Assembly (NCBI GenBank): GCA_937922795.1
Contig: CALAJK010000043.1
Span: forward strand, 1 to 64,000
From: an uncultured Anaerolineae bacterium
GTDB lineage: Bacteria > Chloroflexota > Anaerolineae > Aggregatilineales > Phototrophicaceae
Direction: 5' to 3'
Length of the DNA: 64,000 bases
The translations under genes and the position numbers were made by a program. The notes beneath the pieces were generated by a model. It did no database searches. It was not told the DNA's origin and was given only the letters and a program-made list of their open reading frames with translations. Positions 1-64,000 of this stretch are shown piece by piece. The first letter of the stretch is position 1, and the number at the start of each line of letters is the position of its first letter.

Positions 1-369
1 CTGGTTAGTCCAAGCGCAAATCGTCAGCGCCGTCAGTCAGCCGTGGTACTTGCTGACCGATTGGCCGGTGGGCGCTTGCTGGCGCACTTAAGTGGCTGGG
101 AGCCGCGGGCGAACCGACCGCCGGGCAAACTGATCTTGACCCGCGGCTTACCACGTGTGCTCGATCTCTTGGCGACCCATGCCATTTTAGAGCGGCACCT
201 TGAGGAACACGGAGATTTACCCCCTTCGTCAAGCATTTGTTCGCCGCTTATGGCTTTTCTCTTCGCCACTGATTTATGTCCGGTTCTCAGAAATCCCGCG
301 CTGCCGCCGCCCCAAAAGAGCGGCAGTGCACCAGTTTTCAGACTGAAGTGCCGCCCCTGGCCGCCATAG
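1..369 (+). CDS. possible C-terminal remnant of a transposase (5' end outside window)
   Basis: This frame is open from the first base of the window to a TAG at 367-369, so any gene here begins upstream. The readable part (LLAHLSGWEPRANRPPG, then RGLPRVLDLLATHAIL) resembles the tail of IS4-type transposases, in which a GGW..R..RPPG stretch is followed by RG...L.DL. No catalytic DDE residue can be seen because the body of the protein would lie outside the window. The last ~40 codons (Pro/Ser-rich) do not look like a conserved protein. It could equally be a decayed fragment or chance open frame; the family call is from memory of the motif only. Confidence 0.3.
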   Translation: MVSPSANRQRRQSAVVLADRLAGGRLLAHLSGWEPRANRPPGKLILTRGLPRVLDLLATHAILERHLEEHGDLPPSSSICSPLMAFLFATDLCPVLRNPALPPPQKSGSAPVFRLKCRPWPP

Positions 370-471
370 GCGGGGACAGCGGGCGAACGCGCTCCCTTTC
401 CCACAGCGTTCAGGACGGCCGCCCCGGCCTTCGCCAGAGACAGAGCGCGCGCTGCACCCAGATCAAACCGT

Positions 472-2457
472 CTACAGCAGGTCTTTGGCGGCGGCGACCA
501 CTGCCTCCACTGTCAGGCCGAACTCGCGGTAGAGCGTCTCATACGGGGCGCTGGCGCCAAAACGGCTCAGCCCCAGCGCGCGCCCCTTGCAGCCGACATA
601 CCGTTCCCAGCCCTGGGTCACGCCGGCCTCGATGCTGACGCGGGCGGTCACCGCCGACGGCAGCACGCTCTCGCGGTACTCTGGGTCCTGGGCGTCGAAC
701 AGCTCCCACGAGGGCAGCGAGACCACCCGCGCCCGCACCCCGTCCGCCGCCAGCCGTTCTTGCGCGGCCAGCGCCAGCGCGACTTCGCTGCCGGTGGCGA
801 TCAAGATGACCTGCGGCGCACCGGCGCAGTCCGACAGCACATAGCCGCCGCGCGCCACGCCAGAATGTATGTGGTCGCCTGCCAGCACCGGCAGATCCTG
901 GCGGCTGAAGGCCAGCACCACCGGGCGCGTCAGCGTCATGGCGGTGCGCCAGGCGGCGGCGGTCTCATTGGCGTCCGCCGGCCGGATCACCACCAGGTTC
1001 GGGATCGCCCGCAGCGCGGCCAGATGCTCGACCGGCTGGTGCGTCGGCCCGTCCTCGCCCAGGCCGATGCTGTCATGCGTGAACACGTAGATCACCGGCA
1101 GCCCCATCAACGCCCCCAGCCGGATGGCCGGGCGCATGTAGTCGCTGAAGGTGAGGAAGGTGGCGGTGAAGGGCTTGATGATGCCACCGTGCAGCGCCAG
1201 ACCGTTGACGATGCTGCCCATGGCGTGTTCGCGCACGCCGAAGCGCAGGTTGCGGGCGGCGGGCTTGCCGTGGCCAGTCTCAGCCTGGCCTTTGAGGAGC
1301 GTCTTGGTGCTGCTGGCCAGGTCGGCGTCGCCGCCGATCATCGTCGGGATGTGCTTGGCGATGGCGTTGAGCGCCTCGCCCGACGCGTTACGGGTGGCGA
1401 TGGCCTTGCCCGGCGCATACACCGGCAGATCGGCGTCCCAGCCGTCAGGGAGCTGGCCGCTGAAGGCCGCGTCCCATTCGCGCGCCAGGTCAGGGAACGC
1501 CTGCCGCCAGGACGCGAACACCTGCTGCCACTCCCGCTCGTAAGCCGCGCCGCGCTCCAGCGCCCCGCGCAGGTGTTCCAGCGCCGGGCCGGGGACGTAA
1601 AACTCCTCCTGCGGCCAGCCATAGGCTTCCTTGACCAGCCGCACTTCATCTTTGCCGAGCGGCGCGCCGTGCGCCTTGCTCGTGCCCTGCTTGTTGGGGC
1701 TGCCGTAGCCGATGATGGTGCGCACGGCGATGAGCGACGGCCGGTCGACTGCGGCTTTGGCCTCGGCGATGGCGGCGCTGATGGCGTCCACGTCGTTGCC
1801 GTCGGCCACGGTCAGCGTATGCCAACCGTAGGCGCGGAAGCGCGCCAGCACATCCTCGGTGAAAGTTTGGGCGGTGTCGCCGTCGAGCGTGACGCGGTTG
1901 TCATCATATAGATAGATGAGCTTGCCCAGCCCCCACATGCCGGCCAGCGAGGCGGCCTCCGCCGCTACGCCTTCCATCAGGTCGCCGTCGCTGACCAGGG
2001 CATAAGTGTAATGATCCATCACCGGGTAGCCGGGGCGGTTGAAGTAGGACGCGAGATAAGCTTCGGCCAGCGCCAAACCGACCGCATTGGCCGCGCCCTG
2101 GCCCAACGGCCCGGTGGTCGTCTCGACGCCCGGCGTCTCGTGATACTCCGGATGGCCGGGGGTTTTGCTCCCCCACTGGCGGAAATTCTTGATCTCATCC
2201 AGCGACAGATCATAGCCGGTGAGATACAGCAGCGCATACAGCAGCATCGAGCCGTGGCCAGCGCTCAGGATGAAGCGGTCGCGGTTCACCCAGCGCGGGT
2301 TGCGCGGGTTGTGGCGCAGATGCTGCATCCACAGCGCGTAGGCCATCGGCGCCGCCCCCATCGGCAGGCCAGGATGGCCGCTGTTGGCCTTCTGGACGGC
2401 GTCGATTGACAGCGTGCGGATCGTGTTGATCGCCAAAAGTTGCAGATCAGCAGTCAA
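472..2457 (-). CDS. tkt: transketolase
   Basis: Transketolase moves two-carbon ketol units between sugar phosphates in the non-oxidative pentose phosphate pathway, using thiamine diphosphate in the cytosol. The protein starts [21 protein letters not shown], the usual N-terminus, followed by [12 protein letters not shown], the SAGHGS block and the ThDP motif DGDLMEG ... YDDN. A second conserved block [10 protein letters not shown] and the [15 protein letters not shown] loop lie in the C-terminal half. I chose the TTG at 2457 because an AGGAG sits 7 bases upstream and it gives 661 residues, the family norm; the frame is open further upstream but unconserved. It has its own likely promoter at 2500-2508. 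Confidence 0.95.
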
Positions 2458-2495
2458 GGTGAATTTCTCCTGTAGTGCGGGATGATGACGCTTCG

Positions 2496-2693
2496 TTAGA
2501 TTATACCACGCCGCGCCCGACCTTTTGGGCTGTCCTGGGCTGTCAATCGCCCAGATAGGCGCTCGGCCTGGGCCGGCTCGTAGTGCGCGCTTTGGTACGC
2601 CAAGGCGCTGAACAGCGCGATCAGCGCGGCGGCCTGGGTTGTGTCGCGAGGGGTCACAGGGGGGTGAGTATAGGCGTAGGGACGACCTGTCAA
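2496..2693 (-). CDS. small hypothetical protein (65 aa), doubtful
   Basis: A TTG-started reading frame of 65 residues lies between the J-domain gene and tkt. In its favour, an AGGAG sits 9 bases before the TTG and the middle ([15 protein letters not shown]) could form a hydrophobic helix. Against it, its last codons coincide with the -10 element of tkt, and the C-terminal half is Arg/Gly-rich and low-complexity. The N-terminal helix faintly recalls the small epsilon subunits of acyl-CoA carboxylases, but no other carboxylase gene is nearby, so I do not assign a function. Confidence 0.3.
2500..2508 (-). promoter_or_regulatory. extended -10 promoter for tkt
   Basis: Read on the minus strand the sequence is TGGTATAAT, a consensus -10 hexamer with the TGn extension. 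It lies about 43 bases before the tkt TTG start. No good -35 is seen at 17-18 bp, which fits an extended -10 promoter. Confidence 0.55.
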
Positions 2694-2729
2694 AGCGAGC
2701 GTCTCCTGCTGCAGCCGCGGAGTTCGCCA

Positions 2730-3545
2730 TCACCCCCACGAGTTGGCGGATTTGATCTGCTCATAGGCTTCGTTCAGCGCCTTGAAACGCGCTTCGGCCT
2801 CGTCTTTAGGCAGATCGCTGACATCCGGGTGCAGCGCGAACGCCAGCCGACGAAAGGCGGCCTTCACCTCATCGCGGCTGGCCTCGCGGGCAAGCCCCAG
2901 CAGCGCATAGTACCCGTCGAGGCGGGAGTCGGGCGCGGGCGGCGCGGCGGCGCGGCCGTCGCCCGGGGGGCGCGTCCAGCCAGGGGGCGCGCCCGTTTCT
3001 GGCCGGCGGTAGTGGGCGCGGGCGTCGTGTTCTGGCTCGAAGTCGGCCAGCATCCAGTAGCCCTTGACGGCGCGGTGACGCACGTCCAGCCGAAAGTGAC
3101 GCAGATGGGCGACCGGCATATCGGCGGCGTCGCGCGCCTCGACTTCCAGCCGGTTGACCGAGATGAACTGCACCGGGCGCAGCGCTGGCCCGGCCGACGT
3201 CAGCCGGTAGGTGTACAGCCAGTTGCTGGCCAGCGCCGCCAGCGCCACAAACCAGCGGTCGGCGGGGACGCGCTCGCCGGGGCGCGGCAGCAGCCGGCGG
3301 TCGGCCAGGAACAGCGTGCTGATGCCGGCGTTGGTGGCGTGCTCGACGATGCGGCGCAGCTTGGGCGGCTTGATCGGCTCATCGACCAGGTGAATGTAGA
3401 TGACGATGCCCGCCCAGGTCTGGACGATTAGATCGGCATCCCTGACCGGGCTGGCCGTGACCACCTGTTGGGCGAACGTGCAGCGCTGCACGCTCACCAG
3501 CTTGAGCAGCGCCTCGCGCAGGTAGCGGCGCACGGCGTCTTTCAT
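2730..3545 (-). CDS. J-domain protein with unknown N-terminal domain
   Basis: The C-terminal ~60 residues are a clear J domain: [19 protein letters not shown], then the HPD tripeptide in [10 protein letters not shown], then [10 protein letters not shown]. It should stimulate a DnaK-type Hsp70. The J domain is at the very C-terminus, the reverse of classical DnaJ, and there are no G/F region, zinc fingers or substrate domains. Residues ~1-200 form an unrecognised globular domain ([30 protein letters not shown]) that may select the client. A Pro/Gly-rich linker separates the two. Its ATG overlaps the stop of the upstream membrane protein by 4 bases, so the two are probably translationally coupled. 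Confidence 0.8.
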
Positions 3546-3997
3546 CGCTCGCTCTCCTCACGCAGCGCCCGCCAAGCGAACGCCAGCCCCAGCCCGGCCA
3601 GCGCGCCGGCCAGCGCCCAGGCGGGGACGCGCGCCAGCAGCGCCAAGATCAGCGCCGGCGGATAGTCTGGGAAGAGGTGGGCGTGCAGCGCGTTCTTGAA
3701 CAGCATCAGCAGGGCGGCAGCGGGAGCCGTGCCCAAGCCGATCAGCCCGCCGAGCAGCGCGGCAGCCGGGGCGAACCAGGGCGCGGCGGCCGTCATGTCG
3801 GCCGTCCAGCGCAGCGCCAGCAGCGCGGCCAGCCCCAGGCCGAGCAGCGCCGGCGGCCAGACGGCGTCGCTCTCCGGCCCCAGCCACAGGAAGGCGGCGG
3901 CGCCCCAGGCGGCGGCGAACGGGCGCAGCCGCCGGCGAGAGGGCAGGCGCAGGCTCAAGCTGGTTCGAGGTGGAAGATGTGGGCCCCAAACGGCCAT
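3542..3997 (-). CDS. small integral membrane protein
   Basis: A 151-residue, Ala/Leu-rich protein with about four predicted membrane spans (PFAAAWGAAAFLWLG; PPALLGLGLAALLAL; WFAPAAALLGGLIGL; a last one near ALAGALAGLGLAFAW) and a basic N-terminus. No family recognised. The reading frame overlaps the 3' end of the GH13 gene by 43 bases if the ATG at 3997 is used; a TTG at the GH13 stop codon is an alternative start. Its end overlaps the J-domain gene by 4 bases. GH13, membrane protein and J-domain gene therefore read as one minus-strand unit. Confidence 0.6.
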   Translation of the reverse strand: MAVWGPHLPPRTSLSLRLPSRRRLRPFAAAWGAAAFLWLGPESDAVWPPALLGLGLAALLALRWTADMTAAAPWFAPAAALLGGLIGLGTAPAAALLMLFKNALHAHLFPDYPPALILALLARVPAWALAGALAGLGLAFAWRALREESER

Positions 3998-5442
3998 AGG
4001 TCTACGTACAGTCCCTTGCCGCCTACGAGATCGCCCTGGCGCAGATACTGGTGGCCGTTCAGCACATCATTGAGCGCCCACGAACGCTGTTTAATTTCCG
4101 GCCAGGTTTCCAGGTTGACCAGCGCCTGCGACTGGCGGTCGGTCAGATTGATGATGATCAGCCGGTAGTCGGCGCCGCGCCGCCAGCCATAGGCGATCAG
4201 ATTGTCGTGGGTGAGGTTATCTTTGGCCACCGGCTCCACCGGGAACAGGCGCCAGTCGCCGGTCTGGTAGATGGGGGCGCGCGTCTCGGCCAGCAGCTTC
4301 AGATAGAAGCGCTTCAGGTCTTCGTTGGGCGGCTCATATGGCTGGCGGCCGATCTGCACCGGCAGCTTCACCCGCCGTCCGATGAGCTGGCCATCGTGCA
4401 GCAGCACCGCCCCCGGCAGCGTGCACACCAGCGCCGCGGCGGGCTGGCTGGCGCGCAGGCCCAAGGTCTCGGCGGCGCGCTGCTCGTCGTGGTTCTCGAT
4501 GAAGCGCACCTGCCGCTGCTGGAAGTTGAGCGCCGCCTGCAGGTGGTCGCGCACTTCGCGGGGGCGGCGTCCGATCAGCCGATCGTACAGGCGTTTGTCA
4601 TAAGTGTAATCAAAACCCAATTCCAGCAGGCGGGCTTCCATGTCCCAATACACTTCGGCGATGAAGGTGAAATGGGGATGACGCAGCCGCACCGGCGGGA
4701 TGACTTCCGACCAGAACTCGGTGGCGGGCGGCGCGCCCACAAAATTCTGCCAGGTGTGGGCGAAGACGTCATTGACCAGCAGCATGGCCATGTCACAGCG
4801 CACGCCGTCGCACTGGTCGGCGATGTCCTGCAGCGTCGCCAGCAGCGCCTGGCGCGCGCCGCTGTGGAAGATGTTGACCTGGGCGGTGTCGATCCAGCCG
4901 GGGAAGTAAGGATCGCGCCCGTGGGCGACGACGATGGTGCGGCCGGTGGCATCGCGGGCGGAGAAGAAGTTGCCAGGCGTCTTTTCGATGTCGCGCGGCG
5001 TCCCCAACACCAGATATTCGGGGTGAATGCGCACCCAGGCGTGATCGAGCGCCACGTGATTGGGCACGAAATCCAGCACCAGGCGCAGCCCGCGCTGCTG
5101 CAAGCGCTGACGGAAGGCGGCCAGCCCGCGCCGCCCGCCCAAGTTCTCGTCCACCTGGTAGGAGCCGATGGCATAGGCTGAGCCGATGATGTCGTCGTAG
5201 GTCAGGTCGGGCAGCGCCGACTTGTACTGAGCGGCGTATTTGAGGGCGCTGGCGCGGGCGGCGGCGCTGCGCGTCCAGATGCCCATCAGCCAGATGGCGT
5301 CCACGCCGTAGCCGGCCAGCTCGTCCAAAATCTTATCCGGCACGTTCTCCAGCGTGATCGGCCAGTTGTAATCTCGGCTCAGACTGCTCAACCACACCCA
5401 GGTGTTGATCTGATAGATGAACGGTTTGGTCGGCCAGGGCAT
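3955..5442 (-). CDS. GH13 alpha-amylase family glycosidase
   Basis: A (beta/alpha)8 glycoside hydrolase of family 13 acting on alpha-glucans or related alpha-glucosides. From the ATG at 5442 (495 residues, beginning PWPTKPFIYQINTW) the four conserved regions are present: DFVPNH at 124-129, GVRCDMA with nucleophile Asp217, FIAEVYWD with acid/base Glu263, and ENHDE with Asp319. There is no signal peptide, so it is probably cytosolic. The frame is open for 27 more codons upstream but these are unconserved. The short C-terminal domain (DYRLIIINLTDRQSQ) fits the usual beta-sandwich. The exact substrate cannot be told. Confidence 0.88.
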   Translation of the reverse strand: MPWPTKPFIYQINTWVWLSSLSRDYNWPITLENVPDKILDELAGYGVDAIWLMGIWTRSAAARASALKYAAQYKSALPDLTYDDIIGSAYAIGSYQVDENLGGRRGLAAFRQRLQQRGLRLVLDFVPNHVALDHAWVRIHPEYLVLGTPRDIEKTPGNFFSARDATGRTIVVAHGRDPYFPGWIDTAQVNIFHSGARQALLATLQDIADQCDGVRCDMAMLLVNDVFAHTWQNFVGAPPATEFWSEVIPPVRLRHPHFTFIAEVYWDMEARLLELGFDYTYDKRLYDRLIGRRPREVRDHLQAALNFQQRQVRFIENHDEQRAAETLGLRASQPAAALVCTLPGAVLLHDGQLIGRRVKLPVQIGRQPYEPPNEDLKRFYLKLLAETRAPIYQTGDWRLFPVEPVAKDNLTHDNLIAYGWRRGADYRLIIINLTDRQSQALVNLETWPEIKQRSWALNDVLNGHQYLRQGDLVGGKGLYVDLWPFGAHIFHLEPA

Positions 5443-5703
5443 CACAGCGGCAGCCACTCGGACATCCTCATCCACAACTAACGCAGTTGGCGGATCACTA
5501 CGCCTAGCTCTCGGGTTTCTCATGGACGATCACGAATCCTATCAGCGATTTGCGCGCGGCGCATCCTCAAGCGTCAGCGGTTGAAGTCCACTCATCGCAA
5601 ACAGCGAGTGCCAATTGGTGTCTGGCCTGCGCTCCAAGCATAGCATATATTTATAGCGTAGGGTCGCAAACTCTCATGAGCATTTTACCGGAGCACGCTG
5701 CTG

Positions 5704-6048
5704 ATGGCCGACGGCTACTTCATCCTCCCTCAGGACGCTGAGCAGATCGAGATGCTGGCAGGCATTCACCGCCGCACGCTGGGCACAACCGATGAAGTCA
5801 TGTTGTGCGAATTCTTTCTGGAGCGCGGCGCGGTCGTGCCGCTGCACAGCCATGATAACGACCAAGTGGGCTACGTAGTCTACGGCCGGCTGGAGATGAC
5901 CATCGGCGGCCAGACGCGCGTCCTGCAGCCGGGCGACAGCTATGCGATCCCCGGCGGCATCCAACACACCGCCCGCGCTGAGGTGGATACGCTGATCATC
6001 GACTGTTTCTCGCCGCCGCGCGCCGACTACCGCACCGAGGCGCGTTGA
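5704..6048 (+). CDS. cupin-domain protein
   Basis: A 114-residue single-domain cupin. Motif 1 is seen as VPLHSHDNDQVGYVVYGRLEM, holding two His and the position of the usual Glu as Gln, and motif 2 as PGDSYAIPGGIQHTAR with the third His. It probably binds one metal ion; whether it is an enzyme or a small-molecule sensor cannot be read from sequence. GGAG lies 10 bases before the ATG. It precedes the acyltransferase gene by 83 bases on the same strand. Confidence 0.8.
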   Translation: MADGYFILPQDAEQIEMLAGIHRRTLGTTDEVMLCEFFLERGAVVPLHSHDNDQVGYVVYGRLEMTIGGQTRVLQPGDSYAIPGGIQHTARAEVDTLIIDCFSPPRADYRTEAR

Positions 6049-6131
6049 GAAGAAGCTGGCGGGCTGTGAACTTCCGTCTTCGCGGCCTCGCCCGCTCGCC
6101 GCCCGTTCACAAATCAGGAGGCTGACCGCCA

Positions 6132-6902
6132 ATGGGATTGCTACAGGAACTCCGCTACTACCTGCGCAGCCAGTCCACCAGCCTGCCGCGCTACCTGCTG
6201 GAGCAGACGCTGATGAGCCTGCTCGGCGGTCTGCCGGGGCTGCTCGGCATCGGCCTGCGCGGGATCGCCTACAAGGCCATCCTGCACGCGGACGGCGTGC
6301 CGATCATCGAGCATAACGTCCGGCTGCTGAACCCCGCGCGCATCCGGCTGGGGGCCAAGGTCTATCTGGACACGGGCGTGTACCTGAACGCGCTGCCCAG
6401 CGGCATCACCATCGGCGCGGGCACTAACCTGATGCACGGCGTCATCTTCCACGTGTTCAACTATCGCGATCTGCCCCATGCCGGCATCACCGTCGGCCAG
6501 AACTGCTTCTTCGGCGAGTACACCTGCATCCGTGGGCAGGGCGGCGTGCGCATCGGCGACGGCGTCTACACCGGCACGCAGGTCAACATCGCCGCCGTCA
6601 ACCATGTGTTCGCTGATCCGAACCGGTTCATCAAAGATCAGGGGATCACCGCCGACGGCATCACTATCGAGGACGACGTGTGGCTGGGTTCGAACGTGAC
6701 GGTGGTGGACGGGGTCACCATCGGCCGGGGCAGCGTCATCGGCGCTGGGGCGGTGGTGACCAAGTCTATCCCGCCCTACAGCATCGCCGTCGGCGTGCCG
6801 GCCAAGGTGGTCGGCGATCGGCGCGACCCGGAAGCGGTCAAGCGCTTCAACGACGCCAAAGTGTTCTACGGCGAGCTGGAAAAACTGCGGGGGCAGGAGT
6901 AG
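6132..6902 (+). CDS. hexapeptide-repeat (LbH) acyltransferase
   Basis: A 256-residue acyltransferase with a left-handed beta-helix built from hexapeptide repeats (for example RLGAKVYLDTGV, ITIGAGTNLMHG, VRIGDGVYTG, TIGRGSVIGAGAVVT) ending in PPYSIAVGVPAKVVG, the standard cap of the maltose/galactoside/serine acetyltransferase group. The His of AAVNHVF is the likely catalytic base. Residues 1-60 are an unusual hydrophobic N-terminal helix region (LMSLLGGLPGLLGIGLRG) that may lie on the membrane, which suggests an envelope or polysaccharide substrate. A perfect AGGAGG precedes the ATG. Confidence 0.85.
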   Translation: MGLLQELRYYLRSQSTSLPRYLLEQTLMSLLGGLPGLLGIGLRGIAYKAILHADGVPIIEHNVRLLNPARIRLGAKVYLDTGVYLNALPSGITIGAGTNLMHGVIFHVFNYRDLPHAGITVGQNCFFGEYTCIRGQGGVRIGDGVYTGTQVNIAAVNHVFADPNRFIKDQGITADGITIEDDVWLGSNVTVVDGVTIGRGSVIGAGAVVTKSIPPYSIAVGVPAKVVGDRRDPEAVKRFNDAKVFYGELEKLRGQE

Positions 6903-6988
6903 GCGCGCCGCTGGCGATGACTCTCATTCCAGCTCCCCCCCGCTCCTGCTCTCGAACGCTGCGCCAGGAGAAGAGGAGACCGATGAAG

Positions 6989-7026
6989 TCCCTCTCCCAG
7001 GGCTGTAAGCCCGTTCGGGAGAGGGA
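6989..7026. terminator. nested hairpin between convergent genes
   Basis: A perfect 10-bp stem (6989-6998 with 7017-7026; TCCCTCTCCC/GGGAGAGGGA) encloses a second 5-bp stem (7000-7004 with 7008-7012; GGGCT/AGCCC). It sits between the acyltransferase gene (+) and the PII gene (-), and both transcripts would fold it. No U-run follows, so it may be a bidirectional transcript end or a dispersed palindromic repeat. Confidence 0.5.
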
Positions 7027-7081
7027 TTGAGAGCGGGCGCAAGCTCAGGTTAGGCGCTGCCGCTCAAGTCCAGCAGGGGCG

Positions 7082-7465
7082 CTACTTGGCGTTCTTCTTG
7101 CGGGCGTCAATGTCGCCCTGGTAGCTGAGCGCCTCTTTGCCTTCTTCGCCCGTGCTGATGCGGATCACCCGGTCGACTGGGTAGACGAAGATCACGCCGT
7201 CGCCCTTGTCGCCAGTGTAGGCGGCGCGTTTGATCGCCTCCACCGTCGCCTCGACGTTTTCATCGCTTAGGATGATGTTGATCTGCTTGCGCGGCAGCAG
7301 GTCCACGACGTACTTGCCGGTGCGCCACTGGAGCTCGATGCCGCTGCCGCGCCCGCGGCCTACCACGTCGAACACCGTCATGCCCACGATGCCGATGTCT
7401 GACAGCGCCTTCTTGACCGCATGGAATTTCTCCTCGCGGATGATCGCTTCGATCTTCTTGGTCAT
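7082..7465 (-). CDS. PII-family nitrogen regulator, divergent ligand residues
   Basis: A 127-residue PII (GlnB/GlnK) protein starting TKKIEAIIREEKF and followed 33 bases away by the amt gene on the same strand, the classical glnK-amtB pairing (order here amt then PII). PII trimers sense ATP/ADP and 2-oxoglutarate and plug the transporter. The T-loop tyrosine (Tyr51 of E. coli) is kept as Tyr52. Compared with E. coli GlnB, Gln39 is Gly40, Lys58 is Arg59, Lys90 is Val91 and Arg103 is Ser104, positions that hold 2-oxoglutarate or ATP phosphates. The fold is secure; its ligand response may not be standard. Confidence 0.9.
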   Translation of the reverse strand: MTKKIEAIIREEKFHAVKKALSDIGIVGMTVFDVVGRGRGSGIELQWRTGKYVVDLLPRKQINIILSDENVEATVEAIKRAAYTGDKGDGVIFVYPVDRVIRISTGEEGKEALSYQGDIDARKKNAK

Positions 7466-7498
7466 ATCGGCTTACCCCTTTGCTCGCTTCGTTTCGTC

Positions 7499-8896
7499 TT
7501 ATGAAGAAGCCACCGGCTCGCTAGGCGAGTTGGTGAATTCTGGGTAGGCCACCATGCCGTGCTCGTAGATGTCCAGCCCCAGCAGTTCGCCTTCGCGCGA
7601 GGCGCGCAGCCAGCCGATCGCTTTGAGGATTGAGAACATGATCGCCGAGGCGATGATGACGAAGGCCGCCACCGCCACGATGCCGATGATCTGGGTCACC
7701 AACTGGTTGGCGCCGCCGCCGTGCAGCAGGCCCAGCTCGCCGTGGAACAGGCCAACCGCCAGCGTGCCCCACACGCCGCTGAAGCCATGCACCGAGACCG
7801 CCCCGACCACGTCGTCCACGCCGCGCTGCTCCAGGAAGTTCACGCCCAGGTACATGACGATGCCGCCGACCGCGCCGATGATGATGGCCTCGAAGGGCGT
7901 CACGAAGGCGCACGGCGCGGTGATGGCGACCAGCCCCGCCAGCGAGCCGTTCAGCGCCCACGGAAGCTGCGGCTTGCCCACGAAAAACCACCCCATGAAC
8001 ATAGCTGCGATCGCGCCCGCCGCCGCCGCGGTGTTCGTCGTCACCGAGATGAGCGAGATGGCCGCGCCGTCCGCGTTGAGCTGGCTGCCGGGGTTGAAGC
8101 CGAACCAACCCAGCCACAGGACGAACGTGCCCAGCGACGCCAGCGCCATGCTGTGCCCCGGCATCGGCATGCCGTCTGAGCCGAAGCGGTTCAGCCGCGG
8201 CCCCAAGATGATAGCACCGACCAGGCCAATCCAGCCGCCGACCGAGTGGACGACCGTTGAACCCGCGAAATCGACGAACGGCGTCTCCAGCGTCGCCAGC
8301 CAGCCGCCGCCCCAGATCCAGTGGCCAACGATCGGATAAACCAACATGGTCACCAGCAGGCTGTACAGCAGGTAGCCCTTGAATTCGGTGCGGCCGGCCA
8401 TCGCTCCAGAGGCGATGGTGGCCGCGGTGGCCGCGAACGCGAACTGGAAGAAAAAGAAAGCGTAGCCGGGGATGGTCAAGCCTGGGTATACCTCCGGCAG
8501 CCCGTCGAGGAAGAACCACTCAGCGCCGAAGAAGGCGTTGCCAGCGCCGAACATCAGCCCGAAGCCGATGGCCCAGTAGGCGATAGCGCCGACGGACAGA
8601 TCGAAGAAGTTCTTCATGAAGATGTTGACCACCGTCTTGGCGCGCACGAAGCCCGCCTCCACCAGCGCGAAACCAGCCTGCATGAAGAACACCAGGAAAC
8701 TGGCGATGAGGATCCAGACGGTATCCAGGTTGTTGATCTCAGCCGGCGCTTCCTCAGCCGCCGCTTCGGCCTCGGCGGCCGGGGCGGCGTCGGCGCCGGC
8801 GTCCTGGGCCAGCACCCCGCCGATGGCCGTCGACGCCAGCACATAGGCCAGGACGAACAGGATGAGAATGGTGAAACCACGCTTGCGCTCTCGCAT
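7499..8896 (-). CDS. amt: ammonium transporter (Amt/MEP/Rh family)
   Basis: A trimeric membrane channel that conducts ammonium into the cell. Of the two nearby ATG codons I took 8896 because AGGGG lies 7 bases upstream. The protein opens with a signal peptide (RKRGFTILILFVLAYVLAS ... LAQ) and an Ala/Glu-rich spacer, then NNLDTVWILIASFLVFFMQAGFALVEAGFVR, the normal first helix. The pore histidines are seen in VVHSVGGWIGLVGA and in VSVHGFSGVWGTLAVG. Length (465 residues) is normal for bacterial Amt with a leader. The adjacent PII gene is its expected regulator. Confidence 0.95.
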   Translation of the reverse strand: MRERKRGFTILILFVLAYVLASTAIGGVLAQDAGADAAPAAEAEAAAEEAPAEINNLDTVWILIASFLVFFMQAGFALVEAGFVRAKTVVNIFMKNFFDLSVGAIAYWAIGFGLMFGAGNAFFGAEWFFLDGLPEVYPGLTIPGYAFFFFQFAFAATAATIASGAMAGRTEFKGYLLYSLLVTMLVYPIVGHWIWGGGWLATLETPFVDFAGSTVVHSVGGWIGLVGAIILGPRLNRFGSDGMPMPGHSMALASLGTFVLWLGWFGFNPGSQLNADGAAISLISVTTNTAAAAGAIAAMFMGWFFVGKPQLPWALNGSLAGLVAITAPCAFVTPFEAIIIGAVGGIVMYLGVNFLEQRGVDDVVGAVSVHGFSGVWGTLAVGLFHGELGLLHGGGANQLVTQIIGIVAVAAFVIIASAIMFSILKAIGWLRASREGELLGLDIYEHGMVAYPEFTNSPSEPVASS

Positions 8897-9248
8897 ACCC
8901 ATACCCCTATCTGTGGAAATGAACCCTGATGCGGTGAGGCACATTCTACGGGCTGGCAGCGCAGAGTCTTTATTGATTTCTACCAATATTAACTGGTTAA
9001 TTTGTGGGAAAATGACAATAGAGGAATAGATGGATGCAGACCAAAGACGCAAGGTTATGCAGTCTACCTAAAAGACACGGACTGGACAGCCTCACTTTTG
9101 TACAAGATCGACTCTGGTCTGGCTGCAAGCGGTCCAAAAAGAAGGGTTGGCGAGCCGCCGATTGCGCCACGGCTTACTCTCTTTGGGCTTCAGCTCACGA
9201 GAAAGCCACACCGGTTTCTACTAGACGCAAGGCCTACAAAATCCCCCC
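8897..9248. other. intergenic region upstream of amt
   Basis: About 350 bases separate amt from the next gene. The part nearest amt (about 8960-9030) is A+T-rich for this genome (TTGTCA and several TTAAT/TAATAT motifs on the minus strand) and presumably holds the amt promoter, but no hexamer pair at normal spacing convinced me. The rest, 9030-9248, shows no convincing gene on either strand. Confidence 0.4.
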
Positions 9249-9995
9249 TCACCCGCCCGCGATCCGCGCCAGCAGCGCGGCGGTGGCATCGGTCACCTGC
9301 GCCCACTGCGCCGCCGGGCTGAGCGTCGCCGGCGCGTCGCCCGGCTGCAAGCCGTAGTCGCCGAAGCCGCTGTGGTTGCCGCCCTCGATGGCGACCCACA
9401 CGGTATCCGCCGGCAGCCGTTCGCGCGCGCCCTCCACCGTCTGGCGGCTGGCCACCGCGTCCAGCGTGCCGTAGATCGAGACGACTGCCAGCCCCTCGAT
9501 GCCTGACAGATCAACGTCCGGGTACGACGCCCACAGCGCCAACCCCTGCACAGCGTCCGGGTGAGCCTGGACGAAGCGCGCCGCCATCGCCCCGCCCAGC
9601 GAGTGGCCACCGATGGCCCAGCGCTGGATGTCCGGGGACGCCTGGATGACGGCGGCGGCCCGCTCTACGCCGAACACGGCCAGGTTCAGCGGCATGGGGA
9701 TGAGCGCCACCAAGTAGCCGCGGGCGGCCAGATCGCGCAGCGGGGGCGCATAGGCGCGGGCATCCACCCGCCCGCCAGGGTAGAAGATGAAGCCCGCGGT
9801 GGGCGCGCCCTGCGCCGGCCGGAAGACGATCCACTCGCCGGTTTCGACCGTCACCGCCGCATCGGATTGCAGCGCGGCCAGCGCCGCCGCCGCTGGGGCC
9901 AGCGGCGTGTTGGCCCAGACGACGAAGCCGGCTGCAGCGGCCGCCGCCAGGATGATCACCGCCAGGAGCACCCACCGCCACTTGATTTTGGGCAT
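9249..9995 (-). CDS. membrane-anchored alpha/beta hydrolase
   Basis: A 248-residue alpha/beta-hydrolase with one N-terminal membrane helix (WVLLAVIILAAAAAAGFVVW), so the catalytic domain lies outside the membrane. The nucleophile elbow is GGHSLGGAMAA and the conserved GGNHSGFGDYG near residue 205 supplies the catalytic His. This pattern fits the dienelactone-hydrolase-like group (Abhydrolase_5) of unknown substrate. It stands alone; the next gene starts 100 bases upstream. Confidence 0.8.
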   Translation of the reverse strand: MPKIKWRWVLLAVIILAAAAAAGFVVWANTPLAPAAAALAALQSDAAVTVETGEWIVFRPAQGAPTAGFIFYPGGRVDARAYAPPLRDLAARGYLVALIPMPLNLAVFGVERAAAVIQASPDIQRWAIGGHSLGGAMAARFVQAHPDAVQGLALWASYPDVDLSGIEGLAVVSIYGTLDAVASRQTVEGARERLPADTVWVAIEGGNHSGFGDYGLQPGDAPATLSPAAQWAQVTDATAALLARIAGG

Positions 9996-10096
9996 CGCAC
10001 TCGCTCACTTTCGCCGCATACGCGTAAACTAGGCTGCGAGTATACCGCAGCCGGCTGAGCTGGCCGTGTGGGCGTTCATCCGCCGACGGCGGGACG

Positions 10097-10654
10097 CTAC
10101 TCAAGGTTGGCGTGGCGTGTGAACATCTGTTCCGAGGTGAGGTTGCGCTCGCGCATCATCTGGATCGTGAGGATGTCGAGCAGCACCAGCAGTGACTGCT
10201 CGAACACGTTGGCCATGGGCTGGATGGACGTCACCGCGCTGGCGACTTTAGGCGAGGCCGCCGGGATGTGCACCACGATGTCCGCCTGCTGGCCGATGGG
10301 CGAGGCAGGCGTAGCGGTGATGAGCGCCAGCCGCGCCTTGAGCGCCTTAGCCCGCGCCGCGTACTGCACCAGCGACGCCGTCCCGCCTGACCCTGAGCCG
10401 AGCAGCAGCAGGTCGTCGGCCTGCAGGGCGGGCGTGGTCACATCGTCCACTACGAACACGGTCAAGCCCATGTGCATGATGCGCATCGCAAACGCGCGCA
10501 GTTGCAAGCCGGAGCGCCCCTTGCCGGCCACAAACACGCGCGGCGCCTCGTTGATGGCCTGCCGCAGCGCGTCCACCGCCCGCGCGTCCACCGCCTGGAG
10601 CGCGGTCAGGAGTTCGGCGCACACGTCTTTCACCAGCCCTTGGTAATCTAGCAT
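10097..10654 (-). CDS. hxlB: 6-phospho-3-hexuloisomerase
   Basis: SIS-domain isomerase that converts D-arabino-hex-3-ulose 6-phosphate to fructose 6-phosphate, the second step of the ribulose monophosphate (RuMP) pathway. The 185-residue protein shows the SIS phosphate-binding stretches VFVAGKGRSGLQLRAFAMR and LLLGSGSGGTASL, and ITATPASPIGQQAD. Its ATG lies inside the last codons of hxlA (7-base overlap) with AAAGGA in front, so the two are translationally coupled. Length matches the family. Confidence 0.9.
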   Translation of the reverse strand: MLDYQGLVKDVCAELLTALQAVDARAVDALRQAINEAPRVFVAGKGRSGLQLRAFAMRIMHMGLTVFVVDDVTTPALQADDLLLLGSGSGGTASLVQYAARAKALKARLALITATPASPIGQQADIVVHIPAASPKVASAVTSIQPMANVFEQSLLVLLDILTIQMMRERNLTSEQMFTRHANLE

Positions 10655-11277
10655 CGATGAATCCTTTCATGCATCCGCCGCGCCACCTCGGCCGGCAGCA
10701 CGGCGCGGGTGATCGCCCCGCCCACGATCACGATCGCCGGCGCGAACGCCAGCACGCCCTCCAGCGTCTGCAGGTTGATGCCGCCCGCCACCGCCAGCGG
10801 CGCGTCGGGCAGTCGTTCGCGCAGGCGCTGGAGCTGGACTAACGGCGCTTCGCCGCCCTCTTGAAGGTCATAGGCCGTGTGCACACACAGGTAATCGCAG
10901 CCCAACGCCAGCAGCTCGGCAGCGCGCGCCTCGATCGCGCTGACCTGGAGCATATCCGCCAGCGTCTGTTTGCCGCTGCGCCGCGCCGCCCGCACCGCGC
11001 CCTGCACCGTGGCGTCGTGTGCCGCGCCCAATACCGTCACGAGATCAGCGCCCGCGGCGAAGGCGATCATCGCTTCTTCCTCGCCCGCGTCCATGATTTT
11101 CAGGTCGGCCAGCAGCGTCAGGTGCGGATAAGCCGCGCGCAGCCGCCGCACAGCGTGCATCCCCTCGCGGAAGATCAGCGGCGTGCCGACCTCTACAATA
11201 TCCACATGGGGGTGAACCTGCGCCAGCACCGCCGTGCTGCTCGCCAAATCGCCGTCGAGCGCCAGTTGCAGCCGCAT
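10648..11277 (-). CDS. hxlA: 3-hexulose-6-phosphate synthase
   Basis: TIM-barrel enzyme of the OMP-decarboxylase superfamily that joins formaldehyde to ribulose 5-phosphate (or, in reverse, makes ribulose 5-phosphate). Characteristic blocks are LALD near the N-terminus, DIVEVGTPLIFREG, LLADLKIMDAGE with the catalytic Asp-Lys-x-x-Asp, ADLVTVLGAA and AVAGGIN. Length is 209 residues, normal for the family. GAGG lies 6 bases before the ATG. Pairing with hxlB makes formaldehyde fixation or detoxification the likely role; transketolase for regenerating the acceptor is encoded in the same window but not beside it. Confidence 0.92.
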   Translation of the reverse strand: MRLQLALDGDLASSTAVLAQVHPHVDIVEVGTPLIFREGMHAVRRLRAAYPHLTLLADLKIMDAGEEEAMIAFAAGADLVTVLGAAHDATVQGAVRAARRSGKQTLADMLQVSAIEARAAELLALGCDYLCVHTAYDLQEGGEAPLVQLQRLRERLPDAPLAVAGGINLQTLEGVLAFAPAIVIVGGAITRAVLPAEVARRMHERIHRC

Positions 11278-11385
11278 GAACTGCCTCGGTTTGCAGAGGG
11301 GATCAACCCCGACCGGGTAAAACGTGGAACATTGTAACGCGGAGTTCGGTCAGGCTGCCACTGAATTGATCTGGGCTCTGGCCGT

Positions 11386-12294
11386 TCACGCCCCCGGCGG
11401 GCGCAAATCCGGGAAACCCAAATCGGCCATCCAGCCGCAGACCACGGGCGGCAGTGGGTCGAACGCCGGGCCGCCGTAGTCCAGCGGTAGGCCGTTGTAG
11501 CCGCGCAGGTAGCCCTGCGAACCGTCAATCTGGGCGCGCGCCGCCGGCGACAGGTCGCGGTCGCCCACGGCGATGGCGTGGATGTGGATGGGCGAGCCAG
11601 GGTAAAGCTCGCCGGCATCGCGCAGCCAGGCGGCGAAGCCGGCCGTGCGCAGCGCCGTCAGCAGCAGCGGGATCTCATCGGTCAGCACCCGCCCGTCAAC
11701 CCGGCTGCGCACCGACAGATCGACCGCGCCGCCGCCGTCGTGCGTGCCGAAGCTGGCCGCCACCCCGCCGGGGTTGTAGCTGCCCTGCATCAGCGCGTCG
11801 CGCAGCCGGACGCGTCCGCCTGCCGCCGTCAGCAGCGCCTGAGCATGGTCGAGCATGGCCAGCGTGCGCAGGTTGAGCTGGACGTGCTCAACCCACAGCC
11901 GGGTGTAATCGTCCGGCGGGCGCTGGCAGCCGGGCGGGTCATCCGGGCGCGGCGGGGACGGCTCCTGGCCGGCCAGCGGCTCCAGCCAGGCGGCAGCCCC
12001 CAAGCGGCGCTCAGCCGCCCAGCCGGCCGTTCCGGCGTACGCCACCGCCCACCAGACATAGCCGGCGGCGCACTGCGGACCGTCGAGCACGCGCACGATG
12101 TCGCCGGCTGGGATGCGCGCCAGCGCTGGCGCGGCCGTGGTCGGCTCGGCGCGCAGGTTGTGAACGTCGTCATGGGCGACCCGCGCCCACAGCCCGGCCG
12201 CCAGCCCCGAAGGCAGATCGGGCGGGCAGGCGTCCTGGGCGAAGGCCGGCCGGGCGAAGACGAATACCAACAACAGAATGCAGGGGCGAAGCAT
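11386..12294 (-). CDS. secreted SH3b plus peptidase M15-like protein
   Basis: A 302-residue exported protein. Residues 1-19 are a signal peptide (LRPCILLLVFVFARPAFA). Residues ~35-95 form a bacterial SH3 domain (VHNLRAEPTTAAPALARIPAGD ... GYVWWAVAYAGTAGWAAE). The C-terminal part carries FGTHDGGGAVDLSVR and PIHIHAIAVGDRD, reminiscent of the HxxxGxAxD and second His of M15-type D-Ala-D-Ala carboxypeptidases, but the first His is in GTHDGGGAVD and the catalytic Asp/Glu is not certain. It may trim or bind peptidoglycan. Single gene on this strand. Confidence 0.7.
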   Translation of the reverse strand: MLRPCILLLVFVFARPAFAQDACPPDLPSGLAAGLWARVAHDDVHNLRAEPTTAAPALARIPAGDIVRVLDGPQCAAGYVWWAVAYAGTAGWAAERRLGAAAWLEPLAGQEPSPPRPDDPPGCQRPPDDYTRLWVEHVQLNLRTLAMLDHAQALLTAAGGRVRLRDALMQGSYNPGGVAASFGTHDGGGAVDLSVRSRVDGRVLTDEIPLLLTALRTAGFAAWLRDAGELYPGSPIHIHAIAVGDRDLSPAARAQIDGSQGYLRGYNGLPLDYGGPAFDPLPPVVCGWMADLGFPDLRPPGA

Positions 12295-12351
12295 GACCAG
12301 CCTCCAGCGCCAGACCGCGACCAGACAGCGCCTAGCCCGGCTGGCTGCCGC

Positions 12352-13011
12352 TCAAGCCTCGACGCGGTTGTAGTGCGGGTTCTCGCGCACGATCAGCGCC
12401 GCGCAGTTGTCCGCGCGCGGGTCCGTGATGTGGTTGCACAGGATGCCCTTCACCACGAAGCCGTTCTTGATCTGCATGGACAGCGTGGGATCGTGCAGCT
12501 CGCCGGCGCTCACCTTCTCCACGTAGCGCTCGATGCTCATCTGGTCGCGGTAGCGATGATAGCCCGGCATCATGCCGCCCGCCACTTCGCCGCGCAGGTT
12601 CAGCCGCCGCACCGCCGCGGCGCGCGCCTCGTACAGTTTGCTGCCGATGCCCAGGCCGCGGAAGTCCGGGTGGACGCTGACATCCGCCCCGTACATCCAA
12701 TCGCCATTCGGGTCGTGTTTGGTCAGCCAGCCGCCGTCGATGGCCTCCAGAAACGTATGCGGCTTTTGCACAAACTCCCAGGTGGTGAGGAAAGTGCTGG
12801 TCGAGCCGACGGCCAGCCATCTGCCGTTCACCCACGCCAGGGCGGTGAACTGGCCTTCAGGGAACAGCTCGATGTGCTTGAGGTAATGTGCTTCGCGCAG
12901 CAGTTCTTCTGGGGTCAGGGTGGGGAAGATCAGCGGCTGCATCTCCGCCAGCCGCCGCGCGTATTCACGGGTGGTGGGGACTACGGTGATCGCGGTTGGA
13001 CGCTTGCTCAT
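12352..13011 (-). CDS. GNAT-family N-acetyltransferase
   Basis: A 219-residue GNAT acetyltransferase. The acetyl-CoA loop is DVSVHPDFRGLGIGSKLYEAR. It resembles the N-terminal GNAT half of proteins in which this domain is joined to a carbon-nitrogen hydrolase, but here no hydrolase domain follows. The start at 13011 overlaps the stop of the aldehyde dehydrogenase gene as ATGA, so the two are translated together and may act on the same substrate (an amine and the aldehyde made from it), which is an inference. The frame extends 46 codons upstream, inside the dehydrogenase, and was rejected as start. Confidence 0.8.
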   Translation of the reverse strand: MSKRPTAITVVPTTREYARRLAEMQPLIFPTLTPEELLREAHYLKHIELFPEGQFTALAWVNGRWLAVGSTSTFLTTWEFVQKPHTFLEAIDGGWLTKHDPNGDWMYGADVSVHPDFRGLGIGSKLYEARAAAVRRLNLRGEVAGGMMPGYHRYRDQMSIERYVEKVSAGELHDPTLSMQIKNGFVVKGILCNHITDPRADNCAALIVRENPHYNRVEA

Positions 13012-14453
13012 GGCACGCCTCCTATAAACACAGTTTTGGTCTCTTGGTAATCTTCCAATCCTTCCAGGCCGCACTCCCGGCCCAGGCCGCTCTGCTTGAC
13101 GCCGCCAAACGGCGCTTCGGGCGTGGCCGGCAGCCAGTCGTTGACGCACACCATGCCGTATTCCAACGCTTCGACCATGCGCGTGGCCGTGTACAGGTCG
13201 CGCGTCAGCACGAAAGCCGCCAGGCCGTATTCCGTATCGTTCGCCATGCGCAGCGCCTCCTCAGGATCGCTAAAAGGGATGACGGGCATCACCGGGCCAA
13301 AGATCTCTTCGCGGTACAGCCGCATATCCGGCTGCACATTGGCGACTACGGTCGGGCTGTAGAAGTAGCCGCGCGGCAGATCGGCCGGCCGGCCGCCGCC
13401 GGTCACGACTTCAGCGCCGGCCGCCGCCGCTTCCGCCACCAGCGCCTCGACGCGGTCGCGCTGGACGGCGTTGATCAGCGGCCCGGCCTGAACGCCCGGC
13501 TGCAAGCCGTCGCCCACCCGCAGCCCGCGGGACAGCGCCGCCGCCTGTTCGATGAACGCTTCGGCGATGCGGGCATGGACGAAGAAGCGCTGCGGCGCGA
13601 TGCACACCTGGCCGCAGTTGCGATACTTCCAGGCGACCGCGTCGCGCGCGGCCTGGGCGACGTCCACATCCGGGAACACCAGCACTGGCGCATTGCCGCC
13701 CAGCTCCAGCGCCAGCCGAGTGATGGTCTGCGAGGCCCCATCCATCAACAGCCGCCCGACGCGGGTGCTGCCGGTGAAGCTGATCTTGCGCACGCGCGGG
13801 TCAGCCAGCATCACCTGGGCCATGGCGGCCGGGTCGCCGTTGATGCAGTTGACGACGCCCGCCGGCGCGCCGGACTCGTGCAGCGCCTGCGCCAGCAGCA
13901 TTGCCGACCGCGGCGTGTACTCCGACGGCCGCCCGACGACGGTGCAGCCGGCCGCCAGCGCCGCCGCCCAGGCGCGCACCACGTTGTAGACCGGGAAGTT
14001 CCAGGCGGTGATCGTGCCCACCACGCCGATGGGCTGGTGGATCACCTGGATGCGGCGGCCGGGGGCGCGCGCCGGAATGATGCGCCCATAGGCGCGCTTG
14101 CCTTCCTCGGCGAACCAGGTGAGGTAGTTGGCGGCGCTGCGCCATTCGGCCAGCGACTCGCTCAGCGGCTTGCCGCACTCCTCGGTGGTGATGACCGCCA
14201 AACGCTCGGCGCGTTCCAGCACCCAGGCGGCCGCCTGCAGCAGCACCTCCGCTCGCTGGTACGGCGTCTGGCGCGACCAGGCGGGGAAGGCCGCCGCCGC
14301 CGCGTCCACGGCCGCCCGCGCGTCCGCCGCGTCGCCGTAGGGAATCGGCATCAAGACCTGCTCGGTGGCCGGGTTGACCAGCGGCCACTCGCCGCCGGCC
14401 GCCGCCCCGACCCACTCGCCGTTGATCAACTGCTTGAAGATGAACCCGTCCAA
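13008..14453 (-). CDS. aldehyde dehydrogenase (succinate-semialdehyde dehydrogenase-like)
   Basis: NAD(P)-dependent oxidation of an aldehyde to the acid, cytosolic, 481 residues as usual. Catalytic Cys284 is in NCGQVCIAPQR, the general base Glu250 in ALELGGNAP, Asn152 in AWNFP, and the C-terminal EEIFGPVMPVIPF and PFGGVKQSGLGREC blocks are standard. The cofactor loop reads GRPSEYT where most relatives have KPSE, so Lys is replaced by Arg. Closest in style to succinate-semialdehyde and related dehydrogenases; the true substrate is not readable. First gene of a two-gene unit with the GNAT. Confidence 0.9.
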   Translation of the reverse strand: MDGFIFKQLINGEWVGAAAGGEWPLVNPATEQVLMPIPYGDAADARAAVDAAAAAFPAWSRQTPYQRAEVLLQAAAWVLERAERLAVITTEECGKPLSESLAEWRSAANYLTWFAEEGKRAYGRIIPARAPGRRIQVIHQPIGVVGTITAWNFPVYNVVRAWAAALAAGCTVVGRPSEYTPRSAMLLAQALHESGAPAGVVNCINGDPAAMAQVMLADPRVRKISFTGSTRVGRLLMDGASQTITRLALELGGNAPVLVFPDVDVAQAARDAVAWKYRNCGQVCIAPQRFFVHARIAEAFIEQAAALSRGLRVGDGLQPGVQAGPLINAVQRDRVEALVAEAAAAGAEVVTGGGRPADLPRGYFYSPTVVANVQPDMRLYREEIFGPVMPVIPFSDPEEALRMANDTEYGLAAFVLTRDLYTATRMVEALEYGMVCVNDWLPATPEAPFGGVKQSGLGRECGLEGLEDYQETKTVFIGGVP

Positions 14454-14904
14454 AATGGTCTCCTAAGGTGGGAACGCCAATAGTCCGCCCAGGCCGGCCG
14501 CGCGGTCGCAGCCCGGCGCCGGCCAAAGCGCTGCCGTCAACGGTGGTCAGCAGTCGTTGAGGAAATGGAAGGTCAGCAAACGGGCGTCAAGCCGGGGGAC
14601 GAGAGGGGCAGCAGTGCATGACGCTGGGTATAGGATCAAACTTCCAGCTAGGCGTCTGGCCGGTCGGTCAACGTCCATAAAAGCACCTGGTCAGGCGTCG
14701 CTCGGGTCTTCGGATCGCAGCCGCCGGCTGGCGGCGCTGCGTCTGCCCTCGATTGTAAACGGTTTTGGGCATCTTCAGACGAAAGATTTCATTTGTTCAG
14801 AATCGCACATCAAGTCTGTCTTCACCCCCGCTGTGATCGTCTCCCCTTGGCTGGCGCATAAATGAAGCGCCCGATAGGGGACAGATGCGGCGCGGCAAGA
14901 AAAC
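14454..14904. other. non-coding stretch
   Basis: About 450 bases with no convincing gene on either strand. Short reading frames here lack ribosome-binding sites and conserved features. I see no tRNA or known RNA fold. It should contain the promoter for the aldehyde dehydrogenase gene (minus), but no clear -10/-35 pair was found. Confidence 0.4.
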
Positions 14905-14925
14905 GGGGCGCAGCGCCTGCGCCCC
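14905..14925 (-). terminator. rho-independent terminator of the two-repeat SH3 gene
   Basis: A perfect 9-bp GC stem (14905-14913 with 14917-14925) with a 3-base loop, followed on the minus strand by GTTTTC. It lies 33 bases past the stop of the gene at 14959-15675 and faces the right way to end its transcript. Confidence 0.75.
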
Positions 14926-14958
14926 GAACTTCTGCTATCCCCAGGCGAGGATGTCGCG

Positions 14959-15675
14959 CTACTTGATAGGCTCTACCCAGTAAGCGCTGCCCATGCCTTC
15001 GGTGACCCAGCCAACGCGGCCTTTGTAGTCCACCTGCCACCAGTTATGCGGACCGGTGGCGCAAAACGGGCCGTTGAGCACTTTGAAGGTGTCGCCGCTG
15101 GCTTTGTACATCACCGTTAGCACGACGTTGCTGTCCAGCGCGGCGCGCAGGCTGCTGTAAACCTGGGCTGGGCGCGCCATGCCGCCGATGACCAGGCGCG
15201 GCGCCGGCGCGCCGGGGCAGGCGCCCACGTTCAGGACGGGCGTCAGCGGCGGGAGCGCCGTCGGTATAGGGGTAGGGGTGACCGTCACCGGCGCAGGCGT
15301 GACGGTCGCCGGCGTCGTCGTCACCGGCTCCACCCAGTAAACGCCGTCCGTGCCTTCGGTCACCCAGCCGGTGATGCCCATGTGCTGCACCTGCCACCAG
15401 TTGTATGGACCAAAGCCGCAGAACGGACCGTTGACGACGGTGAAGGTGTCGTTGTTGGCGCGGTACATCACCTTGAGGATGACGTTGCTGTCCAGGCCGG
15501 CGCGCAGGCTGCTGTAGACCTGCGCCACCCGGCCTGTGCCGCCGATGACCAGGCGCGGCGCGGGCGCGCCGGGGCAGGCCCCGGTGACCGGCGTTTGGGC
15601 GCTGACCAGCGCAGGCACCAGGATCAGCCCGACGAAGACCAGCAACAGGATGAGGACGGAGCCATGTTTTCGCAT
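14959..15675 (-). CDS. secreted protein with two SH3-like repeats
   Basis: A 238-residue exported protein. It starts at the ATG at 15675 (AAAGG 8 bases upstream) with a signal peptide (KHGSVLILLLVFVGLILV ... VSAQ). Two near-identical ~75-residue domains follow, each running from CPGAPAPRLVIGG through QVYSSLRA.LDSNV and NGPFC to NWWQV ... GWVTEG ... YWVEP, joined by a Thr/Pro linker (TPATVTPAPVTVTPTPIPT). The fold looks like bacterial SH3. It probably binds cell-wall or surface polymer. A hairpin terminator follows. Confidence 0.75.
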   Translation of the reverse strand: MRKHGSVLILLLVFVGLILVPALVSAQTPVTGACPGAPAPRLVIGGTGRVAQVYSSLRAGLDSNVILKVMYRANNDTFTVVNGPFCGFGPYNWWQVQHMGITGWVTEGTDGVYWVEPVTTTPATVTPAPVTVTPTPIPTALPPLTPVLNVGACPGAPAPRLVIGGMARPAQVYSSLRAALDSNVVLTVMYKASGDTFKVLNGPFCATGPHNWWQVDYKGRVGWVTEGMGSAYWVEPIK

Positions 15676-15975
15676 ACCGATTGCCTTTGCAGATAGCACT
15701 GCTATAGGACTTTATTTTTCATGCTAAGCATATAACAGAGTTGTGATTTTCCGCAAATCGGCGCACCCACCCCGACCGATCCCGGCCAGCGCTGCTTTGA
15801 ACGTCGGTCAACATACATTGTCTACCGCTTGAAAACCGGGTTTAACCAGGCGCAATGCCGACATGTGCGCCGCGCCAATCCACAACTTAGCCGCAAGCGT
15901 AGACGCCTACCCGGCCTTCGCGCACAATAATGATGAAACACTCATCGCCGATGTCACGGATATCAGGAATCATTC
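15676..15975. promoter_or_regulatory. divergent control region with an 11-bp palindrome
   Basis: Three hundred bases between a secreted-protein gene (minus) and the ABC permease gene (plus). A perfect inverted repeat ATGCTAAGCAT stands at 15721-15731 in an A+T-rich patch (15700-15755) that could carry promoters both ways. It may be a repressor site, for example for a metal regulator given the transporter, but it matches no box I know. Nothing else was seen in 15760-15975. Confidence 0.4.
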
Positions 15976-17598
15976 ATGCAGCGCACCCTCACTTTCCCAG
16001 CCGTCTCGTTCCGCGCCGCTGTCCGCTGGTTGGACGGCCGTTCGCTGCCGCCCCCCAGCCCGCACTGGCCGCTGCGGGCGCTGGCGCTGGCGGCGCTGGC
16101 GCTGACGGCTGCGCCCCTGGCCTACTTGGGCGCGCGGGCGCTGGGGGTGGGGGCCGATGGCCTGGCGTACCTGGTAGATGCCCGCACGCTGGGCGTGGTC
16201 TGGAACAGCGTCGCGCTGACGGCCGCCGTCGTGCTGACCGCCTCCCTGATCGGCGTGCCGTTCGCCTGGCTGACGAGCCGCGCCGACCTGCCGCTGCGGC
16301 GTTTGTGGTTGATCTTGGGGCTGCTGCCGCTGGTCATCCCGTCGTATATCGGCGCGCTCACGTGCATCTGGGTGTTCGGGCCGCGCGGGCTGCTGGCCGG
16401 CTGGCTGAGGCCGCTGGGCGTCGAGTCACTGCCGCCGCTGTACGGCTTCACCGGCGCTTGGCTGGCGATCAGCCTATTCAGCTACCCATATGTGGTGCTG
16501 CCGGTGCGTGCCGCCCTGCTCAATCTCGATCCCGCCCTGGAAGAGTCGGCGCACAGCCTGGGGCTCAGCCGGTGGGCGGTCTTCTGGCGGGTGACGCTGC
16601 CGCAGCTCCGGCCGGCGCTGGCGGCCGGCGGGCTGCTGGCCGCCCTGTATACCCTCAGCGATTTCGGCGCGGTGGCGCTCATGCGCTACAACGCCTTCAC
16701 CCGAGTGATCTACTCGCAGTACACCGGCTCGCTCGACCGGAGCCGGGCGGCGCTGCTGGCGATCATGCTGGTCGCGCTGACCCTCGGCGCGCTCGTCCTA
16801 GCGCGGCGGGCGGCGGCGGCCGGCCGCGGCTACCGCGCCGGCGTTGGAGCGCAGCGGGCAGCGCGGCCGGCGCGGTTAGGCCACTGGCGCGTCCCAGCGC
16901 TGCTGTTCTGCGGCCTGCTGGTGGGCATGGGCGTGATCGTGCCGGTGGGCGTACTGGCCTCGTGGACGCGGCTGGAGGCCGGCGCGGCGCTCGACTGGAC
17001 TACGCCGCTGCTGAACAGCCTAGGCGCCAGCGGGGCGACGGCGCTGGCGGCGGCACTGGCGGCGCTGCCGCTGGCGTGGCTGGCGGCGCGTTCCGGCGCG
17101 GCGCTCGACCGACGGCTGTTCCAGGCGTCATTCCTGGGCAACGGCCTGCCCAGCGTGGTGGTGGCGCTGGCGCTGGTGTTCATCACCGCCAACTTGCTGC
17201 CAGGGCTGTACCAGACGCTGCCGGTGCTGGTGCTGGGCTATGCTACCCGCTTTCTGCCGCTGAGCGTGAGCGCCACCTACAGCGCGCTGGCGCAGATCAA
17301 CCCCCGGCTGGAAGAGGCAGGCCGTGGGCTGGGGCTGCGCCCATGGCAGGTGATGGCGCGCATCACCGCGCCGCTGGCGCGGGCTGGCATCCTGGGCGGG
17401 GCGGCGCTGGTATTCCTCAACGCCATGAAAGAGCTGCCGACTACGCTGCTGCTGGCTCCCACCGGCTACACTACGCTGGCCACCCGCATCTGGACGGCGC
17501 AGCAGGAAGTCAACTTCGCCCAGGTGGGCGCGCCGGCGCTGCTGCTGGTGGCGGCTTCCGCGCTGTCATTGGCGCTCATCCTAAAGCAGGAACGGTGA
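15976..17598 (+). CDS. ABC transporter permease, iron(III)/FbpB type
   Basis: A 540-residue fused permease with two copies of the binding-protein-dependent transport domain (about 12 membrane spans), as in FbpB/ThiP/AfuB transporters for iron(III), thiamine or phosphorylated solutes. The coupling loops to the ATPase are visible twice: EESAHSLGLSRWAVFWRVTLP near residue 190 and EEAGRGLGLRPWQVMARITAP near 455. AGGA lies 8 bases before the ATG. It is first in a plus-strand unit with cupin, YwiC-like and ATPase genes. No solute-binding protein gene is in this unit, so the substrate is open. Confidence 0.9.
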   Translation: MQRTLTFPAVSFRAAVRWLDGRSLPPPSPHWPLRALALAALALTAAPLAYLGARALGVGADGLAYLVDARTLGVVWNSVALTAAVVLTASLIGVPFAWLTSRADLPLRRLWLILGLLPLVIPSYIGALTCIWVFGPRGLLAGWLRPLGVESLPPLYGFTGAWLAISLFSYPYVVLPVRAALLNLDPALEESAHSLGLSRWAVFWRVTLPQLRPALAAGGLLAALYTLSDFGAVALMRYNAFTRVIYSQYTGSLDRSRAALLAIMLVALTLGALVLARRAAAAGRGYRAGVGAQRAARPARLGHWRVPALLFCGLLVGMGVIVPVGVLASWTRLEAGAALDWTTPLLNSLGASGATALAAALAALPLAWLAARSGAALDRRLFQASFLGNGLPSVVVALALVFITANLLPGLYQTLPVLVLGYATRFLPLSVSATYSALAQINPRLEEAGRGLGLRPWQVMARITAPLARAGILGGAALVFLNAMKELPTTLLLAPTGYTTLATRIWTAQQEVNFAQVGAPALLLVAASALSLALILKQER

Positions 17599-17602
17599 AG
17601 CC

Positions 17603-17929
17603 ATGACCTCCCCCCATACGCTCGTCCACGATCTGGCGAACACGGCCAGCATCCCGGCGCAGGGCATCCTCAGCCGCACCCTATACGATGACGATCAAGT
17701 GCGGGTGGTGCTGTTCGGCTTCTCGCCCGGCGAAGAGCTGTCCGAACATACCGCCTCGATGCCGGCCATCCTCCACATCCTGCATGGCCAGGCGCGGCTG
17801 ACGCTGGGCGGCGATCCGGCTCCGGCCGGACCTGGCACATGGGTGCGGATGGAGGCGCGGCTGCCGCACAGCGTGCACGCTGAGACGCCGCTGCTGCTTT
17901 TACTGACGATGCTCAAAACGCCCGGATGA
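17603..17929 (+). CDS. cupin-domain protein
   Basis: A 108-residue cupin starting 5 bases after the permease stop. Seen features are SPGEELSEHTASMPAILHILHGQARLTLGG (motif 1 with His and Glu) and a second block GTWVRMEARLPHSVHAETP. It overlaps the next gene by 4 bases (ATGA). Its place inside a transporter operon suggests a metal- or ligand-sensing or handling role linked to the transported substrate; that is inference from position only. Confidence 0.75.
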   Translation: MTSPHTLVHDLANTASIPAQGILSRTLYDDDQVRVVLFGFSPGEELSEHTASMPAILHILHGQARLTLGGDPAPAGPGTWVRMEARLPHSVHAETPLLLLLTMLKTPG

Positions 17930-18735
17930 CGGCTGAGACTCGTTCATCTGCGCTGCGTGCGCTGCGCGCAGTGGCGCTGCCAGCCGAGCATGGCGGCTGG
18001 GGCTTCCTGCTGGAGCCGCTGCTGCTGGGGCTGCTGGTCGCGCCATCATGGGCCGGGGCCAGCCTGAGCCTGGGCGTGTTCGGCCTGTATTTGCTGCGCC
18101 ACCCGCTCAAGCTGGCGCTGGCCGACCGCCGGCGCGGGCGGCGCTTCGCCCGCACGGCTGCCGCCGAACGCTTCGCCCTGGTGTACACTGCCGTCGGCCT
18201 GGCCGGGCTGGGCGGCGCGGCGGCGCTGGCCGGCTCACAGGCGCTGCTGCCGCTGGCGGCGGCGATCCCGCTGGCGCTCACCCTGCTAGGATACGACGCC
18301 GCCAATCGCGCCCGCGACCTGCTCCCAGAACTGGCCGCCCCGGCGGCGCTGGCCGCTTCGGCGGCGAGCATCGCCCTGGCCGGCGGCTGGGCGCTGCCGC
18401 CCGCCCTGGCGCTGTGGGCGATCCTGGCGGCGCGCGCCATCCCCTCGGTGCTGTACGTGCGCGCCCGGCTGTGGCTGGAGCACGGCCGGCCGACAGCGAT
18501 CGCGCCGGCACTGCTGGCGCATGTGGGCGGCCTGGCTGCCGTCGTCCTGCTGAGTCTGGGCGGGCTGGCTCCCCGGCTGGCCGCGGCGGCGCTGGTCGCG
18601 CTACTGGCGCGGGCGGCGCTGGGGCTGTCGCGCTGGCGCCGTTCGGCGACGGCCAAAGTGATCGGCTTCCGCGAGATGGCCTACGGCGGGCTGACCGTCC
18701 TGGCGACAGCGGCCGGCTGCGCGCTAGGGGTGTGA
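17926..18735 (+). CDS. YwiC-like integral membrane protein
   Basis: A 269-residue membrane protein, extremely rich in Ala and Leu, with about eight spans. The conserved N-terminal signature LPAEHGGWGFLLEPLLLGLL and the later FREMAYGGLTVL are typical of the YwiC-like family, whose function is not established. It is translationally coupled to the cupin gene upstream and lies 7 bases before the ATPase gene, so it is made together with the ABC transporter. Confidence 0.8.
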   Translation: MTAETRSSALRALRAVALPAEHGGWGFLLEPLLLGLLVAPSWAGASLSLGVFGLYLLRHPLKLALADRRRGRRFARTAAAERFALVYTAVGLAGLGGAAALAGSQALLPLAAAIPLALTLLGYDAANRARDLLPELAAPAALAASAASIALAGGWALPPALALWAILAARAIPSVLYVRARLWLEHGRPTAIAPALLAHVGGLAAVVLLSLGGLAPRLAAAALVALLARAALGLSRWRRSATAKVIGFREMAYGGLTVLATAAGCALGV

Positions 18736-18742
18736 GCGCCCC

Positions 18743-19765
18743 ATGCACGTGCTGCACTGCGAGGGACTGTTCAAAGCGTTTGACGGCCAGCCGGTGGTGC
18801 GCGGCGTCGATCTGCGCGCGCGCGCTGGGCAGATCATCGGCCTGCTGGGACCGAGCGGCTGCGGCAAGACCACCACGCTGCGCTTGATCGCCGGCTTTGA
18901 GTGGCCGGACGCCGGCCGCATCGTCATTCAAGGGCGCACGGTGGTTGGACCCGGCGAGCGCGTGCCGCCAGAGGCGCGGCGGGTGGGCATGGTGTTCCAA
19001 GAGTATGCGCTGTTCCCGCATCTGGACGTGGCCGGCAACGTAGCTTTCGGCCTGAACCTACCCCCGCGCGAGAAGGCCGCCCGCACCGCCGAGCTGCTGG
19101 CGCTGGTCGGGCTGGCCGACCTGGAGCGCCGCTCGCCCCATGAGCTGTCCGGTGGGCAGCAGCAGCGGGTGGCACTGGCGCGGGCGCTGGCTCCGGAACC
19201 GCAGGTGCTGCTGCTGGATGAACCGTTCTCCAACCTCGACGCCGCCTTGCGCGCCCAAGTGCGGGGCGAAGTGCGCGCCATCCTCAAGGCAGCCGGCACG
19301 ACCTGCGTGTTCGTCACCCATGACCAGGAGGAGGCGCTCAGCCTGGCTGACGAAGTAGCGGTGATGTTCGATGGCCAGATCGCCCAGTGCGCCGCGCCGG
19401 AGACGCTCTACCACCGGCCGGCCAGCCGATCAGTAGCCGCCTTCGTCGGCGAGGCCAACTTCCTGCCGGGCGAGGCCGCCGGCGACGCAGCGCGCTGCGC
19501 CCTGGGACTTGTGCCGCTGGCCGAACCGACGCGCGGCCCGGTCGAACTGCTCATCCGCCCTGAAGGCCTGCGCCTCGATGGAGATGGTGCGCCAGCGCTG
19601 GTCATCTGGCGCGAATTCTACGGCCATGATCAACGCGTCGGCCTGCGCCTGGCCGATGGCATGCTGCTGGTGGCGCGGCTCGACGCCCGCCAGTCGGTCG
19701 CGCCCGGCGACTCGGTTCGGGTGAGCGCCCGCCCGCCCGCCCGCGCGTTCCCTGCCGCTGGCTGA
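18743..19765 (+). CDS. ABC transporter ATP-binding protein, FbpC/PotA type
   Basis: The 340-residue ATPase that powers the permease at 15976. Walker A is [11 protein letters not shown]-loop VFQEYALFPH, signature LSGGQQQRVALARAL, Walker B LLLDEPFSNLD and switch His VTHDQEEAL. A C-terminal TOBE-like domain (residues ~240-335; LLIRPEGLRLDGDG) is typical of the FbpC/MalK branch and may regulate activity. It ends the four-gene unit. Confidence 0.92.
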   Translation: MHVLHCEGLFKAFDGQPVVRGVDLRARAGQIIGLLGPSGCGKTTTLRLIAGFEWPDAGRIVIQGRTVVGPGERVPPEARRVGMVFQEYALFPHLDVAGNVAFGLNLPPREKAARTAELLALVGLADLERRSPHELSGGQQQRVALARALAPEPQVLLLDEPFSNLDAALRAQVRGEVRAILKAAGTTCVFVTHDQEEALSLADEVAVMFDGQIAQCAAPETLYHRPASRSVAAFVGEANFLPGEAAGDAARCALGLVPLAEPTRGPVELLIRPEGLRLDGDGAPALVIWREFYGHDQRVGLRLADGMLLVARLDARQSVAPGDSVRVSARPPARAFPAAG

Positions 19766-19847
19766 GGACGGCGCTGGTTGGCGCTTTGGCCGGCGAAAAG
19801 CTAGACTCAGAAGCAGCGCAGGTGAAGCGTGGACGAACTGATCCCCT

Positions 19848-21539
19848 ATGAGAAATATCTACCGGACGCTGCAAGATACCGACGCGGGCGTGCTGGCCGT
19901 CCTAGCGAAATGCTGGAAAGTGAACATCTCCGGCCTCGATCCTCAGGCCGCCATCCAAGCCATTGGCGCGGCCATGCTCGACCCGGCTCAAGCTGAGCGC
20001 GTCTGGGCATCGCTAACCGATGACCAGCGCGGCGCGCTGCAGATGCTGATCGGCTCCGGCGGCAAGATGCCGCTGGCCAAATTCGCCCGGCTGTTCGGCG
20101 ACATCCGCCAGATGGGGCCGGCGCAGATCGCCCGCGCCAACCCGCTGGATAACCCCGCCTCGGTGGCCGAGGCGCTGTATTACCGCGGGCTGATCGCTCA
20201 GGCGTTCGAGCAGGCGGACACCGGGCCGCGGGTTGTCGTTTACGTCCCCCCCGACCTGGTGAAAGAACTGCCCGTCCACAGCACCTCATACTCTAACCTT
20301 GGCGCAGCCGCCGACCAACCAGCGGCCTTCGCCGTGCTGGAGACGGTCGCAGACGTCCAGCCCGCCGACACTTCCATCGTGGACGACCTGACCACGCTGC
20401 TGGCCTTCGCCCAACTGCACACGCCGACGCTGGCGGACGAGACGCTGGCGGAAGCGGACGCCCGCGCGCTGCTGCCGCACCTGCTCAAGCCGGACGCGCC
20501 GCGGCTGGCCTTCCTGGTCGGGCTGGGACTGAGCGCCGGCCTGCTTGAGGTCCAGGGGGGACGGCTGTATCCCCGCCGGCCAGAGACGCGGCGCTGGCTG
20601 CCGGCGGCGCGCGCCGTCCAGGTGCAGGCGCTGGCCGAGGCCTGGCGCGGCAGCACGCTCTACCGCGAATTGTGGCATGTACCCGGCCTGCATCCCGAGC
20701 CGGGGGGCGAATTGGACGAATACGACGCCTCGGTCGCCCGCGGCAACGCGCTGGAGCTGCTGGCTTCGCGCGCGCCGCGCAGCGACTGGTGGTCGATCGA
20801 GTCGTTCATCGAAGTGATGCGCGCCGCCGACCCTGACTTCCAGCGCCCTGGCGGCGACTACGATAGCTGGTATATTCGCAACGACAAGGACGAGTACCTG
20901 ACCGGCTTCGAAAGCTGGGATGCCGTCGAGGGCGCGCTGCTGGAGTTTTACATCGTCGGCCCGATGCACTGGCTGGGGCTGGTGGATCGCGCCGAGGACG
21001 CCGCCCGCCTGACGGCTTACGGCCGCGCCTTCTTGAACATGGGCCCCTGGCCGACCGTGCCCGACCCTGAAGACCATATCACGCTCAAACCGGACGGCAT
21101 CCTGCTCATCTCGCGCAAGATTTCGCGCGCTGATCGCTTTCAACTCGCCCGCGTGACCACCTGGCTGGCCGCCGGCGACCCCTACCAGTACCGCCTGGAC
21201 GCCGCCAGCCTGCGCCGCGCCGCCGACCAGGGCATCACCCCGGCGCAGATCGCCGGCTTTCTGGGGCGGATGCTCGGCGACCAGCCGCTGCCCAAAGCGG
21301 TGGCGGATCTGCTGGGTAGCCTGCCCGCCGGACCGTCGCTGGCAGTGACGCTGGAACGCCTGATGGTGCTGCGGACGACCGCGCCGGAGACGCTCGACCG
21401 CATCTACGAGACGCCAGCGCTGCGCCGCTACCTGGGCGCGCGGCTGGGGCCGATGGCGGTCACCGTGCGCGACGGCCAGTGGGAAGCGCTGTGCGCCGCG
21501 CTGGCGGCGCAGGGCATCGAGGCCGAGGTGCGGGAGTGA
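19848..21539 (+). CDS. XPB/Ssl2-like helicase-C domain protein without motor
   Basis: A 563-residue protein resembling the helicase-associated (XPB/Ssl2 N-terminal-like, Helicase_C_3) proteins of Actinobacteria and Chloroflexota. Helical wing-type DNA-binding segments at the N-terminus (SLTDDQRGALQMLIGSGGKMPLAKFARLFG) and the C-terminal block LKPDGILLISRKISRADRFQLARVT ... YQYRLDAASLRRAADQGIT fit the family. There is no Walker A or B motif, so it cannot itself be a helicase. Family function is not known; DNA binding is likely. It lies 10 bases before an ATPase/nuclease pair on the same strand. Confidence 0.75.
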   Translation: MRNIYRTLQDTDAGVLAVLAKCWKVNISGLDPQAAIQAIGAAMLDPAQAERVWASLTDDQRGALQMLIGSGGKMPLAKFARLFGDIRQMGPAQIARANPLDNPASVAEALYYRGLIAQAFEQADTGPRVVVYVPPDLVKELPVHSTSYSNLGAAADQPAAFAVLETVADVQPADTSIVDDLTTLLAFAQLHTPTLADETLAEADARALLPHLLKPDAPRLAFLVGLGLSAGLLEVQGGRLYPRRPETRRWLPAARAVQVQALAEAWRGSTLYRELWHVPGLHPEPGGELDEYDASVARGNALELLASRAPRSDWWSIESFIEVMRAADPDFQRPGGDYDSWYIRNDKDEYLTGFESWDAVEGALLEFYIVGPMHWLGLVDRAEDAARLTAYGRAFLNMGPWPTVPDPEDHITLKPDGILLISRKISRADRFQLARVTTWLAAGDPYQYRLDAASLRRAADQGITPAQIAGFLGRMLGDQPLPKAVADLLGSLPAGPSLAVTLERLMVLRTTAPETLDRIYETPALRRYLGARLGPMAVTVRDGQWEALCAALAAQGIEAEVRE

Positions 21540-21549
21540 GGGTGAACGC

Positions 21550-22398
21550 ATGATCACTCAACTGCACATCGAGAATTTTAAGGCCTGGGCGAACACCGGT
21601 ATGCTGCGTATCGCTCCGCTAACCGGGTTCTTCGGGACGAACAGCTCCGGCAAGACCAGTCTGCTGCAACTGCTGCTGCTGCTCAAACAGACGGCGCAGT
21701 CTCTGGATCGGCGTCAGGTGCTCCGTCTGGGCGATAAAGATTCATTAGTTGATCTGGGCACGTTTTACGACATCATTCACACACACCAGCAGGACGATCT
21801 CGCAGTGCGTTTTGGACTGAAGTGGACGCTGCCCGCCCCTTTACAAATCGCTGACCCCAAACACGCCCTGAGCCTGGACGAGATCGTCTTCCAGGCAGCT
21901 ATCCGTCGCTGGGACCATATCGTCCAGGTCGAGTCATTTGAGTATCAGGGCGGAAATCTGCGCGTAGGCATGAAGCGCAAAGGGCAGGACGACTATGACA
22001 TCTCGATTGAAGGCTACGACGCCAAACGCAAGCGGGGCCGCCCGGCGATCATCCCTGCGCCGGTCAAGTTTTACGGGTTTCCAGATGAGGCGCTGGCGGA
22101 ATATCAGAATGTGGGCTTCCTGGCCGATCTAGCGCTGGCGCTGGAGCAGCAGTTGGGGCGTCTCATCTACCTCGGCCCGCTGCGCGAATATCCGCAGCGC
22201 AGCTACCTGTGGGGCGAAGAGCGCCCGACCGATGTAGGCCGGCGCGGTGAACTGGCAGTGGCGGCGCGGCTGGCTGCCAATGCGGCGAAGATGCAGTTTT
22301 CCCGCAACTGGCCGAAAGATTTCTTCGGCGACCAGACCGGCGACCTCATCGCCATGACGGAAGCCGCTATGCAGCGCCGGCTGAAGGCCAGGGCATGA
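21550..22398 (+). CDS. AAA ATPase of the DUF3696 type with internal deletion
   Basis: Residues 1-240 are the N-terminal lobe of an SMC/OLD-like AAA ATPase: LHIENFKAW at the start, Walker A GTNSSGKTSLLQL (29-40), and RLIYLGPLREYPQRSYLW (204-221). Residues 253-275 (NWPKDFFGDQTGD, MTEAAM) look like the extreme C-terminal DUF3696 tail of complete relatives, which are about 370-400 residues long. The ABC signature, Walker B and H-loop that should lie between are absent, and the frame is kept. I place the join near 22280-22310. ATP hydrolysis is unlikely. The stop overlaps the PIN gene as ATGA. Either a decayed gene or an assembly collapse. Confidence 0.75.
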   Translation: MITQLHIENFKAWANTGMLRIAPLTGFFGTNSSGKTSLLQLLLLLKQTAQSLDRRQVLRLGDKDSLVDLGTFYDIIHTHQQDDLAVRFGLKWTLPAPLQIADPKHALSLDEIVFQAAIRRWDHIVQVESFEYQGGNLRVGMKRKGQDDYDISIEGYDAKRKRGRPAIIPAPVKFYGFPDEALAEYQNVGFLADLALALEQQLGRLIYLGPLREYPQRSYLWGEERPTDVGRRGELAVAARLAANAAKMQFSRNWPKDFFGDQTGDLIAMTEAAMQRRLKARA

Positions 22399-22883
22399 TT
22401 GCGGTCATAGATACCAACGTGCCGGTGGTCGCTAACGGTCGGGCTGACCAAGCGTCGCCGGCCTGTGTGCTGACCTGCGTTGACCGACTGAGAGCTTTGA
22501 TGGATGTGGGTACGTTGGTGTTGGATGCCGATTACCGGATCCTGACGGAGTATCATCACCACCTGCGATCTTCCGGGCAGCCGGGCGTCGGCGACGGATT
22601 TCTACGTTGGGTGCTGACGCATCAACGAACGCATCGCTGCAGCTATGTACAGTTGAGGCTGGCAGAGCCAGGTGACCCTAACAGCTTCGTGGATTTTCCT
22701 GACGACCCGCGCCTGGCCGCATTCGATCCGTCGGATCGCGCGTTCACGGCGGCGGCGCGCGCCCATCCCGATCATCCGCCGGTCTGGGAAGCAGTAGATA
22801 CCGACTGGCAGCAGCACGCGCGAGCGCTTCAAGAAAATGGCGTCGCGATCGAGTTTCTATGCCCCGACGATATTGCTCGCTAA
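22395..22883 (+). CDS. PIN-like nuclease
   Basis: A 162-residue PIN-fold protein, a predicted metal-dependent ribonuclease. Acidic residues fall where PIN active sites have them: Asp6 in IAVIDTN, Asp44/Asp46 and Glu52 in LVLDADYRILTEY, Asp111/Asp114 in FDPSDRAFTAAA, and Asp135/Asp137 in VDTDW. It is translationally coupled to the truncated AAA ATPase, its probable partner. Both genes together resemble two-component nuclease/ATPase modules found in defence islands; no antitoxin of the VapB type is seen. Confidence 0.75.
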   Translation: MIAVIDTNVPVVANGRADQASPACVLTCVDRLRALMDVGTLVLDADYRILTEYHHHLRSSGQPGVGDGFLRWVLTHQRTHRCSYVQLRLAEPGDPNSFVDFPDDPRLAAFDPSDRAFTAAARAHPDHPPVWEAVDTDWQQHARALQENGVAIEFLCPDDIAR

Positions 22884-24793
22884 TCTCGCTCATTTTGTTC
22901 TGCCTGCTCCCGCTGGCTGCGCCCGCCCATGCCCAGCCGCCGGCTTCGTCCACCGCGTTCCCCACGCTGGCCGCGCTGGAAGCGGCCGCCCCGCCGGCGG
23001 CCGACCCGGTCGCGCTGGCGCGGCGGCTGCGCGGCGTCCAGCACATCCCGCCGCCGCCCGCCGCTGTCCCGACGCGCCGGGTGGGCGAGCGCCAGCGTTT
23101 CTGGGTGCTGAACCCCGACGAACGCCGCGAATTCCAGGTGTGGGCGCGGCTGCGCGTCGTCAGCGAGCATCTGTATTTGTGGGTGCAGGATGAGCTGCCC
23201 GACGGGACGCCAGTGACTGTCTTGCGCGACGACGACTTGCAAGCGCTGGCCGGCGCTTTCGACGCCCGCATCTACCCGCAGGTGCGCGAGCTGTGGGGGA
23301 GCGAGGCATCGCCCGGCGTGGACGGCGACCGGCGCATCTACGGCCTGTTCGCCTTTGGGCTGGGGCCAGGGCTGGCCGCCTACTTCGCCGGGCGGCATAT
23401 GTATTCGGCGGCGGTGTACCCCACCAGCAACCAGCACGATATGTTCATCTTCAACCTGGACGCTTTGGGCGTGCGGCCCGCCCGCGCTTCAGACGCGGCG
23501 CGGCTCCCACTGGCGGCGGTGGAGAGCGTCGTCGCCCATGAATTTCAACACATGATCCGCGCCAACTTGCAGCTCAACGACGCCATCTGGCTGAACGAGG
23601 GCTTCTCCAGCTTCACCCAACTGCTGCTGTACGGCGACCCCGGCGCGGCGCTGGCGTTTCTGACCAGCCCGGCTACGCAGCTCAACACCTGGGCTGAGGA
23701 CGGCCCGCGCGCGCCGCACTACGGCGCGTCGCTGCTGTTCGTGACTTACTTCTACGAGCGCTTCGGCCTGGAGGCGCTGCGGCAGGTCAGCGTCGACCCC
23801 GGGACGGGGCTGGACGCCTTCGACCGCGTTCTGCGGGCGCGGGGCGAGCCGGGCGTGGACGCCTTCTTCGCCGACTGGGCCGCCGCCAACTACGTGATGG
23901 ATCCCGCCCTGGCCGACGGGCGCTACGGCTACCGACTGCTGCCGCCGGGGCTGCCGGGCGCGCTGCCGCTGACCACCGTCACCGCTTACCCGTATGAAGC
24001 CGCTGGAAGCATTCCGCAGTACGCCGCCCTGGCCTATACGCTGGCCAACCTGAAAGGGCTGGCGGCGCTGGAGGTGCGGTTGGACGCGCCGGCAGAGGCG
24101 CCGCTGATCCCGCAGCCGCCCCCGGCCGGACAATGGTTCTGGACGGGCGGGCGCGGCGACATGAGCAATCCCACGCTGACGCGAGCGTTCGACCTGACGG
24201 GCGTCGAGGCGGCCACGCTGCGCTACCGCGTCTGGCATCACTTGGAAGATCGTTGGGACTACGCTTACCTGACGGTCAGCGCGGATAGCGGGCAGACCTG
24301 GGACATCCTGAGCACGCCCTACATGACCGCCGACAACCCGCACAGCACCGCCTACGGGCCGGGCTATACCGGCCTGAGCGCCGGCTGGCTGGAAGAGCGC
24401 GTGCCGCTGGACGCTTACGCCGGGCGGCAAATCCTGGTGCGGTTTGAGGTCATCACCGACGATGCGGTATCGCAGGCGGGGCTGGCGCTGGACGACATCG
24501 CTGTGCCGGAGATCGGCTACGCCGCTGACTTCGAGGCCGACGGCGGCAGCTGGGAGGCGGCCGGCTGGGCGCGGGTGGATAACCGCCTGCCGCAGCGCGT
24601 CTGGGTGCAGGCTGTTCAGCACCTGGCGGGCGACGTGCAGGTCGTCCGTTGGCCGGCAGCCGGCGGGGGCGCGTGGTCGCTGGCGCTGGCTCCCGGCGTC
24701 GAGCAGGTGACGCTGATGATCATCCCGCACGCGCCCTTCACCACCGCCCCCATGCCGTATACGCTCCAGATCACCGCCCGCTCAGGCGAATGA
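22859..24793 (+). CDS. secreted zinc metallopeptidase
   Basis: A 644-residue exported protein: signal peptide SLISLILFCLLPLAAPAHAQ, then a catalytic domain with HEFQHMI (227-233) and the downstream WLNEGFSSF with Glu247 as third zinc ligand, a gluzincin pattern. The region from ~residue 405 (FWTGGRGDMSNPTLTRAFDL ... WHHLEDRWDYAYLTVSADSG) is the beta-sandwich seen in immune-inhibitor-A-type (M6-like) proteases. It should degrade extracellular protein. The start overlaps the PIN gene end by 25 bases; no strong ribosome site is present, so the start is less sure than the rest. Confidence 0.82.
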   Translation: MPRRYCSLISLILFCLLPLAAPAHAQPPASSTAFPTLAALEAAAPPAADPVALARRLRGVQHIPPPPAAVPTRRVGERQRFWVLNPDERREFQVWARLRVVSEHLYLWVQDELPDGTPVTVLRDDDLQALAGAFDARIYPQVRELWGSEASPGVDGDRRIYGLFAFGLGPGLAAYFAGRHMYSAAVYPTSNQHDMFIFNLDALGVRPARASDAARLPLAAVESVVAHEFQHMIRANLQLNDAIWLNEGFSSFTQLLLYGDPGAALAFLTSPATQLNTWAEDGPRAPHYGASLLFVTYFYERFGLEALRQVSVDPGTGLDAFDRVLRARGEPGVDAFFADWAAANYVMDPALADGRYGYRLLPPGLPGALPLTTVTAYPYEAAGSIPQYAALAYTLANLKGLAALEVRLDAPAEAPLIPQPPPAGQWFWTGGRGDMSNPTLTRAFDLTGVEAATLRYRVWHHLEDRWDYAYLTVSADSGQTWDILSTPYMTADNPHSTAYGPGYTGLSAGWLEERVPLDAYAGRQILVRFEVITDDAVSQAGLALDDIAVPEIGYAADFEADGGSWEAAGWARVDNRLPQRVWVQAVQHLAGDVQVVRWPAAGGGAWSLALAPGVEQVTLMIIPHAPFTTAPMPYTLQITARSGE

Positions 24794-24812
24794 CGCTGCC
24801 CGCAGCCTCAGC

Positions 24813-25601
24813 TTACTGGCCGCACGCCCCCGACGGGTTGACGAAATCGGCGCTCACCCAACCCTGCCGGTTTTGGTAGATGACGCGGAACCAGCCGGGG
24901 ATGCGTTCGGTGGCCGTCCAGGTGGTGTTATACGGCAGCCGGGTGATGATGGCGCTGGTAGTGTTCGGCTCTTCGCGCAGGCGCACCGTCCGCTTGATGG
25001 TCACGCGGCAGTTCGTCAGCGCGCCGCCGGTCGCCGGCGCGACCGCCGCCCCTGGCGCGGGCGTCGCACCAGCAAGGGTGACCGCTGGTTCGGGCGCGGC
25101 GGGCTGCGGCAGGCCGGCGCTGGTCAGCAGCACCGTGCCGGCCGTCTTGATGACGCCGCAGGTGTAGTCACCATCGCTGATTGCCGTGAGCTGCACCAGC
25201 GGCCGCGGCGACTGGTTGGCGTCCAGGAAGAACAGGCTGCCGCCGCCTTGCAAGCAGATCTTGATGTCGTTGTTGAAGACGGTGACATGCGCGCCGTTGC
25301 CCAGGATGGCGAACACATCGACCGCCTGGTTGATGCCCAGACCGAGCACGTCAGGGTTGCCGATCTCGGCGGCGTTCACCAGGAAGTTGCCGTTCTGCAC
25401 CAGAAAACGGCAGTAGACGCCGCCGCTGGAAACGGTGCCGAACGGGATGTCGTAGCGCGCGATCGGGTTCGTCTGGCCGGTTAGGTCGGCGCACAGCGGC
25501 AGATTGCGCGACGGCGTCGGCGCTTGCGCGGCCAGCGGCGCGGCCAGGGCGATCAGCGCCAGCCCAGCCAGCATGATCAGGAGCGCAGTCGTTCGTTTCA
25601 T
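24813..25601 (-). CDS. secreted protein with C-terminal SH3b domain
   Basis: A 262-residue exported protein with signal peptide RTTALLIMLAGLALIALAAP. Residues ~30-160 form an unrecognised domain with several Cys (PLCADL, VYCRFLV, DIKICLQ, DYTCGV). A Pro/Ala linker leads to an SH3b domain at ~200-258 (VRLREEPNTTSAIITRLPYNT ... GWFRVIYQNRQGWVSADFV). Similar SH3b modules occur in two other secreted proteins of this window. Convergent with the metallopeptidase gene. Confidence 0.75.
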   Translation of the reverse strand: MKRTTALLIMLAGLALIALAAPLAAQAPTPSRNLPLCADLTGQTNPIARYDIPFGTVSSGGVYCRFLVQNGNFLVNAAEIGNPDVLGLGINQAVDVFAILGNGAHVTVFNNDIKICLQGGGSLFFLDANQSPRPLVQLTAISDGDYTCGVIKTAGTVLLTSAGLPQPAAPEPAVTLAGATPAPGAAVAPATGGALTNCRVTIKRTVRLREEPNTTSAIITRLPYNTTWTATERIPGWFRVIYQNRQGWVSADFVNPSGACGQ

Positions 25602-25740
25602 GGGCTCTACCTCCTCGCCTGAAACGATGTGCGGTCGGAATTATAGGCGCGCAGCGGGACGGCTTCAACTCCTGACCGGCCAGCGCCGGATCAAAAGGAC
25701 GGCCTGACGCGGCCGTCCTGTAGACTGATAGGGCGCCGCG

Positions 25741-25902
25741 TCAATCCCGGGCGGCGACGTAGTTGAGGATGAGCGCGGCGATGGCTCCCGGAACCCAGCC
25801 GGCCAGCGTCAGCGCGAATACGATGATGACCGTGCCGCAGCCCCGGTCGATGACCGCCAGCGGCGGAAAGACGATGCACAGCAGAGCGCGAAAGCAGCCC
25901 AT
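25741..25902 (-). CDS. Pmp3/YqaE-family small membrane protein
   Basis: A 53-residue protein with two membrane spans of the Pmp3/UPF0057 family: FRALLCIVFPPLAVIDRGCGT with the conserved FPP-x-AV pattern, then VFALTLAGWVPGAIAALILNYV. In other organisms such proteins respond to salt or cold and affect membrane potential. I chose the ATG at 25902 because a GGAGG lies 9 bases upstream; the ATG 21 bases earlier lacks one. Confidence 0.85.
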   Translation of the reverse strand: MGCFRALLCIVFPPLAVIDRGCGTVIIVFALTLAGWVPGAIAALILNYVAARD

Positions 25903-25955
25903 GTCTTCATACCTCCGTTTCAAACCAGCTTCTTGCTTTACGCAGACCAGCAGCG

Positions 25956-26645
25956 TCAGGTTGCGGGCAGGCTGCCCGGCGCGATGAAGTCTGCGATCAG
26001 CGCTCCAGCGCGGCGGGCAGCGTCCGGCGTGAAGTGCAAGCCGTCGAAGGTGAAAGCGTAGCCGCCGCGCGCACGCTCAGTTTCGTAGTCCTCCCAACCG
26101 GCGGCGATGCGCCGCCCGATCAGGGTGATCGCCCCCAGGTTCAGCGGCGGGCGTTCCGGCACGTGGGCGGGTGTAAAAGCGGCCAGCAGGTCAAGCGCCG
26201 GGACGTTCAGGGCGCGCGCCGCTTGGGCAGCCAACTGGTTGTACTCCCGCAGCGCGGCGGCTGTCGCCGGATTGTATTCGATGGGCGGCAGCCCAACCCA
26301 GGTCGGGACGTAGGCCAGCGCCAGCCGTTCGAGCAGCGCGCGGTAGGCGCGGGCGAACTGGTCTGGCGTGACGACGCCGTCCGAGATGCCCTTGGTCTGG
26401 GCGTAGTAGGGGCGGGTCGCCGGCTGGCTGTAGGAGATGGCATCGTTGCCGCCGATCATCACGAACGCGCCGTCGGGCTGGAGCGCCAGCGCCGCGTCCA
26501 GCCGCGCCAGCAGATTGAGCACGGTATCGCCGCCCACGCCGGCGTTGACCAGCGTATAGGCCGGCAGCCGCCGCGCCGCTTCATCCAGATAGCGGCCGCC
26601 GTAGCCACCCCAGGTCAGGCTGTCGCCCAAAAAGACGAGCTTCAT
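25956..26645 (-). CDS. SGNH/GDSL hydrolase (copy 2)
   Basis: A 229-residue SGNH esterase without signal peptide. The four blocks are visible: FLGDSLTWGG (Ser), NAGVGGDT (Gly), MIGGNDAI (Asn) and DGLHFTPDAA (Asp/His). Likely a lipase or acyl-esterase on small substrates. It overlaps the preceding homologue by 4 bases and shares with it the same block order and length, so the two are a tandem duplication. Confidence 0.88.
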   Translation of the reverse strand: MKLVFLGDSLTWGGYGGRYLDEAARRLPAYTLVNAGVGGDTVLNLLARLDAALALQPDGAFVMIGGNDAISYSQPATRPYYAQTKGISDGVVTPDQFARAYRALLERLALAYVPTWVGLPPIEYNPATAAALREYNQLAAQAARALNVPALDLLAAFTPAHVPERPPLNLGAITLIGRRIAAGWEDYETERARGGYAFTFDGLHFTPDAARRAGALIADFIAPGSLPAT

Positions 26646-27325
26646 CGCACGCCGTGATCCCGCAGGAACGCCGCCACCCGCTCCGCCACCTGCTCCGCGC
26701 CGGCGGCGGTCAGATGCACGCCATCGAACGTGTAGGTGTAGCCGCCCTGCCGCCGCCAGCGGTCATACGCCCGCACGCCCACCCGGATGAGCCCGACCCG
26801 CCAGTAGTCGCTCCAGCCCACAGCCGGGCGCTCCGGCACGTGCGGCGGCGTCAGCGCAGCCAGCAGGTCGAGCGCTGGCACGCGCAGCTCAGCGCACACC
26901 TCGGCAGCGGCGGCATTGATTTGGCGCAGCGCCGCCACTGCCGCCGGGCAGCGTTCGACCGGCGGCAGCGCCACCCAGGGCGTGATGCCCGCGGCCAGCA
27001 GCCGCGCCAGCACCGCGCGCAGGTTCTCGCGGAAGGCCAGCGGCGCGACCCGCCCGCCGGGCACGCGCTTGACGAAGCGGTAGTAAAGGCGGCTGGCCGG
27101 CTCGCTGTTGGAGATGGCGTCATTGACGCCGATCATGATGAAGACGCCGTCTGGGCGGCGGGCGATCACATCTGTTTCAACCCGCCGGTACAGGTTGAGG
27201 CTGGTATCGCCGTTGACGCCCTCGTTGGTGAAGCAGTGGCCAGGCAGTCGTGCCGCCAGCCGCTCCACGTAGCTCGCGCCGACTGTGCCCTGCGTCAGGC
27301 TGTCGCCGAAGAAGATGATGTGCAT
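26642..27325 (-). CDS. SGNH/GDSL hydrolase (copy 1)
   Basis: A 227-residue SGNH hydrolase and paralogue of the next gene. Blocks: FFGDSLTQGT, NEGVNGDTS, MIGVNDAI and DGVHLTAAGAE. The ATG at 27325 begins HIIFFGDSL, matching its paralogue's KLVFLGDSL; longer in-frame starts would run through the tRNA-Cys promoter and gene on the other strand and were rejected. The two copies differ clearly (for example GVND against GGND), so the duplication is not recent. Confidence 0.88.
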   Translation of the reverse strand: MHIIFFGDSLTQGTVGASYVERLAARLPGHCFTNEGVNGDTSLNLYRRVETDVIARRPDGVFIMIGVNDAISNSEPASRLYYRFVKRVPGGRVAPLAFRENLRAVLARLLAAGITPWVALPPVERCPAAVAALRQINAAAAEVCAELRVPALDLLAALTPPHVPERPAVGWSDYWRVGLIRVGVRAYDRWRRQGGYTYTFDGVHLTAAGAEQVAERVAAFLRDHGVR

Positions 27326-27377
27326 GATGCTGTCCGCAGCTCTCAGGCGGTGATTATGCTGCCCCGTTGATCTGGCC

Positions 27378-27406
27378 TTGCTAGGCCTCGCCCGCGCCGT
27401 TATAAT
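27378..27406 (+). promoter_or_regulatory. promoter of tRNA-Cys
   Basis: TTGCTA at 27378-27383 and a perfect TATAAT at 27401-27406 are separated by 17 bases. The predicted start falls about 10 bases before the tRNA. This is one of the clearest sigma-70 promoters in the window. Confidence 0.85.
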
Positions 27407-27422
27407 GACGCTTAACATGGAT

Positions 27423-27494
27423 GGCGACGTGGCCAAGTGGTAAGGCAAGGCTCTGCAAAAGCCTGATACGCCGGTTCGAATCCGGCCGTCGCCT
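27423..27494 (+). tRNA. tRNA-Cys (GCA)
   Basis: Cloverleaf with acceptor stem GGCGACG (27423-27429) and CGTCGCC (27487-27493), anticodon stem AGGCT/AGCCT around the loop CTGCAAA with anticodon GCA, and the T-arm GCCGGTTCGAATCCGGC. The discriminator base is T at 27494, the identity base expected for tRNA-Cys. CCA is not encoded. It has its own promoter and terminator. Confidence 0.95.
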
Positions 27495-27498
27495 TCGA

Positions 27499-27528
27499 CG
27501 GACACCCTCAAGCGGGGTGTCCGTTCGC
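27499..27528 (+). terminator. terminator of tRNA-Cys
   Basis: A 9-bp stem CGGACACCC/GGGTGTCCG (27499-27507 with 27515-27523) starts 5 bases after the tRNA, with a loop of TCAAGCG. A short T-containing stretch (TTCGCTTTTG) follows. It also lies just past the stop of the convergent anti-sigma gene. Confidence 0.75.
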
Positions 27529-27541
27529 TTTTGCACGGCGC

Positions 27542-28270
27542 TCACCCGGTCAGGTTCACCCGGAACACGCGCGGCCCGGATGGGCCGTCGGCCAGCGGAC
27601 TGCCGCCCGCCGGCTCCAAAGACACGCCAAAAGCCTCATAGGCGGAAGCCGGCTTCTCCAGCGGCACGATGATGTAAAACGGCCCGGCGGCGCGGTCGTA
27701 GCGGAACAGCCCGCCGCTGCGCGCCCCGGCGGCATCCACCAGCCACAGTTGGAAGGTCTGCTCCTCGCCGAGGATGGGCAGTCGATCAACGCGGATGACG
27801 GCCTGCTGCCCATCGGCGGTCATCAGCAGTTCGCCGCCGGTCACGTCGGGCATGGCCGGCGTCAGCGCCACTCGGCGGACATCCGGCTGCGCGGCGATGC
27901 GGGCATAGAGCTGCGCGGCGGCGTCGCCCTGCGGCTGAAGCAGCAGCACAGCCGCCGCTATCGCCACCAGCGCCGCCGCGCCCACTGCCGCCAGCGCCCA
28001 ACCGCGAGCGGACAGACGCCAAGTCGGCGCAAACCGGCGGCGCGGGCGCGAGGCGGCCAAACGGCGGCGCAAATCGGCCTGCAGGTGCGCCGGAGCCAGC
28101 CGCGCCGGGGCGGCCAGCGGCAGCGCCTCAGCCACGGCCTGATACTCGGCCAGGCGCTGCTGCGCTTCCGGGTCGGCGGCCAGGGTGCGTTCAAACGCGG
28201 CGCGTTCCTCCGGGTCGAGCGCGCCCAGGGCATAAGCCGGGATCAGATCCAAAAGCGTTTCTCGGTCCAT
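27542..28270 (-). CDS. anti-sigma factor, RskA type
   Basis: A 242-residue membrane anti-sigma factor. The N-terminal zinc-finger-like/sigma-binding part (RETLLDLIPAYALGALDPEERAAFE) is cytosolic, one membrane helix lies at ~91-113 (GWALAAVGAAALVAIAAAVLLL), and the outer part is an RskA domain (FQLWLVDAAGARSGGLF ... GVSLEPAGGSP). It should hold the sigma factor encoded just upstream (45-base gap) until an envelope signal triggers release. The CxxC/H-xxx-C zinc ligands of ZAS proteins are absent. Confidence 0.85.
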   Translation of the reverse strand: MDRETLLDLIPAYALGALDPEERAAFERTLAADPEAQQRLAEYQAVAEALPLAAPARLAPAHLQADLRRRLAASRPRRRFAPTWRLSARGWALAAVGAAALVAIAAAVLLLQPQGDAAAQLYARIAAQPDVRRVALTPAMPDVTGGELLMTADGQQAVIRVDRLPILGEEQTFQLWLVDAAGARSGGLFRYDRAAGPFYIIVPLEKPASAYEAFGVSLEPAGGSPLADGPSGPRVFRVNLTG

Positions 28271-28315
28271 GACGTTCAGCGGCGTATCCGCCTCAAACGA
28301 CCTCCGTGCAATCCT

Positions 28316-28900
28316 TCACGGCCGCTTCTCCGGCCGCTCAACATTCCGCCCTTCGGCGGCCAGCCAGCGCTCACGCAGTTTCTCCATCCCCAGGCGAATT
28401 CGGGTTTTCACTGTGCCGAGCGGAAGCTGTAGATGGTGCGCGATGTCGCTGTGCGACATCCCGTAAAAGTAAGCTAGCTCAATCAGATCGCGCTGTTCCG
28501 GTTGGAGTTCCTCCAGCGCCGAGCGCAGCGTGCGGCGCAGATCGGCCAGCCCGTCGGCGGCCAGCGCCGTCTCCCATAGATCGGGGTCTTCATCCAGGAA
28601 CAGCAGGCCGGTCTGCGGTTCATGCCGCTGCTGGCGGCGCAGGTGGTCAATCGCCAGTCGGCGCGTCATCGTCAGCAGCCAGGTGATGAACCGACCGCGA
28701 TCGGGGTCAAAGGCCAGCGACTTATTCCACAGCCGCAGAAAAGTGTCCTGCGTCACTTCTTCAGCCGCCATGCCGTCCTGAAGCACGCGATAGGCCACCG
28801 AATAGATCAGGTTGGCATAGCGGGCGTGCAGCAGCAGCAGCGCGTCTTCGTCGCCTGCCTGCAGGCGTTTCAACAGCGCCAATTCAGAGATCGAGTTCAT
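28316..28900 (-). CDS. ECF-type RNA polymerase sigma factor (SigK-like)
   Basis: A 194-residue extracytoplasmic-function sigma factor. Region 2 is ANLIYSVAYRVLQDGMAAEEVTQDTF with RFITWLLTMTRRLAIDHLRR; region 4 has LEELQPEQRDLIELAYFYGM and the helix-turn-helix SHSDIAHHLQLPLGTVKTRI. The ATG at 28900 fits normal length; there is no clear ribosome site, and a TATACT about 43 bases upstream suggests a short leader. The next gene encodes its RskA-type anti-sigma. The pair probably responds to envelope or redox stress, by analogy with SigK/RskA. Confidence 0.9.
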   Translation of the reverse strand: MNSISELALLKRLQAGDEDALLLLHARYANLIYSVAYRVLQDGMAAEEVTQDTFLRLWNKSLAFDPDRGRFITWLLTMTRRLAIDHLRRQQRHEPQTGLLFLDEDPDLWETALAADGLADLRRTLRSALEELQPEQRDLIELAYFYGMSHSDIAHHLQLPLGTVKTRIRLGMEKLRERWLAAEGRNVERPEKRP

Positions 28901-28942
28901 AAGCGGAGGCGGGTATGGGCTTGGGAATACCGCGCCACTTTT

Positions 28943-28948
28943 AGTATA
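28943..28948 (-). promoter_or_regulatory. -10 element upstream of the ECF sigma gene
   Basis: Read on the minus strand this is TATACT in the context GTTATACTAAAAG. It lies about 43 bases before the sigma gene start. No -35 is evident, so a non-sigma-70 or activated promoter is possible. Confidence 0.4.
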
Positions 28949-29039
28949 ACACACCCGACTCCAGGGCGGCAGAGCGCGCATCGGGGCGACCTCACCCCGG
29001 CGCGAACCGGGATGAGGCCGTTTGGCTGCCAGCCAACCA

Positions 29040-30107
29040 TCAAGGCTGCGCGACGAACCACACCTCGCGCACGTTGTGGCCGGTGGTGTCGCCAGGGACA
29101 ACATCGTTGATCCAGTAGTACAGCGGCATGCCGTTGTAGGTCACCTGACGGCTGCCATCGGCGCGTTCGATCACGCCGATCGCGCCGGTCACGCCCTCGG
29201 CGGCGGTCGGCTCCTGGCTGGAGCCCACGGTCAGCGGCGGCCAGTTGATGGCGCACTGATCCACGCAGTTGCTCACGCCGGGCTGGTCGTTCTTGAAGGT
29301 GTAGAGCGTCATGCCGTTTGGCCCTACTAGAAAATCGCCCAGCTCATCGCTGCGGCTGACGGCCAGCGTCGGCGGCTGGATCACGAACCACACCTCGCGG
29401 ACGTTCTGGCCGGTGGCGTCGCCAGGGGCGGCGTCGTTCACCCAGTAGTACAGCGGCATGTCGTTGTAGGTCACCTGGCGGCTCCCGTCAGCGCGGGCGA
29501 TGACGCCCAGTTCGCCGGTCAGCCCCAGCTGGAGCGTCGGCTCCGCGCCTTCGGCCACGGTCAGCGGCGGCCAGTTGGCGGCGCACTGATCCACGCAGTT
29601 GCTCACGCCAGGCTGGTCGTTCTTGAACATATACAGAGTCTTACCGTTCGGGCCCACCAGGAACGCGCCCAGCTCATCATTCCCGCCCAGGCCGACGGTC
29701 GGCGGAGCAGCCACAAACCACACGTTGTTCACAGCGTAGCCGGTGGCGTCGCCGGGGGCCATATCCTTCACCCAGTAGTAGAGCGGCATGCCGTTGTAGG
29801 TCACCTGACGACTGCCATCGGCGCGGGCGATGACGCCCAGCATACCGGGGACGCCGGCGGCCAACGTCGGCCGTTCGCCTTCGGCCACGGTCAGCGGCGG
29901 CCAGTTGGCGGCGCACTGATCCACGCAGCTGCTCACGCCAGGGGCGTCTTTCGTGAACGTATACAGCGTCATGCCGTCCGCGCCCACCAGGAACGCGCCC
30001 AATTCGTCATTCCCGCCCAGGCTGATGGTCGGGGCGGCGTCCTGCGCCAGCGCCGCCGCGCTCACCCACACCGCCAGCAGCGCCAGCAGCCACACCATAC
30101 GCTTCAT
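29040..30107 (-). CDS. secreted protein with three COG4315-type repeats
   Basis: A 355-residue exported protein (signal peptide VWLLALLAVWVSAAALAQ) made of three ~110-residue copies of the COG4315 domain. Each copy has Yx(F/W)xxD motifs (LYTFTKD and PLYYWVKD in the first) and a CVDQCA.NWPPL segment with a CxxxC pair. The nucleotide repeat period is exactly 330 bases (matching blocks at 29051, 29381 and 29711). Family function is unknown; conserved Cys and surface location suggest metal or redox binding. AAGGAGAG precedes the ATG. It is directly upstream of the ECF sigma gene on the same strand and may belong to its regulon. Confidence 0.82.
   Translation of the reverse strand: MKRMVWLLALLAVWVSAAALAQDAAPTISLGGNDELGAFLVGADGMTLYTFTKDAPGVSSCVDQCAANWPPLTVAEGERPTLAAGVPGMLGVIARADGSRQVTYNGMPLYYWVKDMAPGDATGYAVNNVWFVAAPPTVGLGGNDELGAFLVGPNGKTLYMFKNDQPGVSNCVDQCAANWPPLTVAEGAEPTLQLGLTGELGVIARADGSRQVTYNDMPLYYWVNDAAPGDATGQNVREVWFVIQPPTLAVSRSDELGDFLVGPNGMTLYTFKNDQPGVSNCVDQCAINWPPLTVGSSQEPTAAEGVTGAIGVIERADGSRQVTYNGMPLYYWINDVVPGDTTGHNVREVWFVAQP
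29051..30040 (-). repeat. three tandem 330-bp in-gene repeats
   Basis: Three direct repeats of exactly 330 bases encode the three COG4315 domains. Matching anchor sequences (CGAACCACACCTCGCG-like) begin at 29051, 29381 and 29711. The first two copies are closer to each other than to the third in this anchor, so the array probably grew in two steps. Confidence 0.75.
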
Positions 30108-30237
30108 GATCGCTCTCTCCTTCAATTGTCTCAACCCTTGGTCACCACACAGTCGCAAGCGCTTGCACTGATGTATACGTCAGGAGCGGCGGCTTTGGAT
30201 GTGCCGGAGCGGGCACGCGGCGGGCGTTGATCGCAAA

Positions 30238-31350
30238 TCAAGACGGCTGCGGCAGCGTCCCCAGATAGGTGGCTTCGGCCACTTTGACGAGCTGGCCATC
30301 CGCCAGGTTGATCTTCCACGTGCCGTCGCGCTGGCGGCTGGTCAGCAGCACCGCGCTGTTGTCCTCCGTCCAGGCCAGCGGCTCGACGAAGGTGGTGATC
30401 GGGGCGGTCAGCGGGGCTTGGCGCAGGGTCTGCAAATCCACCAGCATGAACACCGTCTGGATGGACTGCTCCGGCGTGCCGAAGCCGCGCACCTGGGCCA
30501 GCGCATACACCGCCCGCGTGCCGTCCGGCGAGATGACCACCCCCCCCGCTTGGGTGAAATTGCGGCGCGGCACCGCCGGGATCGTCTGGGTCACGGCTTC
30601 CGCGCCGGCCAGGTTGACCACGCGCACATCAAAGCCGCCCAGGTCGGGGCTGACGGCCAGCCGCACCAGCAAGCCCGCGCCGAAGCCCGCGCCGCAGAAG
30701 CAGCCCGGTTCGCCGGGCAGCCGTTCCCAGACGCCGGTCGCCAGATTGAGCGCGATCAGCCCGGCGTACTGCGGAAAGGGCGTGAAATCCGCGATGCCGT
30801 CCGGCTGAAAATCGAGGTAGAGCGTCGTCTGGTCGGCGCTGAAGGCCACCGGCAGCGCCCGGATGCCGTCGCGCGGGCCGTCGGTCAGGACTGCGCGTTG
30901 GTCGCCGCCGTCGAGGGCGGCGATGTAGGTGGTGGTGACCAGGCCGCCGGGCGCGGCGCTGGTCAGCGTCCAGGCGATCTGGCGGCCGTCGGGGGACACC
31001 AGCCAGTCCACTCGCCGCGTGTCCGGCGCCGGCTGGATGAAGGGATGCTCGCGCAGCACCCCATCAGGGAAGGCCTGCATCACCCGGTTCAGGTTGGGGT
31101 CGAAGTACAGCACCGAGTCGCCGGCAGGCGTAAAGCGTTCGCCGGTGACGGCTGTTCGCGTCTCCTGGCCGCTGAACTTGTCCACGAAGATGATCTCGGC
31201 GGCAGGGGGCGCTGGCCGCCGGGTGAACACCAGCCAGGCCGGCGCTGAGGGGACGCGCGGCGTCGGCGCGGCTTCCTGGGCGGCCGCCGACAGACCGAAC
31301 GCCAGCAGTGCCCCGCACGCCAGCGCCAAAGCCGCGCCCTTAAGCCTCAC
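30238..31350 (-). CDS. secreted beta-propeller (PD40/TolB-like) protein
   Basis: A 370-residue exported protein with signal peptide KGAALALACGALLAFGLSAAA. It consists of WD40-like PD40 blades with SPDG cores (LVSPDGRQIAWTLTSA, VVISPDGTRAVYALA, AWTEDNSAVLLTSR), predicted to form a six- or seven-bladed propeller used for binding. No enzyme motif is seen. Its start overlaps the end of the sirtuin gene by 11 bases, so the two are probably cotranscribed, though one is exported and the other cytosolic. Confidence 0.8.
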   Translation of the reverse strand: MRLKGAALALACGALLAFGLSAAAQEAAPTPRVPSAPAWLVFTRRPAPPAAEIIFVDKFSGQETRTAVTGERFTPAGDSVLYFDPNLNRVMQAFPDGVLREHPFIQPAPDTRRVDWLVSPDGRQIAWTLTSAAPGGLVTTTYIAALDGGDQRAVLTDGPRDGIRALPVAFSADQTTLYLDFQPDGIADFTPFPQYAGLIALNLATGVWERLPGEPGCFCGAGFGAGLLVRLAVSPDLGGFDVRVVNLAGAEAVTQTIPAVPRRNFTQAGGVVISPDGTRAVYALAQVRGFGTPEQSIQTVFMLVDLQTLRQAPLTAPITTFVEPLAWTEDNSAVLLTSRQRDGTWKINLADGQLVKVAEATYLGTLPQPS

Positions 31351-32107
31351 CGAGCGCCTCCACCAGGCGCGGCAGCGCCTCGCCGGACGGGGCCGGCAGC
31401 CACAGGTCGGCCATCGGCGTGATCTGGCTGGCGACCGGGTTGACCTCGATCAGGATCGCCCCGGCTTGTTTGGCGATCACCGGCATGTGCGCTGCCGGCG
31501 TGACCACACCCGATGTGCCCACGACCAGCATCACATCGGCGCGTTCGCTGGCCGCAATCGCCGCCTGAATGGCCGCCTGGGGCAGCATCTCGCCGAACCA
31601 GACCACATCCGGGCGGACGGGGCGGCCGCAGTACGGGCAGGGCGGCGGCCCAGCCTCGCGATCCCAGTCGAGCTGGGTCACGTCCACCGGCGTCGGTTCG
31701 CCTCGGCAGGCCGCGGAACATTTGTTGGCGGCGATGCTGCCGTGCAGCCGGATGACGCCGGCGCTGCCGGCGCGCTCGTGCAGGTCGTCCACGTTCTGGG
31801 TGATGAGCTTGAGCGCCGGGAAGCGCCGCCCCAGCGCCGCCAGGGCGTAATGGCCGGGGTTGGGCTGCGCCCGGCGCACCTTCTCCCGCCGGTATTCGTA
31901 CCAGTCCCACACGCGCTTAGGGTGCTGCCGAAAGGCCTGGGGCGTGGCCAACTGCATCGGGTCGTACTGCGCCCACAGCCCCTCCAGCGCGTCGCGGAAG
32001 GTCGGCACGCCCGACTCCTGGCTGACGCCGGCGCCGGTCAGCACCACCGGGCGCTGGCTGGCCTTGAGGATCTGGCGGGCGCGTTCGATGAGCTGCGGGT
32101 CAATCAT
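31340..32107 (-). CDS. NAD-dependent protein deacylase (sirtuin, SIRT5-like)
   Basis: A 255-residue sirtuin removing acyl groups from lysine with NAD. NAD-binding GAGVSQESGVPTFR, TQNVDDLHERAG and catalytic His in IRLHGS are present, with the WFGE motif. Tyr70 and Arg73 in WYEYRRE match the Tyr-x-x-Arg pair that lets SIRT5 and CobB accept succinyl- or malonyl-lysine. Zinc ligands are CSAAC and CPYC, so the first pair is spaced by three rather than two residues. I chose the ATG at 32107, which has AGGA 7 bases upstream, over one at 32113. Confidence 0.9.
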   Translation of the reverse strand: MIDPQLIERARQILKASQRPVVLTGAGVSQESGVPTFRDALEGLWAQYDPMQLATPQAFRQHPKRVWDWYEYRREKVRRAQPNPGHYALAALGRRFPALKLITQNVDDLHERAGSAGVIRLHGSIAANKCSAACRGEPTPVDVTQLDWDREAGPPPCPYCGRPVRPDVVWFGEMLPQAAIQAAIAASERADVMLVVGTSGVVTPAAHMPVIAKQAGAILIEVNPVASQITPMADLWLPAPSGEALPRLVEALGEA

Positions 32108-32356
32108 CGGCATGTCCTGGGTGGCGGACTTCGACCCTCAAGTATAGGCAAGCCGCCCGCCGCTGGCCAGCCTCAGGCGCGGCAGGCCGGGCTTGCGCAT
32201 CCCCATTCGGCACAGGATCGCAACAGACCGCCGAAGATCGGTTCGCGCCGCCAGCAGACGACGATCGCTTTGGGAAGCGCGGCTGCCCAGCCGGCGCTTT
32301 ACGCCCGCCCGCCGGCGCGCTAAGATGGACGCTGCTGTGCTGAAGGAGAAGAAACG

Positions 32357-33097
32357 ATGGTCGAAGCTCTGCTGCCGATCGCTGACCGCGTGTGGCTGTA
32401 CCCCCGCGACGATGACGACAACAAACTTCAACCAAACGTCGGCGTCATCATCGCTGGCGGCCAGACGGTGTTAGTGGACGCCGGCAACAGCCCCCGCACC
32501 GCCCGCCGCCTGCTGAACGCGCTGGATGCGATCCAAGCGCCGCCGGTGCGTTATGTCATCTATACTCACCATCACTGGGATCACGTCTTCGGGGCTATGG
32601 TCTACGGCGCGACCACCGTCGGCCATGACCTCTGCCGCAAGACGCTGATCGAGATGGCCGGCAAGCCCTGGAGCCACGCCTACATTCAGGAGGAGATCCA
32701 GCGCACGCCGGCGCGGGAGGCGGGGCTGCGGGCGCTGGCGCGAGCGATCGAAGACTGGCGCCACTTCCGCATCATCATCCCGGAGATCACGCTGTCGCAC
32801 CTGCTGCGGCTGCATTTGGACGATGTGACGGTTGAAATCCGGCACGTGGGCGGCCAGCACGCCGCCGACTCGGTGGTCGTGCAAGTTATCGAAGCGCGCA
32901 CGCTGTTCGTCGCCGACTGCTACTACCCGCCGCCTGCGCATCAGCGCCGGCCGGACAGCGCGCTGGATGCCGAGTTGATCGCGGCGCTAGTCAAAGATGA
33001 CATCGAAATCTATATTGATGGCCACGGCTCGCCGCGCACGCGCGACGAGTTCGCCCGGCTGACCCAGGAGGGGCGGTCAACCAACGGATGCGGCTGA
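32357..33097 (+). CDS. metallo-beta-lactamase-fold hydrolase
   Basis: A 246-residue MBL-fold protein. The zinc motif is YTHHHWDHVFG (His71-His76), followed by VGGQHAADSVVV, FVADCYY and the late IDGHG, all typical ligand positions. The enzyme class within the superfamily (glyoxalase II-like, lactonase or other) cannot be told. AAGGAG lies 8 bases before the ATG. It overlaps the TrmH gene by 10 bases. Confidence 0.88.
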   Translation: MVEALLPIADRVWLYPRDDDDNKLQPNVGVIIAGGQTVLVDAGNSPRTARRLLNALDAIQAPPVRYVIYTHHHWDHVFGAMVYGATTVGHDLCRKTLIEMAGKPWSHAYIQEEIQRTPAREAGLRALARAIEDWRHFRIIIPEITLSHLLRLHLDDVTVEIRHVGGQHAADSVVVQVIEARTLFVADCYYPPPAHQRRPDSALDAELIAALVKDDIEIYIDGHGSPRTRDEFARLTQEGRSTNGCG

Positions 33098-33807
33098 AGC
33101 GCTACGATCGCGACGCCGATCACAGCTACACGTTCGGCGTCTTCCCCACGCTGGAACTGCTGGCATGGCAGCCCGGCCAAGCGCGCGAGGTGCTGCTCCA
33201 CAGCCAGGGAGAGCGCGGCGCAGGCATCGCCCAGGTGCGCGACCGCTGCCGGCGCGCCGGCGTGCCGGTCGAGGTCAATGACCGGCTGGTCGAACGGCTG
33301 GCCCCCAAAGAGAACGTCTACGCGGTCGGCGTGTTCGCCAAGTACGCGCCTCGCCTGGCGACGGATCGCCCGCATGTCGTCCTGGTGAACCCATCGGACA
33401 TGGGCAATTTGGGCACGATCATCCGCACCCTGCGCGGGTTCGGCCTGGGTGACCTGGCGCTCATCCGCCCGGCAGCGGACATCTTCGATCCGCGCGTGGT
33501 GCGGGCATCGATGGGGGCGCTGTTCCAACTGGCGTTCGCCTACTTCGACAGCTTCGACGCCTACCGCGCGGCTTTCCCCGGCCACCGGCTGTACCCGTTC
33601 ATGACCGACGGGGCAACGACGCTGCCAGACGCTCGCTTCGAGGCGACGTATGCGCTGGTCTTCGGCGGCGAGAGCAGCGGCCTGCCGCCGACCTATCGCC
33701 AAGTCGGCAGCAGCATCCGCATCCCGCAGACGAACGCGGTCGACTCGCTCAATCTGGCGGTGGCGGTGGGCATCGCGCTGTATGTGGTCAGCCAGTCAGC
33801 CGGCTGA
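33088..33807 (+). CDS. TrmH/SpoU-family RNA 2'-O-methyltransferase
   Basis: A 239-residue SPOUT methyltransferase acting on RNA ribose with S-adenosylmethionine. The three SpoU motifs are present: NPSDMGNLGTIIRT, LVFGGESSGLPP and IPQTNAVDSLNLAVAVGI, forming the trefoil knot. The N-terminal ~85 residues (ECRH-like domain) differ from RlmB. Target RNA not known. It overlaps the MBL gene and ends 1 base before the convergent ugpE-like gene. Confidence 0.88.
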   Translation: MRLKRYDRDADHSYTFGVFPTLELLAWQPGQAREVLLHSQGERGAGIAQVRDRCRRAGVPVEVNDRLVERLAPKENVYAVGVFAKYAPRLATDRPHVVLVNPSDMGNLGTIIRTLRGFGLGDLALIRPAADIFDPRVVRASMGALFQLAFAYFDSFDAYRAAFPGHRLYPFMTDGATTLPDARFEATYALVFGGESSGLPPTYRQVGSSIRIPQTNAVDSLNLAVAVGIALYVVSQSAG

Positions 33808-34686
33808 TCACTTGTCGCGGCCCAGGGCGAATCCGCTCATGAACTGCTTTTGCAGCAGCACGAACACGATCACCGGCGGGATGCTGGCGATAACCGCGCC
33901 CAGCATCATCGGCCCGAAGACCAGCGCCGCATCACCGCCGATCAGCGTGCGCAGGCCGACCTGCACCACCTGCCGTTCCTGTCCCTGGATGATGAGCACC
34001 GGCCAGATGTACATGTTCCACACATACACGAACTGGATGACGGCCAGCGCGCCGATCGTATTCCAGCTCATCGGCACCAGCACCCGGAAGAGGAACTGGA
34101 GCGGCGACGCCCCATCGAGCTGCGCCGCTTCGGACAGCTCGGCGGGGATGTTGCTGAAGTGCTGGCGGAACAGAAACGTGCCGGTGGCGCTGGCCAGAAA
34201 CGGCACGATCAGCGCGGTATAGGTGTTGCCCCAACCGAGCGACGTGACGAAGTTGTACAGCGCCAAGATCAAGATTTCGGTGGGCATCATCAGCGTGATC
34301 AGCACGAAGCCGAACACCAGCCATTTGCCCGGAAAGCGGAAGTAGACGAACGCCAGTCCAGCCAACAGCGACAGCACCGTCTTGCCGGTCGTCACCGCCA
34401 GCGCGACCACGGTGCTGTTGAGCATATAGCTGGCCAGATTGCGCTGGATCATAACGATGCGCCAGTTGTCGAGGAAGGATTCGCCTGGCAGAAACCGGTA
34501 AGCGAACACCTGCGCGTTGTTCTGCGTGCTGACCAGCATCGCATAAAACAGCGGGAAACCGATGAACAGACACGACGCCCACAGGAAGACGTGGACATAC
34601 CACCGCTGCGGCAGCCAGGCGAAGAAGCGGGCGCGCGGCTGGGCGTGCGTTTGCAGTTGGGCGCGCTCAAGCGTCGTCATCGTCAT
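33808..34686 (-). CDS. ugpE: ABC transporter permease, UgpE/MalG type
   Basis: A 292-residue inner-membrane permease with six spans. The conserved EAA loop is ELSEAAQLDGASPLQFLFRVLVP. The C-terminal ALVFGPMMLGAVIASIPPVIVFVLLQKQFMSGFALG is characteristic of UgpE-like permeases. It partners the permease encoded just upstream (4-base overlap) and the UgpB-like binding protein. The naming rests on the binding protein; another glycerol- or sugar-phosphate is possible. Confidence 0.85.
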   Translation of the reverse strand: MTMTTLERAQLQTHAQPRARFFAWLPQRWYVHVFLWASCLFIGFPLFYAMLVSTQNNAQVFAYRFLPGESFLDNWRIVMIQRNLASYMLNSTVVALAVTTGKTVLSLLAGLAFVYFRFPGKWLVFGFVLITLMMPTEILILALYNFVTSLGWGNTYTALIVPFLASATGTFLFRQHFSNIPAELSEAAQLDGASPLQFLFRVLVPMSWNTIGALAVIQFVYVWNMYIWPVLIIQGQERQVVQVGLRTLIGGDAALVFGPMMLGAVIASIPPVIVFVLLQKQFMSGFALGRDK

Positions 34687-35882
34687 GCTCCATAATTCAC
34701 GCGCCGGCCGGTGCTGCGGAACTGGATCACCGTCAAGGCGATGACCATGAGGAACAAGATGATAGACTGAGCAGCGCCGTTGCCCAAGTCATTGTTCTGG
34801 ATGCCGACACGGTAGACCCGGTACATGAGCGTCTCGGTGGACTGAAGCGGGCCGCCGCCCGGCGTCAGGTAGTCGATCGTGCCGAACGTCTCGAAAACCG
34901 CGTAGGTGGTGTTGGTGATCAGCAGAAAGAAAGTGATCGGCGACAGCAGCGGGAACGTGACCCGGAAGAAGCGCTGGATAGCGTTAGCCCCGTCAATCGA
35001 AGCCGCTTCCAGCAGATCTTTAGGGATATTTTGCAGGCCGGCGATGTAAAAGAGAATATTGAAACCCAACGATTTCCACACGCTGGCGAAGATGACCACC
35101 CAGGGCGCAAACGTCGGGTCGTTCAGCCAGCGAATGCCACTGATACCAACTTGTCTGAGCAGATAGTTGATGATGCCGCCGGTCGGGTTGAACATCAGCA
35201 GGAAGATGACGCCCGCCACCACCGGCGAGATGGCATAGGGCCAGATGAGCAGCGTGCGGTAGATGCGCGCGCCCTTGATCGGCTGGTAGGCGGCCGTGGC
35301 GATCAAAAGCGCCAGCGCCATGCTGAAGACGACCACCGCGACGGTGATGAAAGCGGTGTTCCCCAGCGCCTTGAGATAGCTGGCGTCGTTGAGCAGCGCC
35401 GTGAAGTTGTCGACGCATACGCCAAACGTGCCGGGGATGCCCAGAATTGATGAGCGCGTGGACAGCCAGAGCGTATCGAGCGAGGGGTAGTACAGGAAGA
35501 GCAGGAGGATGATCAGGGTCGGCGCCAGCAGCAGCGCCGGCGTCAGCCAGCCGCGAAATGCGCCGGCCTGGGTATCGCCGATCAGCAAACCGCGCCAACC
35601 GCCGCGCAGGCGCTCGACGATCCAGTTGGCCGGCCACAGCAGCAGCGCCATGCCCACGCCCACCAGCGCTAGGCCGATCACATGATCGATCGTCTTGGCC
35701 GACGCAAATGTGCAGTATTCCAGCGGCAGCATGAAGACCTGCGCCCCCAGCGCGCCGCCGAGCGCGCCCACGACTGCGCCCACGCCGGCCGGGCGCGCCA
35801 TGCGCTGGAATGTCAGCGCCATCAGCCCCGCGCCGATCAGGGCTGCCAGTGTGGTGATGAGGACGGGAGTCGTGGCGGACAC
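34683..35882 (-). CDS. ugpA: ABC transporter permease, UgpA/MalF type with N-terminal extension
   Basis: A 399-residue permease. From ~residue 108 (GWLTPALLLAPTLIILLLFL) it is a normal UgpA-like protein with EAA loop LLEAASIDGANAIQRFFRVTFP and the late FGTIDYLTPGGGP. The first ~105 residues are extra and contain about three membrane spans (LITTLAALIGAGLMALTF, VVGALGGALGAQVFML, VIGLALVGVGMALLLW) that UgpA lacks. A shorter start cannot be excluded but no better one is seen. Second gene of the B-A-E unit; no ATPase gene is linked. Confidence 0.85.
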   Translation of the reverse strand: MSATTPVLITTLAALIGAGLMALTFQRMARPAGVGAVVGALGGALGAQVFMLPLEYCTFASAKTIDHVIGLALVGVGMALLLWPANWIVERLRGGWRGLLIGDTQAGAFRGWLTPALLLAPTLIILLLFLYYPSLDTLWLSTRSSILGIPGTFGVCVDNFTALLNDASYLKALGNTAFITVAVVVFSMALALLIATAAYQPIKGARIYRTLLIWPYAISPVVAGVIFLLMFNPTGGIINYLLRQVGISGIRWLNDPTFAPWVVIFASVWKSLGFNILFYIAGLQNIPKDLLEAASIDGANAIQRFFRVTFPLLSPITFFLLITNTTYAVFETFGTIDYLTPGGGPLQSTETLMYRVYRVGIQNNDLGNGAAQSIILFLMVIALTVIQFRSTGRRVNYGA

Positions 35883-35990
35883 AGATGTTCCTCGCCGGTT
35901 CGCACACAGAGCACAGGGCAGTCTACACCCAGGTGGCCTACGGGGGCGAGATCATCCCCGCCCCCGCAAACCGGTGCGAATGAAGATAGC

Positions 35991-37442
35991 CTACTGCTGG
36001 CCGAGTGCGCGCTGCACCAGCGTGTTGTACTGCGTCAGCGAGGCGTTGGCGTTCTCCTGCGCCTTGGCCAGGATCTCAGGGATGTTGGCGTCAGGCGTCA
36101 GCAGGACGGTGTCGATGGCGGTGGTCACGATGCTGCGGATGGCCGGGAAGTTGCCCAGGATCGCGCCGCGCGTCGCCGGCGTAATTTTGCTGTTGGCGAG
36201 CTGGTCGCTGGCCACGCGGAAGTTCGGGTTGGCCTCGAACCAGACCTTGCCCTTCGACTCCTGCACCAGCGTGTTGTTCAGCCAGACCGTGCTCGGCCCC
36301 ATCGCCTCGATGGCGGCGTACCAGTCAGGCGTGTTCAGCAGTTCGACCGACGACTTGCGGATGGGCAGGTAGCCAGTGACCTGATGCCACTCCGCCGCGT
36401 TCTCGGTGTTGTTGAACCACAGCAGCCAGGTCAGCGCGCCTTCCTCAACCTCAGGAGCCAGCTCATCCACCAGCCACAGGCTGGCCCCGCCGATCAGGTT
36501 GCCCGTCCAGCCGCCTTCGGCATCCTGGTTGTAGGGCAGGAACGACGCGACGACTTCATAGCCGTTCTGCTTGCCGGTTTCAGTGTAGAGAGCAGTATCG
36601 CTGCTGCTGTAGATCGCCATCGCCACCTGCTGGCTCTGGAAGGCCTGGTCCACCGTGCCCCAGGAAGCGCCGTCGCGCGCGCCGCTGTAATACAGGTAGC
36701 CCTTGTTGCTCATATCCTTCAGCCAGGTCAGCAGCGCCACCGCGGCGTCGCTGGCGATGTTGACAGAAGTGGCGCGGGCGTCACGGCCGTTGCCGTTGTT
36801 GGCGTACTCTTGATTCTGCTGCGCCAGCCACTGCTCGAAGAACCAGCCGTGGTTCGGCCAGGTGAAGCAGTACTCCGGCGCGTTGTCCAGCGCCATGACC
36901 TTCTCGCAGACGGCTTCCATCTCCGCCCAGGTCGCCGGCGGGGTGTCAACGCCGGCCGCCTTGAGGATGTTCATGTTGCTGAACATGATCGAGGACGAGG
37001 TGTTCCAGGGCATGGAGGTGAACTTACCGTCCAGGGTGTAGTAGGCGGTGGTGGGGTCAATGATGTCGTCCAGCGCCACGGCCACGCCGTTGATCTCGGT
37101 GCGATCGCCGATGGCGTCCGCGATGCTCTTGAAGTAGCCGCTGTCGCGGGCGTTCTGGGTCGCCACCTCAAAGTACTGCACGATGCTGGGCAGCGCATCG
37201 TTGCCGGCGGCCAGCGCCGTCGCCGAGAAGAGCTGCTCGTAGTTCGGATAGCCTTCGACGATCACCTCGTACTGCGGGAACAGCTCGCCAAAACGGGCGG
37301 CCTTGTCCTTCGTCCAGTCGAGACGGTTATCAGTGAACGCGATCCACATCTTGATCTGGATCTTGTCCTGCGCCAGCGCCGGGGTCACCGCGACCAGGAC
37401 GAAGGCAAGCAGGCAAACCAGCAGGAACAACTTGTTCTTCAT
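35991..37442 (-). CDS. ugpB: UgpB-like solute-binding protein
   Basis: A 483-residue extracytoplasmic binding protein with a signal peptide (NKLFLLVCLLAFVLVAVTPALAQ). It matches UgpB (sn-glycerol 3-phosphate) in specific blocks: PNYEQLFSATALAAGNDALP, MPWNTSSSIMFSN, IGGASLWLVDEL and ENAAEWHQVTGYLPI. It is cotranscribed with two permeases. GGAGG lies 11 bases before the chosen ATG at 37442. The ATPase (UgpC) is missing here, so a shared MsmK/UgpC-type ATPase encoded elsewhere must serve it. Confidence 0.88.
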   Translation of the reverse strand: MKNKLFLLVCLLAFVLVAVTPALAQDKIQIKMWIAFTDNRLDWTKDKAARFGELFPQYEVIVEGYPNYEQLFSATALAAGNDALPSIVQYFEVATQNARDSGYFKSIADAIGDRTEINGVAVALDDIIDPTTAYYTLDGKFTSMPWNTSSSIMFSNMNILKAAGVDTPPATWAEMEAVCEKVMALDNAPEYCFTWPNHGWFFEQWLAQQNQEYANNGNGRDARATSVNIASDAAVALLTWLKDMSNKGYLYYSGARDGASWGTVDQAFQSQQVAMAIYSSSDTALYTETGKQNGYEVVASFLPYNQDAEGGWTGNLIGGASLWLVDELAPEVEEGALTWLLWFNNTENAAEWHQVTGYLPIRKSSVELLNTPDWYAAIEAMGPSTVWLNNTLVQESKGKVWFEANPNFRVASDQLANSKITPATRGAILGNFPAIRSIVTTAIDTVLLTPDANIPEILAKAQENANASLTQYNTLVQRALGQQ

Positions 37443-37846
37443 AGATCGGTTTTCCTCCCAAAACATAAACGATCAAGGCGCATTATCAGCAGTGCGAGTT
37501 AAAGATGTGCCATTACACCATTAACGGGATTTGTTAAAAATGTTAAATAGAGTTTAAGAACGCCCCACTTTCTGCCTCAAGCCAGGGGCGGAAGCGGGAT
37601 TCCGCCACGCCCGGCGGCTGCGCCGGCCACGGTATGGTTGTTCGAAGATACCTGACGGTCTCCGATCCGATTGCTGCATCTATGTGCACAGGCTTGGGGC
37701 GTACGCTGCCAAGTCAGGGTTTGTGCCGGGAGCGGCAGAGTCATCGCAGCCACTGCTCGCCTCAACCTGACTCTGGTCAGCCGGCGGCAGACGCGGTAAA
37801 CTGACGCACACGACGTCGGGCAGTACGGTACGATTGATACAGACGC
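37443..37846. promoter_or_regulatory. control region upstream of ugpB-like gene
   Basis: About 400 bases between divergent genes. The A+T-rich patch 37521-37560 holds, read on the minus strand, CTTAAAC (37558-37552), ATTTAAC (37548-37542) and TTTTAAC (to 37533), i.e. repeats 9-10 bases apart, upstream of the ugpB-like gene. These resemble the heptamers before the AfuA-like operon at 60.7 kb. The part 37580-37846 upstream of the plus-strand membrane protein shows no clear promoter and no gene I believe. Confidence 0.45.
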
Positions 37847-38899
37847 ATGGAGCGCATCGCCGCTGCGGGCAACCTCATCATCGAAATGCAGCCAGATCGC
37901 TGGCGGCTGCTGGCCAACGGCAGCGGCCCCAACGAACAGGTGCTGTTGGAAGCCGCGCCCGGCAAGCCCGTGCGTTACATGACGATTTTCGCCCACCGCC
38001 GCCGCCTGCCGGACACCGGCTCGATGCCGGCTGACCGGGTGCAGCGGGTGGTGCTGGGCTGGTCGTTCCGGGATCAGTCCTGGCATCTGGGGCTGCTGCT
38101 GGTGCCGGAGCTGGCAGAACTGCGCGGCAGCCGCTGGTGCGAGCTGGCCCGCTGGCCTGACCCGCAGGCGGACGCCTATCGCCGGGCGGCGGTGCAGGCC
38201 GGTGAGGGACTGGCCGGGGCGCTGGGGCGTCCGTTCAACCTCGTGCCGCCGCAGCCAGCGGCCACGCCCACTGCGCCGCCGCGCCCGCTGCCGCCGCTGC
38301 CGCAGCGCTTCGACCTGTGGCGGTTGGAGGCCGGGCGGGCGCTGACGCTCAAACGCGCCGGGCGCTGGTCGCGCGTCCGGCTGTGGCGCGTGATCTGGTA
38401 CAGCCTGCTGGCGGTGGTCTACACGGGGCTGAGCGTGCTGACGCTTCAGGGGCGCATCGCCCTGCCCAACCCCGCCTGGCTGCCGTACTTGGGGCTGGCC
38501 GCCGCCGTCTTGATGCTGGCGCTGGCGGCTGCAGCGCTGTACCAACTGCTGGTCTACCCGAACACGATCCTGGTGGATGAGCGCGGCGTCCAAGCGCAGC
38601 GTTGGGGACGCCCCCGCTGGAGTCATCCGCGCGGCGACATCCAGGCGGTGTACGTCAGCCAGGTCGTCGGCAAGAAGGGCAAGAAGCTGGCCGCCGTGTA
38701 CGGCGAGATCAATCTGCTGCTGCAGAACGGGCGTTTCCGCCGCCTGTTCGAGTACGGCGAGGCCGAGCCGCTGCCGAGCGCCGGTGAGCCGGGCATCTTC
38801 CCGCTGGATCAGACCAACTTCGACACCCCCTTACAGGCTGCCGGCCTGTACCTGGCGCGCGCGCTGGAGGCGCCGTGCTACCTTGACCGGCGGCGGTAA
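37847..38899 (+). CDS. membrane protein of unknown function
   Basis: A 350-residue protein with an N-terminal cytosolic domain (residues 1-135; RIAAAGNLIIEMQPDRWRLLANG), a Pro-rich linker, two membrane helices at ~180-230 (WYSLLAVVYTGLSVLTL; PYLGLAAAVLMLALAAAALYQLL) and a C-terminal PH-like domain (NTILVDERGVQAQRW ... IQAVYVSQVVGKKGKK). I do not recognise a named family. An equally long frame on the opposite strand was rejected because this one has the ordered membrane protein features. Confidence 0.7.
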   Translation: MERIAAAGNLIIEMQPDRWRLLANGSGPNEQVLLEAAPGKPVRYMTIFAHRRRLPDTGSMPADRVQRVVLGWSFRDQSWHLGLLLVPELAELRGSRWCELARWPDPQADAYRRAAVQAGEGLAGALGRPFNLVPPQPAATPTAPPRPLPPLPQRFDLWRLEAGRALTLKRAGRWSRVRLWRVIWYSLLAVVYTGLSVLTLQGRIALPNPAWLPYLGLAAAVLMLALAAAALYQLLVYPNTILVDERGVQAQRWGRPRWSHPRGDIQAVYVSQVVGKKGKKLAAVYGEINLLLQNGRFRRLFEYGEAEPLPSAGEPGIFPLDQTNFDTPLQAAGLYLARALEAPCYLDRRR

Positions 38900-39053
38900 G
38901 TCAGCTTTTCACCCACACATCATCCATTCTTGATGCTTTCTTAACGGTATTGTGGTTGTATCATAGGTAGAGGCGCCCGCCGGCGGCAGCCGCTGCCCCC
39001 ATTGTCACTCGCCGCCGGCTGCGCCCTCCCCATCTATCGCAAAAGTAGGTGTC

Positions 39054-39890
39054 ATGTCTCAAGAACGCCCGCTCATTCTTTTCACTAACGATGACGGCAT
39101 CGAATCGCCCGGCCTGTGGACGGTGGCCGAAGCCTTCGCCGACCTAGGCGATATCCTGATCGTCGCCCCGCGCGAGCAGCAGTCCGGGACCGGCCGCAGC
39201 ATGCCCATCACCAGCGAAGGCCGCATCTACCCGCGCCAGCTCCCGATGAACGGCGCGCGCTACAAAGCGTTCGCGGTGGATGGTACGCCCGCCCAGGCGG
39301 TGCAGCACGGCGTCCTGGAGCTGGCCGACCGCCGGCCGGCGCTGGTCGTCTCTGGCATCAACTACGGCGAGAACGCCGGCAACGGCGTGACCATCTCCGG
39401 CACGGTGGGAGCGGCGCTGGAAGCCGCCAGCCTGGGCATCCCGGCGCTGGCCGTTTCGCAGCAGACCCCCAAAGATTTGCACCTGACCTATTCCAACGAT
39501 GTCGATTTCAGCGCGGCGGCCCATTTCGCCCGGATGTTCGGCGCGCTGCTCATCGCTGACCCGCGCCTGCCGGACGACGTGGATGTGCTGAAAATTGACG
39601 TGCCCTGGGGGGCCACCCGTGAGACGCCCTGGCGCACCACCCGGCTGTCGCGCCGGCGCGTGTACTGGCCGACCCGGCCGGAGCGCGTGGCGCTGTCGGA
39701 GATCGGGCGTATCGGCTATCACTTCGATACCGACCCGTCGAAAGCCGAGCCGGACTCCGACGTGTACGCCGTCATGCACGACAAAGTAGTGTCGGTCACG
39801 CCGATCAGCCTGGATCTGACCTCGCGCACCGATCTATTTCGCCTGCGCCAAATCCTGGCCGGAGAACGCAAGTACGGCTTTCAGCCCTAG
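39054..39890 (+). CDS. surE: 5'/3'-nucleotidase SurE
   Basis: Metal-dependent nucleoside monophosphate phosphatase, cytosolic. The N-terminal metal motif is ILFTNDDGIESPG; further ligands lie in REQQSGTGRSMP and VVSGINYGENAGNG, followed by SGTVGAALEAASLGIPALAVS. Length 278 is typical. The stop codon shares a CTAG with the stop of the convergent gene. Confidence 0.93.
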   Translation: MSQERPLILFTNDDGIESPGLWTVAEAFADLGDILIVAPREQQSGTGRSMPITSEGRIYPRQLPMNGARYKAFAVDGTPAQAVQHGVLELADRRPALVVSGINYGENAGNGVTISGTVGAALEAASLGIPALAVSQQTPKDLHLTYSNDVDFSAAAHFARMFGALLIADPRLPDDVDVLKIDVPWGATRETPWRTTRLSRRRVYWPTRPERVALSEIGRIGYHFDTDPSKAEPDSDVYAVMHDKVVSVTPISLDLTSRTDLFRLRQILAGERKYGFQP

Positions 39891-41203
39891 CCGCCGGTGA
39901 TGACCGGCAGCAGCGCCTCGGCGGCCAGCCGGTGCGCCAGCACGCCGGGGTGCGCGTCGAAGCGGTTGACGACCAACTGCGGCGAGTCCTGCCCGCGCAG
40001 CACATCGGTCATATCGACTACCGTCACCCCTCGCCCCTCGAAGAACGCTTTCACCCGCGCCGTGGCCGGCTGCGACACGTCCGGCTGGGTGACGTACGGC
40101 CACAGCAGCACGATGAGGCGCATCCCCCGCGCCGCTGTCCAGTCGACGATCTGTCCCAGACGCTCGGCCTGCGGCCCCCAATAGGCGTCGTTCAGGTGCG
40201 CGTTGACCAGATCGAGCAGATGGTTGGCGGTGCGCGTCGGCGAGGTGAACTGGAGCAGGTTGTAGTACAGATAGTTGGGCGCGAAGAAGTTCAGCACCAC
40301 CCAGTACAGCGCCGGGTTCTGCGGGAAGGTGAAATGGCTGTCCGGGTTCACCGCCGGGTCTTGCAGCAGGTAGTCAATGTCGTTCAGGTAGTAGGATAGG
40401 ATGACGATGTCCGGCCGCAGCGGGAAGTTTTCCAGGTACGCCAGGTGCACATCGGTGTCCCACCCGGACTGCGCCACCAGGTTGACATCGTAGTTCTCGC
40501 CCAAGTCGCGCTCCAAAATCTGGGCGAAGGTGTCGTCCAAATTGTTGATGCCGTGCCCCATGGCGAACGAGTCGCCGACTACGGCGACGCGCGTCAGCCC
40601 CGGCGCGTCCGGCTTCGGCTCATAGTCCCGGTAGCCGAGCGAATTGTAGTGCCCCCAGTAGAAGTTCTTGTACCAGTGGTAGTTCATAGCGGTGAAGCCG
40701 TAGCCGTCGGTGGTGATGTAGAACACCCGCAGATAGGCTTCGACGACGCTGAACAGCAGCAGCAGCGTGGTCAAAGTCACCAAGACGCCGGCCAGCCGGC
40801 TGCGGCCAAGCTGCGCGCCCATCGCCCGCGCCTGGTCGGCGTCCAGATCGTAGCACAGCAGATACAGGGTCAGCCACAGCAGCAGCAGCAGCCAGGCGTA
40901 TTCGTGCGGCAGCAGCGCCCGCCCATTGGTCGGCTGGTCGGTGACGACCCAGGCGCCCAACCCGCCGAAGATGACGACCAGCAGCGCCAGCCACAGCAGG
41001 CTGGGCCGACGGCGCAGCCCGCGCACCGGCCAGGCGATGACCGCCCGCGCTGGCGGGACGAACAGCCCAGCCAGCATGACCCCGACCATCACCGGCAGCG
41101 CGGCGACCAGCCAGGGATGGTCGGGTAGGGGCGGGGCCTGGATCCCGGCCAGCGCCGCTAGGACGGCCGCCAGCGCCCACAGGGCGGCGATCACACGGTT
41201 CAT
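39887..41203 (-). CDS. membrane-bound SGNH hydrolase-like protein
   Basis: A 438-residue protein with about five N-terminal membrane spans (to ~residue 155) and a C-terminal SGNH domain: VAVVGDSFAMGHG (Ser), SYYLNDIDY (Asn position) and FDAHPGVLAHRLAAEAL (Asp-x-His). This layout is seen in AlgJ/OafA-like proteins that acylate or deacylate cell-surface polysaccharide. Periplasm or outer face is the likely site of action. The ATG at 41203 has GAGG 6 bases upstream; a GTG two codons earlier is too close to it. Confidence 0.75.
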   Translation of the reverse strand: MNRVIAALWALAAVLAALAGIQAPPLPDHPWLVAALPVMVGVMLAGLFVPPARAVIAWPVRGLRRRPSLLWLALLVVIFGGLGAWVVTDQPTNGRALLPHEYAWLLLLLWLTLYLLCYDLDADQARAMGAQLGRSRLAGVLVTLTTLLLLFSVVEAYLRVFYITTDGYGFTAMNYHWYKNFYWGHYNSLGYRDYEPKPDAPGLTRVAVVGDSFAMGHGINNLDDTFAQILERDLGENYDVNLVAQSGWDTDVHLAYLENFPLRPDIVILSYYLNDIDYLLQDPAVNPDSHFTFPQNPALYWVVLNFFAPNYLYYNLLQFTSPTRTANHLLDLVNAHLNDAYWGPQAERLGQIVDWTAARGMRLIVLLWPYVTQPDVSQPATARVKAFFEGRGVTVVDMTDVLRGQDSPQLVVNRFDAHPGVLAHRLAAEALLPVITGG

Positions 41204-41363
41204 ACACACCTCGCAGTTGAGCCAGCGCGCCCTATGGTAACGCAGATGGGCGGGCGGAGGTATGGTTTAGCCGGTCGCCGGGGCGGCAGGCGCGTTTGGT
41301 CCGCTAAATCTGCCAATCATCAACTATTCATCTGAGGGTGACGTGAATTTAACATCGGCGGCG

Positions 41364-41369
41364 TATAAT
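41364..41369 (+). promoter_or_regulatory. -10 element of dps
   Basis: A perfect TATAAT lies 37 bases before the dps start, followed by AGGAGAAG at 41393 as ribosome site. No good -35 is present at normal spacing, suggesting activation or an alternative sigma, as is common for dps genes. Confidence 0.6.
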
Positions 41370-41405
41370 AGTAATGTGTTTCATAATGAATAGGAGAAGT
41401 TTGCG

Positions 41406-41912
41406 ATGGTCAACACCACCCTGCAACTGACACCGCAGCTCGGTCTATCGGACGAAGTGCGGCTGGGGCTGGCGGACATATTCAAGCGGCTGCTGGCCGA
41501 CGAGATGGTGCTGTACACCAAGCTGCGCAACTACCACTGGAACGTGACCGGACCGACTTTTGCCATGCTCCACGAGCTGTTTGAGGAGCAGTACACTGAA
41601 CTGGCCGACGTGATCGACGACATCGCCGAGCGCATCCGGCAGTACGGCGTGATGGCCCCGGGCACGCTGGCCGAGTTTCAGCAGCTCGCCCGGCTGTCCG
41701 AACACCCTGGCGAATACCCGGACGCCCGAACTATGGTGGCCAACCTGGTCGCCGACCACGAGGCGCTGGTGCGCACGCTGCGCGAGAACGAAGAGACCAT
41801 GGACGACGACTATGAAGATGTCGGCGCGCAGGACTTCGTGACCGGCCTGCTGCAGCGGCATCAGAAGATGGCCTGGCTGCTGCGCGCGCACCTAGAAGGC
41901 GGCGCGGCCTGA
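41406..41912 (+). CDS. dps: Dps-family ferritin-like protein
   Basis: A 168-residue mini-ferritin that binds DNA and/or stores iron and removes peroxide as a dodecamer. The inter-subunit ferroxidase residues are all present with the E. coli spacing: His44 in NYHWNVTG, His56 in MLHELFEEQY, Asp71 and Glu75 in VIDDIAERI. The N-terminal tail is short and not Lys-rich, so non-specific DNA binding by a basic tail is less likely. Own promoter. Confidence 0.93.
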   Translation: MVNTTLQLTPQLGLSDEVRLGLADIFKRLLADEMVLYTKLRNYHWNVTGPTFAMLHELFEEQYTELADVIDDIAERIRQYGVMAPGTLAEFQQLARLSEHPGEYPDARTMVANLVADHEALVRTLRENEETMDDDYEDVGAQDFVTGLLQRHQKMAWLLRAHLEGGAA

Positions 41913-41950
41913 CCACGGCGCGGCCTTGACAAGTCGTCAGTACGCCGGCT

Positions 41951-41984
41951 CCGCCCTCGCTTCAAACGCTTGAAGTGGGGGCGG
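41951..41984. terminator. long hairpin at the dps/TPR gene convergence
   Basis: Arms 41951-41965 and 41970-41984 pair over 15 positions (three wobble pairs on one strand) around a 4-base loop ACGC. The stem contains the last codons and stop of the minus-strand TPR gene. There is no U-run. It probably ends both convergent transcripts. Confidence 0.5.
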
Positions 41985-42933
41985 TTCGCGCGGCGATCAT
42001 TTCAAGCTGGGCTTCGGCGGCGCGGGCAGCGTCATCCACCATGCCCAGGCGCGAGAAGATCACCATCGCCAGCTGGAGCTTGCGGGCGGCGGTCATGCGC
42101 CGGCCCCGCCGCGCCAAGCTGCGCGCCTGCAGGAACATGGTGCGCGCCATCTCGCCCTCGGCGTGAATCTCCTGAAAGGCCTCGTTGGCCACCCGGTAGT
42201 AGTGGTCGGGGTCGGCGGCGAAGCCGCTGCTCAAGGTCACCCCGGCCGTCAGGATCTCGGCGATCGCCCGGTTGGCGAACCCGCGCTCCAGCGGCTGCGG
42301 GGCGGCCTGGGCGATCTGATAGGCCGCCAGCGCCTCCTGCTTGGCGCTGTCCAGATCGCCGGTCTGCAGATACAGCGCCGTCAGCGCGTGATGGATCTCG
42401 CATAACAGCCCGCTGCGGTCGAGCGAGTCGGGCGGGATCTGCAGCGCCAGCCGGCGGCCTTCCAGCAGATCGGCGCGCGCGGCCTCGATCTGCCCCAGGC
42501 TGAGCAGCATCTGCCCCTTGTTGCCGATGGCCATCGCCTGGCTTTCCAAGTCGGCTGTCCGGCTGAACGTCTCGTATGCCCGCTCGAATAGCCGGCGGGC
42601 GCGTTTGAAATCCCCCTTGTAGCGAAACGCTTCGCCCATGTTCAGGTCACAGATAGCCATGCGCCGCTGGTTATTCACCCGGGCGTAATGCGCGCGGGCG
42701 CGCTCGTAGTGATAGATGGCGTCATTCAGCCGACCGCGGTAGCCCAACATGTAACCCAAAAGCTGTTCGACGCGCCCCTGATCTACCGGCAGATCATCGC
42801 GGGCGGCCTCGCGCCCCAGTTCGATCAGCGCCTGGCTGGCTTCGGCGTAGGGCAGCGCACCGCTCGACCACTGCTGGATGACGGCCAAGCAGCGCTCGTT
42901 GAATTCGGGGGTGGGTTCTTGTTGGTTAGCCAT
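41962..42933 (-). CDS. tetratricopeptide-repeat protein
   Basis: A 323-residue protein of about six TPR units (for example GYRGRLNDAIYHYERARAHY, NMGEAFRYKGDFKRARRLFE, GNKGQMLLSLGQIEAARADL, LYLQTGDLDSAKQEALAAY), a protein-protein docking surface without an enzyme domain. No signal peptide. The ATG at 42933 has AAGGA 7 bases upstream and was preferred to a TTG 18 bases earlier. Promoter at 42999-43024. Confidence 0.82.
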   Translation of the reverse strand: MANQQEPTPEFNERCLAVIQQWSSGALPYAEASQALIELGREAARDDLPVDQGRVEQLLGYMLGYRGRLNDAIYHYERARAHYARVNNQRRMAICDLNMGEAFRYKGDFKRARRLFERAYETFSRTADLESQAMAIGNKGQMLLSLGQIEAARADLLEGRRLALQIPPDSLDRSGLLCEIHHALTALYLQTGDLDSAKQEALAAYQIAQAAPQPLERGFANRAIAEILTAGVTLSSGFAADPDHYYRVANEAFQEIHAEGEMARTMFLQARSLARRGRRMTAARKLQLAMVIFSRLGMVDDAARAAEAQLEMIAARTAPTSSV

Positions 42934-42998
42934 CAAATAATCCTTGCTCAATAGCCTAATAGATGAATAAAAGCTTGTGAAACCCTATATGCGGCTGG

Positions 42999-43024
42999 AT
43001 TATACAAAGTTCATCAGGTGATCC
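42999..43024 (-). promoter_or_regulatory. promoter of the TPR gene
   Basis: On the minus strand a perfect TATAAT (43004-42999) follows TTGGAT by 16-17 bases. Transcription would begin near 42992, giving a leader of about 60 bases. Confidence 0.65.
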
Positions 43025-43162
43025 AAACTGAACGGCGCGCACTGCACCGCTAGCTGGAGCACCCCAAGATGAGCCGTCGCAGCACCGACGGCGGGTCGCG
43101 GCGGGTGGCGGGTCCGTTCGGGCGCGGCGGCCGGGTTCTTGCCGCTAGGCGCGGGGCGCACG

Positions 43163-43648
43163 TTAATCTTCATCCTCATCTTCGGGTTCATCTTCTTCTT
43201 GCCATCCCCGCTCATCTTTTTCTTGACCGAAGGTCGCCAGCAGCCCCGCCATCAACCGGGATTTCTGCTCGGCGGACAGGTTAGCTTCCGGGTGCAGCGG
43301 CAGATAGATCGGTTTTGGCATCCGGCCGGACTCGATTTGTTCGACCATCTCATCGCCCTCAAGTTTGTGACCGGTGGAGAAGTTCATCGCCTTGCGGCCT
43401 TCGTTCACATCCTGAACGATCAGAAAGGCGGCCGGCGCGATGTGCGCATACCACGGCCAGCGCGTCTCGTGGCTGTGGCAGTCGAAACAGGCGGCGCGCG
43501 CCAGCGCTTCGGTTTCTGGCGAGTCCCAGGTGATCGTGTAAGTCACCGGCGGGTTCGTCCGCACCACGGCAGCGTTGCCGATGACGACTAGCAGCGCCAG
43601 CACAATCAGCGCGGCAGCAACGATCAACCACACCCGGCTTCGTAGCAT
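43163..43648 (-). CDS. membrane-anchored haem-binding-domain protein
   Basis: A 161-residue protein with one N-terminal membrane helix (VWLIVAAALIVLALLVVIG) and a Haem_bd-type domain containing a single CxxCH haem c site, CFDCH at residues 54-58, in CFDCHSHETRWPWYAHIAP. The distal part has FSTGHKLEGDEMVEQIESG. The last ~15 residues are almost all acidic. Probably an exported electron-transfer or redox protein. GGAGGGGG lies 6 bases before the ATG. Confidence 0.85.
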   Translation of the reverse strand: MLRSRVWLIVAAALIVLALLVVIGNAAVVRTNPPVTYTITWDSPETEALARAACFDCHSHETRWPWYAHIAPAAFLIVQDVNEGRKAMNFSTGHKLEGDEMVEQIESGRMPKPIYLPLHPEANLSAEQKSRLMAGLLATFGQEKDERGWQEEDEPEDEDED

Positions 43649-43862
43649 GGTATACCCCCTCCTTGTAGTCAATTCGCTGCGGATGATCTCCCGACTAGAT
43701 GGACGATATGGCCGTCTCTGGCCAGCCTGCTGGCATCATCCAGCGCCGCGCGCGTCGCAGCCGGCGGCGTCAGCCGACGATGGCCATTTTGTTCCGTGCC
43801 GATGAAACCGATCCCGCCGTCAGCTTCAGGATATATCGGATCAACCGACGGTGTAAAGCACC

Positions 43863-43891
43863 TCGATAATGCCACCCGTTGCCTCTATAAT
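43863..43891 (+). promoter_or_regulatory. promoter of glyQS
   Basis: TCGATA at 43863-43868 and a perfect TATAAT at 43886-43891, 17 bases apart. The start codon of glyQS follows 49 bases later. I see no T-box leader (no conserved AGGGTGG-type sequence). Confidence 0.65.
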
Positions 43892-43939
43892 ACGCGCCGT
43901 GCGGCGACAGCGGCGTCTCCTCAAAGCTAGGATGAAGGT

Positions 43940-46945
<3,006 letters not shown>

Positions 46946-46950
46946 GACTG

Positions 46951-46987
46951 TGTCCGCCGTCCGCCGTCCTGGCCGGGGCGGCGGACA
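46951..46987 (+). terminator. hairpin after glyQS
   Basis: A 9-bp stem TGTCCGCCG/CGGCGGACA (46951-46959 with 46979-46987) starts 6 bases after the glyQS stop. There is no U-run, so its role as terminator is uncertain. Confidence 0.4.
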
Positions 46988-47020
46988 GCCGGCGGCGAAT
47001 CGCGCCGCGCCGATTCCGGT

Positions 47021-47049
47021 TTGCATGTCGGGCGGCTCATCCCTATAAT
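47021..47049 (+). promoter_or_regulatory. promoter of dnaG
   Basis: TTGCAT at 47021-47026 and a perfect TATAAT at 47044-47049 separated by exactly 17 bases, about 30 bases before the dnaG start. Strong consensus. It may also transcribe rpoD downstream. Confidence 0.85.
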
Positions 47050-47080
47050 TCGCCGTAGTGAGGTTGGGGGTAGGCCGTCT

Positions 47081-49126
47081 ATGTCCGTCGCCGATGAGAT
47101 CAAAGCCCGACTGGATATCGTCGGCTATATCCAGCAGTATGTCCCCCTCAAGAAGTCCGGGCGGACGTTCAAGGCCTGCTGTCCCTTCCACAACGAGAAG
47201 ACGCCGTCGTTCCAAGTAAACCCGGAAACCCAATCCTGGCGCTGCTTCGGCGCGTGCGCCGAGGGCGGCGACGTGATCGCCTTCGCCATGAAGAAGCACG
47301 GCTGGACGTTCACCGAGGCACTGCAGGAGCTAGGCCGGCAGGTAGGCATTGAGGTGCGCCCCCAAACTTCGGAGCAGCGCGCCGAGGCGGACCGACTGGA
47401 GCGGCTGCGCGGGCTGATGGCCGCCGCCGCCGAGGCCTATCACCGCGCTCTGATCGAGCCGCCCAACGAGCAGGCCGCCGCCGCCCGCCGCTACGCGGTC
47501 GAGAAGCGGCGGCTGTCGCTGGACACGATCCGCCGCTTCGGCATCGGCTGCGCGTTGGCCGGCTGGACGCACATGCTGGACTACCTGCGCGAGCTGGGCT
47601 ACAGCGACGACCAGATCATCCAGGCCGGGCTGGCCGTGCGCACTGACGACGGGCGGATATACGACCGCTTCCGCCACCGCCTGATGATCCCGATCCGCGA
47701 TGAGCGCGGGCGGCCGGTAGGGTTTGGCGCGCGGGCGCTCGACCCGAACGATGAACCGAAGTACCTGAACTCGCCGCGGACGCCGCTGTTCGACAAGAGT
47801 CGGCTGCTGTTCGCCTACGACTTGGCGAAAACGGCCATCCGCGAGTCGGAGACGGCGGTCATCGTCGAAGGCTATCTGGACGCGATCACCGCCCACCAGG
47901 CCGGCTTCCACAATGTGGTCGCCCAGATGGGCACGGCGCTGACCGAGACGCAGCTTCGGACGCTGGCGCGGCTGGCGCGGACGATCCTGATGGCGCTGGA
48001 TTCGGACCCGGCCGGCCAGAACGCCACCCGCCGCAGCCTGGAGGCGGCGCGGCAGACGCTGCAAGCCGACTACGGCGGCCGGCTGTCGGTTGACATCCGC
48101 GTGCTGCAGATCCCCGGCGCTAAAGATCCGGATGATCTGATCCGCGAAGCGCCTGACCAGTGGGCAGCGCTAGCCGCCGCCGCGCTGCCGGTAGCCGACT
48201 ACGTGATCGAACAGGAGATGGCCGCCCTGCCGCCGACACCATCGCTGCCGCAGCGGGAAGCGGTCGCCCGGCGGCTGCTGCCGATCCTGATGGCGTCCGA
48301 GAATGACCTGTACCGGCAGGACAACTTGCAGAAGCTGGCCCTCCGGCTCCGCATCCCCGAAGCCGACCTGCTGGCCTGGTCGGCGGAACAGCGCCGCATC
48401 GCCAGGGCGCGCCCGCCGCGCCGCTCAGCGTCAGACGCCGCGCCGCCCGAACCGCCGCCGCTGGACGCTGACCGCCTGGCCCCGCCCGCGGGCGTCCCGA
48501 CCGGCCAGCCGCCGGCGCTCCTCAGCCGCGAAGCTGCGCTGGAGGAGCGCAGCCTGCACATCCTGCTGTCTCATCCCGACCTGTTCTACCAGGTCAACCG
48601 TAAATTCCGCGAGCTGGCCGGGGATGATCGCGCCCTGCTGGAGGGGCCGCTGAGCGCGTGGGGCGCGGACGACTTCGGCCAGACGGTGTACCGGGCGCTC
48701 ATGCGCGCGTTTGAGGACGCTTTCCGTCAGGATGAGCTGGACATCCACGCCTTCCTGCGCGCCCACCTGGATGATGAGCTGCGCGGCTATCTAGAGGCGC
48801 TGCTGGCCGAAGACCTGGAAGCCATTCGCATGCGCCTGGGCTACGCCATGCCCGCCGAGCTGGAAGCCTGCTGGAGCCGCAGCCAGCGGCTGAACCCGCC
48901 GCTGGACCCGGCGGCTGAGCTCATCGAGACGGCGCTGCGGCTGCGGCTGCGCCGCCTCCAGCGCGAGCGCCATGAACTGTACTTTCTGCAGCAGGACCCC
49001 CAGCTCCACCACGACCCAGAAGCGATGCAGATGGTGAGCCAGCGCGTGAACCTATCCAGCCAGGCCAAGCGGCGGATTGACCAGGAGCTGAGCCGCGCCG
49101 CCAGCCTTCTGCGACATCCATCGTAG
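47081..49126 (+). CDS. dnaG: DNA primase
   Basis: A 681-residue primase that makes RNA primers at the replication fork. The zinc-binding domain has CPFHNEKTPSF and CFGACAEGGD; the second pair is C-x3-C where many primases have C-x2-C. The TOPRIM core shows VIVEGYLDAITAHQ, ALDSDPAGQNATRR and the RNAP-basic motif. The C-terminal ~200 residues are the helicase-binding domain (DIHAFLRAHLDDELRGYL). The ATG at 47081 was chosen because the earlier in-frame TTG is the -35 element itself. Confidence 0.95.
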   Translation: MSVADEIKARLDIVGYIQQYVPLKKSGRTFKACCPFHNEKTPSFQVNPETQSWRCFGACAEGGDVIAFAMKKHGWTFTEALQELGRQVGIEVRPQTSEQRAEADRLERLRGLMAAAAEAYHRALIEPPNEQAAAARRYAVEKRRLSLDTIRRFGIGCALAGWTHMLDYLRELGYSDDQIIQAGLAVRTDDGRIYDRFRHRLMIPIRDERGRPVGFGARALDPNDEPKYLNSPRTPLFDKSRLLFAYDLAKTAIRESETAVIVEGYLDAITAHQAGFHNVVAQMGTALTETQLRTLARLARTILMALDSDPAGQNATRRSLEAARQTLQADYGGRLSVDIRVLQIPGAKDPDDLIREAPDQWAALAAAALPVADYVIEQEMAALPPTPSLPQREAVARRLLPILMASENDLYRQDNLQKLALRLRIPEADLLAWSAEQRRIARARPPRRSASDAAPPEPPPLDADRLAPPAGVPTGQPPALLSREAALEERSLHILLSHPDLFYQVNRKFRELAGDDRALLEGPLSAWGADDFGQTVYRALMRAFEDAFRQDELDIHAFLRAHLDDELRGYLEALLAEDLEAIRMRLGYAMPAELEACWSRSQRLNPPLDPAAELIETALRLRLRRLQRERHELYFLQQDPQLHHDPEAMQMVSQRVNLSSQAKRRIDQELSRAASLLRHPS

Positions 49127-49164
49127 TCCCTGTGCGCAGCTCAAGATGTACTGAACGGTGATGT

Positions 49165-50814
<1,650 letters not shown>

Positions 50815-50816
50815 CG

Positions 50817-50854
50817 TTCCGCTCCCGGCAGGGGCGGCCTGTGCCGGAGCGGGA
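50817..50854 (+). terminator. hairpin after rpoD
   Basis: Arms 50817-50830 and 50842-50854 form a 13-bp stem with one bulged C. It begins 3 bases after the rpoD stop and precedes the Nudix-GNAT gene. No U-run follows; it may end or attenuate the dnaG-rpoD transcript. Confidence 0.45.
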
Positions 50855-50889
50855 GGACACGCCGGACGCCCGACTGGGCGGCAGCGCCT

Positions 50890-51867
50890 ATGACCGATCT
50901 CATCTTCTGCCCCATCTGCGGTGGGCCGCTCGGCCAGCGACGGGAAGGCGGGCGGCTGCGCCCGGCCTGCGACGCCTGCGGCTATGTGCATTTCGTCAAT
51001 CCCGTGCCGGCCGTCGGCATCCTGATCGAGATGGACGGCGGCTTGGTGCTGATCCGGCGCGGCCAGCCGCCGCACGCCGGCGAGTGGACGCTGCCCAGCG
51101 GTTTCATCGAGGTGGATGAGAGCGCCGAAGAGGCGGCCGCCCGCGAGGCCGAGGAGGAGACCGGCCTCAAGGTCGAGATCGTCGAGCTGTTCGGCGTCAA
51201 TTCGTTTCCGGAGGGGCCGCCTACCAGCGGCATCATGATCTTCTTCCGGGCGCGCCCAGTCGGCGGCCAGCTCCACGGCGGCGATGATGCGCTGGAGGCC
51301 AAAGTGTTCACGCCGGAAGCGCTGCCCCGCCTGCCGTTCCGCACCCACCGGGAGGCCGTGTCGCTGTGGCTGGAGCGCCAGCGGCGCGCGGCTGGCGAGG
51401 CGGCCCCCGCCCGCAAGCCCTCGATCAAGCCGCGGCCGTTCACCATCCGCCCGGCCGAGCTGCGGGATGCCGATGAAATCATGGGGCTGCTGGCGCTCAT
51501 CCCGGCCAACCGCGCCCTGGAAGCGGAGTGGGAGGCGGTGGCGCTGCGCTTCCGCGAGGCGAACGGCTTCGAGGTGTTCGTGGCCGAGACGCGCCAGGAG
51601 CCGGCGCTGGTGGCCGGTTTCATCTCGCTGTCGGTAGTGCGCACGCTGACGCAGGGCTGCGGGTTCATCCACGATATGGCGGTGCTGCCGACCTACCAGC
51701 GGCGCGGGGTGGGCGCGGCGCTGCTGGAGGCGGCGCTGCGGCGCGCCGACCGGCTGAACCTGAGCGTGGTCTTCGTCAACACCGAGCGCGCCAACGACCG
51801 CGCCCGCGCCTTCTTCGCCGCCTGCGGCTTCTCCGAGGGGGCGCTGATGCGGCTGCGGCTGCGTTGA
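50890..51867 (+). CDS. Nudix hydrolase fused to GNAT acetyltransferase
   Basis: A 325-residue two-enzyme fusion. Residues 1-35 form a zinc ribbon (FCPICGG and CDACGY), residues ~38-170 a Nudix domain with the box GFIEVDESAEEAAAREAEEE, and residues ~185-320 a GNAT domain with the acetyl-CoA loop VLPTYQRRGVGAALLEAAL. The zinc ribbon plus Nudix layout is that of NudC-like/ADP-ribose-type hydrolases. The substrate pair is unknown. Both active-site motifs look intact. Confidence 0.88.
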   Translation: MTDLIFCPICGGPLGQRREGGRLRPACDACGYVHFVNPVPAVGILIEMDGGLVLIRRGQPPHAGEWTLPSGFIEVDESAEEAAAREAEEETGLKVEIVELFGVNSFPEGPPTSGIMIFFRARPVGGQLHGGDDALEAKVFTPEALPRLPFRTHREAVSLWLERQRRAAGEAAPARKPSIKPRPFTIRPAELRDADEIMGLLALIPANRALEAEWEAVALRFREANGFEVFVAETRQEPALVAGFISLSVVRTLTQGCGFIHDMAVLPTYQRRGVGAALLEAALRRADRLNLSVVFVNTERANDRARAFFAACGFSEGALMRLRLR

Positions 51868-51883
51868 GGCGGGAAGCCGGTCG

Positions 51884-52813
51884 TTAAAAAGACGGGATGG
51901 CCTTCAGCAGCTGGCGGAAGGCGTCGTGTTTCTGGCGGCCGTCAGCGGTGGCGCGCGTCAGGTAGTAGATCGCGCCCGGCCCGACCCGCAGCAGCGCGTT
52001 GAACCCCAGCAGTATTTTATACAGCAGCGTTCTCATCTGGCCGTAGTGCTTGCGGAAGAACTGCACCCGCGCCCGGTACAGCCGGATGAGCGTCTCCGTT
52101 TTGATCGCCCGGCTGCTGCCGCCCCACAGGTGAATAGTCTCCGCCTGCGGATAGAAGTAGATCTCCCACCCGGCTTGCTTGAAGCGGTAGCACCAGTCTA
52201 CTTCTTCCGAATACATGAAGAACTGCTCGTCCAGCAGCCCGACCTGCTGCACGGCCTCCGCCCGCGCCAGCATGAACGCGCCCATGATCACTTCGACCGG
52301 GCGCGTATCGTTGTAGTCCCAATGCGTCATCTGGTAACGGCCGAAGACCGGGCTTTTGGGGAACAGTTTGTTCAGCCCCAGGGTGATATACAGCTCAGTC
52401 TCCAGGGTGGGGAAGGCGCTGACCGAGGGCTGAAGCGTGCCGTCCTCATACAGCAGCTTGCAGGCCGACATGCCCGCCTGCGGGTGGGCGTCCATGAACT
52501 GCACCATCGTGTCGACCGTGCCCGGCTTGACGAAAGCGTCGCTGTTCAGCAGCAGGATGTAGCGCCCCTGCGCCAGCCGTATGGCCTGGTTGTTGGCGCG
52601 CGCGAAGCCGACGTTTTCGGCGTTGGCGATCAGCTTGACGGCCGGGAAGTCCTGCTGCACCATCGCCTGGCTGCCGTCGGTCGAGGCGTTGTCCACCACG
52701 AACACCTCATAGCTGGCCTGCTGAACGGTGTCCTGCACACAGCGCAGACATCTGGCCAGCAGCTCGCGCGTGTTCCAGTTGACGATGATGATCGAGACAT
52801 CGAATGTGGGCAT
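51884..52813 (-). CDS. family 2 glycosyltransferase (rhamnosyltransferase-like)
   Basis: A 309-residue GT2 enzyme starting PTFDVSIIIVNWNTRELLARCL. GT-A motifs seen are VVDNASTDGS, RYILLLNSDAFV (DXD-type), and EEVDWCYRFKQAGWEIYFYP, typical of polymer or rhamnan synthesis enzymes. It likely adds sugar to a cell-surface glycan on the inner face of the membrane. A longer GTG-started form reaching 52861 is possible but its first 16 residues are not conserved in the family. Confidence 0.88.
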   Translation of the reverse strand: MPTFDVSIIIVNWNTRELLARCLRCVQDTVQQASYEVFVVDNASTDGSQAMVQQDFPAVKLIANAENVGFARANNQAIRLAQGRYILLLNSDAFVKPGTVDTMVQFMDAHPQAGMSACKLLYEDGTLQPSVSAFPTLETELYITLGLNKLFPKSPVFGRYQMTHWDYNDTRPVEVIMGAFMLARAEAVQQVGLLDEQFFMYSEEVDWCYRFKQAGWEIYFYPQAETIHLWGGSSRAIKTETLIRLYRARVQFFRKHYGQMRTLLYKILLGFNALLRVGPGAIYYLTRATADGRQKHDAFRQLLKAIPSF

Positions 52814-52926
52814 AAGCGGCGATAGGCTTCCTGATCGAAAGAACGCGCTTGACGTCTTCACTCTAGTGCGTTACACCTTGCCCACGCCTTAATGAAATGC
52901 GCGTTTATCATTCGGCATAGGGCGTC

Positions 52927-52948
52927 TATACTGGAGTACAGTAGTATA
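52927..52948 (+). promoter_or_regulatory. promoter with overlapping inverted repeat before the response-regulator gene
   Basis: TATACT at 52927-52932 can serve as -10 (poor -35 TTTATC at 52904). It forms the left arm of an inverted repeat with AGTATA at 52943-52948, with an inner CTG/CAG pair. This could be an operator placed on the start site. Confidence 0.4.
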
Positions 52949-52985
52949 CGGATAGTAAGGCTGCGCTCAATTGGGAGCTGGCGGG

Positions 52986-53390
52986 ATGACAACCTGGATA
53001 CTGGTCGAAGATGAGCCAGATATGTACGAGACGGTGCTGGCGATGTATGACATGTGGGGGATCTCAGGCGTGTCATTCACGACCGGCGAAGACGCGGTCG
53101 CCTGGATTGAGCAGGTTGACCAGGGGCGGGCGGAAGACGAGATCCCCGAGCTGGCGCTGGTGGATATCCGGCTGCCGAACGAATTGAGCGGCGTCGAGGT
53201 GGCGCAGCGGCTGCGGAACAGCCCGAAGCTGAAGGATATCATCGTCGTCCTGATGACCGCGTATAGGATAAAGCCCGCCCAAGAGACGGCGGTGCGCGCC
53301 CAGGCCGGCGCCGATCTGCTGCTGTACAAGCCGCTGCCGCCCATCAAAGAGTTCCGTAAAATCCTGACCGGCCTGCTTAAGCAGCGGTGA
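52986..53390 (+). CDS. single-domain response regulator
   Basis: A 134-residue receiver domain with no output domain. Acid pocket VEDEPD, phospho-acceptor Asp60 in LALVDIRLP, Thr in VVLMTAYR and the conserved Lys in LLYKPLPP are present. Such proteins relay signals by binding partners. No histidine kinase gene is adjacent. The ATG at 52986 (GGGAG upstream) is preferred to a TTG 15 bases earlier. Confidence 0.88.
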   Translation: MTTWILVEDEPDMYETVLAMYDMWGISGVSFTTGEDAVAWIEQVDQGRAEDEIPELALVDIRLPNELSGVEVAQRLRNSPKLKDIIVVLMTAYRIKPAQETAVRAQAGADLLLYKPLPPIKEFRKILTGLLKQR

Positions 53391-53424
53391 CGGCGGCGAT
53401 CGCCGGCTGCGCCCTGGGGAACCT

Positions 53425-54168
53425 ATGTCCATTGAGTCTGAACGCGATCTGATCGGCCTGCTGCGCATCGGCAGGATTGTCGGGCTGACGCTGCAAACGA
53501 TGCTGGCGCAGGTGCGCCCGGGCATCACCACCGCTGAACTGGACGCCATCGGCGCCGAGTTCTTGAGGCGCGAAGGCGCGCGCTCCGCCCCGATTCTGAC
53601 TTACAAGTTTCCCGGCGCCACCTGCATCAGCCTCAACGACGAGGCGGCCCACGGCATCCCCGGCGACCGCGTGATCGCTGCTGGTGACTTGGTCAATATT
53701 GATGTGTCGGCGGAGCTGGACGGCTACTTCGCCGATACCGGCGCCACCCTGCCCGTGCCGCCGGTCACGCCGCTCAAGCAGAAGCTGGCCGACTGCGCCC
53801 GCGCCGCGCTCGACAAGGGGCTGGCGGCGGCGGTGGCCGGCAACCGCATCTTCGACATCGGCCGCGCCATGGAGAACGAAGTCAAGCGCTGCGGCTTCCG
53901 CATCATCCGCGATCTGCCCGGCCACGGCGTGGGCCGCAAGCTCCACGAGCCGCCCAGCGTCCCCGGCTTCTACACCAAGCACGCCAACCAGATCCTGCCT
54001 GAAGGACTGGTCATCACCATTGAGCCGTTCGTCTCCACCCGCGCCAACCGGATCGTGACCGCCTCCGACGGCTGGACGCTCAAGACGCCCGACGGCAGCC
54101 CGGCGGCGCAGTACGAACACACGGTCGTCATCACCAAAGGCCAGCCGCTGCTGGTCACCGCCGTTTAA
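53425..54168 (+). CDS. map: methionine aminopeptidase type I
   Basis: Removes the initiator Met from new proteins. All five metal ligands are visible: Asp93 and Asp104 (NIDVSAELDGYFADTG), His167 (GHGVGRKLHEPP), Glu200 (VITIEPF) and Glu231 (YEHTVVI), with substrate His76 in DEAAHGIPGD. Length 247 fits type I without extension. Confidence 0.95.
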   Translation: MSIESERDLIGLLRIGRIVGLTLQTMLAQVRPGITTAELDAIGAEFLRREGARSAPILTYKFPGATCISLNDEAAHGIPGDRVIAAGDLVNIDVSAELDGYFADTGATLPVPPVTPLKQKLADCARAALDKGLAAAVAGNRIFDIGRAMENEVKRCGFRIIRDLPGHGVGRKLHEPPSVPGFYTKHANQILPEGLVITIEPFVSTRANRIVTASDGWTLKTPDGSPAAQYEHTVVITKGQPLLVTAV

Positions 54169-54210
54169 CGCCGGCGTCCCCACCCGACCCGCAGACGGCC
54201 ACCGCCGGTT

Positions 54211-54291
54211 TGTCACTCACAAATCGTGTCATTATTCACAAAAAAATCGTTTCATTCTCATGCGCCTTCTGGCCTTAACGAGTATTATAAT
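54211..54291 (+). promoter_or_regulatory. repeat-containing promoter region of the avidin-like gene
   Basis: Imperfect direct repeats TGTCAYT-like units begin at 54211, 54227 and 54250, and AATCGTGTCATT at 54222 recurs as AATCGTTTCATT at 54245 (23 bases apart). A perfect TATAAT stands at 54286-54291, 60 bases before the gene. The repeats lie upstream of the -10 where an activator would sit. Confidence 0.5.
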
Positions 54292-54350
54292 CTCATTAAG
54301 ACTAAAATGTCTCTGCTGAGCGCATGGACGCCAGGAAAGGGGTCATCACG

Positions 54351-54767
54351 ATGAAAGGCTTAGCCGGGACCTGGTACGGCCGGCACGGTGCGCGCCTGGA
54401 ACTGACGGTGCAGCACGACGGCACGATCGAGGGGACCTTTTTCACGCCGGGCGATGGGTCCAGCGGCGCTTTCCCGCTGGTCGGCATGTGTGACACCCGT
54501 TCGTTTGAGGGCAGCCGGAGCTTCGGCTTCGTGGTGGTGTGGAACAACGACTACGTCAACCAGCACTCGGCGACCTCCTGGTCGGGCCAGTACCAGATCG
54601 TCAACGGCGAGGAGATGCTGACGACCAACTGGCTGCTGACCCGCGAAACGGCGCCCGAAGAATGCTGGGCGGCCACCATGGTCGGGAGCGACACGTTCCG
54701 CCGGGAATGGGTGGGGGCGGCTGAAGACGCAGCCCAAACGGAACCGCAGGCCGAGCCGGCTGGTTGA
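54351..54767 (+). CDS. avidin/streptavidin-family protein, cytosolic
   Basis: A 138-residue single-barrel avidin homologue. It aligns without gaps to the streptavidin core from GTWY to GTF and again across VWNNDYVNQHSATSWSGQY, NWLLTRE, and CWAATMVGSDTF. Trp64, Trp77, Trp94 and Trp106 match biotin-site Trp79, 92, 108 and 120; Ser73, Thr75 and Asp114 match Ser88, Thr90 and Asp128. But the ureido-oxygen ligands Asn23, Ser27 and Tyr43 are Gly10, Ala14 and Phe30. There is no signal peptide, unlike other avidins. GGGG lies 8 bases before the ATG at 54351. Whether it binds biotin is unknown. Confidence 0.88.
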   Translation: MKGLAGTWYGRHGARLELTVQHDGTIEGTFFTPGDGSSGAFPLVGMCDTRSFEGSRSFGFVVVWNNDYVNQHSATSWSGQYQIVNGEEMLTTNWLLTRETAPEECWAATMVGSDTFRREWVGAAEDAAQTEPQAEPAG

Positions 54768-54901
54768 GTCCGGGTCTAAACCTAGGAGATGGAGCGTTCG
54801 GACGGGCTGGCGGCGCACGTTAACCTGCACTAGGCGATAGGGAACCCATTTCCTATACTGGGGCGGTTTCCGCGCTCAAGCACAAGGACAGCAGACTCAC
54901 C

Positions 54902-55981
54902 ATGCGATTAGGCATCATCGGCCTGCCCAACAGCGGTAAAACCACCCTGTTCAACGCGCTCACCCGGCAGAACCTGGCCACCGCTGCCGCCTCCAGCGGC
55001 CAGTTCGAAGTGCACACGGCGGTCGTCAATGTGCCCGACCCGCGCGTAGACCGTTTGAGCGCGATGTACAACCCGCGCAAGACGATCTACGCCACCATCA
55101 CCTATGCCGACATCGGCGGGTTGGACAAAGGCATCAGCCAGGGCGGATTGAAAGGGCAGTTCCGCCAGGAGCTGGCGCAGGCGGACGGCTTCGTCCACGT
55201 CGTGCGCGCTTTCCAGGATGACACCGTGCCGCATCCATATGTCACGGTGGACCCGGCGCGGGATGTCGAAATCCTGGACGCTGAGTTCCTCCTGTCCGAC
55301 TTGGTAGCGGTCGAAAAGCGGCTGGAGAAGCTCCACGGCGATCTGCGCATTCGGGGCAAGACGGTGGACAAGGCCGTCCCGATCGAACTGGAGCTGATGG
55401 AGAAGTTGAAAGCCCAGCTCGAGGCCGACCGCCCGCTGCGCGACCTGGAGCTGACCGCCGACGAGCTGCGGCTGATCCGCGGTTACGGCTTCCTGTCGCT
55501 CAAGCCGGTGCTGATCGTTCTGAACCTGGGCGACGACCCCGGCGATTCAGCGATCACGCTGCACTACGATCACCGGCAGTCGGCCGTCGTGGCGCTGCGC
55601 GGCAAGATCGAGGCCGAGCTGGCGCAGCTGGACGCCGCCGACGCTGCCGTCTTCATGGAGGAGTACGGCATCACCGAACTCAGCGCCGCCCGGGTGATCC
55701 GGCTGTCGTATGAGCTGCTGGCCATCCAGTCGTTCTTCACGGTGGGCGAGGACGAAGTGCGCGCTTGGAGCATCCCGGTGGGCGCGACCGCGCCGGAGGC
55801 CGCCGGCGCGATCCACAGCGACCTGCAAAAAGGCTTCATCCGCGCCGAGGTGATGAAGTACGACGATCTCATCGCCGCCGGGAGCGAGGCGGCGCTGCGC
55901 GCCAGCGGCAAGCTGCGCCTGGAGGGGCGCGATTACGTGGTGAAGGACGGCGACATCGTCCACATTCGCCACAGCAGTTGA
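54902..55981 (+). CDS. ychF: YchF/OLA1-family ATPase
   Basis: A 359-residue P-loop protein of the Obg-related YchF family, ribosome-associated and ATP-preferring in other bacteria. G1 motif is LPNSGKTTLFNAL, G3 is YADIGGLDKG, and the TGS domain occupies the C-terminus (SFFTVGEDEVRAWSIPVGAT, KGFIRAEVMKYDDLI, GKLRLEGRDYVVKDGDIVH). A normal NKxD base motif is replaced by LNLGDD, as expected for YchF. A weak TATACT lies at 54854. Confidence 0.94.
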   Translation: MRLGIIGLPNSGKTTLFNALTRQNLATAAASSGQFEVHTAVVNVPDPRVDRLSAMYNPRKTIYATITYADIGGLDKGISQGGLKGQFRQELAQADGFVHVVRAFQDDTVPHPYVTVDPARDVEILDAEFLLSDLVAVEKRLEKLHGDLRIRGKTVDKAVPIELELMEKLKAQLEADRPLRDLELTADELRLIRGYGFLSLKPVLIVLNLGDDPGDSAITLHYDHRQSAVVALRGKIEAELAQLDAADAAVFMEEYGITELSAARVIRLSYELLAIQSFFTVGEDEVRAWSIPVGATAPEAAGAIHSDLQKGFIRAEVMKYDDLIAAGSEAALRASGKLRLEGRDYVVKDGDIVHIRHSS

Positions 55982-56059
55982 GTTAGGCTTTTATTTGGAC
56001 AGCGGCGCCAGGCTGGATGGGGGGCAGCCGCTCGGTTGGCACATCAGTCTGGGAGCCGT

Positions 56060-56452
56060 ATGCCTGTCACGATCGAATGGGATAATATTGAGCGCACACG
56101 GATGCTCATCGCTTTTGAGGGGCGCTGGACGTGGGACGAGGTGCGCGTTATGGCGGACAAAGGCCGCCGGATGCTAGATCAAGTAGAACATAAAGTGGAT
56201 TACATCGTGTATCGTCACCACGCTAACTGGCTGCCCGCCGGCTATTTGACGCAGGTGCGCGACATCCGCGGGCAGCCGCACCGCAACGACGGCCAGTTGG
56301 TCGTCGTCACCACGCACGCGCTGATAGCCGAACTGCTGCACCTGTTCAATATGCTGACCGATTGCCTGCAGATGCCCTTTCGCTTCGCCCGTTCGTTAGA
56401 CGAGGCGCGCGCGCTCCTCGAACAGCGCTCGATGCGTATAGCGGGCGAGTGA
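56060..56452 (+). CDS. small protein of STAS-like appearance
   Basis: A 130-residue protein without signal peptide or membrane span. The pattern of strand and helix (ILIAFEGRWTWDEVRVMADKG, VDYIVYRHHANWLPAGYL, LVVVTTHALIAELLHLF, FRFARSLDEARALLEQ) resembles SpoIIAA/STAS-type or Chloroflexota-specific small proteins. The family is not firmly recognised. GGGAG lies 4 bases before the ATG. Its stop overlaps the next glycosyltransferase start as TGATG. Confidence 0.6.
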   Translation: MPVTIEWDNIERTRMLIAFEGRWTWDEVRVMADKGRRMLDQVEHKVDYIVYRHHANWLPAGYLTQVRDIRGQPHRNDGQLVVVTTHALIAELLHLFNMLTDCLQMPFRFARSLDEARALLEQRSMRIAGE

Positions 56453-57588
56453 TGGCTTGGCGGCTGCTGGCAGCTTCCGGCATTTTTCACCCTGAGGCGG
56501 GCGGCCCGGCAACCTACCTGTCCGAACTGCTGCCGGCGCTGCAGCGCCGCGGCTGGGAGGTGCAGGCGCTGGCCTACGGCTCCGGCTCAACTAATGGCTA
56601 CCCATATCCGCTGCGGCGCATCCCCCGGCGGGCGCTGCCGGTGCGCTGGGCGGACTATGCGCGGGCGGCGCAGCCGCTGCTGGCCTGGGCCGACCTGGTC
56701 TACATCCATTCGGTTGGGCTGCCGCTGGTGGGTTCGCGCCGCGCCCCGCGGGTCATCAAAATCGTCGGCGACCCGGCCTGGGAACGCGCCATCCGCCGCG
56801 GCTGGATCGCCCCCACCGAGGACATTGACGCCTTCCAGACGCGGCGCTACAGCCCGATCGTCAGCCTGTTCCAGGCGCTGCGGAACCGCGAAGTACGGGC
56901 GATGGACGGCGTGATCGTGCCCAGCGCTTACCTGCGCCAGATGGTGATCGGCTGGGGCGCTGAACCGGCGCGGGTGCAGGTGATCTACAACGCGCTGCCC
57001 CCCGAACCGCCCGACGTCCCGGCCACCCAGGCCGAAGCGCGGGCGCGGCTGGGGCTGGACGACCGGCCGCTGCTGCTGACGGTGGCGCGGCTGACGCCCT
57101 GGAAGGGGGTGGACCACTTGATCGCCGCCCTGAGCCGCGTCCCAGACGCCCACCTGCTGGCGGCAGGTGATGGCGATCAGCTTCCGGCGCTGGAGCGGCT
57201 GGCGCGCCAGCACGGCCTGGCCGACCGGGTGACCTTCCTGGGGCGCGTCCCGCGCGAGCAGGTGGCGCTGTACATGAAAGCCGCCGACTACACCGTCCTC
57301 TACTCCGGTTACGAAGGGCTGTCGCATACCCTGCTGGAGAGCCTGCGCGCCGGGACGCCGGTCATCGCCAGCGACAAAGGCGGCAACCCGGAGGTCGTGC
57401 GCCACGGCGTCAACGGCCTGCTCGTCCCGTATGCGGATCCGGCGGCGCTGGCAGCGGCGCTGATCGAGGCGTTCCAGCCGGGGCGGCGGGCGGCGCTGGC
57501 GGCGCAGACCGGCGCTGGCATGGAGCGCTTCGCCTTCGAGACGCTGGTGCAGCGCACCGACGCCGCGCTGCGCGCATTCCTGAGGTAG
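56452..57588 (+). CDS. family 4 glycosyltransferase
   Basis: A 378-residue GT-B enzyme. The N-terminal domain begins AWRLLAASGIFHPEAGGPATYLSELLPAL, and the C-terminal domain carries LLTVARLTPWKGVDHLIAAL and the retaining EX7E-type region GYEGLSHTLLESLRAGTPVIASDKGGNPEVV. Likely adds hexose to lipid or surface glycan. The start at 56452 overlaps the previous stop; an upstream in-frame start would lie inside that gene. Confidence 0.9.
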   Translation: MAWRLLAASGIFHPEAGGPATYLSELLPALQRRGWEVQALAYGSGSTNGYPYPLRRIPRRALPVRWADYARAAQPLLAWADLVYIHSVGLPLVGSRRAPRVIKIVGDPAWERAIRRGWIAPTEDIDAFQTRRYSPIVSLFQALRNREVRAMDGVIVPSAYLRQMVIGWGAEPARVQVIYNALPPEPPDVPATQAEARARLGLDDRPLLLTVARLTPWKGVDHLIAALSRVPDAHLLAAGDGDQLPALERLARQHGLADRVTFLGRVPREQVALYMKAADYTVLYSGYEGLSHTLLESLRAGTPVIASDKGGNPEVVRHGVNGLLVPYADPAALAAALIEAFQPGRRAALAAQTGAGMERFAFETLVQRTDAALRAFLR

Positions 57589-57595
57589 CCCGCTG

Positions 57596-58441
57596 ATGGG
57601 GACGCTGTACATCGTGCCGACGCCCATCGGCAACCTGGAGGACATCACGCTGCGGGCGCTGCGCGTCCTGCGCGAGGCGGCGCTGGTGGCCGCCGAAGAT
57701 ACTCGCACCACCCGCGTGCTGCTCGACCACTACGGCATCGGGGCGCGGCTCATCAGCTACCATGAACATAACAAGCTCGCCCGCTTGGACGCCATCTTCG
57801 ACGCGCTGGCCGCCGGCGATGTGGCGCTGGTCTCCGACGCTGGGACGCCGGGCGTGTCCGATCCTGGCTACGAGCTGATCGTCGAGGCCATCCGGCGCGG
57901 CGTCCGCGTCGAGCCGCTGCCAGGAGCCAACGCCATCCTGACGGCGCTGGTCGGCTCCGGCCTGCCGACCGATAGTTTCGTCTACTTGGGGTTTTTGCCG
58001 CGCCGAACTCAAGCGCTGCGCGCGCTGCTGGCCGATCTGGCCGGCGAACGGCGCACGCTGGTCGCCTACGAGAGCCCCCGCCGGCTGGTCGAGACGCTAG
58101 CCCTCCTGCTGGAGGCGTGGGGCGACCGGCCGGCCTGCGTGGCGCGGGAGCTGACCAAGCTGCACGAGGAGTTCCGGCGCGGCCCGGTCAGCGCGCTGCT
58201 GGCACACTACCGTGACCAGCCGCTCCGCGGCGAGATCACGCTGGTGGTCGGGGGCGCGTCGACGACGGCGATCGCCCGCTGGGACGAGGCGCGGCTGCGG
58301 GCGGCGCTGGCGGAACGGCTGCGAACCGGCGAGCCGCTCAGCCGGGCGGCGCGGGCGCTGGCCGCCGAGTCGGGTTGGGATCGGCGCGCCATCTACGCGC
58401 TGGGCGCTGGACATGAAAATGACCCTGGAAATCGCGCTTAA
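57596..58441 (+). CDS. rsmI: 16S rRNA 2'-O-methyltransferase RsmI
   Basis: Methylates the ribose of C1402 in 16S rRNA. The 281-residue protein shows the tetrapyrrole-methylase-like fold with LYIVPTPIGNLEDITLRAL, AAEDTRTTRVLLDHYGI, LVSDAGTPGVSDPG, PLPGANAILTALVGSGLP and CVARELTKLHEEF. The C-terminal ~70 residues hold a short helical tail. It begins 8 bases after the glycosyltransferase stop. Confidence 0.95.
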   Translation: MGTLYIVPTPIGNLEDITLRALRVLREAALVAAEDTRTTRVLLDHYGIGARLISYHEHNKLARLDAIFDALAAGDVALVSDAGTPGVSDPGYELIVEAIRRGVRVEPLPGANAILTALVGSGLPTDSFVYLGFLPRRTQALRALLADLAGERRTLVAYESPRRLVETLALLLEAWGDRPACVARELTKLHEEFRRGPVSALLAHYRDQPLRGEITLVVGGASTTAIARWDEARLRAALAERLRTGEPLSRAARALAAESGWDRRAIYALGAGHENDPGNRA

Positions 58442-58453
58442 AACCGCTACAAT
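58426..58453 (+). promoter_or_regulatory. promoter of rpsD
   Basis: TGGAAA at 58426-58431 and TACAAT at 58448-58453 are 16 bases apart. The promoter lies at the end of rsmI and leaves a leader of about 68 bases before rpsD. No known ribosomal-protein leader was recognised. Confidence 0.55.
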
Positions 58454-58528
58454 GATCCGACCTGATACATAAAATTGTGAGAGCATTCGTGCTGACGGGT
58501 TGACCCCGGTAATTTTGAGGACTGTTCG

Positions 58529-59155
58529 ATGGCATCCTACCACGGGCCTAAGGCGAAAGTGCAGCGGCGATTCGGCGAGGTGCTGATCCCGCGCCCGAAG
58601 TACCAGCGCATCCTGGAGAAGCGCGCCTATCCCCCCGGCGACCACGGCAAAGAGAAGCAGTTCCGGTCAGGGCGCCGCAGCGACTACGGCTTGCAGCTCA
58701 ATGAGAAGCAGAAGCTGGCCTTCAGCTACAACGTGCGCGAGCGCCAGCTCCGCCGCTATTTTCTGAAGGCGCGGCAGCAGCCGGGCAACACCGGCGCTAA
58801 CCTGCTGGCGCTGCTGGAGCGCCGGCTGGACAACCTGGTCTACCGGGCCGGGTTTGCCGCCACCATTTGGGCGGCGCGCCAGTTGGTCAGCCACGGCCAC
58901 ATCCTGGTGGATGGCGTGCGCCTGAACATCCCGTCCTACTCGGTGGCCCCCGGCCAGACCATCGCCGTCCACGAAAAGATGCGCAAGAACCCGCACGTGA
59001 TCGAATCAGTGGAGTCCAGCCCCTACACGCCGCCGTTCCTAGAGGTGGATCGCACCGCCCTGCAGGCCACGCTGACGCGCGTGCCGGAGCGCGGCGAAAT
59101 CCAGGTGCCGGTGGACGAGCAGTTGGTGGTCGAGTACTACACCCGGCTCACCTAG
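58529..59155 (+). CDS. rpsD: 30S ribosomal protein S4
   Basis: A 208-residue S4 with the RNA-binding S4 domain at ~95-160 (LLERRLDNLVYRAGFAATI ... ARQLVSHGHILVDGVRLNIP) and N-terminal GPKAKVQRRFG. No zinc-binding Cys are present in the N-terminal part (C- form). It stands apart from the usual rpsM-rpsK-rpoA cluster, with its own promoter and terminator. Confidence 0.96.
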   Translation: MASYHGPKAKVQRRFGEVLIPRPKYQRILEKRAYPPGDHGKEKQFRSGRRSDYGLQLNEKQKLAFSYNVRERQLRRYFLKARQQPGNTGANLLALLERRLDNLVYRAGFAATIWAARQLVSHGHILVDGVRLNIPSYSVAPGQTIAVHEKMRKNPHVIESVESSPYTPPFLEVDRTALQATLTRVPERGEIQVPVDEQLVVEYYTRLT

Positions 59156-59182
59156 TTGGGTTGGGCAGGTGGTGAAGTTGAT

Positions 59183-59212
59183 GGGGCGCGGCGCGCTGGC
59201 TGCGCCCCTTTT
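59183..59212 (+). terminator. rho-independent terminator of rpsD
   Basis: A 7-bp GC stem GGGGCGC/GCGCCCC (59183-59189 with 59202-59208) followed directly by TTTT. It starts 27 bases after the rpsD stop. Confidence 0.8.
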
Positions 59213-59221
59213 GATTCGGCC

Positions 59222-60517
59222 TCAGCGTTCGTTGGTGGGCCGCGCCAGCGGCAGCCTGGCCGCATCCAACCCCGCCAGATCGAGCGCGCTGACCGGCATC
59301 CAGATGACGGTGGCATCCTCTGGGCGGCGAAGCTGCAGCCAATCGGTGGCGCGGTTGCGCCCCAGCGCCTCGAAGACGTCGCCCGGATAGGCGACATCCA
59401 GTTCGCGGTAGGCGTCGCCCGGACCGACGCGCATGTTCACGCCGCCGCTGCCGACGACTGTCACGCGCGGCGCCTGCGCCAGCTCGAACACCAGTTGGTA
59501 GCCGTCAATCCAGCGCGGCATCAGGTTGACGAACGTATTGCCCGGCTTGAACGGCAGCGCGCTCCCGTCTGGCAGGACATACTGCAGCGGCTCCGACCGC
59601 GCAGCGCGCCGCCACTCGCCTTCATAGCAGCGCCCGTCGCGGCACAGCACCGCCCGCCCGCTGCCGATGAAATTGACCGAGAAGGCGAAGTTGCCCGGCC
59701 CCCAGTAGCCGTCGGCCACCACCGGCTGCACCGTGTGTTCCTCCTCGACCACCAGCACGTTGGCGGCGCTGATCTGCGTCTCGTGCAGCGCGTCGAAATG
59801 CGGCTCGCCATCCTGGCTGCGCAGCCAGCGGCCAGCGTCGGCATCATACGTCCAGACGATCTCCGTCTCGCGGTACTGCACGCGCACGCCAGCCACTGGC
59901 AGGCCGTCAGCCGGCGGCTGGTCGCTGAAGGCCATGCCGTACACCGGCTCAGGCGTCACGTCCCTGCCGCGGGCGACCGCCAGCTCGCGCAGCGCCGCCG
60001 TATCCCCAAACAGCGTGTGCTCCAGCGCCACGCCTTCGCGCGGGAAGCGGCACAGCGCCGGGCACGGGTCGACGCCGCCGATCGCCCGCGACGACACCAG
60101 CCGATCGCCGCGCAGCACGTCAATCGTCCCCTGCGCCATGCCCGAATACACGAACAGGGCGCGATAGATGCGAGTCAGCTCGAAATCAACCAGCCGTCCG
60201 CTGCGGATCGGCCCGACGTGCGGCGTGTCGCGCCCCAGGTAGATGGCGCTGAAGCGCGTCACACCGCCCGACAGCAGATGCTCCCAGACGATGTCAGCGT
60301 CCATCAGCCCAGACTGAGGCCGCACCAGCGGCGGGTAATCTGACACTTTGACCAGCAGCGGGCGGCGGTTGAGGGTCTCCGGATCATCCACCGGCAGGCC
60401 GGTGAGGGGGTTAATCCCCGCCGGGTAGGCGTTCGGCCCGATGATGATCGGCTCTACAGCGCGAACCGTGCCGCTCAGCAGCAGAGCGAGGACGATGAAG
60501 ATCAGGCGGTACAGCAT
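59222..60517 (-). CDS. secreted DUF3048-family protein with C-terminal SH3-like domain
   Basis: A 431-residue exported protein: signal peptide LYRLIFIVLALLLSGTVRAV, then a DUF3048 (YerB-like) domain marked by NPLTGLPVDDPETLNRRPLL, VWEHLLSGGVTRFSAIYLG, GPIRSGR and AFSVNFIGSG. Residues ~350-430 resemble an SH3b domain (VNMRVGPGDAYRELDVAYPGD). Function of the family is not known. The ATG at 60517 has AGGAG 6 bases upstream. Confidence 0.85.
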   Translation of the reverse strand: MLYRLIFIVLALLLSGTVRAVEPIIIGPNAYPAGINPLTGLPVDDPETLNRRPLLVKVSDYPPLVRPQSGLMDADIVWEHLLSGGVTRFSAIYLGRDTPHVGPIRSGRLVDFELTRIYRALFVYSGMAQGTIDVLRGDRLVSSRAIGGVDPCPALCRFPREGVALEHTLFGDTAALRELAVARGRDVTPEPVYGMAFSDQPPADGLPVAGVRVQYRETEIVWTYDADAGRWLRSQDGEPHFDALHETQISAANVLVVEEEHTVQPVVADGYWGPGNFAFSVNFIGSGRAVLCRDGRCYEGEWRRAARSEPLQYVLPDGSALPFKPGNTFVNLMPRWIDGYQLVFELAQAPRVTVVGSGGVNMRVGPGDAYRELDVAYPGDVFEALGRNRATDWLQLRRPEDATVIWMPVSALDLAGLDAARLPLARPTNER

Positions 60518-60659
60518 CAACAGCTCCTGAATCCAGCGCCAGCGTCATCTTCGGTCGGATTATAACACCGCCGCGCTGCGGCAGAAGGGCAGAAGGTTGA
60601 GGTTGAGGCCAAGGCTGCCGCTTCAGCATTCGGCAAGGGTTTTCTGGGTGGCAACAAAA

Positions 60660-60742
60660 TTTAGACACAATTTAGACGTACTGCTGTAACCTTTTAAACT
60701 ACTCTTAAACCAAATTGCCTATCTTGTCGTGCCTGGTATACT
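60660..60742 (+). promoter_or_regulatory. promoter and 11-bp-phased repeat operator of the AfuA-like operon
   Basis: TTGCCT (60715-60720) and TATACT (60737-60742), 16 bases apart, form the promoter. Upstream heptamers TTTAGAC at 60660 and 60671, TTTAAAC at 60693 and CTTAAAC at 60704 fall in a strict 11-base register that continues exactly to the -35 at 60715. Direct repeats spaced 11 bases are the mark of OmpR/PhoB-type response regulators, and CTTAAAC resembles cyanobacterial and Bacillus Pho boxes. Confidence 0.65.
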
Positions 60743-60770
60743 ACATAAACGCGTAAAGGAGAGATCGATA

Positions 60771-61862
60771 GTGATACCCGTGAAAAAGCTCTTGTTCGGG
60801 ATCAGCATCAGCTTGCTGATGCTCGTCGCTGCGCCGGTTTTCGCTCAGGAATCGACCTTGACAGTGCTCTGCACGCCGCAGGAGGACTGGTGCGTCGCCA
60901 TGACCGCCGCCTTCGAAGCGGAAACGGGCATTGACACTAACTATGTACGACTGTCTTCAGGCGAGTCGCTGGCGCGTTTGCGCGCAGGCCGCCAAAACCC
61001 TGAATTTTCAGTGTGGTGGGGCGGCCCAGCGGACGCCTTCATCGCTGCGGCTGAGGAAGGGTTGATCGAGCAGTATGAGTCGCCCAATGCTGCGGCCATC
61101 CCCGAAGAGTATCGCGATCCCGACAATTACTGGGCGGGCGTGTATGTCGGCGCGCTCGGCTTTTGTTCGAATGTCAAAGTTTTGGAAGAGCTCGGCATTG
61201 AACCGCCGACCTCCTGGGACGATCTGCTCGCGCCTGAGCTCAAGGGCTTTGTGGCGATGGCGCATCCGGCAACTTCCGGCACTGCCTTCACCGCTTTCTG
61301 GACCATCGTGACGCTGCGCGCTGACGCGCTTGAGGCGGAGGCAGCCGGAACCGGTTATGATGAACAAGGGTTTCCGACCCCAGCGGCGATCGACGCGGCT
61401 TTTGAGTATTACGCTCAGTTGAATAACAACATCCTTCAATACACACGCTCGGGTTCTGCGCCAGGGTCGCTGGCGGGGCAGGGTGAAATTGCAGTTGCCA
61501 TCATCTTTTCACATGACTGCACCAAGCTTCAGCAAGAAGGCTTCGAGGGCATCCTGACCACCACCTTCCCTGAAGAAGGGACTGGCTACGAAATTGGCGG
61601 CATGGCGATCGTCGCCAATGGCCCCGAACCGGAAGCGGCGCGGATGTGGTTTGACTGGGCGCTAACAGCGGCTGCTCAGGAGATTGGCCCCACGGTCAAT
61701 TCGCTGCAGCTTCCGACCAACCCAGACGCGGCGGTGTCGGAGCTGTCGGTCAATCTCACTGAGATCAATCTCGTCGATTACAATTTCGTCGCGGCTGGCT
61801 TGAACCGCGTCGCCATTGCTGAGCGCTTCGACGCCGAGATCGCGGCCGCGCCAACGTCGTAA
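60771..61862 (+). CDS. AfuA/FbpA-type solute-binding protein
   Basis: A 363-residue extracytoplasmic binding protein, signal peptide FGISISLLMLVAAPVFAQ. Family blocks: TVLCTPQEDWCVAMTAAFEA, SGESLARLRAGRQNPEFSVWWGG, GFCSNVKVLEELGIEPPTSW, AIIFSHDCTKLQQEGF. The family includes iron(III) carriers and AfuA, which carries hexose phosphates, so the ligand is open. The start is a GTG at 60771 with AAGGAGAG 7 bases upstream. A strong terminator-like hairpin follows before the permease gene. Confidence 0.88.
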   Translation: MIPVKKLLFGISISLLMLVAAPVFAQESTLTVLCTPQEDWCVAMTAAFEAETGIDTNYVRLSSGESLARLRAGRQNPEFSVWWGGPADAFIAAAEEGLIEQYESPNAAAIPEEYRDPDNYWAGVYVGALGFCSNVKVLEELGIEPPTSWDDLLAPELKGFVAMAHPATSGTAFTAFWTIVTLRADALEAEAAGTGYDEQGFPTPAAIDAAFEYYAQLNNNILQYTRSGSAPGSLAGQGEIAVAIIFSHDCTKLQQEGFEGILTTTFPEEGTGYEIGGMAIVANGPEPEAARMWFDWALTAAAQEIGPTVNSLQLPTNPDAAVSELSVNLTEINLVDYNFVAAGLNRVAIAERFDAEIAAAPTS

Positions 61863-61892
61863 GGACGTCAGCCCGATCAGCTTGGATTTTGC

Positions 61893-61923
61893 AAACCCCC
61901 ACTTGTCATGGTGGGGGTTTTTT
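61893..61923 (+). terminator. internal terminator/attenuator between binding-protein and permease genes
   Basis: A perfect 10-bp stem AAACCCCCAC/GTGGGGGTTT (61893-61902 with 61911-61920) with an 8-base loop and a run of six T ending at 61923. It sits 30 bases after the binding-protein stop and 13 bases before the permease start. Partial read-through would keep the binding protein in excess. Confidence 0.8.
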
Positions 61924-61935
61924 CACGGAGGGCGC

Positions 61936-63666
61936 TTGATCACCGTGCGAAACAGCGGACAGAGATACGCGGCCAAATATTTGAATGCGCTGCTGAAGGA
62001 TCCTTTACTATCAATCGCCATCATCGTATCGGTGATGTTCGTGCTCATCACCATCGTGCTGCCTCTGGTGGCAATGGTTGGCGAAAGCGTCTCCGAGAGC
62101 GGAAGACCGCTGTTCCAGCAGTATCTATCGTCTCCTGTTTACCAGACGATCATTGCCAATACCCTGGTATTGGGCGTGCTGGTCGGAATGGTGGGCACGG
62201 TGATCGGATTTCTTTTCGCCTTTGTTCAGGTGAAGCTCAACGTCCCTTTCAAACGGGCAATCCATATCATCGCCCTCGTCCCAGTGATTTCGCCCCCGTT
62301 CGCGGTCGCAACCGCGGCAATTGTCCTGTTTGGCCGCAATGGCACGATCACCCGCGGCATTTTGGGCGTGCGTTACGACATCTATGGGCTTGACGGGCTG
62401 GTGCTCGTGATGACCCTGTCCTTCTTCACCATCGCGTACCTCAATCTGCGCGGCATGATGGAGGCCCTTGATCCCGCCTTGGATGAGGCCGCGACCAATT
62501 TAGGCGCGAATAAGTGGCGCATCTTTCGCACAGTGACGCTGCCGATGCTCTTGCCTGGCCTCGCCAGCTCATTTCTGCTCTTGTTTGTGGAGGCAATCGC
62601 TGACCTAGGCAATCCTTTGGTCATGGGTGGCAATTACGAAGTCCTGGCAGCGCGAATTTATGTGACGATCATCGGCTTGTACGAGACGACTGGGGCGGCG
62701 GTGTTATCCGTCATTCTGTTAGTGCCATCGCTGACCGTGTTTTTGATTCAACGCTATTGGATCAACCGGATCAGCGTAGTCTCTGTCACGGGAAAGCCAT
62801 CAGGAACGCCGCAGTCGATTGATCATCCGCTGGTCAAGTGGACGTTATATGGGGCGGTGCTGCTGATCTGTGGATTGATCGTCCTCATTTATGGGACGAT
62901 CATTCACGGCGCGTTCGTACAGGTTCCCGGAGTCCGCTGGGACTGGACATTCGCCAACTTCGACTTCGTCATCAATGGCATTGGCAGCCAGGCCATGCGG
63001 GACACCACTACGCTGTCGGCGCTGGCAACCCCAATTGCCGGCCTGCTCGGCATGATCATCGCCTATCTGGTGGTGCGCAAAGAGTTTTGGGGGCGCAATG
63101 CGCTCGACTTCGGAACCATGCTCGGCATCGCCGTACCTGGAACGATCATCGGCATCGGCTATATCCTCGTTTTCAACACCCCCATCGGGATCGGTGATCT
63201 GACGCTCATCCCTAAGCTGACAGGCGGTCAGGGCATTTTCGGCGGTGCGTTGGCCATCGTGCTGGTTTTTGTCATTCGCAGCGTGCCGGCGGCGCTGCGC
63301 ACAGGCAGCGCGGCGCTGTCCCAGATTGATCCATCGATTGAAGAAGCCTCGATCAGCCTAGGCGCGGACAACGCCCGAACGTTTCGCCGCATCACGCTGC
63401 CGCTGATCCGCCCAGCGTTCCTGGCCGGGCTCATCTATGCCTTCGCCCGATCGATGACGACCATCTCCGCCATCGTGTTTCTGACGACGCCACAGACGAA
63501 GATCATGACAGCGCAGATCCTCAACGAAGTAGAGAACGGACGCTACGGCAATGCCTTCGCTTACTGCGTCATCCTGATTGCGATCGTGATGGCTGCGATT
63601 GGCGTTCTGTATTTTGTGGTTGGCGCGCAAACCGGCGCGGAGCGCCGCCTTGAGGGAGGGCGTTGA
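61936..63666 (+). CDS. ABC transporter permease, AfuB/FbpB type
   Basis: A 576-residue fused permease with two transport domains and about 12 spans. Coupling loops: [21 protein letters not shown] near residue 190 and [21 protein letters not shown] near 480. Start is uncertain: TTG at 61936 has GGAGG only 4 bases upstream, the GTG at 61945 has it 13 bases upstream; I use the TTG. The stop overlaps the ATPase start (TGATG). Codon use appears less G+C-rich than in most of the window. Confidence 0.88.
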
Positions 63667-64000
63667 TGCAGCAGCGCGCAGTACGGTTAAAGTTGGAAAA
63701 TGTCTCGAAATCGTTTCTCGATCGCGATGGCAAGGGCCATGTCCAGGCGGTAGATCATATCTCGCTGGATATTTACAGCGGCGAATTCCTAACGCTGTTG
63801 GGCCCGTCTGGTTGTGGCAAGACCACCACCTTGCGCTTGATCGCTGGCTTTGAACACCCCACCACGGGACGGATTCTACTGGATGGCGAGGACATTACCG
63901 GACAGCCGCCGAACAAGCGCGATATGGCGCTAGTCTTCCAGAATTACGCGCTCTTTCCGCATATGACCGTGTATCACAACGTGGCTTATGGCTTAGAGAC
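63666..64000 (+). CDS. ABC transporter ATP-binding protein (3' end outside window)
   Basis: The frame opens at ATG 63666, inside the permease stop, and is still open at the window edge (111 codons seen). Walker A is [13 protein letters not shown] and the Q-loop region reads [15 protein letters not shown], placing it in the FbpC/PotA/UgpC branch; the signature and Walker B lie outside the window. It completes a binding protein-permease-ATPase operon. Confidence 0.92.

What the first reader, a model, noticed from the sequence alone, without database searches (positions are those of the whole stretch)
54351..54767. Cytosolic avidin homologue with the Trp cage intact but the ureido-oxygen ligands lost
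Seen: gap-free alignment to streptavidin from the first Trp to Tyr43, and conservation of all four biotin-site Trp plus Ser88, Thr90 and Asp128 equivalents. Asn23, Ser27 and Tyr43, which together hold the biotin ureido oxygen, are Gly10, Ala14 and Phe30. The protein also lacks a signal peptide, whereas known avidins are secreted. Inference: it may bind a different ligand, a biotinylated protein or biotin weakly and inside the cell. To my knowledge no such natural variant is described.
Basis: partly seen in the sequence, partly recalled or inferred. Interest (0 to 1): 0.85.

Follow-up and report, generated by a model that had tools for sequence, protein, structure and literature searches.

The report
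Cytosolic avidin with eroded biotin grip
A relative of streptavidin that probably stays inside the cell of a bacterium that probably must import biotin keeps the aromatic pocket for the vitamin but has lost all three residues that hold its oxygen, so it may be a loose, reversible biotin store or may have moved to another ligand.

Summary
Window 54351-54767 encodes a Pfam Avidin protein (E 2.6e-22). The Trp cage, Ser88, Thr90 and Asp128 are kept; Asn23, Ser27 and Tyr43 are Gly10, Ala14 and Phe30; the frame leaves no room for a signal peptide. Nine homologues from the same Chloroflexota family (10 of 154 genomes of the order, this one included) show two layers. Asn23 is replaced in 9 of 10 (Gly 6, Ser 3); Ser27 and Tyr43 are replaced only in the window protein. 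Of 34 columns invariant in the other nine, it differs at exactly those two, and it shows no faster protein evolution, although its dN/dS is raised (0.24-0.31 against 0.13-0.18). Eight comparison avidins all keep Asn/Ser/Tyr. Lack of a signal peptide is not new (PMC8033661). The genus has no bioB above cut-off (0 of 17) but has BioY and BirA (17 of 17 each): probable biotin auxotrophy. Best reading: a weakened, reversible intracellular biotin buffer, as storage is reported for rhizavidin (PMC8914248). A changed ligand or relaxed constraint is not excluded. No binding was measured. New variant of a known family.

The parts
54351..54767 (+). avidin-family CDS, 138 aa, no signal peptide
   Evidence: PF01382 E 2.6e-22; PDB streptavidin; purine-rich AGGAAAGGGG at 54333-54342 before the ATG
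54324..54350 (+). alternative in-frame start (MDARKGVIT), not hydrophobic; the frame is closed by a stop just before 54306
54378..54380 (+). Gly10 codon GGC at the Asn23 position (Gly in 6 of 10, Ser in 3, Asn in 1 of the family)
54390..54392 (+). Ala14 codon GCG at the Ser27 position (Ser in the other 9 of 9)
54438..54440 (+). Phe30 codon TTT at the Tyr43 position (Tyr in the other 9 of 9)
54213..54256 (+). two direct repeats of 21 nt (81% alike), spacing 23, upstream of the gene; role unknown, may be chance
53425..54168 (+). upstream neighbour, M24 metallopeptidase (methionine aminopeptidase type); next to the avidin also in L012, L013 and L018
54902..55981 (+). downstream neighbour, YchF-type GTPase; stands where five sister genomes have a MaoC-type hydratase gene

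Best explanation
It is a cytosolic avidin that works as a reversible, low-affinity biotin buffer or store in a bacterium that imports biotin. The Trp cage and the groups that meet the ureido nitrogens and the rest of biotin (Thr at 45, Asp128, Ser88, Thr90) still hold the vitamin. The hydrogen bonds to the ureido oxygen have been removed stepwise (by parsimony, Asn23 in the shared ancestor of a clade of six, then Ser27 and Tyr43 in this lineage), so biotin can be given back to BirA and the carboxylases instead of being locked away. Shown: homology, pocket residues, their distribution in ten proteins, absence of a signal peptide, no bioB above cut-off and BioY, BirA and biotin/lipoyl domains present in the genus. 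Inferred: the cytosolic place, biotin binding, its strength, reversibility and the storage role.
For: Five Trp (21, 79, 92, 108, 120), Ser88 and Gly26 are invariant in 10 of 10; Asp128 in 9 of 10. Each of the ten has at least one ureido hydrogen-bond residue changed, by different routes: Asn23 to Gly (6); Asn23 to Ser with Ser45 to Arg (3); Asp128 to Asn (1); Ser and Asn are still polar, so these need not all be losses. No member has a usable start that leaves room for a signal peptide. Genus: bioB above cut-off 0 of 17, BioY 17 of 17, BirA 17 of 17, biotin/lipoyl domains 17 of 17. In R. etli, a biotin auxotroph, a rhizavidin mutant shows a storage defect (PMC8914248, abstract and passages). 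S27A alone moves streptavidin from 1e-14 to 1e-12 M (PMC3712923, passage citing Klumb 1998), and S27A and Y43A structures are in the PDB listing, the former titled 'with Biotin'. Pairwise dN/dS of the window gene against nine relatives 0.16-0.33.
Against: The N23A/S27D/S45A streptavidin is called Dead (PMC5175265, PMC4047826, passages), so several losses in this pocket can abolish binding, though S27D adds a charge and S45A is not seen here. Eight of 17 genus genomes have no avidin hit yet are equally without bioB above cut-off, so the store is dispensable. No shared regulatory site with bioY was seen by eye. None of the seven neighbouring window genes scanned is a biotin gene by Pfam. The window gene's dN/dS with its five sisters is 0.24-0.31, against 0.13-0.18 in nine of the ten sister pairs (the tenth, L003-L004, has no amino-acid change), compatible with some relaxation. 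No binding data.
Confidence: 0.45

Rival explanations
1. Ligand switch: the ureido-oxygen niche was lost because the protein now binds another cytosolic small molecule or a biotinyl or lipoyl carrier protein, with the Trp cage reused.
For: Two conserved ligands of one atom of biotin were lost in one lineage while the other 32 columns invariant in the rest of the family stayed. Five sisters lie directly upstream of a MaoC-type enoyl-CoA hydratase gene (7 nt in three, 93 and 97 nt in two, taking the start aligned with L017), a possible link to acyl metabolism.
Against: Asp128 and a hydroxyl at 45, which meet the ureido NH groups, are kept. The window copy itself is not next to maoC; its closest maoC lies on another contig (76% identical). 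No ligand is identified.
Confidence: 0.22
2. Relaxed copy: tight binding is no longer needed, and the protein is drifting in this lineage.
For: Ser27 and Tyr43 are kept in 9 of 9 relatives; both changes are single-base (TCG to GCG, TAT to TTT). dN/dS with the five sisters 0.24-0.31, higher than among sisters, 0.13-0.18. Patchy presence, 9 of 17 in the genus.
Against: In 16 of 16 relative-rate comparisons (not independent) the window protein has fewer private changes than the reference. Open frame, purine-rich ribosome-binding-like site, the other 32 invariant positions kept.
Confidence: 0.2
3. Defence or competition protein released by lysis that starves other cells of biotin, as proposed for secreted bacterial avidins.
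For: Such a role is discussed for bacterial avidins in PMC8033661 (discussion section, part 1 of 2).
Against: No signal peptide in 10 of 10, and loss of affinity residues is the opposite of what sequestration needs.
Confidence: 0.07
4. Sequencing or assembly error at codons 14 and 30.
For: Both are single-base differences from relatives; the genome is a 127-contig assembly, 85% complete, and no reads could be seen.
Against: Two errors would be needed, both changing the amino acid and both at the two ureido-oxygen ligands; by count of invariant columns alone that pair has chance 1 in 561, a post hoc figure.
Confidence: 0.04

Closest known systems
Streptavidin (Streptomyces avidinii, PDB 1stp, 1mk5)
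   Same: Avidin fold (model), 36-37% identity in the Foldseek alignments to these two entries, Trp cage, Ser88, Thr90, Asp128
   Different: No signal peptide; Asn23, Ser27 and Tyr43 replaced; far below the NCBIfam streptavidin cut-off (82 of 300 bits)
Rhizavidin (Rhizobium etli CFN42)
   Same: Avidin family; host is a biotin auxotroph; storage role reported (PMC8914248)
   Different: Rhizavidin has a signal-like N-terminus by eye and keeps Asn/Ser/Tyr; the residue aligned at the Trp120 position is Gly
Signal-less avidin of Streptomyces plasmids (NZ_CP109361.1, NZ_CP108366.1)
   Same: No signal peptide by eye, avidin family (PF01382 1.8e-25)
   Different: Keeps Asn23, Ser27 and Tyr43
Metavidins and fibropellin avidin domains
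   Same: Natural avidin-family proteins with changed biotin contacts (PMC8033661, discussion)
   Different: Fibropellins are said there not to bind biotin; the same passage reports that copying two fibropellin residues, Trp110 to Lys and Trp70 to Arg, into chicken avidin virtually abolished binding. Here the cage is intact and the loss is confined to other ligands. Metavidin sequences were not compared
Engineered streptavidin Dead (N23A/S27D/S45A), S27A, Y43A
   Same: Overlapping positions changed
   Different: Engineered; here natural, with Gly/Ala/Phe and Thr at 45

Membership tests
Avidin family (PF01382) | Profile match above the curated cut-off | tested here: met
   79.8 bits, cut-off 24, positions 2-115 of 116
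Avidin family (PF01382) | Eight-stranded up-and-down barrel | tested here: met
   AlphaFold model with 8 strands, pLDDT 82; Foldseek hits streptavidin, TM about 0.7 by query, 0.8 by target
Avidin family (PF01382) | Biotin-site Trp cage (79, 92, 108, 120) | tested here: met
   All present, 10 of 10 in the local family
High-affinity biotin-binding avidin | Asn23, Ser27, Tyr43 to the ureido oxygen | tested here: not met
   Gly, Ala, Phe
High-affinity biotin-binding avidin | Ser45 and Asp128 to the ureido nitrogens | tested here: met
   Thr (keeps the hydroxyl) and Asp
High-affinity biotin-binding avidin | Measured biotin binding | not testable with these tools
   -
High-affinity biotin-binding avidin | Tetramer or dimer | not tested
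   Only a monomer was modelled
Streptavidin proper (NCBIfam NF047623 equivalog) | Score above 300 bits | tested here: not met
   82.2 bits
Secreted avidin | N-terminal signal peptide | tested here: not met
   Maximum 12-residue hydropathy near the N-terminus -0.13, or 0.73 with the longer start; -0.14 to 1.11 in the nine relatives; 2.09 and 2.53 in two exported avidins; SignalP not available

The most novel reading that the evidence does not exclude
A natural avidin lineage that has fully abandoned recognition of biotin's ureido oxygen inside the cell: either an affinity-tuned intracellular biotin buffer evolved by stepwise removal of the hydrogen bonds famous from streptavidin, or an avidin pocket re-used for a different cytosolic ligand or a modified carrier protein.
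Probability: 0.35. Interest if true: 0.72.

Novelty: new variant of a known kind. Interest (0 to 1): 0.55.

Why it matters
Bacterial avidins have long lacked a clear role. Here is a set of ten signal-less avidins, nine of them in a genus of probable biotin auxotrophs, in which polar ligands of the best-studied protein-ligand pair have changed by different routes while the Trp cage stays the same. That makes the storage-versus-sequestration question testable with ten related natural proteins, and it may offer natural weak or reversible avidins of practical use.

Tried and rejected
Viral contigs and phages: none. A shared operator between avidin and bioY upstream regions was looked for by eye in ten avidin and nine bioY upstream stretches; none seen. 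The avidin-maoC gene order was considered as the key to function and set aside for the window copy because it is missing there. The G352 avidin-like protein (L002) was dropped from the family alignment, tree and counts: it is remote, aligns poorly after the first third and has lost Trp residues; it has Asn, Ser and Phe at 23, 27 and 43. In the eight-control count two rhizobial rows (L076, L079) are near-identical, as are the two Xanthomonas rows (L065, L078), and the Novosphingobium row aligns poorly after position 45; the controls other than streptavidin come from plasmids, a hand-picked 7 of the records listed there.

Not done: docking, oligomer modelling, SignalP, reads. A rough additive estimate of affinity (Kd about 1e-9 to 1e-8 M) rests on values for N23A and Y43F that I recall from Klumb 1998 and did not read; only the S27A value was seen, as cited in another paper. 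That avidin can bind lipoic acid weakly is also recalled; the search for it gave nothing useful. The protease part of the L058 protein, which I first read by eye, was not confirmed by Pfam.

Full report
What is there. The ORF at 54351-54767 (138 aa) is an avidin: PF01382 at 2.6e-22, single streptavidin chains in the PDB from 1.5e-22, a barrel model (mean pLDDT 82) whose 50 listed PDB hits are streptavidin or streptavidin-type entries by title, though some titles do not name the protein. It is the only PF01382 hit in its genome. The genome is an 85% complete assembly of 127 contigs.

Pocket. By the alignment to streptavidin the protein keeps Trp21, 79, 92, 108, 120, Gly26, Ser88, Thr90, Leu110, Asp128 and Phe130. 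Ser45 is Thr. Asn23, Ser27 and Tyr43 are Gly, Ala and Phe. Leu25 is His and the loop 46-49 differs. In print, Asn23, Ser27 and Tyr43 bind the ureido oxygen, and Ser45 and Asp128 the ureido NH groups (PMC4888747, passages).

No signal peptide. The frame is closed just before 54306 and has two usual starts before the barrel, ATG 54324 and ATG 54351; the second has a purine-rich AGGAAAGGGG ahead of it. In the nine relatives the usable ATG/GTG/TTG starts lie within about 15 residues before the first Trp, and N-terminal hydropathy (-0.14 to 1.11) stays below that of two exported avidins (2.09 and 2.53). About half of putative bacterial avidins are reported to have a signal peptide (PMC8033661, discussion part 1 of 2 and passages), so a signal-less avidin is not new in itself; one more was met on Streptomyces plasmids.

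Relatives. PF01382 was found in 2 of 400 genomes sampled over the phylum (this one and a remote G352), in 10 of 154 of the order (9 of the 17 genus genomes and one other in the family), and, with the ten-row alignment, in 4 of 396 of the class, the fourth being G724, a weak match in a long protein (at most ten candidates per genome were scored). In a tree of 13 proteins the window protein falls in a clade of six of the same genus (support 96/93), in which the other five group together (86/83); three more form a second clade (100/98) and L005 stands alone; rooting is by midpoint and two outgroups are very long.

The three residues. Asn23: Gly in six (the window clade), Ser in three, Asn in one. 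Ser27: Ser in nine, Ala in the window. Tyr43: Tyr in nine, Phe in the window. Of 34 columns identical in the other nine, the window protein differs at two, Ser27 and Tyr43; a random pair would be these two with chance 1 in 561, a post hoc figure. The same leave-one-out for the other nine members gave other positions or none; L005 has nine, among them Asp128 to Asn. In 16 relative-rate comparisons (4 outgroups by 4 references, 122 codon columns, not independent) the window protein has fewer private changes than the reference in all 16, only one of them with chi-square above 3.84. Against this, its dN/dS with its five sisters is 0.24-0.31, while nine of the ten sister pairs give 0.13-0.18 and the tenth has no amino-acid change (dS is often near 1, so values are rough). 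Over all nine relatives it is 0.16-0.33. So the gene is constrained but perhaps less so than its sisters. Eight comparison avidins (streptavidin and seven plasmid-borne proteins, about six lineages) all have Asn, Ser and Tyr.

The wider pattern. In this family each of ten proteins has at least one polar ureido ligand changed, by different routes (Asn23 to Gly; Asn23 to Ser with Ser45 to Arg; Asp128 to Asn), whereas five Trp do not change in any of the ten. Some replacements are still polar. I read this as weaker polar holding of biotin, or of something like it, with the hydrophobic hold kept; that is inference.

Host context. In the 17 genus genomes bioB scored above its cut-off in 0 (all 17 have weak matches, which I take for other radical-SAM proteins; the control set rang above cut-off in 7 of 14), BioY in 17, BirA in 17, biotin/lipoyl domains in 17. 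So the genus probably imports biotin and uses it. Other biotin-synthesis genes were not searched. In R. etli, an auxotroph, loss of rhizavidin sharpened growth decline without biotin and the authors infer storage (PMC8914248, abstract and passages). A store must let go of biotin, and in streptavidin S27A alone costs about two orders of magnitude (PMC3712923, passage). The Dead variant N23A/S27D/S45A shows that several changes can end binding (PMC5175265, PMC4047826, passages). Where the natural Gly/Ala/Phe lies between these cannot be computed here.

Neighbours. The window order is M24 peptidase, avidin, YchF GTPase. In L012, L013, L017, L018 and L019 (five of the six in the window clade) the next gene downstream is a MaoC-type hydratase, 7 nt away in three and 93 and 97 nt in two (four of the five were scanned with Pfam); the one tested resembles (R)-specific enoyl-CoA hydratase RipB/Ich below cut-off. 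The window genome has its closest copy on another contig (76% identical), and avidin-less G446 and G452 have one too. The link is real for the sisters but its meaning is open.

Literature limits. Ten paper searches were made. The one for avidin with Chloroflexi and 'biotin-binding protein' returned 0 papers, as did one on natural avidins with low affinity or loss of binding; the main survey does not mention Chloroflexi in its main text (I read its results, part of the discussion and passages). I found no report of a natural avidin lacking all three ligands, but the survey's sequence files and most subscription papers were not seen, and its Metavidins are said to carry many changes.

Verdict. 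A true and unusual avidin, a new variant of a known family. Most likely a weakened intracellular biotin buffer; a ligand change and relaxed constraint are the main rivals.

Noticed in passing
L058:784-2934 minus strand (G724, class sample): A 717-residue ORF in a Chloroflexota genome with an Avidin match at 430-478 (PF01382 2.8e-8). By eye the front looks like a pepsin-like protease and a second avidin-like stretch follows, but Pfam named neither; protease-avidin fusions are described in other phyla in PMC8033661.
   Followed up: partly
L012, L013, L017, L018, L019: An avidin gene directly upstream of a MaoC-type enoyl-CoA hydratase gene in five genomes, whose genes upstream of the avidin are not all the same.
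   Followed up: partly
L002 (G352), minus strand 1489-1851: Remote avidin-like protein in a Chloroflexota genome with Phe at the Tyr43 position and Trp residues lost.
   Followed up: no
L062 and L063: Two different Streptomyces plasmids carry a 100% identical signal-less avidin, suggesting recent transfer.
   Followed up: no
window 54213-54256: Two 21-nt direct repeats spaced 23 nt in the AT-rich stretch before the avidin gene.
   Followed up: no
L003, about 75-190 bases upstream of the avidin start: Short tandem copies of a unit like GGGCTAAAGCCCACTGTCTTGGCTGAAACCCGCTGGCAAC before the avidin gene (seen by eye).
   Followed up: no
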